Shown piece after piece: positions 1 through 37,779 of a stretch of 37,779 bases of DNA. The stretch's first letter is position 1, and each line of letters begins with the position of its first letter. The stretch covers positions 1-37,779 of the forward strand of contig JAGBUS010000040.1 in assembly GCA_017630735.1 (NCBI GenBank), in the 5' to 3' direction. A program made the translations under genes and the position numbers. This DNA comes from Alistipes sp. (GTDB taxonomy: Bacteria > Bacteroidota > Bacteroidia > Bacteroidales > Rikenellaceae). Below the pieces are notes generated by a model. It searched no databases, was not told the DNA's origin, and worked only from the letters and a program-made list of their open reading frames with translations.

Positions 1-149
1 ACGATACCTGAGTAGCAAAGGTTACGCTTACGCTTGTTAGTCTTTTTTGTCAGGATGTGACTGTGATAAGCGTGCTTACGCTTGATCTTACCTGTGCCGG
101 TGAAAGAAAAACGCTTCTTTGCAGCGGCATTTGTTTTCATTTTTGGCAT
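1..149 (-). CDS. rpmI: Ribosomal protein bL35, partial (C-terminus beyond left edge)
   Basis: The first 49 residues are visible from ATG at 149. The start [14 protein letters not shown], followed by a [20 protein letters not shown] core, is the standard bL35 N-terminus. The protein is a small basic part of the 50S subunit, and the usual length is about 65 residues, so only the end is missing. rplT would be expected next, outside the window. The gene immediately upstream encodes an EEP-family protein rather than infC, which is the common neighbour. A strong -7 box lies 35 bases before the start, so the gene probably has its own promoter. Confidence 0.95.
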
Positions 150-183
150 TGTTACAAAAGTTAATTTAGTTAATAATAGCGCG

Positions 184-191
184 CAAAGGTA
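184..191 (-). promoter_or_regulatory. Bacteroidetes-type -7 promoter box for rpmI
   Basis: On the minus strand this reads TACCTTTG, a perfect match to the TAnnTTTG -7 consensus. A TTTG lies about 24 bases further upstream (212-215) as a loosely spaced -33 element. It sits 35 bases before the rpmI start, in the short gap after the EEP-family gene. Confidence 0.6.
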
Positions 192-224
192 AAAAGAATA
201 ATTTAAAATTGCAAACGATTTAGA

Positions 225-1379
225 TTACTTTTTCGCTCTTAGCTTAATAGTTGCCGTAACTGGGAGGTGATCCGAAAGAGTTACATCTCTATCTACGGCA
301 TATTTCTGAGCCATCATACCATCAGAATAGAGGATATAATCGATTCGCAATGTTCCATACATAGGGCGGAAAGTATATCCATAACCACTGCCGCACTCAA
401 CAAAGGCATCTTTATGCTCCTTGCTAAGCTCACCATAGACATACGACATAGGTGTATCGTTGAAATCGCCACAGATAATATTGTCGTAAGGAGTATCAGC
501 AATAACTGTTCGAAGTGTATCAACATAGCTTGCACGGATAGTTGAGTTATTAGCAATGCGATTAACAATGCTACGCATACGATCGCCATCCTGCAAGATG
601 CGACCCTCAGCAATATCCTCACTATCATTTGCCGAGATACTCATCGTATGGAGATGGTTGTTGAAGATACGCAATGTATCCTTACCAACTGTAATATCTA
701 CCCACTGCGAAGTACCACGTCCCTCTCCAGAGATATTTCCAGATGCTATGATACGATGACGACTATAGGTACGCAATACAACCTGTCCTGCCTCCACAAC
801 ATCGTTAACAAAGAACTTATCCTCACCATAGCGAGCCTTGAAGAGTGAGTCGATACGTCCTGCACCACGCATATCACATGCAAACTCCTGCAAACATACA
901 ACATCGGCTAACTCATTATTCGCAAAGTAATCGACATATCCAGAGACACAATTACGCGAGTTATCATCATAGAAGCCACGAATATTGTAGCTCATAACAG
1001 ATATCGAGCGACTATCCGCCTTAACATCGACCTTACGCATGAAGTCAATATTATAAAAGTCCGAGACACGGAAAAGACCAGGGATGAGCAGCAGTGCCAC
1101 AACACCTGCGGTCTTCCATCGGCAAGAAACAAGCCATAGAAGCATACATATAGCTACACCCATATATAATATAGGTGCAAAGATGCCGACAATGGTGAGC
1201 GATCCAAATGTTGATGGTGCAACATACGGTGTCAAATAGGCAATAATAAGTGCTACGGAAAGCGAGATAGTTACTGCCAATAGGACAATAATAAACAAGA
1301 CTCCGAGAAACGAATGTTTTGCACGACGACTTGGTCTACCAAATGGTTCATTACTATAAGCATCACTCTTACTTGACAT
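225..1379 (-). CDS. Endonuclease/exonuclease/phosphatase (EEP) family protein, membrane-anchored
   Basis: 384 residues. The N-terminal 105 residues hold about three hydrophobic helices (roughly 23-50, 58-85 and 90-103). The rest is an EEP fold: SYNIRGF at 130-136, LQEF near 163-166 (metal-binding Glu), NNH at 240-242, GDFND at 304-308 and SDHLPV at 369-374 with the catalytic Asp-His pair. Family members cleave phosphodiester or phosphomonoester bonds in nucleic acids, lipids or inositol phosphates; the substrate here cannot be read from sequence. The domain is tethered to the inner membrane, and its side is not determined. It follows the rhomboid gene after 54 bases on the same strand. All core catalytic motifs are intact. 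Confidence 0.85.
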   Translation of the reverse strand: MSSKSDAYSNEPFGRPSRRAKHSFLGVLFIIVLLAVTISLSVALIIAYLTPYVAPSTFGSLTIVGIFAPILYMGVAICMLLWLVSCRWKTAGVVALLLIPGLFRVSDFYNIDFMRKVDVKADSRSISVMSYNIRGFYDDNSRNCVSGYVDYFANNELADVVCLQEFACDMRGAGRIDSLFKARYGEDKFFVNDVVEAGQVVLRTYSRHRIIASGNISGEGRGTSQWVDITVGKDTLRIFNNHLHTMSISANDSEDIAEGRILQDGDRMRSIVNRIANNSTIRASYVDTLRTVIADTPYDNIICGDFNDTPMSYVYGELSKEHKDAFVECGSGYGYTFRPMYGTLRIDYILYSDGMMAQKYAVDRDVTLSDHLPVTATIKLRAKK

Positions 1380-1433
1380 AATAATGGGGATTTATGGACT
1401 TCACGAGTCCTGGTTAATAGTTATTTGTGTTCG

Positions 1434-2096
1434 TTAATAATAATACTCCTTGTTACGATTACGGTCTCTGCGCTGCCAAAATAGCATTAGCAACCAACCC
1501 CAGAACATACCTCCGAGGTGCGCAAAATGTGCAATACCATCCTGTGCCTGGAAGATGATGAGCAACAGCTCGATAATACCATATATCACTACAAACCACT
1601 TTGCCTTCATAGGAATAGGTGGTATTAGCAACATAATGGTAGCATTTGGATGCATCATACCAAATGCCAACAACAAGCCAAACACCGCACCCGAAGCACC
1701 AACGGTAGGCGTTAACATATAGTTCCAAATAGCTCCCTGAGACTCCATATTCATAATATCGACCTCAGCCATACCAAGCTGCACAAGGGCTGCACCTATA
1801 CCACAAGTAAAGTAGTAGATAAAGAAGCGTTTTGAGCCCATCTCCATCTCCAAGCCTCGACCAAACATCCACAGGGCAAACATATTGAAGAAGAGGTGCG
1901 AGAAGTCACCATGAAGGAACATATAAGTTATAGGTTGCCACACCTCAAAGAATGGGCTACCTATAGGAAATAGTGCAAAAAGCGCATACATCTGATTTGT
2001 ATCCAACAACATAGTCGCCAAATATGCTACTACATTGGCGATTAATAGGTTGTAGACAACGGGGGTCTCAGACATTGGACTTCGATAATTTGACAT
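1434..2096 (-). CDS. Rhomboid family intramembrane serine protease
   Basis: 220 residues, with about six transmembrane helices, the minimal bacterial rhomboid layout. The catalytic serine is in GASG (133-136) and the catalytic histidine is in HFAHLGG (His193), followed by the GxxxG-like helix-packing stretch. HGDFSHLFFN (62-71) gives the conserved His/Asn of the second helix. Rhomboids cut single-pass membrane proteins within the bilayer; the substrate is unknown. It lies 10 bases after mutL, probably co-transcribed. The unrelated EEP-family gene follows. Confidence 0.9.
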   Translation of the reverse strand: MSNYRSPMSETPVVYNLLIANVVAYLATMLLDTNQMYALFALFPIGSPFFEVWQPITYMFLHGDFSHLFFNMFALWMFGRGLEMEMGSKRFFIYYFTCGIGAALVQLGMAEVDIMNMESQGAIWNYMLTPTVGASGAVFGLLLAFGMMHPNATIMLLIPPIPMKAKWFVVIYGIIELLLIIFQAQDGIAHFAHLGGMFWGWLLMLFWQRRDRNRNKEYYY

Positions 2097-2106
2097 ATCT
2101 TAAATT

Positions 2107-4041
2107 TTAATTTTTCATTAGTTTCGCGCTAAGCTCTGCCATTGTTAGCTCAGCCATAATAGGTGCTCCTGAAGGGGTAAAACTTGGATTTTGACACTTC
2201 TCAAGGCGCGATAGCATGGTCTCAACATCCGCAGTACGTAAACCCTTACCATAGCCCTGGCTACCACGGCGTGCCATAAGCTCTGCCATGCGTCGTTGCT
2301 CCTCCTCTAACGGAAGCTCACCATCCTCAATACCATGAAGAAGCTCGTATATAAGTTCATCCACAGGCATAGACATATCTACAACTGCAGGACGACCACT
2401 AATAGCTATTCTACCCTCACCATAATACTCCACCTCGAAGCCTAATGCAGCAAACTCTGTGGCATGCTCCCTCATCAACTCGTACTCATCAAGCGATAGC
2501 GTAAGCTCCTCAGGGAAGAACATACGCTGCGTAGGTGCAGCACCTGCTACAAGCGAAGAGAGTATATCCTCATACATAACACGCTCCTTAGCACGTCGCA
2601 TGTGTACCACAACAAGACATTGACCATATGTAGCAACGGCATATCCGCCAGTTAGAGCTATAGCCTCACCAAACGAACGCACCTCTGGTTGTGATTGCGA
2701 CTCTATAAAGTCAAACTCCTGCTCCTCGACCTCAGCATCCTCGTCTATATACTCAATTGTTGTTCCTCCAAACTGCGGAGCTTGAAGAGTATATAGTTCG
2801 CCACTATCCTCAACAAATGGCTTTGCGCTATTGTATGATTTAGCTTTTGTATCTTCGTAAGGAACATCAAACCCTGTAAACGGAATATCTGGCATAGGCG
2901 CAGTAGGGTCTATATACTCCGCAGCGAAGGGGTTATACGATTGGTTGCTATGCGTTTTAGGCATCTCATAGACTCGTTGCTCGCGCTCCAAGACAGGGAT
3001 ATTTAGATGTCCCTCGTCCGAGAAATCCATCATTGGCACAGCACCAGTCTTTGCAAGAGTCTCACGCACTGCCGCCTGCAAAATTTCGAGTATTACATCA
3101 GTATCTGCAAACTTAACAGTAGTCTTTTGAGGGTGTACATTGACATCTACCCTATCAGGGTCAACCGTAAGATAGATAAAGTATGACGGCATACAACCCT
3201 CAGGGATTAACTTCTCGTATGCACGCACAATGGCACGCTGCATCTGCACAGAGTGGAAGTAGCGACCATTGACAAATAGATACTGCTCATTGTTACGTTT
3301 CTTTGCTGCTTGTGGTCGTCCAACAAAGCCCTCAATACGCACAACAGAGGTATCAACCTCTACATCCAACAAGTTCTGCTTAATATGCTTACCAACAAGA
3401 TCAACAATACGTCCACGACGCGAAGTAGGTAGCAACGAATATATTAGCGTGTCGTTCTGGCGCAACTCGAACTCTACATCGGGGTTACACAACGCCACAC
3501 GCATAAATTCACTTCGTATCTGCGATGCAAGACGCGAATTATCGCCATCTATAAACTTACGACGCGAAGGAACATTATAGAAAAGATTACGCACAATAAA
3601 TTGCGAGCCCTCAGAACATGATACAGGGACCTGAGAGCGGAACTCTCCACCCGCAATAGTTGTCAGCGTGCCCAGTTCATCCTCAGCACGGCGAGTACGC
3701 AACTCCACCTCTGCTACTGCAGCAATAGAAGCTAACGCCTCACCTCTAAAGCCAAAGGTGTGTAATTTGTATACATCCTCGATAGAGGAAATCTTCGACG
3801 TGGCGTGACGATCAAATGCCATACGAGCATCCATTGCCGACATTCCACAACCATCGTCGGCAATCTGTATAAGATCCTTGCCCCCATTACGGAAGTTTAC
3901 ACGCACCAAGCGAGCACCTGCATCCAAGGAGTTCTCCATCATCTCCTTGACCACATTCGATGGTGCATTGACCACCTCACCTGCGGCAATCTGATTTGCC
4001 ACAATCTCTGGGAGTAGCTTTATACGATCCATAATCGGCAT
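2107..4041 (-). CDS. mutL: DNA mismatch repair protein MutL
   Basis: 644 residues. The GHKL ATPase region is intact: ENSLDAGA at 36-43, DDGCGM at 62-67, RHATSKI at 78-84 and GFRGEALASI at 97-106, followed by the transducer domain with NVHPQK at 301-306. A variable linker (about 335-460) leads to the C-terminal dimerisation domain. The position of the DQHA(x)2E endonuclease motif reads HMRR (480-483), and the usual CPHGRP near the C-terminus reads TPSGAP (622-627). The metal site of nicking-type MutL therefore seems absent, although ERVMYE is kept. MutL links mismatch recognition to strand removal. Its ATG directly abuts the TAA of the upstream gene. Confidence 0.95.
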   Translation of the reverse strand: MPIMDRIKLLPEIVANQIAAGEVVNAPSNVVKEMMENSLDAGARLVRVNFRNGGKDLIQIADDGCGMSAMDARMAFDRHATSKISSIEDVYKLHTFGFRGEALASIAAVAEVELRTRRAEDELGTLTTIAGGEFRSQVPVSCSEGSQFIVRNLFYNVPSRRKFIDGDNSRLASQIRSEFMRVALCNPDVEFELRQNDTLIYSLLPTSRRGRIVDLVGKHIKQNLLDVEVDTSVVRIEGFVGRPQAAKKRNNEQYLFVNGRYFHSVQMQRAIVRAYEKLIPEGCMPSYFIYLTVDPDRVDVNVHPQKTTVKFADTDVILEILQAAVRETLAKTGAVPMMDFSDEGHLNIPVLEREQRVYEMPKTHSNQSYNPFAAEYIDPTAPMPDIPFTGFDVPYEDTKAKSYNSAKPFVEDSGELYTLQAPQFGGTTIEYIDEDAEVEEQEFDFIESQSQPEVRSFGEAIALTGGYAVATYGQCLVVVHMRRAKERVMYEDILSSLVAGAAPTQRMFFPEELTLSLDEYELMREHATEFAALGFEVEYYGEGRIAISGRPAVVDMSMPVDELIYELLHGIEDGELPLEEEQRRMAELMARRGSQGYGKGLRTADVETMLSRLEKCQNPSFTPSGAPIMAELTMAELSAKLMKN

Positions 4042-4599
4042 TTATTTTTCGACCCTTTTGTAGTTCTCAATCTCTACATCGTCATCATAGATATTGAGTG
4101 TAGGGTTTTGTCTATTCCACTCCTCAATTTCATTGATAGCCTCAGGGCTGAGACTCTCAAACTCATTGAAGTCAATATCGCCATGCTTCTCATAGAGTGT
4201 AATGCTTAGATCGCCATCCGAGCCATCTCGGCGCATATCTCCCACTTTAACACTCTCAACCTCGGAGGTCTGCTGCGCTGCCAACTTCTCCTCATTAGCC
4301 CTCTCCACAAAGCGCATGAGACGTGGCAAAAATATAAGCATAGCGAAGCCTAAGACAAGAGCAATAACCAAATATTGTACTACTCCTGCCATAGGATTAC
4401 TCTCTCCACGCGAAGCATCACGCGCCTCACGTTGCGTACGAATATACTTTCCAGGTATATACTCCTCGTTATCCGTCTCGCTCGACGTGCCGTGTAACTC
4501 CCTACGACGACGATCACGCTCCTCCTTTACAGGGTTGAAGTATCGCGGTACGTAGTTAAACTGTCGCGGATGACGCTTATGTGGTCTAAAAAAAGACAT
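4042..4599 (-). CDS. Conserved hypothetical single-pass membrane protein upstream of mutL
   Basis: 185 residues, not assigned to a named family. The first 70 residues are very basic (RPHKRHPRQF, then an Arg-rich stretch). One transmembrane helix follows at about 71-92, and then an acidic segment of about 90 residues with ESLSPEAINEIEEWN and DDDVEIENY. By the positive-inside rule the N-terminus should be cytoplasmic and the acidic tail periplasmic. Its stop codon touches the mutL start, so translational coupling is likely. Function unknown; nothing visible ties it to mismatch repair except position. Confidence 0.7.
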   Translation of the reverse strand: MSFFRPHKRHPRQFNYVPRYFNPVKEERDRRRRELHGTSSETDNEEYIPGKYIRTQREARDASRGESNPMAGVVQYLVIALVLGFAMLIFLPRLMRFVERANEEKLAAQQTSEVESVKVGDMRRDGSDGDLSITLYEKHGDIDFNEFESLSPEAINEIEEWNRQNPTLNIYDDDVEIENYKRVEK

Positions 4600-4646
4600 T
4601 ACAATCTATTAAATAGTTTATCTATCAAAGCCTTAAGCACAATTCT

Positions 4647-5819
4647 TCAACCTCGGAAGAAAGACTTCATACGCTCCAATATATTCTGGTTCTCAACCTT
4701 CTCAGGCTGCTTAAAGTTTGGTTGCTCAGCGAGTTTCTCGATAAGCTCGCGCTCCGTTTTTGAGAGCTCACCTGGGATGGTTATATCTACCAGCACCTTG
4801 ATATCACCTCTGCCACGACCATTTACATCTGGCAAACCCTTACCGCGTACACGAAGCACCTTTCCAGCATGTGTTCCTGGGGCAATCTTAATGCGTACAC
4901 GACCCTCAATTGTAGGAATCTCTACCTCGCCACCAAGTATAGCTGTAGGGACAGTAATATTAAGAGTATGCGCCAAATCGTTACCATCGCGCACCAACTC
5001 TGGGTTATGCTCCTCCTCAATAACAACAATCAAGTCGCCAGGAGTACCACCATGACGCGCAGCATTTCCTCTACCGCGTACTGTGAGTGCCATACCCTCA
5101 GCAACACCCTTAGGTATTGTTACCTCTATGATTTCACTACCACGCTCGGTACCCTCACCGCCACACTGCTCACACTTATTCTTAATAATCTTACCAGTAC
5201 CCTGACAATCTGGACATACGCTCTGTGTCTGCATACGACCAAAGAATGAATCCTGTACCGTGATTACATAGCCTGAGCCATTACAACGCGAACATGTGGC
5301 ATAAGATGCTGAGTCCTTAGCACCTGTACCACCACACTTAGAACATGCTACAGTCTTGTTAATCTTCAGCTTCTTGGTTACACCCTCAGAAATCTCCTTA
5401 AGCGATAGTTTTACAGTGACACGGATGTCGCTACCACGACTCTGACGTGGCTGTCGACTACGACCGCCACCGAAACCTCCGAAGCCACCACCAAATGCTC
5501 CACCGAAGATATCACCAAACTGTTCAAAGATATCCTCCATAGAGAAGCCACCGCCACTGAAGCCACCAAAGCCACCAGCACCGCCTGCGCCATTCATACC
5601 TGCATGACCAAAACGATCGTAGCGAGCACGCTTATCCTCATTCGAAAGCACATCGTAAGCCTCAGCAGCCTCCTTGAACTTCTCCTCAGCCTCCTTATCG
5701 CCAGGATTCTTATCAGGATGGTACTTAATGGCAGCCTTACGGTATGCCTTCTTTATTGTATCAGCATCGGCATTGCGCTCAACGCCCAACACCTCATAAT
5801 AATCTCTCTTCTCTGCCAT
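4647..5819 (-). CDS. dnaJ: Chaperone protein DnaJ (Hsp40)
   Basis: 390 residues from ATG at 5819; a TTG six bases further upstream is possible but less likely. Domains in order: J domain (about 1-70, HPD in KYHPDKNPG), Gly/Phe-rich linker (about 75-125), zinc finger with four CxxCxGxG-type repeats ([32 protein letters not shown]), then two beta substrate-binding domains. This is a canonical type I DnaJ. It stimulates DnaK ATPase and delivers unfolded clients. It lies 20 bases after grpE, the usual pair. dnaK is not in the window. Confidence 0.97.
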
Positions 5820-5839
5820 AATCAATATACTTTAGGCTC

Positions 5840-6421
5840 TTACTCACCAACGACAACCTTAGCATAACGCAAAACGTGGTCACCCAACTTATAACCTCGC
5901 TGTACACAGTCGATAACCAAGCCTCGCTTATCCTCGCCAGCAGCAAAACGCGCTACAGCCTCCTGCTCCTCCTCATTGAATGGCTGACCAACACAGTCAA
6001 TAGCTGCAATGCCAGCACTCTGGAGTACGCTCTCGAACTTCTTCATTACAAGCTCCTCTCCCTGACGCAAAGCCTCGATATCCTCGCTCTTATGAGATGC
6101 CACCACAGCACGCTCCATATCGTCAAGAATAGGAAGGATAGCCTTCCATGCACCCTCACAACCACGCTCAACCAACTCCATCTTCTCCTTAAGTGTTCGC
6201 TTGCGGAAATTATCGAACTCAGCCTGCAAACGAAGGTACTTATCTCGCCATACGGCAATCTGCTCCTCCAATGATGGCTCTACTGACACATTGTCAGTCG
6301 AAGTCTCCGTATTCTCTGCCATTGTGTCAGATGAAGCTGACTGCGATGTCGCTTCACCTGCAGTCTGTGCTGTCTCCTCAGCTGCGATATCTCTCTCTTT
6401 ATCAGACATTTTCTTATTCAT
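5840..6421 (-). CDS. grpE: Nucleotide exchange factor GrpE
   Basis: 193 residues. The N-terminal 50 residues are acidic and low in complexity (Glu/Thr/Ser-rich). They are followed by the long coiled coil (about 50-110, LRLQAEFDNFRKR), MERAV, and the C-terminal beta domain with GQPFNEEEQEAV, all standard for GrpE. It releases ADP from DnaK and works with DnaJ, encoded just downstream. ATGs at codons 1 and 5 are both possible starts. The 42-base gap upstream is AT-rich with no exact -7 consensus. Confidence 0.95.
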   Translation of the reverse strand: MNKKMSDKERDIAAEETAQTAGEATSQSASSDTMAENTETSTDNVSVEPSLEEQIAVWRDKYLRLQAEFDNFRKRTLKEKMELVERGCEGAWKAILPILDDMERAVVASHKSEDIEALRQGEELVMKKFESVLQSAGIAAIDCVGQPFNEEEQEAVARFAAGEDKRGLVIDCVQRGYKLGDHVLRYAKVVVGE

Positions 6422-6463
6422 ATATATGTTATTATTTATCTTATCTACTTTATATTATTCAAA

Positions 6464-7177
6464 TTATATGCCTAATATAAATATTGTTGGACGCTTAGCA
6501 ATATCTGGCACACCACACTTACGCCACTCAGCAATAGGAAGAGTGAGGATATACTCTTTTGGCGATGTTATATCCGCAGCAACAGTAAGCCTTAATTGTG
6601 GCGACAAAGTCTTTATTAGTGTATCAAAGAGCTTCACATTACGGTATGGTGCCTCGATAAATAGCTGCGCCTGATGCTCTGTACGCGCTCTGTGCTCCAA
6701 ATCCTTCAATCGTCGTTGACGCTCGCCATCCTTGATAGGCAGATAACCTACAAAGGCAAACGACTGACCGTTTAATCCCGATGCCATAACAGACATAAGT
6801 ATTGAAGAGGGACCTACAAGAGGTACTACCCTAACGCCATGACGATGTGCTAAAGCAACGATATCTGCTCCAGGATCAGCAACACCAGGAACACCCGCCT
6901 CCGATATAACACCTGCCGAGCGACCCTCCAACACAGGTTTTAGCATGCGCTCAACATCAGCCGAAGAGGTCGTATGCTCATTTAGCTCGACGAACTCCAA
7001 CTCATCAATCTTACGCTCTATGCCCGCCTTGCTCAGGAAGCGGCGTGCCGAACGGACATTCTCGACAATGAAGTAGTCGAGGCTGTTCATTATGTCGAGG
7101 TTAGCCTTTGGTAGCACATCCCACACCTCTCTCTCATCGGAGATTGGGCAAGGAATCATATATATAGTACCCTTCAT
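6464..7177 (-). CDS. SAM-dependent methyltransferase, tetrapyrrole methylase fold (RsmI-like)
   Basis: 237 residues. The SEAGVPGVADPG segment and the GPSSILMSVMASG loop are hallmarks of the RsmI/tetrapyrrole methylase superfamily, and NVRSARRFL and EAPYRN also fit. RsmI 2'-O-methylates C1402 of 16S rRNA. This Bacteroidetes form is shorter than E. coli RsmI (about 286 residues) and diverges at the N-terminus (IPCPISDE in place of the usual GNLGDI-like loop), so the rRNA target is an inference. Its ATG overlaps the stop of murF-alr by one base (TAATG), which implies translational coupling. Confidence 0.8.
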   Translation of the reverse strand: MKGTIYMIPCPISDEREVWDVLPKANLDIMNSLDYFIVENVRSARRFLSKAGIERKIDELEFVELNEHTTSSADVERMLKPVLEGRSAGVISEAGVPGVADPGADIVALAHRHGVRVVPLVGPSSILMSVMASGLNGQSFAFVGYLPIKDGERQRRLKDLEHRARTEHQAQLFIEAPYRNVKLFDTLIKTLSPQLRLTVAADITSPKEYILTLPIAEWRKCGVPDIAKRPTIFILGI

Positions 7178-9540
7178 TATCTCTCTGTATAAATACGTTT
7201 TACGCGCTGCGATATTGAGGTCATAATCTCATAAGTTATCGTATCTAACACCTCTGCCATATCCTCAAGCGTATTTCCTTTATCACGACCAAATATTGTC
7301 ACCTTATCGCCCACCTCTACGCCTGCAATATGTGTGATATCAACCATTGCACTATCCATACACACCCTACCAATAATAGGCGCACTCTGACCGTTGATAC
7401 GAACAGACCACTTACCACCGCCTAAATGACGATCAAGACCATCGGCATAACCCACCGGGATAGTTGCCGTGATTGTATCTCTTTCAAGACGCGCAGCACG
7501 ACCATAGCCCACCGACTCGCCCTTTGCCAAGCTCTTAATCTGCACTATGCGTGTTGAGAGTGTAGCAACAGGTATAAGCTCATCATTATGCTCATATCCA
7601 AAGCCATATAAACCCAAACCCAAGCGACACATATCGAAGTGCGACTCAGGGAAGCGCGCGATAGCTGCCGAGTTAGCCACATGACGCAAAGGCTCATAAT
7701 CTAACCACTCAATAAGTTGCGCACTCATATAGTCGAAACGCTCTATCTGCTGACGTGTGAAGTCATCCTCCGACGGCATATCCGAAGTGCTCAAATGAGA
7801 GAATACCGAGGCGATATGCAATACTGGATCGAGGTGTATTGCACGACCCAACAAATCAACCTCATCCTCAACGAAGCCCAAACGATGCATACCTGTATCG
7901 AGCTTTATATGTATTGGATATGACTGACGATTTGCACGAAGTGCCGCACGACGGAAAGCATCCAACGAATGGAAGCTGTATATCTCTGGTTCAAGATCAT
8001 GGGCAATCATAACATCGAAGCTATCCTGATCGGCATTAAGCACCACAATAGGCATAGTGATACCCTTTGAGCGCAACGTTATTCCTTCGTCAGCAAATGC
8101 TACCGCAAGATATTTAACACCTTCGTGTTGCAGCATACGCGCCACATCGACATCGCCCATACCATAGCTAACAGCCTTAACCATAGCAATAACAGGATGA
8201 TGCTGAGGTAGATGGCGACGGAAGTAGTTTAGATTCTTCTTCATTGCTGCAAGGTCCACCTCCAGTGTAGTTGTATGTGTTCTGCGCTCCAAAAGACGTG
8301 CAAGACGCTCAAAGCGGCTATCACGACTACCCTTCAACAAGATCACCGAGTGTGCCCAACGCTCCTTCGAAAAATTCTCTATAAGCTCGTCTGTAGTACG
8401 GTAGAATGATGTGCCTCTTGGAAATAGCGAAGCACATTGCGAGATATTCTCACCCACACCAATTAGCTGGTCGACACCCGCACGGCGCACCGCCTCGGCA
8501 ACGCGACCATAAAGCTGCTCGTTAGGTATGCCACTTTGACGAATATCCGAGATTACAGCTACACGACGACGACCCATAGATTGCAGATGTAGAGCATCCA
8601 ATGCCACAAGCACAGAGTTGATATCCGAGTTATAGCTATCGTCAATAATCATAGAATTATCTATACCCTCCTTAAGTTCAAGGCGCATAGATACTTTTGC
8701 CGAGAATATTGCACCATCAACACCATATCCCAACTTACGCATCAATGCCGATACGTGCAACGCATCGACCGATAGCGCATCGCTAAGTTCCAAAGTGTAG
8801 TCTACGCTTTCAAGACTACTATCTATCAATTCGCGGTCAGCATATAGCTCCTTTACGCGCTTCGCAAGACGTGGATACTCGCTACTATATATAATAGTCT
8901 TTGCCGTTTTAGCAAGTTGTAGTTTCTCGTCAATCTTCTCCTCCTCGGATGAAAAATTTGCCGAATGTGCATCACCAATAGATGTCACAACAACAATATC
9001 AGGCTTTATCATAGCCTCCAAACGCTCCATCTCGCCAGGATGTGAGATACCTGCCTCGATAAACGCAACACACTCATTGCCACCAAGCATCAACAACGAC
9101 AGTGGCACTCCGAGCTGAGAGTTATAGCTCTTAGGCGATGCAAAAGACCCTACCGTATCAGGCATTGATCGCGCAGCCCACTCCTTAACTATTGTCTTGC
9201 CATTCGAGCCTGTAATAGCAACAACCTCACCCTTAAATTGCTGACGGTGATATGCAGCAAGACGCTGGAGTGCATCAATGGTAGACTCTACTTTTACAAC
9301 ACCACAACGTTTATTAGGCAGTTCGATATTACGCTCAACAATAAATGCATACACACCACGCTCCACCATACGGTCAACAAACTGATGACCATCGTGGTTT
9401 TTGCCATCAATAGCAGCAAAAACAACATTTTCAGCAGCAACAATACTGCGTGAGTCGGTTGCCACCTCCATAACACGGAGATCCTCACCAAACAACTCAC
9501 CGCCTACGATGCGCGCAATATCAGACAATAGATAATTCAT
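7177..9540 (-). CDS. Bifunctional UDP-MurNAc-tripeptide--D-Ala-D-Ala ligase / alanine racemase
   Basis: 787 residues. The N-terminal MurF part (1 to about 418) has the ATP loop GSNGKT at 111-116, then DDSYNSD near 300-306 and LKGSRDSRF near 402-410. The C-terminal part (about 424-787) is a fold-type III alanine racemase with the PLP lysine in MVKAVSYG (Lys455) and HIKLDTGMHRLGF, followed by the C-terminal beta barrel. The fusion couples D-alanine supply to D-Ala-D-Ala addition during peptidoglycan synthesis in the cytoplasm. Such MurF-Alr fusions are known in Bacteroidetes. Both halves keep their key motifs. It lies 12 bases after mutS2. Confidence 0.93.
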   Translation of the reverse strand: MNYLLSDIARIVGGELFGEDLRVMEVATDSRSIVAAENVVFAAIDGKNHDGHQFVDRMVERGVYAFIVERNIELPNKRCGVVKVESTIDALQRLAAYHRQQFKGEVVAITGSNGKTIVKEWAARSMPDTVGSFASPKSYNSQLGVPLSLLMLGGNECVAFIEAGISHPGEMERLEAMIKPDIVVVTSIGDAHSANFSSEEEKIDEKLQLAKTAKTIIYSSEYPRLAKRVKELYADRELIDSSLESVDYTLELSDALSVDALHVSALMRKLGYGVDGAIFSAKVSMRLELKEGIDNSMIIDDSYNSDINSVLVALDALHLQSMGRRRVAVISDIRQSGIPNEQLYGRVAEAVRRAGVDQLIGVGENISQCASLFPRGTSFYRTTDELIENFSKERWAHSVILLKGSRDSRFERLARLLERRTHTTTLEVDLAAMKKNLNYFRRHLPQHHPVIAMVKAVSYGMGDVDVARMLQHEGVKYLAVAFADEGITLRSKGITMPIVVLNADQDSFDVMIAHDLEPEIYSFHSLDAFRRAALRANRQSYPIHIKLDTGMHRLGFVEDEVDLLGRAIHLDPVLHIASVFSHLSTSDMPSEDDFTRQQIERFDYMSAQLIEWLDYEPLRHVANSAAIARFPESHFDMCRLGLGLYGFGYEHNDELIPVATLSTRIVQIKSLAKGESVGYGRAARLERDTITATIPVGYADGLDRHLGGGKWSVRINGQSAPIIGRVCMDSAMVDITHIAGVEVGDKVTIFGRDKGNTLEDMAEVLDTITYEIMTSISQRVKRIYTER

Positions 9541-9552
9541 AAACCTATTATG

Positions 9553-12048
9553 TTACATTTTAAATGTCACTATCGTTATTCCAGAGCCTCCTCTATCTGC
9601 ATGGTCATCAGCTACAGATGCCACATCCTTAACGCTACGAAGATAGCGACGTATCTCCTCCTTAAGTGCTCCTGTACCCTTACCATGAAGGATTGTTACC
9701 GTTGACACACCCACCATCAAGGCATCATCCACCAAATCCTCAACAGCCTCCAATGCCTCAGTTGCTCGCATACCACGAACATCTATACTATCGCGGAAGT
9801 TGAGCTTACGCTCACGGATATCCACCGAAACAACCGTACGTGCGGCTGTAGGACGTGTAGCCTGACGATACTCCGCAGAGGATACTGCCTTAAGTCGTGC
9901 AACATCGACCATAATGAGCATCTCACCAAAAGCAACCTGAGCCTTTTTGCCCTTTATCATCTTTACGACACCAGGAATCTCCTGACCCTCAAGCTTCACC
10001 TTTGCTCCTACCTCAATCTTCTGCACAACAGGCTCCTCCACCTTTTGTGGCACAACACCTCCTGCCTGCTCACGCTCCTCAGCACGCTTCTCTCGACGCT
10101 CCCTACGACGAGCCAAGCGTTCCATCTCTCGTTCAATACGCTCATCACTCTCGCTTCTTTTTGCACCGTCTACCTCCTCAACAAATGTCTCAAGCTCACG
10201 ACGTGCAAGACGTGTTATCTCCTTCTCGGCTTGCGACTCACGGATAGTGCGTATCGTATTCTCGATTGTACGACGTGCCTCAGCAATCATCTCCTCAGCC
10301 TCCTTACGCGCCTTATCGATAATCTCGCGACGTTCATCCTTGATACCCTGCAAACGATCGGTATATGTCTGCTCCAACTGCTCCACCTTGCGATCGGTCA
10401 TACGGATGCGATCGCGCTTCTCCGCCCAATAGCGTTTATCACGTGCAATCTCACGAAGCTGCTTCTCAAGGTTTATATGATCCTCACCAGCCTTATCCAT
10501 AGCCTTTCGCACGATATCCTCTGGAAGACCTATTTTTCGAGCTACCTCAATAGCAAACGAACTTCCAGGCTTACCCATCTCAAGACTAAAGAGAGGCATT
10601 ATATTTCGCACATCAAATGCCATAGCACCATTTGCTACGCCCTCATTTCGCGATGCAAAATATTTAATATTAGCATAGTGTGTAGTGATAACGCCGTATG
10701 CCTTACGCTCCACAAAACGCTCCAAAATAGACTCCGATATAGCACCTCCAATAGTTGGCTCTGTACCTGAGCCAAACTCATCTATCAATATCAACGTATG
10801 CTCCGATGCCTCATCAAGCATTGCTCGCATATTTACAAGGTGCGAAGAGTATGTCGAGAGGTCATTCTCCAACGACTGCTGATCGCCAATATCAATCATC
10901 AACGACTGAAAAAGAGGGAACTCCGAATTCTCCAACGCAGGAATAAGGAAACCACACTGCACCATGTATTGTAGTATACCCGTGGTCTTCAAACAGACAG
11001 ACTTACCACCTGCATTTGGACCAGATATTACAAGTATGCGACGCTCAGCGTTAAGCTCCATATCCAAAGGAACAATCTCCTTATGCTGACTACGCAATGT
11101 CTGTTGCAACAATGGATGGCGCGCCTTACGCAGAAGGAGCCTTCCTTCTGTCGATATAATAGGCTTCACCGCACCATTTGCTATTGCCCATCGTGCCTTA
11201 GCCCTAAGTGCATCTATACGAGTTAGATACTCCTCAATACGCATCAAGCCATCAACCTGCAAACGTAGCACCGAGGTAAGCTCGGTAAGAATACGCACTA
11301 TCTCGCGTTTCTCGGCATACTCCAACTCTCGAAGCTCGTTATTTAGCTCAACAACCTCAACAGGCTCAACGTAGAAGGTACGACCTGTAGCCGACTCATC
11401 GTGAATAAAGCCCGCAATCTTACGCTTATTAGCCGCAGCAACAGGGATAACAGCATGACCATCGCGGATAGATATCATAGCATCAGCATCTACAACACCT
11501 GCAGCCTTAGCACGCTGAAGCACAGCTTGCAGACGTTTCGACACCTGTCCCTCGTGCTCACGAATGGCGCGACGCAAAGAAGACAACTCCTCAGAGGCAG
11601 AAGAACGTACTTCTCCCTTATCATCTATTACACGCTCTATGGCACTTTGTAGCTCTGGGAAAATCTGCACTCGCTCCGTCAAAGCTCTAAGTCGTGGATA
11701 GCTACCCTCCCTGCGCGACGAGATGAAACGTACTATAACTGCCGCAGAGCGCAAGCCACGTAGCAACGTAGCCGCCTCCTCAACAGAGAGATATGATCCC
11801 TCAACAGCAACCTTCTCAACTATGACACGTATATCATCCTGCTCACCAATCTCAGCACCCGGCTCCATAGATATTACCAGACGCATCTCATCGGCAAGTG
11901 TAAGACGCTCCTCGATGTCACGACGAGAACGAGAAAAGCCCTCCTGGGCGATAATCTCGCGCGCCGACATCATCGAGCAGAGCTCCATCACCTGCTCACG
12001 AATACGGTCAAAGCCTACCCTCTGTTCAAAATTTGACGGATATATCAT
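9553..12048 (-). CDS. mutS2: Endonuclease MutS2
   Basis: 831 residues. There is no mismatch-binding domain I, as expected for MutS2. The clamp region precedes the ABC ATPase with Walker A GPNAGGKS (343-350) and Walker B LILID (419-423). A charged coiled coil follows (about 530-690), and a C-terminal Smr nuclease domain (about 758-831) with DVRGMRATEA and HGKGTGALKEEIRRYL. MutS2 is linked to suppression of recombination and, in some species, to splitting of collided ribosomes; which role applies here is unknown. The Smr part suggests an active nuclease. The gene sits between the mlaD-like and murF-alr genes. Confidence 0.95.
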   Translation of the reverse strand: MIYPSNFEQRVGFDRIREQVMELCSMMSAREIIAQEGFSRSRRDIEERLTLADEMRLVISMEPGAEIGEQDDIRVIVEKVAVEGSYLSVEEAATLLRGLRSAAVIVRFISSRREGSYPRLRALTERVQIFPELQSAIERVIDDKGEVRSSASEELSSLRRAIREHEGQVSKRLQAVLQRAKAAGVVDADAMISIRDGHAVIPVAAANKRKIAGFIHDESATGRTFYVEPVEVVELNNELRELEYAEKREIVRILTELTSVLRLQVDGLMRIEEYLTRIDALRAKARWAIANGAVKPIISTEGRLLLRKARHPLLQQTLRSQHKEIVPLDMELNAERRILVISGPNAGGKSVCLKTTGILQYMVQCGFLIPALENSEFPLFQSLMIDIGDQQSLENDLSTYSSHLVNMRAMLDEASEHTLILIDEFGSGTEPTIGGAISESILERFVERKAYGVITTHYANIKYFASRNEGVANGAMAFDVRNIMPLFSLEMGKPGSSFAIEVARKIGLPEDIVRKAMDKAGEDHINLEKQLREIARDKRYWAEKRDRIRMTDRKVEQLEQTYTDRLQGIKDERREIIDKARKEAEEMIAEARRTIENTIRTIRESQAEKEITRLARRELETFVEEVDGAKRSESDERIEREMERLARRRERREKRAEEREQAGGVVPQKVEEPVVQKIEVGAKVKLEGQEIPGVVKMIKGKKAQVAFGEMLIMVDVARLKAVSSAEYRQATRPTAARTVVSVDIRERKLNFRDSIDVRGMRATEALEAVEDLVDDALMVGVSTVTILHGKGTGALKEEIRRYLRSVKDVASVADDHADRGGSGITIVTFKM

Positions 12049-12071
12049 ACCTCCTTAAATACGACATCCAA

Positions 12072-13043
12072 CTATTTGTTCTGCTTCGCTGCACGCTTTT
12101 CCTCACGTGCTGCCTTTTTTGCCTGCTTCTCAAGCATCTTCTCATCCGATGTTCCGAACAATGAGAAGTGTACATATCGCATAGGATTAGCCTTCAAATC
12201 CTCAAGAAGAAGACCCAAATTATCACCTGCGGTAGTGAGCTTATTATATAGCTGTGCATCGTGTAGTAGCATACCCACTGAGCCCTCATTTGTATCAAGA
12301 GCTGTAAGAACCTCATTAAGAGAATCTACCGTACTACTTAGCTTATTAACAAGCTCTGCTTCAGCCAAATCGCCTGTAAATGTATCGAGATTCTCAAGCA
12401 TAGACTCTACGCGACCTGTATTCTCTGCAAGAAGGGTTGTAAAGCTACTTAGGTTATCCAAAGCGGTCTCGATATCACCAGCCGACGATGCAACGATACC
12501 ATCAATTGACGAAGTCATTGACTCAAGATTTGCAATAAGGCTTGATATTGTTGTGGTATTGCTATCAAGGAGAGTGTTAACACCCTCAACAGTCTTATTG
12601 AGACCCTCGATAAGCTCTGCGCCCTGATCTGCCAACGAGCCAAGCATATCTGCCTTAATGCGACCCTGCATTACTGTCTCCGCCTCAATAATCTCTGTAG
12701 CATCGCCCTGAAGGATTACAATCTCAACACCTCCCATAAGTCCTGCTGCACCCATCTCTGCAATTGAGTTTGCAGGAATCATATCACGATACTGGCTCTC
12801 AACAGCAATCTCCACCTTTACTCTATCACGCTCCAAAGTAATATCACGAACATTACCGACAATTACGCCACGCAACTTTACTCGTGATGACTCCTGAAGT
12901 CCCGACACATCATCATAATAGACATAGTAGATATCGCTTGTAAGCAATACATTCTGACCACCAAGCCACTTGATACCCCACCAAGCCACTGCGATGACAA
13001 TAACGGCAAATATACCGATTTTAAATTCTCTTCTAATTTTCAT
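12072..13043 (-). CDS. MCE/MlaD family lipid-transport protein
   Basis: 323 residues. One N-terminal helix (about 8-28) anchors the protein in the inner membrane. It is followed by an MCE domain (about 35-115; VSGLQESSRVKLRGVIVGNV, GLMGGVEIVI) and a long helical, Asn/Leu-rich periplasmic region. The last 25 residues are Lys/Ala-rich. MlaD-like proteins form hexameric rings that pass phospholipids between the membranes with an MlaFE-type ABC transporter. No ATPase or permease gene is adjacent here. It lies between the amidase and mutS2 genes, in an envelope-related stretch. Confidence 0.88.
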   Translation of the reverse strand: MKIRREFKIGIFAVIVIAVAWWGIKWLGGQNVLLTSDIYYVYYDDVSGLQESSRVKLRGVIVGNVRDITLERDRVKVEIAVESQYRDMIPANSIAEMGAAGLMGGVEIVILQGDATEIIEAETVMQGRIKADMLGSLADQGAELIEGLNKTVEGVNTLLDSNTTTISSLIANLESMTSSIDGIVASSAGDIETALDNLSSFTTLLAENTGRVESMLENLDTFTGDLAEAELVNKLSSTVDSLNEVLTALDTNEGSVGMLLHDAQLYNKLTTAGDNLGLLLEDLKANPMRYVHFSLFGTSDEKMLEKQAKKAAREEKRAAKQNK

Positions 13044-13079
13044 ACTCTCAATATGTTTATTTCTACTTAATTACTCTAT

Positions 13080-14198
13080 CTATTTAGCGACAATCGCTCC
13101 ATTATTATATTTTACAATATAAGCATCCTTAAATGTCTTTCGTGCATGGTTAAGATCCTCTTGTGCATCAGCCGAAGATTTATAGCTACCATAACAATAT
13201 TTAAACTTATACTTGCCACTGCCCATTATCAAACGTACCTTGCCCTTATACTCCTTAAACTGGTAATCGTTGATATCGACCTCTTTCATGCTCGATATAA
13301 GCTGTATGGCATAACCCTCATTAATCTCCTCGGCTTTACTATCCTCCACAACGCTCTCTTGTGTACTAGCAGTCTCCTCCGCAGCTTCACTCACCTCACA
13401 AGACTCACTGCCATAGAGTGTTTTAAAATAGGTTACTATTGCATCGCTTATAGCTGTTGCCATCTCCTGCTTCGAGCCTTTAGAATATAGATAGTTATAG
13501 TCATCGTTATTGGTCAAATAACCCATCTCTACGATAACACCTGGACATTCGCTATAGTAAAGCACCGTATATACAGTACCCGCCTTAACACCCTTATTTA
13601 CAAGTCCATAACTTGCCATATTCTTACAACACTCCTCGGCAAAGAAACGGCTATATGGCTCATTTTCAAGCTGACGTGAGAGTGCCATCATAAAGCCCTG
13701 AGAGTTACGATCAATATCCTCAGGATTGATAAAGTCGCCATCATCAGCATAACGCGCACCAACAAGCTTATTTTGGTTCATAAGCTTCTCGTTAAGAGTC
13801 AACACCCATACCTCGCATCCCTTAACCTTAGTATCACCAAGGGCATTAGCATGTATACCGACATACAAATCCGCTGCCTTATTATTGCAAAACTCGGCTC
13901 GGAGTCTATTATCCGTAGACTGAGATTCATGATACGCCGAGTCGCAACTACGTGTAAGATAGACATCCAGTTCTGGCATCTTACGCGACAGCTGCTTACG
14001 TACCTCTATGGAGACATCTAAAACATAATCCTTCTCCACAATATCACGATGTTGCTTACCAGGACGTGGACCACCATGTCCAGGGTCGATAACAACTGAC
14101 CTTTTAATCTGCTCCGATGCAACATTTTGTGCAGATACTGCGTTTACACCCACAAGGGGTATTACTAAAAGTAATATCTGAATTATGAGATTTCTCAT
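13080..14198 (-). CDS. N-acetylmuramoyl-L-alanine amidase with C-terminal SPOR-like domain
   Basis: 372 residues from ATG at 14198. This start is preferred over an in-frame one at 14357 because it gives a clean signal peptide (MRNLIIQILLLVIPLVG, cleavage near VSAQ), and the extension would run through a promoter region. Amidase_3 zinc ligands and catalytic residues are visible: DPGHGG (His41), Glu55, HANA (His116) and VEMGYLTN (Glu224). The last 80 residues resemble a SPOR domain (YAIQLISS; KVRLIMGSGKYKFKYCYGSY), which usually binds denuded septal glycan. It likely cuts the amide bond between MurNAc and the stem peptide during cell separation. Confidence 0.92.
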   Translation of the reverse strand: MRNLIIQILLLVIPLVGVNAVSAQNVASEQIKRSVVIDPGHGGPRPGKQHRDIVEKDYVLDVSIEVRKQLSRKMPELDVYLTRSCDSAYHESQSTDNRLRAEFCNNKAADLYVGIHANALGDTKVKGCEVWVLTLNEKLMNQNKLVGARYADDGDFINPEDIDRNSQGFMMALSRQLENEPYSRFFAEECCKNMASYGLVNKGVKAGTVYTVLYYSECPGVIVEMGYLTNNDDYNYLYSKGSKQEMATAISDAIVTYFKTLYGSESCEVSEAAEETASTQESVVEDSKAEEINEGYAIQLISSMKEVDINDYQFKEYKGKVRLIMGSGKYKFKYCYGSYKSSADAQEDLNHARKTFKDAYIVKYNNGAIVAK

Positions 14199-14228
14199 AA
14201 ATTTAATAAAATTTGTGCAAAATATTAT

Positions 14229-14236
14229 TATCTTTG
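14229..14236 (+). promoter_or_regulatory. -7 promoter box for lptD
   Basis: TATCTTTG is a perfect TAnnTTTG match, with a TTTG 17 bases upstream (14212-14215) as a possible -33 element. Transcription would start near 14243, leaving a leader of about 105 bases before the TTG start of lptD. Confidence 0.6.
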
Positions 14237-14307
14237 CAAGTTGTAACCTCTTTGGCAAAAGTTTTAACAACTTCACACCTAAGAGTGACAAAGTCCCTGT
14301 TGGGCGT

Positions 14308-14327
14308 TTTGCCGACTTGTCGGCAAA
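14308..14327 (+). other. Perfect hairpin with CUUG-type loop in the lptD leader
   Basis: TTTGCCGAC and GTCGGCAAA form a perfect inverted repeat, which can fold as an 8-bp stem closing a CTTG tetraloop. It ends 21 bases before the lptD start codon and overlaps the putative -7 box of the divergent amidase. It could be an RNA control element or an operator; there is no U-tract, so it is not a terminator. Confidence 0.5.
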
Positions 14328-14331
14328 GTTA
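14324..14331 (-). promoter_or_regulatory. Possible -7 promoter box for the amidase gene
   Basis: Reads TAACTTTG on the minus strand, a consensus -7 box 126 bases before the amidase ATG. No good -33 element is visible. If used, the amidase and lptD leaders overlap in antisense by about 75 bases. Confidence 0.35.
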
Positions 14332-14348
14332 TAAAAAATTATTGAATT

Positions 14349-17000
14349 TTGAGACATTTATTCTTAAAATATCTAACCTCGACGATTCTCGTTGCTGCGT
14401 TCCTATGCTTGTCATTCGGTCTTACCGAGGCAGGTGCAGGAGGATTTGGTCTATTCCAAACACGCGATAGTGCAACTTTACAAAGCTCTCAACGAGACAC
14501 TACTGGCGAACATAAAAGTCGTCGTAGCACAAGTGCTCCAATGTTCGATGACATCATTGAAGGTAAGGCTGCCGATTCTGTTGTATTCGATGCCCGAAAC
14601 AAGATGATTTATAGTTATAGAACAGGAGATGTAACATATCAGGGCATGAATCTTAAGGCGGACTATATGCGTGTGAATATGCAGACTAAGGATATTTTCG
14701 CGCATGGCTACCCTTCTGACACTATCGATGGTAGACCTACGACCACACACCCTGAGTTCTCGGATGGTGGCTCGCCATACTCTATGGATACCATCACCTA
14801 TAATCTCGATTCGCGCAAAGCAAAAATTAAGGGTATTGCAACACAAGAGGGCGATGGCTGGCTTGTAGGTAGCAGCGTAAAGATGCACCCAGATGAGTCA
14901 ATCCATATTGGAAATGGTATGTACACAACGTGTGAGCATACAGACCATCCACACTTCTACCTTGCCATGACACAGGCGAAGGTAATTCCTGGCAAGAAGA
15001 TCGTTACGGGTTATGCGTATCTTGTAATGGAGGATGTACCTATCTACTTCCCAGGTATTCCTGAGGCATTCTTCCCTATACACGTAGGTCCTAAGTCTGG
15101 TATCTTGATGCCAACATACGGTGAGGATGCCAAGGGTTTCTATATTCGTGATATCGGTTACTACTTTGCTCTTGGCGAGCACATGGATCTTGCAGTACGT
15201 GGTGGTATATACACCCTCGGCTCATGGGAGGTATCGGCAGTATCTCAATATGTGAAGCGATACAAATTTAAGGGTAACTTCAACCTTCAATTTTCAGCCA
15301 TTCGTACAGGTGAAAAGGGTGAAGCAGACTTCGTGCAGCAGAACAACTACAAAATTCAGTGGACACACTCTCAGGATGCTAAGGCAAATCCTGGCTCGAC
15401 ATTCTCGGCTTCGGTAAACCTCGCATCAAGTGGCTATAGCAAATATTCGGCTACTAATGTCAACGATATCCTTGCTACGCAGACCAACTCTTCGATATCA
15501 TACTCGAAGAATTGGGAGGGCACCCCATTCTCGTTGGCACTTAATATGTCTGTGTCACAGAACTCAAAAAATAAGACAATCGCTGTAACACTTCCTACAA
15601 TCACATTCAATGTTGCCAGCTTCAACCCATTCAAGCGCAAGGAGGCAATTGGAAAGACACGTTGGTATGAGAAGATTAAGATGAGTTACTCGATGAAGAT
15701 GACCAACACAGTAAATGCTACTGAGGATCAGATATTCACGAAGGAGACGCTCAAGAACATGAAAAATGGTATACAGCATAACATTCCTATCTCTACGTCT
15801 CTCTCATTGTTTAATTACATCAATATTAGCCCTTCGTTTAACTATACCGAGCGTTGGTATTTTAAGAAGGTGAGCCAGCAGTGGAATAATGATACACATC
15901 AGGTAGAGACCCTTGATCCAGAGTATGGCTTCTGGCGTCTATATAACTACAATGCTTCAGTGTCGGCAAATACCACCATCTATGGTACTTATGTAGCGAA
16001 GAAAAAGGAGCGCAAATTGCAGGCTGTACGCCACACTATTACGCCTAACGTAGGATTTAGCTATGCTCCAGACTTTAGCCGTCAGAAGTATGGTTTCTAC
16101 GAGACAGTACAGACCGATACTACGGGTAAGTTTAAGGTATACTCACCATTTACCGACAATGCCTATGGTGTTCCAGGTAGTGGTCAGCAGTTTGCACTTA
16201 CCTTTGGTCTTTCACAGTCGCTTGAGGCAAAGATTCGCACTAAGGATACGGTAAAGAAGGTTAAGATCATTGACCAGATATCAATTAATGGCTCTTACAA
16301 CTTCCTTGCAGACTCTATGCGACTATCTACCCTACCGATACAGTTGCGAACTACAATCTACCAGAATATCGCCCTTAACCTATCATTTACTCTCGACCCA
16401 TACGAGGTATCACCACAGGGTGTGCGATACGATAAGCTTATGTGGAGCCGTGGTCTACCTGGACGTATTCAGTCGGCAAGCTGGAGCTTTGGTTACACAT
16501 TTAAATCACGCGAAGATCAGTCTCGCCCAGCAGGAAATGATATCACATCACTCCCTGCAGAGTATTTCAACTCATGGTCCGATCCGTATGGAGAGCTAAA
16601 CCCGGCAATGCGACGACAATGGATGGCTGGTCAATACTACGACTTCTCGATACCATGGAACTTTGGATTTAACTATAGTATCAGCTATAGTGCCCAATAT
16701 ATAAATAATGGTACTACTGGATATAATAAGAATATTCAGCAGACGATAAACTTCAATGCAAGTGTTAAGCTCACACCAAAGACGATGATTACAGCAACGT
16801 CGGGTTACGACTTTACAACACGCAAAATGTCTATGACCTCGATATCCATTGCCAGAGACCTCCACTGTTGGCAGATGTCATTCACATGGATTCCATTTGG
16901 TGCTCATAAGAGCTGGGCATTTAATATCGGTGTTAAGGCAGCATCGTTGGCTGACTTGAAATTCGATAAGAGTTACACGCAGTACGATTATATGTATTAA
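14349..17000 (+). CDS. lptD: LPS-assembly outer membrane protein LptD (OstA-like)
   Basis: 883 residues, starting at TTG. The frame has a stop six bases upstream and no ATG before the mature region, while the signal peptide (KYLTSTILVAAFLCLSFG) begins directly after the TTG. An N-terminal OstA/LptA-like beta-jellyroll (about 55-190; DARNKMIYSYRTGDVTYQG, VNMQTKDIFAHG) precedes the LptD barrel (about 220-883), which is rich in alternating aromatic strands and ends with a Tyr-rich tail. LptD with LptE inserts lipopolysaccharide into the outer leaflet. It is divergent from the amidase gene and ends at a strong terminator, so it is probably monocistronic. Confidence 0.88.
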   Translation: MRHLFLKYLTSTILVAAFLCLSFGLTEAGAGGFGLFQTRDSATLQSSQRDTTGEHKSRRSTSAPMFDDIIEGKAADSVVFDARNKMIYSYRTGDVTYQGMNLKADYMRVNMQTKDIFAHGYPSDTIDGRPTTTHPEFSDGGSPYSMDTITYNLDSRKAKIKGIATQEGDGWLVGSSVKMHPDESIHIGNGMYTTCEHTDHPHFYLAMTQAKVIPGKKIVTGYAYLVMEDVPIYFPGIPEAFFPIHVGPKSGILMPTYGEDAKGFYIRDIGYYFALGEHMDLAVRGGIYTLGSWEVSAVSQYVKRYKFKGNFNLQFSAIRTGEKGEADFVQQNNYKIQWTHSQDAKANPGSTFSASVNLASSGYSKYSATNVNDILATQTNSSISYSKNWEGTPFSLALNMSVSQNSKNKTIAVTLPTITFNVASFNPFKRKEAIGKTRWYEKIKMSYSMKMTNTVNATEDQIFTKETLKNMKNGIQHNIPISTSLSLFNYINISPSFNYTERWYFKKVSQQWNNDTHQVETLDPEYGFWRLYNYNASVSANTTIYGTYVAKKKERKLQAVRHTITPNVGFSYAPDFSRQKYGFYETVQTDTTGKFKVYSPFTDNAYGVPGSGQQFALTFGLSQSLEAKIRTKDTVKKVKIIDQISINGSYNFLADSMRLSTLPIQLRTTIYQNIALNLSFTLDPYEVSPQGVRYDKLMWSRGLPGRIQSASWSFGYTFKSREDQSRPAGNDITSLPAEYFNSWSDPYGELNPAMRRQWMAGQYYDFSIPWNFGFNYSISYSAQYINNGTTGYNKNIQQTINFNASVKLTPKTMITATSGYDFTTRKMSMTSISIARDLHCWQMSFTWIPFGAHKSWAFNIGVKAASLADLKFDKSYTQYDYMY

Positions 17001-17023
17001 TAATTATAAAGTCAAAGTTATTA

Positions 17024-17065
17024 TAAGGAGTTGCCCGACGAACGGTTAGGCAACTCCTTATTTTT
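17024..17065 (+). terminator. Intrinsic terminator after lptD
   Basis: A 12-bp stem (TAAGGAGTTGCC at 17024-17035 with GGCAACTCCTTA at 17049-17060) with a 13-base loop, followed directly by TTTTT. It begins 24 bases after the lptD stop. Confidence 0.9.
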
Positions 17066-17124
17066 ATAACTGTTTGATTACTGCTTTTTATATAGACTAT
17101 AGCAGTAATTATCATAATTTATTA

Positions 17125-17132
17125 TAACTTTG
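17125..17132 (+). promoter_or_regulatory. -7 promoter box in front of the anSME-sulfatase remnant
   Basis: TAACTTTG matches the -7 consensus and lies only 5 bases before ATG at 17138. The transcript would be leaderless or nearly so, unless translation begins at the second ATG (17180). No clear -33 element at the usual distance. It is probably the old promoter of the lost maturase gene. Confidence 0.5.
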
Positions 17133-17137
17133 CATAT

Positions 17138-17509
17138 ATGAGTAACCTCGATGACATAGAGATACGTCATGACTCGCCGATGTATATCATCGCCAAGCCT
17201 GCAGGTGCGGCATGTAACCTACGGTGTAGCTACTGCTACTATCTCGAAAAATCGAGATTACTCAACTCCCCATCACAAATGATGTATTGGGAGTTTGAGG
17301 AGACCGACCAAGTGGCAGTACGTATGGGAGATTGGAAGATGGTGTCGAAAGGTGGCATACCTCACCTTTACAATCTTGCTAATGACCTACATGAAGATTA
17401 TGACCTTGCCCAGGAATACCCCGACATCGTACGCCAAATGGTGGAAATCGCTCACTCTCAACATACCGAAAACTCCCATTTCAAGGTTACGATGCCACGT
17501 ATAGAGTAA
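17138..17509 (+). pseudogene. In-frame deletion chimera: anaerobic sulfatase-maturating enzyme N-terminus joined to sulfatase C-terminus
   Basis: 123 residues. Residues 1 to about 48 match the start of anSME-type radical SAM enzymes, with the cluster motif CNLRCSYCYYLEK (Cys26, Cys30, Cys33). From about residue 49 the sequence is the end of an arylsulfatase: MYWEFEE, AVRMGDWKMV and HLYNLANDLHEDYDLA. The rest of the radical SAM barrel and the sulfatase catalytic domain with its formylglycine site are missing. The simplest reading is a deletion between adjacent maturase and sulfatase genes that kept the frame. A three-cysteine loop without a barrel cannot perform the maturase reaction, so any product is presumably inert. 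The promoter-like sequence persists. Confidence 0.8.
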
Positions 17510-17583
17510 CTATATTGCAATGGCAAAGCACTGTTCCTTGACCCTACTTTTCTATTATTGTCATGTGGCTTTTCAAACGAATA

Positions 17584-17616
17584 GGGAGTGTCCAATAAGT
17601 TTTTTGGGACACTCCC
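17584..17616. terminator. Hairpin between converging transcripts, possible bidirectional terminator
   Basis: GGGAGTGTCC (17584-17593) and GGACACTCCC (17607-17616) form a perfect 10-bp stem with a 13-base loop containing a T-run. It lies between the plus-strand chimera and the minus-strand PKD lipoprotein. Neither side has a strong T-tract next to the stem, so termination efficiency is uncertain. Confidence 0.55.
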
Positions 17617-17653
17617 ACCTTATATAAAGTTATATAACAATTAGAGGATGATT

Positions 17654-19423
17654 CTACTTTGTCATATTATAATCATAGAATCCAAAGACCTCGGTTGACA
17701 CCTCGCCGAGCCAGCCACTCTTGGCGTTAACACCCACCTGCACCTTCACGAAGTCGATATAATCCAAATGTATAGGCTCGCACTCAAAGTCTATAGCATT
17801 CGATATCTTTAAGTGATTAGCATTAGCATCAGCATTGGCATTTTCTCCCTCTGTGAGGCGGTCGATAGGACTAAAGTTATCGGCATAGCCCCAGTCGTAC
17901 TCCACATTCACCCAATAGGTACCATTACCCGAAGCATCGTAGTTGCGTGCTTCAAGGCAAGTACCAGTTAGTGTATAACTATCCTCCTCAATCCATAGTG
18001 GATAGTAGTAATCCTGGCGGTGGAACTGCGCGAGGTAGTCGATCTCACCACTATTGCCGAGGTTATCGGTCCACTGTACTGGCATCATTGTGCCTGTTGG
18101 GCGATAATAAGTTACAGAATACTCCTGAATAGTCTCTGGCTTACCCGTCTCCGAGCCTGCAAGCTCATACCATGTATCATCAGGCTCGCCATTGCCATTT
18201 TCATCCTGCATAACCCACACAATACCTGGCTCAGAGGATCCGCTGAACGAGTTACCAAGAATGGCAAGATCGTAGTCACCCGAATTATCGATACTATGGT
18301 CGAAACCTACAACTATATAGCCACCGAAGCCTCCCAAAGAGACCCAAATAGGATTAGGAGTACCATCGGCTTTTGTCTGCGACATTCGAGTCTCAGCGTA
18401 AGCGATGGCAGCCTCCCTTGTTGTCTGTGTACCGTCAAAGCCACCCGTCTTTGTTTCGTTAATAAACTGACCAGGTGCAGGGGTATAGTCGTATACTTTG
18501 TTCCAATCAGCCTTTGATGCACCACTCTTCGAACGATAGAAAGCACCCTCCACATAGGCGGTTACTGCGAACTTATGAGTAAGGGTTATCTGCTCGCCAT
18601 CCTTCTCTGCTGTTGCCATAGCTGTAACGGTATATTCACCCGCAGCATCAGCAACAAAGACAAAAGAGGCATCACCAACCACCTTATCGCAATCATCAAT
18701 CTGCCAAGTGTAAACTACGCCTTCGCCATTGCTTACTGAAGAGGGTTTAATTTGCAATTTACGACCAACGACAGTGTGATATGAAGTACGATCAAACTCC
18801 CACACAAATGGCATATCCTCAGCATTTACAACCTCTATTTGCACAGAGTCGCTATGCTTGCCATCCTCATTCATTGCAGTGGCAGTAATAGTATAGCTAC
18901 CCACGGTCTCAGCTTTGAAGATATATGATAGCTCCTCTTCAGTTGCCGAAGGCTGACCATTGATACTCCACACAACGCTCGTTTGCAGTGTTGTTTCGCG
19001 CACCGTAGCATTTAGCTTAACTTCCGTACCTATGGCTACTGTCTGCTTTTTATTGCCTGCAATAGATACCATTGGCACCTCCAAAGCTATAACATCTACA
19101 CGAATCTCCTCGCTATCTGTGCCTCCCTCAGTGGTAACACTTACAACGATAAAATACTCGCCAATCTCCTCGCCCACAAACGACAATGAGGGAGAAGTGC
19201 TAAGCACCTCTCCATTCATAGTCCAGCTATATGTTGCTCCCTCAGCAGATTCGTAGTTTGGCGCGATAACAATCTCACGACCCTCCTTAACGGTATATAT
19301 TCCCGTATCACTATCGAGAATCATTTCGGGAGGCAACGCCGTCGTAATCTCCTCGTCTATATTGCAAGACGAGAAAATCGCAACGGTCACACTTAAAAAC
19401 AAGAAATATAATATTTTTTTCAT
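17654..19423 (-). CDS. PKD/Ig-like repeat surface lipoprotein
   Basis: 589 residues with a lipoprotein signal; the lipobox is FSSC (Cys20). Residues about 28-290 form three PKD/Ig-like beta repeats (YSWTMNGE, VVWSINGQ, VYTWQIDD each mark one). The C-terminal 290 residues are a conserved domain with VSLGGFGGYIVVGFDH, SSEPGIVWVMQDENGNGEPD (a calcium-loop-like acidic run) and a WLGEVSTEVFGFYDY end. From memory, proteins of this type occur in Bacteroidetes loci near cobalamin transport genes; the ligand is not shown by sequence. It follows the DUF4465 gene by 6 bases, so the two are co-expressed. Asn/Ala repetition (NANADANAN) lies near residue 535. Confidence 0.75.
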   Translation of the reverse strand: MKKILYFLFLSVTVAIFSSCNIDEEITTALPPEMILDSDTGIYTVKEGREIVIAPNYESAEGATYSWTMNGEVLSTSPSLSFVGEEIGEYFIVVSVTTEGGTDSEEIRVDVIALEVPMVSIAGNKKQTVAIGTEVKLNATVRETTLQTSVVWSINGQPSATEEELSYIFKAETVGSYTITATAMNEDGKHSDSVQIEVVNAEDMPFVWEFDRTSYHTVVGRKLQIKPSSVSNGEGVVYTWQIDDCDKVVGDASFVFVADAAGEYTVTAMATAEKDGEQITLTHKFAVTAYVEGAFYRSKSGASKADWNKVYDYTPAPGQFINETKTGGFDGTQTTREAAIAYAETRMSQTKADGTPNPIWVSLGGFGGYIVVGFDHSIDNSGDYDLAILGNSFSGSSEPGIVWVMQDENGNGEPDDTWYELAGSETGKPETIQEYSVTYYRPTGTMMPVQWTDNLGNSGEIDYLAQFHRQDYYYPLWIEEDSYTLTGTCLEARNYDASGNGTYWVNVEYDWGYADNFSPIDRLTEGENANADANANHLKISNAIDFECEPIHLDYIDFVKVQVGVNAKSGWLGEVSTEVFGFYDYNMTK

Positions 19424-19429
19424 TCTCTA

Positions 19430-21154
19430 TTATTTATCAAAACGAACAGCCACATCATCGTATGCAAAGTAACCAGGGATTGTGAAGCCGTAATTACCTC
19501 CCATATCCTCCGAATAGAGGAAGTTGAAACGCACCTTAGCTACAGGACCAAGCACACTCAAGTCCCATTTCTGCCAATCGGTCACGACATTCATACCCTG
19601 CACAAGATAGAACTCCGTCTCGGCAATAGGCTCTGCGTAGGCATCAGCATCGATATCATCAAATCCCTGAGCCGCAATCTTCAACCACGCATCGTCGTTA
19701 AGACCTTCCCAGCTACCACCGAAGGTGTTACCCTCCTCGCTCTTAACACCATTTACAAGCTGGTTGAGAGTGTAGTTAGTGTTAGTAACATACATGTGGT
19801 CAATAACACGACACTCACCATCTTCAAACGCGATTTCAGGAAGATTCTCAATGTATGTAAAGAAATCCTTATAGCCATAGTGTACACAGAAGTTATCACC
19901 AGAGTGTGGTGCAACAGGAATCATAAATTGAAGGTTAAACCAACCGAGGAAAGCATCTGCACCTGGCTGTCCAGCCCACTGATCAACATAATCCTGACCA
20001 TAATATTTTGCAATATGCCTGTTGCGGTCCTCATCTTCGAAGCCCTCGCCCCAGTAGTTTGAGATGGCGTGACCACCACCCCAGAAGCAGTATGCATAGT
20101 TATCTGGGAACATGTGGTAGAGCTCTGTATTACCCTCATCCCACCATGTGTACATAGCATCCATCTGATCATTACCATAAGTCAATGGACCCATATATTG
20201 TGGATCATCAATAAGATCGCTCCAAGTAGTAATCTCCTTACCTGCGTAATCGTCAACATAGTCCAAATAGTAAGGCTCAAACTTAGCATCTGCATTCTCA
20301 AAAGTCAAAATTCGCAACTCGTATGGGAGTTCTGGCTCTGGCTTCTGTAGGTCTGCAGCAGCAATGGTTGTGCTAATACGCTGTGTATCACCCATAGCGA
20401 GATCCTTCTTAGGGCTCTTAACCTCTGTGTATGTCGAGCCATCCTCGAAGATGTAGTCAACAGTCAACTCTGTACCACTGATAGCTGCAGGAAGAGTTAC
20501 CATTGCAGCAAAGACACCCTCATTTGCAGGCTGTAGCTCTACGCCCTCACCAAAGTTCAAGACAATCTGGTTTGATCCATTTACCACTGCGCTTTCCCAC
20601 GCGTCATTCTTGTAGTCAAATACTCGTTCACCTGCCAAATACAAGCCCTCAGCAGCTGTTACTTTGATGTTAACCAACTTTGGCAACTGCTCATTCGACT
20701 TAGTGTCAAACCAAATATATGAGGTCTTATGTTCAAGATAGAAGATACCAAACTCATCAGCCACAGCATAGCCGAAATCACCATCATTACCCAAATTGGC
20801 ATCGGCACTCTGAATAGTAAGCACGTTTGCAGTCTTGTTGCTACCTGTCATATTGTAGAAAATATGGAAAGCACCAATAGTTGATGGTGGGTTCTTCCAT
20901 ACAAACTGCGCCTGACTGCAATCCTCTGAGATCGCTTTACTCTTTATGCTACCCAACCAAATATAATCTCCCTTGCTCCAAAAATATGGAATTTGACTGC
21001 TATCAGGAGTACCAAAATGGGTACGTGTCTCAGCACTGCTGTAACCCGTAAGCACAAGTGGCTCTACCTCCTGCACATCGTAAATCAATTCGTCGCTCTT
21101 ATTACATGATACTGCAAGAGCTAATGCACTGATAAATACAAATAACTTCTTCAT
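19430..21154 (-). CDS. Fimbrillin-like/DUF4465 surface lipoprotein, possible cobalamin-binding protein
   Basis: 574 residues. The lipobox is AVSC (Cys17). The N-terminal half (about 30-275) resembles fimbrillin-like domains (ETRTHFG, YFWSKGDYIWLG). The C-terminal half (about 285-574) resembles DUF4465: AISNYWGEGF, MYVTNTNYTLNQLVNG, DDAWLKIAAQGFD, WQKWDLSVLGPV and GYFAYDDV. DUF4465 includes the BtuH class of Bacteroidetes surface proteins that bind vitamin B12, as I recall. The upstream cobalamin riboswitch fits that role, although two small genes lie in between. No TonB receptor is adjacent. The PKD lipoprotein follows 6 bases later. Function is inferred; domain assignment is by motif memory. 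Confidence 0.65.
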   Translation of the reverse strand: MKKLFVFISALALAVSCNKSDELIYDVQEVEPLVLTGYSSAETRTHFGTPDSSQIPYFWSKGDYIWLGSIKSKAISEDCSQAQFVWKNPPSTIGAFHIFYNMTGSNKTANVLTIQSADANLGNDGDFGYAVADEFGIFYLEHKTSYIWFDTKSNEQLPKLVNIKVTAAEGLYLAGERVFDYKNDAWESAVVNGSNQIVLNFGEGVELQPANEGVFAAMVTLPAAISGTELTVDYIFEDGSTYTEVKSPKKDLAMGDTQRISTTIAAADLQKPEPELPYELRILTFENADAKFEPYYLDYVDDYAGKEITTWSDLIDDPQYMGPLTYGNDQMDAMYTWWDEGNTELYHMFPDNYAYCFWGGGHAISNYWGEGFEDEDRNRHIAKYYGQDYVDQWAGQPGADAFLGWFNLQFMIPVAPHSGDNFCVHYGYKDFFTYIENLPEIAFEDGECRVIDHMYVTNTNYTLNQLVNGVKSEEGNTFGGSWEGLNDDAWLKIAAQGFDDIDADAYAEPIAETEFYLVQGMNVVTDWQKWDLSVLGPVAKVRFNFLYSEDMGGNYGFTIPGYFAYDDVAVRFDK

Positions 21155-21179
21155 AGTATTACACTTTTATTAGTTTTGT

Positions 21180-21293
21180 TTACATATCCTCCCAATCTGA
21201 TGGCTCCTGCTGCTCATTCGAGAGAGCAAAACCTTTTTCAATTTCCACCTCCAAAACTTCGATGTTTGGGGTTTCGTAAATCTTTGTCTCCAT
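21180..21293 (-). CDS. 37-residue acidic peptide of a Bacteroidetes small-protein type
   Basis: ATG at 21293, TAA at 21180. The sequence begins METKIYETPNIEVLEVEIEK, continues GFALS, and ends in an acidic tail with SDWEDM. Similar short peptides (KxYExPxIEVxEVExExGFAxS, then an acidic or Gly-rich tail) are frequent in Bacteroidales, often near fimbrillin-type surface protein genes. Function unknown. It has no signal peptide. It lies 25 bases before the fimbrillin-like/DUF4465 gene and 22 bases after the 170-residue gene, on the same strand. The conserved pattern, more than length, argues that it is real. Confidence 0.65.
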   Translation of the reverse strand: METKIYETPNIEVLEVEIEKGFALSNEQQEPSDWEDM

Positions 21294-21315
21294 AGTTATC
21301 GATTTTGTTTATATT

Positions 21316-21828
21316 TTAATTTATTGTTTCATTATCAATTCTACTATTGCACTCCAGAATGATAGGTTGCAAATCATCGATATATCGTGCCTTGAACTTA
21401 TATTTAAGCATAATCTGTGGAGTAAGCTCAAATCTTTCACCTCGACCACGAGCCTCTACGCAATGACTAGCTACGATTGCGGCAAATAGCGCAGTGACAT
21501 CCTCTAATGATAACTCCTGCTGAAGCGTGGCTTCAAATGTTATTCTACGAGATGTTTCAAGGTCATATGTATTGATACTCAGACGATAGTATTTGCCTGT
21601 TGATGGCATCTTCTTAAATGAATTGACAAATTGAGAGATGGAGATACGCTTCTGAATCGTTGCGTCGAATTTATCAATAATGGTGATCCACGCATAATGA
21701 ATAGGACTCGCCACAAGCAAACAGTAGATATGGTTTGCCTGCGCGCGTAGAGCCTTAAAAAACTTCCACAAGTTGCTTTTGAGGATATGATTATCCTGCT
21801 TACAGCTATTAGTCTGGATAGAATCCAT
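21316..21828 (-). CDS. Hypothetical protein, first gene after the cobalamin riboswitch
   Basis: 170 residues with no family I recognise. It has no signal peptide or convincing membrane segment. The N-terminal third is mixed helix (NLWKFFKALRAQANHIYCLL). The C-terminal part alternates beta-like and helical stretches (YYRLSINTYDL, RRITFEATLQQ, LSLEDVTALFAAIVASHC), suggesting a small cytoplasmic alpha/beta protein. It starts about 220 bases after the riboswitch aptamer and is followed by the 37-residue peptide. Position suggests B12-responsive expression, but a separate internal promoter cannot be excluded. Composition is less typical than its neighbours (many Ile, Ser, Asn). Confidence 0.6.
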   Translation of the reverse strand: MDSIQTNSCKQDNHILKSNLWKFFKALRAQANHIYCLLVASPIHYAWITIIDKFDATIQKRISISQFVNSFKKMPSTGKYYRLSINTYDLETSRRITFEATLQQELSLEDVTALFAAIVASHCVEARGRGERFELTPQIMLKYKFKARYIDDLQPIILECNSRIDNETIN

Positions 21829-21925
21829 ACTTTTAATGTGTTAAATGTAATTAGTTTTGATTTTAACTACACATACCAATAGCCAATGATGGAATACACT
21901 ATTACACAATCACGCAATAATGTAC

Positions 21926-21937
21926 CATAGTACTATG
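21926..21937. repeat. 12-base perfect palindrome between riboswitch and first gene
   Basis: CATAGTACTATG lies in the 217-base leader between the aptamer and the 170-residue gene. A weak 5-bp stem (GGGTA/TACCC, 21946-21960) lies next to it. Possible operator or leader RNA structure; no U-tract follows. Confidence 0.35.
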
Positions 21938-22045
21938 AGAAAACGGGGTACAATATACCCATAACTCACACTCGGCTAAAAATAATAGCAATTAAAAAAA
22001 TACGTTGATTTCAACCCATCTCCCAGTAGGTAGAGATCCATTAAA

Positions 22046-22293
22046 ACACAAGGCAGGTCTTCTGACTTATCCCCTTTATCGCGCCTTCCCGATTGTAATC
22101 AGTGGCAAAGAGTGCGATAAACAAACTCTTTTTATTAGGTTTTTACCCCGCGAGCAACATAATATTCGCTGCATACTCGGACTATTAAACCGTTATAAGA
22201 GTGGGATTTACAGCAACTGGTATTGTCCCAGACTTTCACTGGATTCCCTTTTCACCTTTCGTAACGCATGGTCCGTAAAGGCTCCTTATGTGT
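22046..22293 (-). promoter_or_regulatory. Cobalamin (B12) riboswitch
   Basis: Read on the minus strand, the conserved core is clear: GGTGAAAAGGGAAT, then CCAGTGAAAGTCTGG, CAGTTGCTGTAA, GCCACTG, CGGGAAGGCGCG and finally AAGTCAGAAGACCTGCC. The closing stem P1 pairs the 5' segment at 22284-22293 with ACACAAGG at 22046-22053 (plus-strand sequence). Binding of adenosyl- or other cobalamin normally lowers expression of the gene downstream. Transcription runs toward the 170-residue gene and the two lipoproteins. No strong terminator follows the aptamer, only a weak 4-bp stem before a T-run (21992-22015), so translational control is more likely. Confidence 0.92.
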
Positions 22294-22295
22294 TG

Positions 22296-22322
22296 CAAAG
22301 ATACAATTTTTTTATTTTGCAA
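22296..22322 (-). promoter_or_regulatory. Promoter of the riboswitch transcript
   Basis: On the minus strand TATCTTTG (22303-22296) is a perfect -7 box and TTGC (22322-22319) is a -33 element 19 bases upstream. Transcription should begin near 22290, exactly at the 5' side of riboswitch stem P1. A 10-base inverted repeat (GTGTTGCAAA / TTTGCAACAC, 22290-22299 and 22316-22325) embraces both boxes. Confidence 0.8.
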
Positions 22323-22390
22323 CACAATAATTACGATATTTTTAATATGTAAGAGGATTCTAACAATAATCAGAAAATATACAAGAAAAT

Positions 22391-22416
22391 CAAAAACGCC
22401 CCCACGAGGAGGGCGT
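22391..22416 (-). terminator. Minus-strand intrinsic terminator upstream of the riboswitch promoter
   Basis: On the minus strand ACGCCC (22416-22411) pairs with GGGCGT (22401-22396), followed by TTTTG. The 6-bp GC-rich stem with T-run would insulate the riboswitch promoter from upstream transcripts. Confidence 0.6.
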
Positions 22417-22507
22417 AAAACGAGAGTTGTGGGACAGAACTTCGGTTTTGTCCTTTTTTCATTTCTGGGCAGTGAAGACAGAAAATTATGGGTAAGTTTT
22501 TGACTTC

Positions 22508-22535
22508 AATGAGCGACTTTGGCAGTTCGCTCATT
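22508..22535 (+). terminator. Hairpin with short T-run, possible plus-strand terminator
   Basis: AATGAGCGA and TCGCTCATT form a perfect 9-bp stem with a 10-base loop, followed by TTT. No plus-strand gene precedes it, so it may instead belong to an unrecognised RNA. Confidence 0.45.
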
Positions 22536-22563
22536 TTTCGTGAAATGTGCCTTGTAGAGCGTC

Positions 22564-22697
22564 TGGGCAGTGTTTGGGCAGTCTCTCGTCCTCACTAACT
22601 ATTAGGTTTTTGGGGAGGATTTGTGAATAGTTGCTGGGCAGTATTTGGGCAGTTTCGCCTCTTTTTTGGGCGTTTTTTGGGCAGTTTTTTGGGCAGT
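22564..22697 (+). repeat. Array of TGGGCAGT motifs spaced about 11 bases
   Basis: Exact copies start at 22564, 22575, 22635, 22646, 22678 and 22690, with a variant TGGGCGTT at 22667. A lone copy lies at 22466 and an inverted copy at 22722. Within clusters the spacing is 11, 11 and 11-12 bases, close to one DNA helical turn. The 450-base stretch 22326-22780 otherwise contains only hairpins and no convincing gene. Confidence 0.6.
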
Positions 22698-22703
22698 TTT
22701 TAG

Positions 22704-22740
22704 ACAAAAAAGACCGACTGGACTGCCCAATCGGTCTTTA
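22704..22740 (-). terminator. Terminator after the DUF2795 gene
   Basis: AAAGACCGA (22709-22717) pairs with TCGGTCTTT (22731-22739). On the minus strand the stem is followed by TTTTTTG, giving a good intrinsic terminator 41 bases after the DUF2795 stop. It is A/T-flanked on both sides and may work both ways. The loop carries the inverted TGGGCAGT copy. Confidence 0.75.
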
Positions 22741-22780
22741 TAATTTGTTGATATTTAGGTTTTTAACCTTTATCAAGCGA

Positions 22781-23002
22781 CTAATATTCCTCCTCGTTAA
22801 AGAAGAAATCATCCTTTGCTGGGTAGTCGGGCCAGATGTCCTCGATTGACTCGTAGATATCACCCTCATCCTCGATCTCGCGGAGATTCTCCAAAACCTC
22901 CAATGGTGCGCCTGAACGCTCTGCATAGTCAATCAACACCTCCTTGGTTGCTGGCCATGGTGCATCCTCCAACTTTGATGCAAGCTCTAATGTCCAATAC
23001 AT
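22781..23002 (-). CDS. DUF2795 domain protein
   Basis: 73 residues. The start MYWTLELASKLEDAPWPATK and the following LIDYAERSGAPLEVLENL fit the short Bacteroidetes DUF2795 proteins, which end in a strongly acidic tail (DIYESIEDIWPDYP, EEEY). Function unknown; it is small, cytoplasmic and probably helical. It has its own promoter and terminator, so it is a monocistronic unit, suggesting steady expression. Confidence 0.85.
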   Translation of the reverse strand: MYWTLELASKLEDAPWPATKEVLIDYAERSGAPLEVLENLREIEDEGDIYESIEDIWPDYPAKDDFFFNEEEY

Positions 23003-23064
23003 ATCACTAAAGTTTTAAGTTTTAAATTTCTGTATATTAACGTGTAGTTCTTCTATTTAGCGCA

Positions 23065-23072
23065 CAAAAGTA
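23065..23072 (-). promoter_or_regulatory. -7 promoter box for the DUF2795 gene
   Basis: On the minus strand TACTTTTG matches TAnnTTTG, with TTG at 23094-23092 as a -33 element 22 bases upstream. The expected start near 23058 leaves a leader of about 55 bases. Confidence 0.6.
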
Positions 23073-23136
23073 TAAAATTATTTTTTATCTCCAACATTAT
23101 ACGCCAAATTATTTGAAACTCAATCTTTTCACAACA

Positions 23137-23721
23137 TTATGGTATCCACAAAATCTCCTCAACGCCCAAACGCTCAGTGAGCAATCTACCGAGGTTATAA
23201 AAATAATCTGACAAGCGGTTCAAATAGCGAAATACAGAGTCGTCAACAGGCGATATCTCTGATGCTCGCAACGCTGCACGCTCCGCACGACGGCATATTG
23301 TACGGCATACATGGCACATTGAGACTGTGCGATGACCGCCAGGGATAGTGAACTTAGTAATAGCAGGTATCTCAGTCTGCATGCTATCTATCGCCTTTTC
23401 CAGCTCCTCAACACGTTCCTCTGCTACAGGTGTAATCTTACCCTCACCACCTTTACCAATAGCCAAGAGAGCAGCAACAGTCATAAGCTGAGACTCAACA
23501 CTACGTAGCTCTCCAACGATACGCTCAGTGAGCACACTACCGATACTTCTCACGGCTGTACATCGCTCATCTGTACACAACGTATCTGCAAGAAGGGCGA
23601 TATATGCCGTTAGCTCATCAACCGTGCCATAGGCTTCAACTCTGAGATCCGTTTTCGACACACGCTCACCGCCAATTAGCGATGTTGTTCCCTTATCACC
23701 TGTTTTAGTATATATCTTCAT
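23137..23721 (-). CDS. Cob(I)alamin adenosyltransferase, PduO type
   Basis: 194 residues. The N-terminal KIYTKTGDKGTTSLIGG is the PduO/MMAB ATP-binding motif. VEAYGTVDELTAYI, FTIPGGH and CRRAERAAL are also conserved. The enzyme transfers the 5'-deoxyadenosyl group of ATP to cob(I)alamin, making coenzyme B12 for enzymes such as methylmalonyl-CoA mutase. It lies 1.1 kb upstream of the riboswitch in transcription order, so it is not under that switch. It follows the shortened methyltransferase-like gene by 24 bases and is probably the last gene of that transcript. Confidence 0.95.
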   Translation of the reverse strand: MKIYTKTGDKGTTSLIGGERVSKTDLRVEAYGTVDELTAYIALLADTLCTDERCTAVRSIGSVLTERIVGELRSVESQLMTVAALLAIGKGGEGKITPVAEERVEELEKAIDSMQTEIPAITKFTIPGGHRTVSMCHVCRTICRRAERAALRASEISPVDDSVFRYLNRLSDYFYNLGRLLTERLGVEEILWIP

Positions 23722-23745
23722 ATTAGCACATGTTTTAACGTAACA

Positions 23746-24258
23746 CTACAAGCAAAATCGCTGTCGTGGTAGGTGGTTATTAAATATCAACAGATAAGCA
23801 CGATTATCAACCGTAGTGGATGGATGGCAATCAATAATTCGTTGACATACCTCCCATCGCTCACGGTTATTATACGGGCTCATGATACAAAGTGTAGCAC
23901 CTATACTGCGTGCATATGTGGCAAAAGCCTCAAGATTTGGGTATCGAATATCGAGTGTAGCAATAATAATATCAGCCTCAGACATCGAGTCAATTATCCA
24001 GCTACGATACTCACACACCAACATAAGATTTGCAAGTTCCACGCAACGACGCTTAGCAATACCATGCTCCTCAAGTGTGGTATATATATCACACTCAGGA
24101 TTATATAGCTTTCGTTGCATAAATACCTGACGAACAATCTTATAGATATAAGGCGAGTGAACACCATGCCCACGGAAATAACGTGCGCGACGAATATATG
24201 ATGGCAGGTATGATAAATCCTGCAATCGTTGTTTAAGTGTTCTACCCGACCTCTTCAT
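23746..24258 (-). CDS. Shortened methyltransferase-like protein of Bacteroidetes type
   Basis: 170 residues. The start has YIRRARYFRGHGVHSPYIYKIV, a pattern typical of the N-terminus of a class I SAM-dependent methyltransferase group in Bacteroidetes (HGxHSPF/Y). The glycine-rich SAM loop expected after it is not found, and the protein is well below the usual length of roughly 240-260 residues (from memory). The middle (EADIIIATLDI, SIGATLCIMSPYNN) could be remnant Rossmann strands. It may be a degenerating or repurposed enzyme. It lies between the interrupted flavoprotein and the adenosyltransferase, 11 bases after the former. Confidence 0.55.
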   Translation of the reverse strand: MKRSGRTLKQRLQDLSYLPSYIRRARYFRGHGVHSPYIYKIVRQVFMQRKLYNPECDIYTTLEEHGIAKRRCVELANLMLVCEYRSWIIDSMSEADIIIATLDIRYPNLEAFATYARSIGATLCIMSPYNNRERWEVCQRIIDCHPSTTVDNRAYLLIFNNHLPRQRFCL

Positions 24259-24269
24259 AACAGACTACC

Positions 24270-25520
24270 CTACTTTTTAAGCTGTCCTGCAAGGCGACCT
24301 GTCGAGAATGCCACCTGCATATTATATCCGCCTGTATTTGCGTCGATATCGAGCACCTCACCAGCAAAATACAATCCCTTGACAAGCGTAGACTCCATAG
24401 TATACTTATTGACCTCAGAGCAATCAACACCACCAGCCGTAACGATAGCATACTGGAATGGCGCATAGTCGGAGATTGGGAATACCATGCCCTTCAAAAT
24501 CTTGACAAGGCGCAACTTTTCAGCATCGGTCAACTTGCTAACATATGTCTTAGAGTGGAAATCCACCTCCTTTGCCAAAGGCACAACAAGCTGCTTAGGC
24601 ACCAACTTACGCAACAACTCTGAGAAGAACTCATTAGGCTGCATCTCGGCAATCTCTCGCTCGATACGAGCAATAAGAGTCTCCTCATCTAGTGCTGGTT
24701 TAAGGTCCACCACAATCTTCACACGCTTCTCATCGATGATGGCATCCACAGCATCACGGCTCATACGCAATGCCACAGCACCCTCTATACCACGCTCCGA
24801 GAATCCTAACTCACCAAACTACTCCTGAACAAGCTCATTATCGACATATAGCTTTGCACCGACATTCTTAAGAAGTACTCCATTCATATACTCCTTCTGT
24901 GGATGCGACGTTACGAGTGGGGTCAACGATGGACGCACAGGCTCAATATTATGACCTAACGAGGCAGCAAACTCATAACCATCACCTGTAGAGCCTGTAG
25001 ATGGGTAGCTCACACCACCTGTACAAACTATTACATGCTGCGTCTCCTCTCTACGCTCAAAACCACGAGCATTGCGATAACGCACACCTGTAACCTTACC
25101 TCCTAGGGTCTCGATAGCCGTAACCTCGGTCTTATACATAATCTTCACGCCCTTATCCTCGCAGAAGTCAACAAGGGCGTTAGCGATGTCCCACGCCTTA
25201 CCACTCTTTGGGAATACACGCTCACCACGCTCAGTCTCAAGTTTCACACCCTGACGCTCGAAGAAGCGCACAGTAGCGCGATTGTTGAACTCAGCAAACG
25301 CCACAGAGAAGAAATCAACATTCGTACGTACCTTCTCAAGAAACTCCTCAGCAGGACGCGCATTTGTAAGGTTACAACGCCCCTTACCCGTAATACGTAT
25401 CTTACGTCCGGCTTTCTCCATCTTCTCCATTAGAAGTACCGAATGTCCATTCATCGCGGCTGTACCTGCTGCCATAAGACCTGCAGCTCCAGCACCAATA
25501 ACTATTACATCGTATCCCAT
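24270..25520 (-). pseudogene. HI0933/YhiN-family flavoprotein interrupted by an in-frame amber codon
   Basis: The gene reads in one frame over 417 codons except for TAG at 24821-24819. The N-terminal part (233 residues) has the FAD-binding VIVIGAGAAGLMAAG and GKGRCNLTNA. After the stop the same frame continues FGELGFSERGIEGAVALRMSRD to a normal end with FAGEVLDIDANTGGYNMQ and STGRLAGQL. The codon before and the family pattern suggest the TAG replaced a GAG (Glu). Family members are NAD(P)/FAD-dependent oxidoreductases of unclear substrate. As read, only a truncated N-terminal piece would be made unless the stop is read through or is a sequence error. It follows the hydrogenase-like operon by 46 bases. 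Confidence 0.85.
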
Positions 25521-25566
25521 ATTATACCTTTATTTCAACAAAGATAATAAAAATTTTGTAATCACC

Positions 25567-26328
25567 CTACTTCTTTTGTTTCGATCTTAGACGGGTGATG
25601 CCATCGATAAAACATAATGGATGCGTTGGAGCACCAGGAAGCCATAAGTCGACATGGTACTTATCAAAGAACCTACGGTCAACAGCCTCGCTCTCGGCAT
25701 ACAATCCTCCCGACACTGCCTCCGAGCCTGCTACAACCAAAATCTTTGGCTCAGCGATAGAGTTATAGCATATATCAAGAGCCTCTGCCATATTCGAAGA
25801 TATTGGACCTGTAAGTACTAAGCCATCAGAGTGGCGTGGCGATGCTGTAAAGCTAACACCAAAGCGCCCAAAGTCGAAGTTTACATTGCCTGTGGCATTT
25901 AGCTCCATCTCAACAGAACAATCGCCACCTGCTGACACCTCTCTTAACTCCAATGCCTTTCCAAAATACTTTGCTATTTCTGGGCGAATAACCGATGTGT
26001 CGAATTTGGGTGCTGTCTGACCAGCCTCCACTACAAGATCTTCACGACGCGTTGCAGCAAGGCGATGCTCATTAGTAAACTTTATGTTCTTAGGCGCACA
26101 TTTCTGACACTCGCCACAGAACAAACAACGACCCATATCGAGTGTAAATGGAGCAACTGTAATAGCTCCCGTAGGACATATCTTTGCTGCGCGCTCAATA
26201 TCACCCTTATCCTTGCTATCGGTAAGTAGTGGGAAACCACGAAACTCCTCAGTAAGAGTTACAGCATCCAAATCTGGAATATATTGCCATCCGTGGCTAT
26301 GTAGTATCTTTGCTTTTCCAAATAACAT
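25567..26328 (-). CDS. Fused ferredoxin/NuoB-like subunit (HyfH-HyfI type) with lost cluster ligands
   Basis: 253 residues. The N-terminal part (about 1-100) is a HyfH/NuoI-like ferredoxin. One site remains, with Cys68, Cys71, Cys74 and Cys77, plus Cys51 in ICPTGAI; the other CxxCxxC is replaced (Lys41, Ile44, Ala47). The C-terminal part (about 125-253) resembles HyfI/NuoB: GGDCSVEMEL, LVLTGPISSNM, AGSEAVSGG and LPGAPTHP. Of four proximal-cluster ligands only Cys137 is kept; the others are Gly134, Glu203 and Ala233. A single [4Fe-4S] cluster is likely. Electron transfer to a NiFe site therefore looks broken. Last gene of the complex, 28 bases after the large subunit. Confidence 0.75.
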   Translation of the reverse strand: MLFGKAKILHSHGWQYIPDLDAVTLTEEFRGFPLLTDSKDKGDIERAAKICPTGAITVAPFTLDMGRCLFCGECQKCAPKNIKFTNEHRLAATRREDLVVEAGQTAPKFDTSVIRPEIAKYFGKALELREVSAGGDCSVEMELNATGNVNFDFGRFGVSFTASPRHSDGLVLTGPISSNMAEALDICYNSIAEPKILVVAGSEAVSGGLYAESEAVDRRFFDKYHVDLWLPGAPTHPLCFIDGITRLRSKQKK

Positions 26329-26356
26329 ACTCTCAAAATTTTAGTTCCGCACCCGA

Positions 26357-27868
26357 CTATAAGTCGTGACCGCAGTAGGATAGGTTAAAACTCTTGTTAT
26401 TAATAGGGAAGTCGGAAATACCCTCCGAACGTACCGCAATGGCAAGACCCAACCAGTTATGAAGACTTGGGTCCTTAATCTTATACTTTGCAATATTGCC
26501 CTTATCGTCTGTCAATGCCACATGGCAAATCTCACCACGCCAACCCTCAACAAGCGAGAATGACAACGACTCAGCTGCCAACGGTGCCTCATAATCTGGG
26601 GCAGGGATATTCTCTCCTGGTGTATACTCTGCCAAAGCCTTCTCAATATAGTCAGCACTCTGAAGCACCTCATCCATACGTGTTGCGAGACGAGACATAA
26701 CATCGCACTCATGCTTTAGTATAGCCTCATGCTTAATCTCGGTATAATAACCCCAAGGGTGCGTAGCACGCAAGTCACGTAGCAATCCGCTGGCACGAGC
26801 TGCCTGACCAACACCACCAATACGTATCATCTCGCTCTTTGGAACAAGACCACACTGATCGAAACGTGCAAGAAGAGTCTTATCCTCAAGGATATCATCA
26901 CGCACCTCGTTATATCTACGACGTACATCGGCAATATTCTTTCGAATCATAGCTATCTTCTCAGCAGTAAGAGGATGATTACTACCACAAGGACGTATAA
27001 CACTCTTTCCAAAACGATTACCACACCACGCCTGCGATGTATTGATAGTTACTGTACGCAACGCCTCACACGCCACCTGATAAAGCTGGAAGCCGATATC
27101 TGTTGCCAAAGCACCTGTATCTGCAAGATGCATAGCAATACGCTCCAACTCAATGGCAATCATACGCTCAAGATTTAGGTTCTTTGACGCCTGCTTTCCT
27201 GCCAACTTCTCAACAACCTCAGCATACGCCGTAGCATGACCTACTGCAGTATCGCCAGCGATAGACTCCGCGATAAGCGTCTGGCGCAATCTATTTTGGT
27301 TACGCACTATCTCACCCTCAACACCGCGATGCTGATATCCGAGAGCTATCTCAAGGTGGAGAACCTGCTCTCCATCACAGATAAAGCGGAAAGCACCTGG
27401 CTCGATGATACCTGCATGAATAGGACCCACATTCACTTCATGAAGCTCATCGCCCTCAATAGTATAGAATGGGTAGCTATCCATTGTTGAACTTTTATCA
27501 CGACGATCGTGACTAAAGCGCAAAGGCTTAAGCCATGGATGGCTATCGAAAGGAATGCCATATAGCTCATGCATCTCGCGCTCGAATGGATGGAATTGTG
27601 GATGGATGGCTGTTAGCGATGCCAAACCCTCTGCATAGTAATCTGGAACAAACGATGTTACAAGCACCTCTGATGTCTTGTCATCGAGAAGAATCATATA
27701 GAACTTCAAACCTTGCTCAATCTCCACAGCGAAGTAATGACCTACATGGTAGCGAACATCATTCATGCGCTCCTTAAGGTCGTTATATAGGTCTACATAC
27801 TCAACAACAGGGATATCCTTAATGGCAACTGCAGTAGCCCTATTATCTGTTATATGATATAGTTTCAT
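26357..27868 (-). CDS. HyfG/NuoCD-like large subunit lacking NiFe-site cysteines
   Basis: 503 residues. NuoC-like part (1 to about 130) with EREMHELYGIPFDSHPWLKP; NuoD/hydrogenase large-subunit part (about 145-503) with LEIALGYQHRGVE. The first metal motif of hydrogenases (RxCGxC) is replaced by AESIAGDTAVGHA (200-212) with no cysteine. The C-terminal DPCxxC is replaced by NLSYCGHDL with only Cys499. The ordinary NiFe centre needs four cysteines, so hydrogenase activity is not expected. Folding around the NuoB-like partner and the NuoH-like membrane subunit should be kept. Function of the site is unknown. Confidence 0.8.
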   Translation of the reverse strand: MKLYHITDNRATAVAIKDIPVVEYVDLYNDLKERMNDVRYHVGHYFAVEIEQGLKFYMILLDDKTSEVLVTSFVPDYYAEGLASLTAIHPQFHPFEREMHELYGIPFDSHPWLKPLRFSHDRRDKSSTMDSYPFYTIEGDELHEVNVGPIHAGIIEPGAFRFICDGEQVLHLEIALGYQHRGVEGEIVRNQNRLRQTLIAESIAGDTAVGHATAYAEVVEKLAGKQASKNLNLERMIAIELERIAMHLADTGALATDIGFQLYQVACEALRTVTINTSQAWCGNRFGKSVIRPCGSNHPLTAEKIAMIRKNIADVRRRYNEVRDDILEDKTLLARFDQCGLVPKSEMIRIGGVGQAARASGLLRDLRATHPWGYYTEIKHEAILKHECDVMSRLATRMDEVLQSADYIEKALAEYTPGENIPAPDYEAPLAAESLSFSLVEGWRGEICHVALTDDKGNIAKYKIKDPSLHNWLGLAIAVRSEGISDFPINNKSFNLSYCGHDL

Positions 27869-27872
27869 AGCA

Positions 27873-29291
27873 TTAGTCGATATTAATTATAACATCAATT
27901 GCATCGCGCAAAAAGTCGGGCTGCCATACACCTGCAACAATAGCCACAATAAGAAGCACTGCTGCTGAATATGACAAACGACGATTTACTGCCGATAGGT
28001 GTACCTCATCCTGATTAATCTGATAACCAAGACGTAGTGAACGACGCCATATAGAGTAGATTACTACACACATCAATATAAGCATTATTGCAAGCAACCA
28101 CCAACTACCTACAGATATTATCTCCGAGAAGATCATCACCTCTGACACAAAGAGTGGCGATGGTGGGAATGCCAACAACACAAGCGTACCGAGGATAAAA
28201 CCAATAGCACCAACGCGATTGATATTCATATAGTTACCTATACGATTGATACTATAGCTATCGTAGATATGACGCATAATGCCCACCTGGTAGAACATCG
28301 AGCTCTTAACTAGGGTATGACACATAACATGGAATACTGCAGCCCATAGAGCAACACCTCCAATACCCATACCAATAGCTACAATACCCATATTCTCTAC
28401 AGTAGAGTATGATAAGAAGCGTTTATAGTTGTTTGTACGACGAAGGAACATTGCACCTACTGCCAACGACAAAATACCAATAAGAATCATCAAGTGACGT
28501 GCCCACACGAATACATCACCTGCCGCAGCATATACTGAATAAATGCGATATATAGATACAAAACCTGCGTTTACAAGAGCTGTAGAGATAAATGCCGATG
28601 CAGGAGCTGGAGCAGCATAGTTAGCATCAACGCCCACAGTGTAGAGTGGGAATATCTCCATCTTACAGCTATAGCCTACAACAATAAGCAAGAATGCAAC
28701 CTTCAAATAGAGTGTATTACCCTCAGCGATAACCTCTCTTAACGAAGCGTAATCCAAAGCTCCATGATGTGCAACAGTAGAGAGCAGCAAAATACCAAGA
28801 TATGCCATGGCAATACCTGTAGAACATACGAAGATATACTTCCATGTAGCCTCCAACGAGTGCTTAAACTCACGGTGATAGATAATACCAGCAGAACAGA
28901 TTGTTGTAGCCTCAAGGAATACCCATGTCATAGCCACATTGTCCGAGTAATATACACAGCTTATTGCCAAAGCAAGCAACATGAGGATAGTATAATATGC
29001 CTTATACGATGCTATAGATACATTCTCTGCCTTAAGGTATGACGAAGAGTGAATAAGCGTAAAACCAAGCACCGCAGTCATAAGGATATGGAATACTACA
29101 GCAAGTGTATCTGCCTTGAAGATGTACAGCATAAGGCTATCCATTCTACCGAAACACAATAGCAATGTTACGGCTACTACCTGCACACCAAAGAATAGAC
29201 CTGCGAAAATATGTACGGCACGCTCAGTGCGAACAGCAAGAGGTGCTATGGCAAGTAATAGTGATAGTATAATATATATAAGCATTTCCAT
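27873..29291 (-). CDS. HyfF/NuoN-like antiporter-type membrane subunit
   Basis: 472 residues, about 14 transmembrane helices. It has the Mrp-antiporter/complex I fold: a Glu in the helix around MTWVFLEATTICSAG, and GYSCKMEIFPLYTVGVDANYAAPAPASAF, the family's Lys-containing helix followed by the HAxAPxPxSA-like loop. LAFPPSPLFVSE is also conserved. It should form one ion channel of the membrane arm. The stop lies 4 bases before the large subunit, indicating tight coupling. Confidence 0.85.
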   Translation of the reverse strand: MEMLIYIILSLLLAIAPLAVRTERAVHIFAGLFFGVQVVAVTLLLCFGRMDSLMLYIFKADTLAVVFHILMTAVLGFTLIHSSSYLKAENVSIASYKAYYTILMLLALAISCVYYSDNVAMTWVFLEATTICSAGIIYHREFKHSLEATWKYIFVCSTGIAMAYLGILLLSTVAHHGALDYASLREVIAEGNTLYLKVAFLLIVVGYSCKMEIFPLYTVGVDANYAAPAPASAFISTALVNAGFVSIYRIYSVYAAAGDVFVWARHLMILIGILSLAVGAMFLRRTNNYKRFLSYSTVENMGIVAIGMGIGGVALWAAVFHVMCHTLVKSSMFYQVGIMRHIYDSYSINRIGNYMNINRVGAIGFILGTLVLLAFPPSPLFVSEVMIFSEIISVGSWWLLAIMLILMCVVIYSIWRRSLRLGYQINQDEVHLSAVNRRLSYSAAVLLIVAIVAGVWQPDFLRDAIDVIINID

Positions 29292-29296
29292 CGTCG

Positions 29297-29923
29297 TTAG
29301 TCTTTAATAGAGGTTAGTGCATCTGTCTCGTCAGTATGTATCTCATTATCCATACGCTTAAGGAACATACCGAGGATAACAATAGAGACAAGGATATCAA
29401 GCATAATAGCGAGATTGATGAGGAGTGGGAACTCAACACCAATAGCCATTGAGAACATAAACACGCCATTCTCGATAACGAGGAAACCAATAAGATGTGC
29501 AAAGATACGCTTGCGCATAACTATCAAGATCAAACCCGAAAGCAGAGCATAGAGTGCCACGCCAAAGAATATCATATCAGTACGATCATCAGCCATATAG
29601 TAGGTGATAGTACAACTTGCCACAAGAGCAATAATCGACATTACCAAAGCACCAAACTGCGACGATGATGCATGGATACGATTAATCTTCGTACGCTTGA
29701 TGACATACAACAATATGGCAGGAATTACAATAGCCTTGAAGATAAAGGTCTCAACTACAATAAATCCCAACTCCACAGGATGAAAAGCATGCATACGCGC
29801 TATAGCAATACCAAAGAGCAACAAACCCTGAATGGCAAGTATAGAGGTCTGATTACGGAAGCGATCAGCTATCGAGAGATAGATGAGCGTCAACACATAG
29901 AGAATTATTAGTGATAGTATCAT
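29297..29923 (-). CDS. HyfE/NuoK-like membrane subunit
   Basis: 208 residues and about six helices. It is longer than NuoK (about 100) and similar to HyfE (about 216). The C-terminal half resembles NuoK, with VIENGVFMFSMAIGVEFPLLINL holding the conserved buried Glu. It likely helps conduct protons between the NuoH-like and antiporter-like subunits. Placed 5 bases before hyfF-like and 7 bases after hyfC-like. Confidence 0.8.
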   Translation of the reverse strand: MILSLIILYVLTLIYLSIADRFRNQTSILAIQGLLLFGIAIARMHAFHPVELGFIVVETFIFKAIVIPAILLYVIKRTKINRIHASSSQFGALVMSIIALVASCTITYYMADDRTDMIFFGVALYALLSGLILIVMRKRIFAHLIGFLVIENGVFMFSMAIGVEFPLLINLAIMLDILVSIVILGMFLKRMDNEIHTDETDALTSIKD

Positions 29924-29930
29924 AGCTCTA

Positions 29931-30848
29931 TTATATTTCTATGTTTTGGATTAGTAAGAAACCTGTGAGTAGTACGAGTGCCGACATCGCTACAATTGTG
30001 AGGATGTAGGTGATGTTGCGAGAGAGTTTATTACGCGCACGTAGTGACTCCACAACACCGATTGACACTCCTGTTATAATTATTGCCATTGGAACAGCAA
30101 ACCACCAGTGGAACGACACCGCAACAGCAATGGCATTAGCCGCAATAACTGCGAAGATGGCATTCTTCAACCATCCTGCAATATGGATAAACGCCATGTC
30201 TACACCAGAGTAATCGAGACACATAACCTCATGAATCATCGTAAGCTCAAGGTGAGTCTTAGGGTCGTCAACTGGCACACGTCCCGCCTCGATAATCATA
30301 ATAACAACAAATACGTATGCCACCATAAGAAGCACAATCGTAAGGTTCATGTCGAGCTCCTGCGCCATAGAGAAGATATCGGCGAACGATGAATATCCAC
30401 AGAAAAGAGCCAACGTAGCCAAGCCCATCATAAGGGCAGGCTCAACCAATGCACCATATAAAGCCTCACGCGCAGCACCCATACCCTCAAACGAGCTACC
30501 TGTATCCAACGCAGCGAGGATAATAGCTACGCGAGAGAGTGCCAACAAATAGGCTACAAGGATAATATCGCCATGAAACGAGAGCATAGGCTCAAGGTCT
30601 GCAACTGGGATAAACAAGAAGGCTAACAATGCACCACCAAGATATACGGCAGGAGCAATGCGGAAGAGTGCCGTTGTAGTTGTTGAGTAGACCGCGCCCT
30701 TCTGCAACTGCAATCTAACGTTATATATATGCTGGAAGAAGCGAATACCCTTTCTTCCCGCAAGCAATGCTCGTGTACGATTGATTACGCCTGTAATAGA
30801 GAGCGCAACAACAACCATTAGCAAAGTATTTAAGAGTTTTACTAACAT
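29931..30848 (-). CDS. HyfC/NuoH-like membrane subunit
   Basis: 305 residues, about eight helices. Conserved cytoplasmic loop residues include AGRVPVDDPKTHLELTMIHE, the NuoH/HyfC signature with acidic residues thought to link redox chemistry to pumping, and RKGIRFFQHIYNVRL near the N-terminus. It anchors the soluble module to the membrane arm. Placed 18 bases after the hyfB-like gene. Confidence 0.88.
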   Translation of the reverse strand: MLVKLLNTLLMVVVALSITGVINRTRALLAGRKGIRFFQHIYNVRLQLQKGAVYSTTTTALFRIAPAVYLGGALLAFLFIPVADLEPMLSFHGDIILVAYLLALSRVAIILAALDTGSSFEGMGAAREALYGALVEPALMMGLATLALFCGYSSFADIFSMAQELDMNLTIVLLMVAYVFVVIMIIEAGRVPVDDPKTHLELTMIHEVMCLDYSGVDMAFIHIAGWLKNAIFAVIAANAIAVAVSFHWWFAVPMAIIITGVSIGVVESLRARNKLSRNITYILTIVAMSALVLLTGFLLIQNIEI

Positions 30849-30866
30849 AATTTTCTGAAGTTAGGG

Positions 30867-32855
30867 TTATAGTATACCAACAATTGTAAGGATAAGCACC
30901 ACAACGAAGAATGCCAAAGCGAAGGTGATGTAATTATTTACACGACCAGTACGCAAGCGCATAACCCATTCGTTAATACGATGCATCATCTTCACCCACC
31001 ATGTTCCGAACAATGAGTCTACCTTATCCTTATGCTCAATACGATAGTTATGTGGCGATGGGAAGATCTCCGACTTATCAACAGCGCGACCATCCACAGC
31101 ATCCTTCATAAGAGGCTTGCCAATACTCTCCAAACCCTCAGAGAATGATTCGCCGGTATACTGCATACGTACATTTGATGCAGTAAAACCACATCCCCAG
31201 GTTGGACCCTGCTCAATCTTGCGGTTGCTCTGTAGCTTATGCTTCAACACAAATAGAAGCAAAACGATAGCTATCAACACCCAAGCCACAGCACTTAACG
31301 ACTGAAGTGTTGGAACAAAATGGTTAACAGCAATGCTATTATCGGCACCAGAGATAGCCTCAGCAACGATTGTAATAGGACGTATAGCAAACTGTGGGAA
31401 AAGACCGATAAAGAGGATAAACACAGCAGGAATAGCCATAGCACCTATTCGCAAATTATCAACCTCCATAGACTCCGCCACATGATGCGAACGTGGTGAG
31501 CCGAGGAATACAACGCCATAGAGCTTTGTGAATGCCAAAACTACAATACCACCGATAAGCGATAGCGCAATAATACCTGCTATAGAATATAGCACCTCAT
31601 GACCATCGCTCACGCCATTAAACATTCCGATATAGATGAGAAGCTCCGATACAAAACCATTTAATGGAGGAAGCGCGCAGATAGCAATTGTAGCAAACAA
31701 CATCAATATAGCTGTAACGGGCATGTGTTTTGCCAAGCCTCCCATCTGATTCATCGTTGTTGTGTGCATCATCGAATAGATGTTACCTGCGCTAAAGAAG
31801 AGCATGCTCTTAAACAACGAGTGGTTAACAGTATGCAACAATGCACCACACAAGCCACACATACCAATAAGGTTACTACCAGCAGCATGACCTACAGCAG
31901 CAATACCTAAGCCGATAAGTATAACACCGATATTCTCAATACTTGAATATGCCAACAAACGCTTAACGTCGTTCTGCATAGCTGCAAGTATAACACCCCA
32001 AAGACCTGTTACGATACCAGACAACAATACGATTAAACCTATATCGTAGAGTAGCTCAGTATTATGATCAATAGCCTGCATAAGACGCATAATACCATAG
32101 ACACCCGTTTTAATCATCACACCCGACATTATTGCCGACACGTGCGATGGTGCTGCTGGATGCGCCTCAGGAAGCCAGATATGCATTGGGAAGAGACCCG
32201 CCTTCATACCAAATCCGATGAAGAGTATCACGAAGAGTGGCAGCGGAGTTGCTACTTTAAAATACTGCTCTACAGCCGAGAAGTTTGCCGAGCCTGTAAC
32301 ATTATAAAGCAACACAAAACCTACGACAAGGAACATAAAACCGATATGCATCATAACCAGATAGTTTAGTGCAGCACGACGTACCACCAAACGATCTGCC
32401 TCAAAAAGGATGAGGATAAATGAGGCAATGGTCATAAGCTCCCACGAGAATAGGAATGAGAAACCACCACTTGACATTACCACCAACATCATCGACACAA
32501 CAAGCAACACCAATGCTGTGTAGTGCAATGAGAAATGGCTCGATGAAAAACGCTTCATATACCCTGCGACATATCCGCGGGAATAGAGCACGGTTGCCAT
32601 TGCAGCAATAGAGATAATTACCAAGAAGAGTGATGACAATTTATCTACCGCAAAACTCTCCTCGCCAAACATCGACGTTGAGAATGTTGCTATTGTCACC
32701 ATACCCTCATTGAATGCCTTAACTGCAAATGTCAAAGCTGCTGCGGCAGTTACAGCAATAGTAGCCGTTGCAACCCACACTTTATGACGTAGCGGAGCAA
32801 CAAAAATAGCCACTATGACAACTAAAGCTGCCAGTAAAGTGTACAAATACATCAT
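30867..32855 (-). CDS. HyfB/NuoL-like antiporter-type membrane subunit
   Basis: 662 residues, about 16 helices. It has the conserved Glu in FSWELMTIASFILI, KAGLFPMHIWLPEAHPAAPS with the channel Lys and loop His, and GVMIKTGVYG. It ends with an extra helix after a charged region (about 580-640; RIEHKDKVDSLFGTWW) that resembles the HyfB/NuoL lateral extension. With the HyfF-like subunit it gives two antiporter-type modules, one fewer than E. coli Hyf (no HyfD). First of the six complex genes, 15 bases after rsmE. Confidence 0.87.
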   Translation of the reverse strand: MMYLYTLLAALVVIVAIFVAPLRHKVWVATATIAVTAAAALTFAVKAFNEGMVTIATFSTSMFGEESFAVDKLSSLFLVIISIAAMATVLYSRGYVAGYMKRFSSSHFSLHYTALVLLVVSMMLVVMSSGGFSFLFSWELMTIASFILILFEADRLVVRRAALNYLVMMHIGFMFLVVGFVLLYNVTGSANFSAVEQYFKVATPLPLFVILFIGFGMKAGLFPMHIWLPEAHPAAPSHVSAIMSGVMIKTGVYGIMRLMQAIDHNTELLYDIGLIVLLSGIVTGLWGVILAAMQNDVKRLLAYSSIENIGVILIGLGIAAVGHAAGSNLIGMCGLCGALLHTVNHSLFKSMLFFSAGNIYSMMHTTTMNQMGGLAKHMPVTAILMLFATIAICALPPLNGFVSELLIYIGMFNGVSDGHEVLYSIAGIIALSLIGGIVVLAFTKLYGVVFLGSPRSHHVAESMEVDNLRIGAMAIPAVFILFIGLFPQFAIRPITIVAEAISGADNSIAVNHFVPTLQSLSAVAWVLIAIVLLLFVLKHKLQSNRKIEQGPTWGCGFTASNVRMQYTGESFSEGLESIGKPLMKDAVDGRAVDKSEIFPSPHNYRIEHKDKVDSLFGTWWVKMMHRINEWVMRLRTGRVNNYITFALAFFVVVLILTIVGIL

Positions 32856-32870
32856 CTATTTAATATTGAG

Positions 32871-33581
32871 TTATAGCTTATTTATGGTTGAAGTAACAAC
32901 CGTTGCTACTACCGCTGCGGTCTCAGTTCGCAGACGCTCCTTGCCCAGCGATATAGCCTTAAATCCATTTTCGAGTGCAAAGGTAATCTCTTCTTCCGAA
33001 AAATCACCCTCTGGACCTATTAAAATTAGGGTATCACCACCTTTTTTTATCAATTTACCCAGATACTCCTTATCACCCATCGCATCATTACAATGTGCAA
33101 TAAACTTATCGCCTTCGAATGGAAGCTTAACCACATCCTTAAATCGAGTGAGTGGATGAAGTATTGGATGATATGCCTTAAGCGACTGTTTTACTGCCGA
33201 AGTGATAACCTTCTCCTCGCGCTCATCCTTAATCTGGCGACGCTCGCTATGGTCACATTCAAGCGGATATACCTCAGAAACACCAACTTCGGTAGCTTTT
33301 TCTAAAAACCATTCGAAACGATCGATATTTTTTGTTGGTGCTACAGCCATGACCAATCGGTATGACATTTTCTCATACTCTGCAGTAGTCTCTACCACCT
33401 CAACCACACAATGTTTTACATTGTCACTCACCACTTTACAGCGATACATATTACCCTTACCATCTGTCAGATGAAGCTCATCACCCACGCGCATACGAAG
33501 CACTCTAATGCAGTGTTTCGACTCCTCCTCAGGTAAAGTATACTCTGGGAGTGTAATTTCTGGAGCATAAAAAAGTTGCAT
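32871..33581 (-). CDS. rsmE: 16S rRNA (uracil-1498-N3)-methyltransferase RsmE
   Basis: 236 residues from ATG at 33581; a TTG six bases upstream is the alternative. The N-terminal PUA-like domain is followed by a SPOUT fold with trefoil-knot motifs LILIGPEGDFSEEEI and ISLGKERLRTETAA. It methylates U1498 in the decoding region of 16S rRNA. It begins the transcript that continues into the hydrogenase-like complex; the 15-base gap implies co-transcription, though no functional link is known. The promoter is the palindromic box at 33596-33613. Confidence 0.95.
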   Translation of the reverse strand: MQLFYAPEITLPEYTLPEEESKHCIRVLRMRVGDELHLTDGKGNMYRCKVVSDNVKHCVVEVVETTAEYEKMSYRLVMAVAPTKNIDRFEWFLEKATEVGVSEVYPLECDHSERRQIKDEREEKVITSAVKQSLKAYHPILHPLTRFKDVVKLPFEGDKFIAHCNDAMGDKEYLGKLIKKGGDTLILIGPEGDFSEEEITFALENGFKAISLGKERLRTETAAVVATVVTSTINKL

Positions 33582-33595
33582 TGCCAATAATTTTT

Positions 33596-33613
33596 TTAAC
33601 TTTGCAAAGTTAA
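33596..33613. promoter_or_regulatory. 18-base palindrome forming back-to-back -7 boxes for rsmE and the M3 peptidase gene
   Basis: TTAACTTTGCAAAGTTAA is a perfect palindrome. It contains TAACTTTG on the plus strand (33597-33604) and the same box on the minus strand (33612-33605). On the plus side TTG at 33576 gives a -33 element 21 bases upstream; the minus side lacks a clear one. Expected leaders are about 19 bases for the peptidase and 17 for rsmE. Confidence 0.7.
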
Positions 33614-33629
33614 TTAAAAAATATTATAG

Positions 33630-35855
33630 ATGAAACGTCTTTTATTATTATCGTCATTATTGTTTGCTATGACTATGAATCTATCATGTAGCAGCGAAAC
33701 CTTAGTTGAGGAGAATAACCCTCTTCTTGAGGAGTGGACAACCGAATTTGGAGTTCCTCCATTTGATAAAATTCGTACCCAGCATTTCGAGCCTGCCTTT
33801 GAGGAGGCAATGAAGATGCACAATGAGGAGATTGCCGCTATCGTTAACTCTGAGACAGAGCCTACGTTCGAAAATGTTATTGTAGCATTGGATAACGCTG
33901 GCATCAAGCTATCGGAGATTAACCTTATTTTTGGTATGCTCTCATCATCTGATCTTGATGCAGAGATGCAGGAGGTGCAGAACCGAATCATTCCTCGTAT
34001 CGAGGAGCACTTCAACAGCATCATGCTTAATGAAGGTCTTTTTGAGCGCGTTAAGGCTGTATACGACAAGCGCAATAGCTTGAAGCTTGACGATGTACAG
34101 ATGCGACTTGTAGAGAAGACATACAATGAATTTGTTCGCTCAGGTGCATTGCTTGAGGGCGAGGCAAAGGAGCGTCTAATGAAGATAAATGCTGAGCTTT
34201 CTGAGCTTTCAATACGTTTTGGTAATAACCTACTCACCGAGAATGGTAGTTTTGAGCTTCTTCTTAACGCTCAGCAGGTAGCAGACCTCCCTGAGGGCGT
34301 TCGCAACCAGGCAGAGGAGAGTGCAAAGGCTGCTGGCAAAGAGGGCTACCTCTTTACACTTGATAAGCCAAGCATGCTTCCATTCCTAACATACTCAAAG
34401 AACCGCGACCTTCGTCGTGAGCTTTACAACGGATATATTATGCGTTGTAACAACGATAACGAGTATGACAACAAGCAGTTGGCTGAGGATATGGCACGCC
34501 TTCGCGTGGAGAAAGCAAACCTTCTCGGCTTCAAATCATACTCACACTACGTAACCGACGATCAGATGGCGGGTACTCCAGAGGCTGTATATGAGCTATT
34601 GGAGGAGATTTTCGAGCCAGCTGTTGAGTCAGCAAAGCGTGAGCTTGAGGAGATGAAGGTGCTCTTTGCTAAGGATCACCCAGGCGAGACCTTCGAGAAG
34701 TCTGATTGGTGGTACTATGCTGAGCAGGTACGCAAGCAGAAGTATCAGCTCGACGAGGATGCTATTCGCCAGTATTTGTCATTGGACAACGTTCGCGATG
34801 GTATGTTCTACCTTGCTAACCGCCTTTATGGTGTAACATTCCGCCCTATTGCTGCACCTCGCTACCATAAGGAGTGTACAGTATATCAGGTTCTCGACCA
34901 CGACCAGTCACACGTAGGTGTACTCTATATCGACCCATATCCACGTAAGTCTAAGAGCGGTGGTGCTTGGTGTGGTAATTTCACAGAGCAGCGTTATGTT
35001 AATGGCGAGCGTAAGGCTCCTGTACTTGGCATCGTATGCAACTTCACACCTCCTGTTGGTGATACCCCATCACTACTCTCTTTCGATGAGGCTGAGACAA
35101 TGTTCCACGAGTTTGGTCACGCTCTTCACTTCCTATTTGCAGATGTTCGCTACCGCGGTCTAACAGATGTTGAGGGTGATTTCGTTGAGCTTCCATCACA
35201 GATTATGGAGAACTGGGCATTCGAGCCAGAGATTATGAAGGAGTATGCCACACACTATAAAACAGGTGAGGTAATTCCTGATCGCCACATTGCTAAGATT
35301 CAGAAGGCTGCACTCTTCAACCAGGGATTTACAACGACTGAGCTTGCAGCAGCTGCACTTATCGATATGGATATCCACTCTTTGGAGAGCTACACAGATA
35401 TGAACATTAACGATTTTGAGAAGTATAACCTTGCTACTCGTCGCGGTCTTATTCCTGAGATTGAGCCACGTTATCGCTATACATACTTTGCTCATATCTT
35501 TAATGGTGGCTACTCTTCAGGCTACTACTTCTACCTTTGGGCAGAGGTGCTTGATAAGGATGCTTTCGCTGCATTCAAGGAGAGCCGCGATATCTGCGAC
35601 AAGGAGTTAGCACACAGCTTCCGCTATGATCTATTGGCTCAGGGAGGTCAGCGCGCAGGTATGGATATGTACCGCAAGTTCCGTGGTGCAGACCCTGACA
35701 AGACTGCAATGCTTAAGGCACGTGGTCTTTGGACAGAGCCTGTAGTAGAGAGCGAAGAGGATGAGGTTATGGAGACAGACTCAGAGTTTAAGCCAAAGGT
35801 TGCTAACCAGCCAGGTCGTCCTGTAATGCCTGCACCTAAGGCTCCTATCAAATAA
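33630..35855 (+). CDS. M3-family (Dcp/oligopeptidase-like) zinc metallopeptidase, lipoprotein
   Basis: 741 residues. The signal peptide ends in a lipobox (NLSC, Cys21). The M3 domain has the zinc motif MFHEFGHALH (His493, Glu494, His497), and FVELPSQIMENW about 30 residues later supplies the third ligand. Length fits peptidyl-dipeptidase Dcp or oligopeptidase A. It likely trims short peptides in the periplasm. An unusual C-terminal tail of 35 residues is acidic, then Pro-rich (VMETDSEFKP; VMPAPKAPIK). A paralogue follows 40 bases later. Confidence 0.92.
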   Translation: MKRLLLLSSLLFAMTMNLSCSSETLVEENNPLLEEWTTEFGVPPFDKIRTQHFEPAFEEAMKMHNEEIAAIVNSETEPTFENVIVALDNAGIKLSEINLIFGMLSSSDLDAEMQEVQNRIIPRIEEHFNSIMLNEGLFERVKAVYDKRNSLKLDDVQMRLVEKTYNEFVRSGALLEGEAKERLMKINAELSELSIRFGNNLLTENGSFELLLNAQQVADLPEGVRNQAEESAKAAGKEGYLFTLDKPSMLPFLTYSKNRDLRRELYNGYIMRCNNDNEYDNKQLAEDMARLRVEKANLLGFKSYSHYVTDDQMAGTPEAVYELLEEIFEPAVESAKRELEEMKVLFAKDHPGETFEKSDWWYYAEQVRKQKYQLDEDAIRQYLSLDNVRDGMFYLANRLYGVTFRPIAAPRYHKECTVYQVLDHDQSHVGVLYIDPYPRKSKSGGAWCGNFTEQRYVNGERKAPVLGIVCNFTPPVGDTPSLLSFDEAETMFHEFGHALHFLFADVRYRGLTDVEGDFVELPSQIMENWAFEPEIMKEYATHYKTGEVIPDRHIAKIQKAALFNQGFTTTELAAAALIDMDIHSLESYTDMNINDFEKYNLATRRGLIPEIEPRYRYTYFAHIFNGGYSSGYYFYLWAEVLDKDAFAAFKESRDICDKELAHSFRYDLLAQGGQRAGMDMYRKFRGADPDKTAMLKARGLWTEPVVESEEDEVMETDSEFKPKVANQPGRPVMPAPKAPIK

Positions 35856-35895
35856 TAACCCAGCAACGATTGTTGAAACCATTAAATAACTATTT

Positions 35896-37779
35896 ATGAA
35901 AAAAGTACTTTTTATTATGTCAGCATTGACTATGGGTCTTGTTGGTTGCGGTAACACCGACGATATCAACAACAACCCTCTTGTGGCTGAGTGGGACACA
36001 CCATTCCAGACACCACCATTTTCAAAGATTGAGCTTAAGCACTACGAGCCTGCTATCGACTACGCTATCGAGCAGAATCGTGCTGAGATTGATGCTATCA
36101 TCAACAACCCTGAGGCTCCAACATTTGAGAATACTATCGTTGCTATGGCTGAGTCAGGCGAGTTGCTTGGTCGTGTAACAGGTGTATTCTATGTTTTGAA
36201 CAACTGCGTAACATCTCCTGAGATGCAGCAGATCGCTCTTAACATCTCTCCAAAGCTTACAGCTCTTTCAAACGACGTATCGCTCAACCCAGAGCTTTTC
36301 GCACGTGTTAAGGCTGTATATGAGCAGCGTGAGTCTTTGACACTCGATCAGGAGGATAAGATGCTCCTTGAGGAGACTTATAAGGGTTTTGCTCGTTCAG
36401 GCGCATTGCTTGAGGGTGAGGCACAGGAGAAGTATCGTCAGTATACAACAGAGCTTTCACAGCTTACTTTGGAGTTCGGTCAGAACGCATTGAAGGCTAC
36501 AAATGCATTTGCTCTTAACATCACTGACGAGGCTAAGGTTGCTGAGCTTCCAGACTTCGTAAAGGAGGGTCTTGCAGCTGAGGCAGCAGCACGCGGCGAG
36601 GAGGGTTGGACCGTTACTCTCGACGCTCCAAGCTATGGTCCTTTCATGACCTACTCTTCACAGCGCGATCTTAAGGAGCAGCTCTACAAGGCATACAACA
36701 CACGTGCTAAGGGTGGCGAGTTCGACAACATGGAGAACATCCGCAAGATTGCTAACCTGCGTCTTCAGATTGCCAACTTGCTCGGCTATGAGACATACGC
36801 TGACTACGTTTTGGAGGATCGTATGGCTGAGAACCGCTCAACTGTAACAGGCTTCCTTAACGAGCTTTGTGACGCTACAATGGGCTACGCACAGAAGGAT
36901 GTAGAAACAGTTACTGCATTTGCTCGTGAGCTCGGTTTCGAGGGTGAGCTTATGCCATGGGACTGGGGCTACTACAACGAGAAGTTCAAGGAGGCAAAGT
37001 ATGCTATCAACGATGAGCAGATTAAGCCTTACTTGAAGCTTGAGAACGCTACAGAGGCTGTATTTATGTTGGCTGGCAAGCTCTATGGCTTGACATTCAC
37101 TCCAGCACCAGAGATTGAGACTTACCATCCAGAGGCTACTGCATACGAGGTTAAGGATGAGAATGGTGAGGTTATGGCTATTCTTTATCTCGACTTCTTC
37201 CCACGCGAGTCTAAGCGTCAGGGTGCATGGATGACTGAGTTCCGCGGTGTTAAGGTTAAGGATGGTGTTGAGCAGCGTCCATTGGTGCAGCTCGTTATGA
37301 ACTTCACAAAGCCTACTGCTAACACTCCATCACTTCTTACATTTGATGAGTTCACTACATTCCTCCACGAGTTTGGTCATGGTCTCCATGGTATCCTCGC
37401 AAAGGGTAAGTATGAGTCTATCAACGGTACAGCAGTAAAGCGTGACTTCGTTGAGCTTCCATCACAGATTATGGAGAATTGGGCAACTGAGAAGGAGTAC
37501 CTCGACCTTTGGGCTAAGCACTATGAGACAGGTGAGGCTATGCCAGCAGAGCTCATCGAGAAGCTTATTGCTGCTAAGAACTACCTCGCAGCTTACTTCA
37601 ATATCCGTCAGCTCTCATTCGGTATGCTCGATATGGCATGGCACACTATCACAACTCCATACGAGGGTGATGTTCTTGCATTTGAGCTTGAGGCATTGAA
37701 GCCTACACAGGTAATGCCTGTTGTTGAGGGTTGCGCTATGGGTCCAAGCTTCACACATATCTTCTCTGGTGGCTATGCT
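35896..37779 (+). CDS. Second M3-family zinc metallopeptidase lipoprotein, partial at right edge
   Basis: 628 residues are visible from ATG at 35896; the C-terminus is outside the window. The lipobox is LVGC (Cys18). The zinc motif FLHEFGHGLHG (His491, Glu492, His495) and FVELPSQIMENWA are intact. It is clearly related to the upstream M3 gene (PLVAEWDTPFQTPPFSKI resembles PLLEEWTTEFGVPPFDKI) and probably arose by tandem duplication. Codons are strongly biased (GAG, AAG, GCT, CTT), more than most genes here, which suggests high expression. About 70-100 residues are expected to be missing. Confidence 0.92.
   Translation, partial: MKKVLFIMSALTMGLVGCGNTDDINNNPLVAEWDTPFQTPPFSKIELKHYEPAIDYAIEQNRAEIDAIINNPEAPTFENTIVAMAESGELLGRVTGVFYVLNNCVTSPEMQQIALNISPKLTALSNDVSLNPELFARVKAVYEQRESLTLDQEDKMLLEETYKGFARSGALLEGEAQEKYRQYTTELSQLTLEFGQNALKATNAFALNITDEAKVAELPDFVKEGLAAEAAARGEEGWTVTLDAPSYGPFMTYSSQRDLKEQLYKAYNTRAKGGEFDNMENIRKIANLRLQIANLLGYETYADYVLEDRMAENRSTVTGFLNELCDATMGYAQKDVETVTAFARELGFEGELMPWDWGYYNEKFKEAKYAINDEQIKPYLKLENATEAVFMLAGKLYGLTFTPAPEIETYHPEATAYEVKDENGEVMAILYLDFFPRESKRQGAWMTEFRGVKVKDGVEQRPLVQLVMNFTKPTANTPSLLTFDEFTTFLHEFGHGLHGILAKGKYESINGTAVKRDFVELPSQIMENWATEKEYLDLWAKHYETGEAMPAELIEKLIAAKNYLAAYFNIRQLSFGMLDMAWHTITTPYEGDVLAFELEALKPTQVMPVVEGCAMGPSFTHIFSGGYA

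Follow-up and report, generated by a model that had tools for sequence, protein, structure and literature searches.

A complex I-type membrane complex in Alistipes that may no longer run on electrons

What does a hydrogenase-like membrane complex do once the residues that should hold its metals are gone? The question is raised by a contig of 37,779 nucleotides (JAGBUS010000040.1; hereafter the window) from an Alistipes sp. MAG that is about 80% complete. A first-pass annotation, made from the letters alone, had described six of its genes as a hydrogenase/complex I-like complex with erased metal sites, and had taken it for a non-hydrogenase machine kept by selection, of the Ehr (energy-converting hydrogenase related) type. 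The host lives in the gut, and the same hydrogenase/complex I-related membrane machine is retained by many of its relatives.

The operon and its membrane subunits

Six consecutive intact open reading frames occupy 25567-32855 on the minus strand of the window, exactly the span that had been claimed for them. From the HyfB-like to the HyfH/HyfI-like end they are spaced by 18, 7, 5, 4 and 28 bases, in this order:

30867..32855, minus strand: HyfB-like antiporter-type membrane subunit, 662 aa (PF00361, E 6.6e-57)
29931..30848, minus strand: HyfC/NuoH-like membrane anchor, 305 aa (PF00146, E 3.4e-24)
29297..29923, minus strand: HyfE-like membrane subunit, 208 aa (NCBIfam hydrogenase 4 membrane subunit, E 1.3e-13, below cut-off)
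27873..29291, minus strand: HyfF-like antiporter-type membrane subunit, 472 aa (PF00361, E 2.7e-35)
26357..27868, minus strand: HyfG/NuoCD-like large subunit, 503 aa, without NiFe ligands (PF00346 and PF00329)
25567..26328, minus strand: fused HyfH (ferredoxin)/HyfI (proximal-cluster) subunit, 253 aa (Pfam match, alignments)

Pfam matches are above cut-off for five of the six proteins, the exception being the HyfE-like subunit, which has none. The NCBIfam matches point to HyfB, HyfE, HyfF and Nuo families and all those shown fall below the curated cut-offs, including hydrogenase 4 subunit B for the HyfB-like protein (E 1.1e-152), which indicates that the operon proteins are divergent. The reading frames and domain matches confirm a run of six Hyf-type genes that includes a HyfH/HyfI fusion.

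The family comparison covered 166 of 222 loci, with duplicates, short stretches around the same matches and E. coli left out. The membrane subunits keep their ion-channel residues, as had been proposed. In the HyfB-like protein, E139, K218, K249, K298, H341, H345 and K349 are kept in 144-148 of 147-148 relatives; D94, D115, E128, E136 and E187 of the HyfC-like anchor are each present in 146/146, E151 and D176 of the HyfE-like subunit in 135/135, and E127, K210 and K329 of the HyfF-like subunit in 157-158 of 157-158. The dN/dS ratios are 0.026-0.051 for the six genes between the window and locus L033, and 0.026-0.064 overall, values that are rough because dS exceeds 1. Together with channel Glu, Lys and Asp residues that are near-invariant in the 135-158 sequences compared, these ratios argue against decay, and the operon is, by this measure, under strong purifying selection. 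A decaying remnant of a hydrogenase operon would be expected to lose its metal ligands first, and a few relatives do have incomplete loci; however, the frames in the window are intact, acids replace cysteines in a conserved manner across the family (see below), and all six gene types are present in 74 of 80 related Alistipes loci, which are the best 80 of 115 confirmed matches and so lean towards the window (L039 and L042 come from one MAG). Decay is therefore hardly credible.

Metal sites of the large and small subunits

The positions that bear on the metal sites are the following:

27248..27259, minus strand: A204-G205-D206-T207 where the first NiFe motif CGIC is expected (alignment with E. 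coli HyfG/HycE)
26525..26527, minus strand: C448 of the HyfG-like subunit, which tracks the acid swap (133/137 acid-grade versus 3/15 Cys4 sequences)
26360..26386, minus strand: C-terminus NLSYCGHDL replacing DPCYSC (alignment with E. coli HyfG/HycE)
26107..26178, minus strand: surviving [4Fe-4S] ligand set C51 plus C68, C71 and C74 (alignment of relatives)
25921..25923, minus strand: D136 at proximal-cluster Cys1, acidic in 138/138 relatives without the proximal cluster (Asp in 136, Glu in 2)
25912..25914, minus strand: V139 at proximal-cluster Cys2, variable (alignment)
25720..25722, minus strand: E203 at proximal-cluster Cys3, acidic in the same 138/138 (Glu in 72, Asp in 66)
25630..25632, minus strand: A233 at proximal-cluster Cys4, variable A/N/T/D (alignment)

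The large subunit matches HycE (7z0s_E) with an E value of 2.4e-35, and its AlphaFold2 model (pLDDT 88.6) has the same chain as top PDB match, with a TM-score of 0.82 by query length. The model of the fused subunit reaches a pLDDT of 88.3, and its HyfI half matches NuoB, HycG and MbhJ chains. Both models are of monomers, built from alignments of 73 large-subunit and 69 small-subunit sequences, a part of those found, and they are least certain in the chamber loops (pLDDT below 50 at residues 149-155 of the HyfG-like and 144-150 of the HyfH/HyfI-like subunit).

The four NiFe ligand positions in the window are A204, T207, S497 and G500, none of them a cysteine. The first-pass annotation was right that the first NiFe motif has no cysteine and that the second region has one; C499 exists in NLSYCG, but it lies off any ligand position, as do the other large-subunit cysteines C164, C282 and C448. 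D206 within the first motif is present in 162/162 large subunits. Among these 162, the NiFe positions hold no cysteine in 161 (one of which is gapped at two positions) and a single cysteine in the remaining one; by these alignments the loss of the NiFe ligands is general across the family. The residues that bind quinone in NuoD, which we take to be a His and a Tyr, correspond to P157 and G205 in an alignment with E. coli NuoCD.

The small-subunit set comprises 155 loci with a score of at least 120. Eleven loci lie outside it: L182, a true hydrogenase, and L009, L181, L203 and L218, whose sequences are cut short, were left out of the small-subunit counts, and in L107, L111, L118, L207, L213 and L222 tblastn found no small-subunit gene within the local stretch. 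The ferredoxin-type site is kept in 152 of the 155 by script and in two more by eye; L165, L166 and L180, where the ferredoxin columns were misaligned or absent in the script alignment, were read by eye. In the window, ferredoxin motif I of the HyfH part is lost, in line with the one missing cluster that had been noted, and one ferredoxin [4Fe-4S] site is left, whose ligands C51, C68, C71 and C74 are invariant in 104/104 relatives in one alignment. C187 (97/104) is the only other conserved small-subunit cysteine.

The proximal-cluster positions, aligned to the Cys4-bearing locus L134, are D136, V139, E203 and A233. All four ligands are lost, not three as first proposed; C137, one residue off a ligand position, occurs in 20/78 loci of the Alistipes scan and 0/26 others. 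Moreover, the site is not merely erased: the Cys1 and Cys3 positions are acidic in every one of the 138 sequences that lost the proximal cluster, which share descent, while Cys2 and Cys4 drift. Non-Alistipes acid-grade relatives mostly read D,C,D,N, and in Alistipes the D and the E are mostly all that is kept. Only D136, S138 and E203 of the small subunit, and P133, L142, L170, Q279 and C448 of the large subunit, separate acid-grade from Cys4 sequences (cut-offs: at least 90% of Alistipes and at least 85% of other acid-grade sequences, at most 20% of Cys4 sequences). Ligand cysteines at shifted positions were sought in both subunits and not found, and the cysteine alignments rule out a canonical hydrogenase with displaced ligands.

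Order of losses, divergent relatives and known systems

Since the NiFe loss is general but 17 of the 155 small subunits keep all four proximal cysteines, the loss of the proximal cluster looks secondary to that of the NiFe site. The fusion had been regarded as a further reduction of this copy. Fused subunits bearing all cluster cysteines occur in Variovorax, and the three motif I cysteines are also kept in 12 of the 17 Cys4 relatives; the fusion thus preceded cluster loss and is ruled out as the last step of reduction. In the masked small-subunit tree the acid state needs two changes: it arises once in the main family and once more, independently, in L180. The HyfG tree needs five, three of them forced by starred branches; there, L134 with all its cysteines nests among acid-grade sequences, and the unresolved fork that leads to three acid clades also gives rise to L168 and to the L199/L121 pair. 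We rely on the masked tree, and make no claim that the swap recurred within the main family.

L180 lacks the ferredoxin domain, reads D,C,D,D at the proximal positions and has no visible Fe-S site. Allomeiothermus (L226; T, D, E and S, read by eye) looks like a further, separate cluster loss. Two Alistipes loci, L107 and L111, keep the large subunit and the membrane genes, and a 111-aa protein sits in the place of the small subunit, whose gene is absent at the locus. In L118 and L213, tblastn of the local stretch finds the large subunit but no further operon gene next to it; in L134 and L198 it finds the large and small subunits with no adjoining membrane genes.

Ehr complexes are described as group 4-related and devoid of Ni/Fe-coordinating residues (PMC6349859), and their function was still described as unknown in a 2025 survey (PMC12342949). 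Group 4-like subunits, the missing NiFe ligands and antiporter-type (Mrp-antiporter-like) membrane subunits, represented in the window by two PF00361 proteins, support an assignment of this complex to the Ehr lineage. In contrast to Ehr as described, it also lacks the proximal cluster and one ferredoxin cluster, and carries conserved acids at two proximal ligand positions; relative to the passages on Ehr in these two accounts, the proximal-cluster loss with acid swap appears to be new. Literature searches found no paper on Ehr in Bacteroidetes, and none on this complex among the matches listed for SulP linkage (10 of 16) and for Alistipes (8 of 696); a search on hydrogenase-like complexes without clusters brought up no further paper. 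Marreiros 2013 reportedly compares Ehr with complex I and may already describe cluster losses. The ligand alignments, dN/dS, channel residues and distribution agree with the earlier view of a selected, Ehr-type non-hydrogenase machine.

The complex resembles E. coli hydrogenase-4/formate hydrogenlyase (Hyf/Hyc, group 4a) in gene order, in its B-C-E-F-G-H-I subunit types and in the fold of the HyfG-like subunit. It differs in lacking the NiFe ligands and operon genes for HyfA and HyfD, in the fusion of HyfH and HyfI, in giving no match to HypD, the one Hyp maturation protein sought, in a MAG about 80% complete, and in a large subunit that stops before the extra C-terminal tail of E. coli HyfG/HycE. 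The four NiFe and four proximal [4Fe-4S] cysteines that define a group 4 [NiFe] hydrogenase are all missing. Complex I (Nuo) has homologous modules and likewise no NiFe ligands, and the window large subunit ends where E. coli NuoCD does; however, the operon has no NADH-module genes, includes a HyfE-like subunit, and has lost both the quinone His/Tyr positions and the N2 ligands, the cysteines of which are described in a passage of PMC7684303. MBS (sulfane sulfur reductase) is a group 4 relative that also lost hydrogenase activity and changed its proximal cluster. In MBS, according to the same passage, three proximal cysteines still act as ligands and catalysis takes place at that site (PMC7684303), whereas the window has no proximal cysteine.

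Possible drive of the complex

Ehr has been suspected, in passages of the literature, of linking ion transport to a redox reaction in the cytoplasm. For the acid-swapped branch, the proximal-cluster loss seen in the alignments speaks against this. Our preferred reading, with a probability of about 0.4, is a pump of the Ehr lineage in which the redox drive into the catalytic chamber is disconnected, and which would move H+ and/or Na+ without redox chemistry there. The carboxylate pair D136/E203 would lie where complex I has N2, atop the chamber between large and small subunit, and may form a protonation or an ion/substrate-binding site. It would drive the acidic HyfC channel and the HyfB/HyfF antiporter modules, or be driven by them, and the complex could act, for example, as an antiporter or a gated proton path with no redox chemistry at the carboxylates. 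In this reading the surviving [4Fe-4S] cluster would have a structural role or serve as a redox sensor, and would not belong to a through-going wire. The reading draws support from the acids at Cys1 and Cys3 alongside drift at Cys2 and Cys4, the few residues that separate the two grades, the masked tree, L180 and the L107/L111 loci, the conserved channel residues, the low dN/dS, and a genome with single 49 kDa and small-subunit matches and with no match to HypD or to further antiporter-type genes; DAB2 is a precedent for putting modules of this kind to non-redox work (PMC13144422).

The main rival reading is a redox enzyme with another cofactor, in which electrons still pass through the remaining ferredoxin cluster to a quinone, a flavin or a mononuclear metal held by D136/E203, and drive pumping. 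It could account for the conserved C51/C68/C71/C74 set; the D,C,D,N of most non-Alistipes acid-grade relatives could hold a metal, and close relatives keep full cluster sets. NqrA and two futalosine-route proteins are encoded in the genome, which makes it probable that a quinone is present (searching 19 chosen genomes for menD was not informative on this point, as the futalosine route can stand in for it). On the other hand, both chamber-nearer clusters are missing in the acid-swapped branch, P157 and G205 occupy the quinone positions, Alistipes mostly has only the two acids at the proximal site, and L180 has no cluster at all. The surviving ligands, C1-3 of motif II and C4 of motif I, presumably make up the outer cluster N6a. 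A passage in PMC9783039 is consistent with this, and with this assignment the electron gap would exceed the 14 Å of the FHL relay given in PMC9474812. A redox enzyme is somewhat less likely than the disconnected pump. The near-universal ferredoxin site would be odd if redox plays no part, and it counts against the non-redox reading, as do the probable quinone and the incomplete loci of some relatives, in which the complex is not always whole.

A further reading is non-redox chemistry in the old chamber that is coupled to the membrane potential, such as CO2/bicarbonate interconversion, which would make the complex a functional analogue of DAB2 or cyanobacterial NDH-1MS. Some SulP proteins carry bicarbonate, and a SulP-type gene lies near the operon in 7 of 15 phylum-level loci and an EIIA-type gene in 11 of 15, with a SulP-STAS-EIIA fusion between the large- and small-subunit genes of L166 (neighbours were assigned with Pfam in L166 and L170 only). 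However, SulP proteins also carry other anions, 14 of these 15 loci are not acid-swapped, and neither the SulP-type nor the EIIA-type cluster turned up in the 58 Bacteroidales and 68 Alistipes loci, many of which break off at a contig end. DAB2 has a complex I-type membrane subunit that serves non-redox chemistry (PMC13144422); in contrast, the six window proteins contain no DabA-like or carbonic-anhydrase-type Pfam domain and keep HyfC-, HyfE-, HyfG- and HyfI-like parts. We regard such chemistry as unlikely.

A partner subunit encoded elsewhere that supplies the missing clusters or the NiFe site could have escaped sampling in a MAG of this completeness. The genome, however, yields one 49 kDa family match and one small-subunit profile match (6 of 10 candidates scored), on which a second small subunit was rejected, and no HypD match (a control search was positive in 4/14 genomes). 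No gene cluster common to several of the 58 Bacteroidales loci was found beside the operon, and a partner of this kind is very improbable. Antiporter-type genes (PF00361) beyond the two of the operon were not found in the genome.

Returning to the disconnected pump, we propose, at nearly the same probability, a superfamily branch that is no longer redox-driven, in which a carboxylate pair replaced the N2 equivalent and protonation or substrate binding would run the pump arm. Its extremes would be L180 without any Fe-S cluster and L107/L111, where another small protein would replace the Fe-S subunit. The way in which complex I couples electron transfer to ion pumping is under debate, and a natural complex that has the pump arm but acids in place of N2 would separate the two halves of complex I. 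If it moves ions, the membrane machinery works without redox, and the complex would provide a first handle on Ehr function. The Cys4 relatives, some of them from the same order, offer matched controls for such experiments.

Operon composition and loss of the NiFe ligands

The operon consists of six uninterrupted genes that are spaced by 18, 7, 5, 4 and 28 bases:

25567-32855, minus strand, energy-converting hydrogenase-related (Ehr) operon

Comparison with Pfam, NCBIfam and PDB sequences revealed HyfB-, HyfC-, HyfE-, HyfF- and HyfG-like proteins and a fused HyfH/HyfI-like protein, with all NCBIfam matches shown lying under their cut-offs. The HyfG-like protein (503 aa) is the large subunit and the fused protein (253 aa) the small subunit. 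The nearest relatives are found in ruminant-gut Alistipes MAGs, with 93% identity in the large subunit. AlphaFold2 monomers of both subunits are confident (pLDDT 88.6 for the large and 88.3 for the small subunit); the large-subunit model resembles HycE (TM 0.82), and the HyfI half of the small-subunit model matches the NuoB, HycG and MbhJ chains.

Alignment of the large subunit with E. coli HyfG/HycE places A204-G205-D206-T207 at the CGIC motif and NLSYCG at the DPCYSC motif. In contrast to the E. coli proteins, which have a tail beyond the second motif, the protein ends at HDL. Among 162 family members, the first two NiFe ligand positions are occupied by Ala (157), Thr (4) or Cys (1) and by Thr (107), Ser (53) or Asn (2), and the last two by Ser and Gly in 161 each, with one gap each. 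D206 and H151 are present in all 162 members, C164 and H449 in 161. The NiFe ligands are missing in all grades, both where the small subunit has all four proximal-cluster cysteines (Cys4 grade) and where its Cys1 and Cys3 positions are acidic (acid grade), including the divergent loci L165, L166 and L180. A distant match, L182, keeps CGIC and DPCYC and looks like a true hydrogenase by these motifs. Ehr complexes as such are known; a 2025 survey calls their function unknown (PMC12342949), and HydDB leaves them out as non-hydrogenases (PMC5037454).

Iron-sulfur sites of the small subunit

At the ligand positions of the proximal cluster, the equivalent of complex I N2, the small subunit has D136, V139, E203 and A233; C137 is one residue away from a ligand position and is not conserved. 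Out of 155 small subunits, 17 have kept the four proximal cysteines and 138 have lost them. In the latter, the Cys1 position (Asp 136, Glu 2) and the Cys3 position (Glu 72, Asp 66) are acidic in 138/138. The Cys2 position is variable (Val 55, Cys 46, Ile 21, Ala 5, Gly 4, Asn 3, Ser 2, Thr 2), and the Cys4 position contains Ala (69), Asn (59), Thr (9) or Asp (1). The openly accessible literature, as far as it was covered and with the main Ehr survey outside this scope, yielded no description of a replacement of proximal ligands by acids.

The three cysteines of motif I, the ferredoxin motif upstream of C51, are present in none of the 138 proximal-lost proteins versus 12 of the 17 Cys4 proteins; within the 13 residues upstream of C51, 130 of the former have no cysteine and 8 have one. 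As L169, L171 and L173 have the proximal set without a full motif I, the two losses are separable. The leftover cluster ligands C51, C68, C71 and C74 occur in all 104 relatives of the alignment. Read by eye, a Variovorax plasmid outside the Bacteroidota encodes a fused subunit with every cluster cysteine, the small subunits of Burkholderia, Cupriavidus, Azospirillum and Methylocalor have no ferredoxin domain and keep proximal cysteines, and Allomeiothermus silvanus has lost the proximal cysteines and retained the same single ferredoxin site.

The small-subunit tree (n=87, ligand columns masked) requires the acid state to have arisen twice, once for 69 of 70 acid rows and once for L180. The HyfG tree requires five changes, three of them forced, nests L134 (all cysteines) among acid rows and places L168 and L199/L121 at a fork without resolution; the two trees are in conflict over the number of acid-state changes. 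L180 comprises the whole gene set in the order I-B-C-E-F-G on one contig of one MAG (G012:C386), and its B, C, E and F proteins match those of the window with E-values of 5.3e-102, 7e-30, 1.1e-7 and 8.5e-45 (phmmer). Its small subunit lacks a ferredoxin domain and reads D,C,D,D at the four proximal-ligand positions, and therefore no Fe-S site is visible.

Selection, channel residues and putative mechanism

The dN/dS ratios are 0.026-0.051 against L033 (six genes), 0.033-0.064 against L035 (five genes) and 0.031-0.052 against L041, values that are rough because dS exceeds 1. Putative channel residues, counted in 135-158 relatives, are invariant or nearly so and are shared with the respective E. 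coli proteins: E139, K218, K249 and K349 in HyfB; E127, K210 and K329 in HyfF; D94, D115, E128, E136 and E187 in HyfC; E151 and D176 in HyfE. HyfC (29931-30848, minus strand) also contains H199 (145/146 in the family) and H206 (145/145), where E. coli HyfC has E and Q; by homology, the two histidines may be located in a loop at the chamber. At the cut-offs used, few positions separate the acid from the Cys4 grade: D136, S138 and E203 in the small subunit, P133, L142, L170, Q279 and C448 in the large subunit, and a few in HyfC, HyfF and HyfB. C448 is found in 133/137 acid-grade versus 3/15 Cys4 proteins.

The chamber of the window complex no longer has the NiFe site or the proximal cluster; of the ferredoxin clusters, the inner one is missing too. 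The leftover C51/C68/C71/C74 cluster most likely corresponds to N6a, which is the outer cluster; PMC9783039 is consistent with this assignment. Taken together, this makes a through-going electron wire improbable. The conserved carboxylates at two of the four proximal positions, together with the acidic channel retained below them, favor a protonation or binding site that would gate ion flow.

Distribution, variant loci and neighboring genes

Within the order, 70 of 295 genomes have a match at E ≤1.5e-71 (hand count, including the window's own genome). In the genus, PF00346 matches occur in 81 of 121 genomes; hand sorting by the score gap assigned 62 of these to the weaker, Ehr-like type alone and 6 to the complex I type alone, with 13 carrying both. 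The window genome (~80% complete) contains one 49 kDa gene, one small-subunit match (6 of 10 candidates scored), one FeFe-hydrogenase match, NqrA and an Nqr/Rnf-type protein, and its only PF00361 genes are the two of the Ehr operon. HypD and MenD were not found in this ~80% complete genome; two futalosine-route proteins are encoded, and therefore menaquinone is probably made.

All six gene types are present in 74 of 80 Alistipes loci (the best 80 of 115 confirmed matches) and, by ORF labels, in 47/58 Bacteroidales and 15/15 phylum-level loci. At L107 and L111 (A. muris), B-C-E-F-G are in place and ample sequence follows downstream; no small-subunit gene was found at either locus, and another gene takes its place:

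L107:10521-10853, 111-aa protein, stop-start overlap with the large-subunit gene
L111:10515-10847, 111-aa protein, stop-start overlap with the large-subunit gene

The two proteins are 88% identical, have no Pfam match and are absent from the other loci searched. Among the Bacteroidales loci, L118 and L213 have the large subunit only, L134 and L198 both subunits without membrane genes alongside, and at L207 and L222 no small-subunit gene was found. These incomplete loci cut both ways, because the comparison covers loci and not the rest of the genomes. A second HyfB-type gene lies upstream in 22 of the 58 Bacteroidales loci outside Alistipes (e.g., L126, L130, L131, L132), and thus a seven-gene form is common there.

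The window operon is flanked by:

32871-33587, minus strand, RNA-methyltransferase gene, ending 15 bases before hyfB
24270-25520, minus strand, HI0933-like FAD oxidoreductase, two ORFs both matching PF03486

Of the 61 Alistipes loci containing hyfB, 57 have the methyltransferase gene, presumably RsmE-type, ahead of the operon on the same strand; given this co-occurrence and the 15-base gap, the methyltransferase gene and hyfB may be co-transcribed. The split of the HI0933-like gene reflects either gene disruption or misassembly. No conserved partner gene was seen beside the operon in the 58 Bacteroidales loci. SulP-type transporters occur close to the operon at 7 of the 15 phylum-level loci (14 Cys4), and EIIA-type genes at 11, with Pfam checks covering L166 and L170. 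In one Ehr operon, the large- and small-subunit genes are separated by a further gene:

L166:6921-9140, SulP-STAS-PTS EIIA fusion gene

For the mostly Cys4 phylum-level branch, this neighborhood points to transport of anions or bicarbonate; it was not observed in the acid branch. Variovorax PBL-E5 plasmid 3 carries two hyf-type gene clusters in succession, and the large-subunit gene of the downstream one (L223:14433-19260) lies past the end of the sequence covered. At L121:11637-16226, genes of the NAD-linked NiFe hydrogenase type (51K/24K fusion, NuoG-like, PF00374) lie beside an Ehr whose proximal cysteines are intact.
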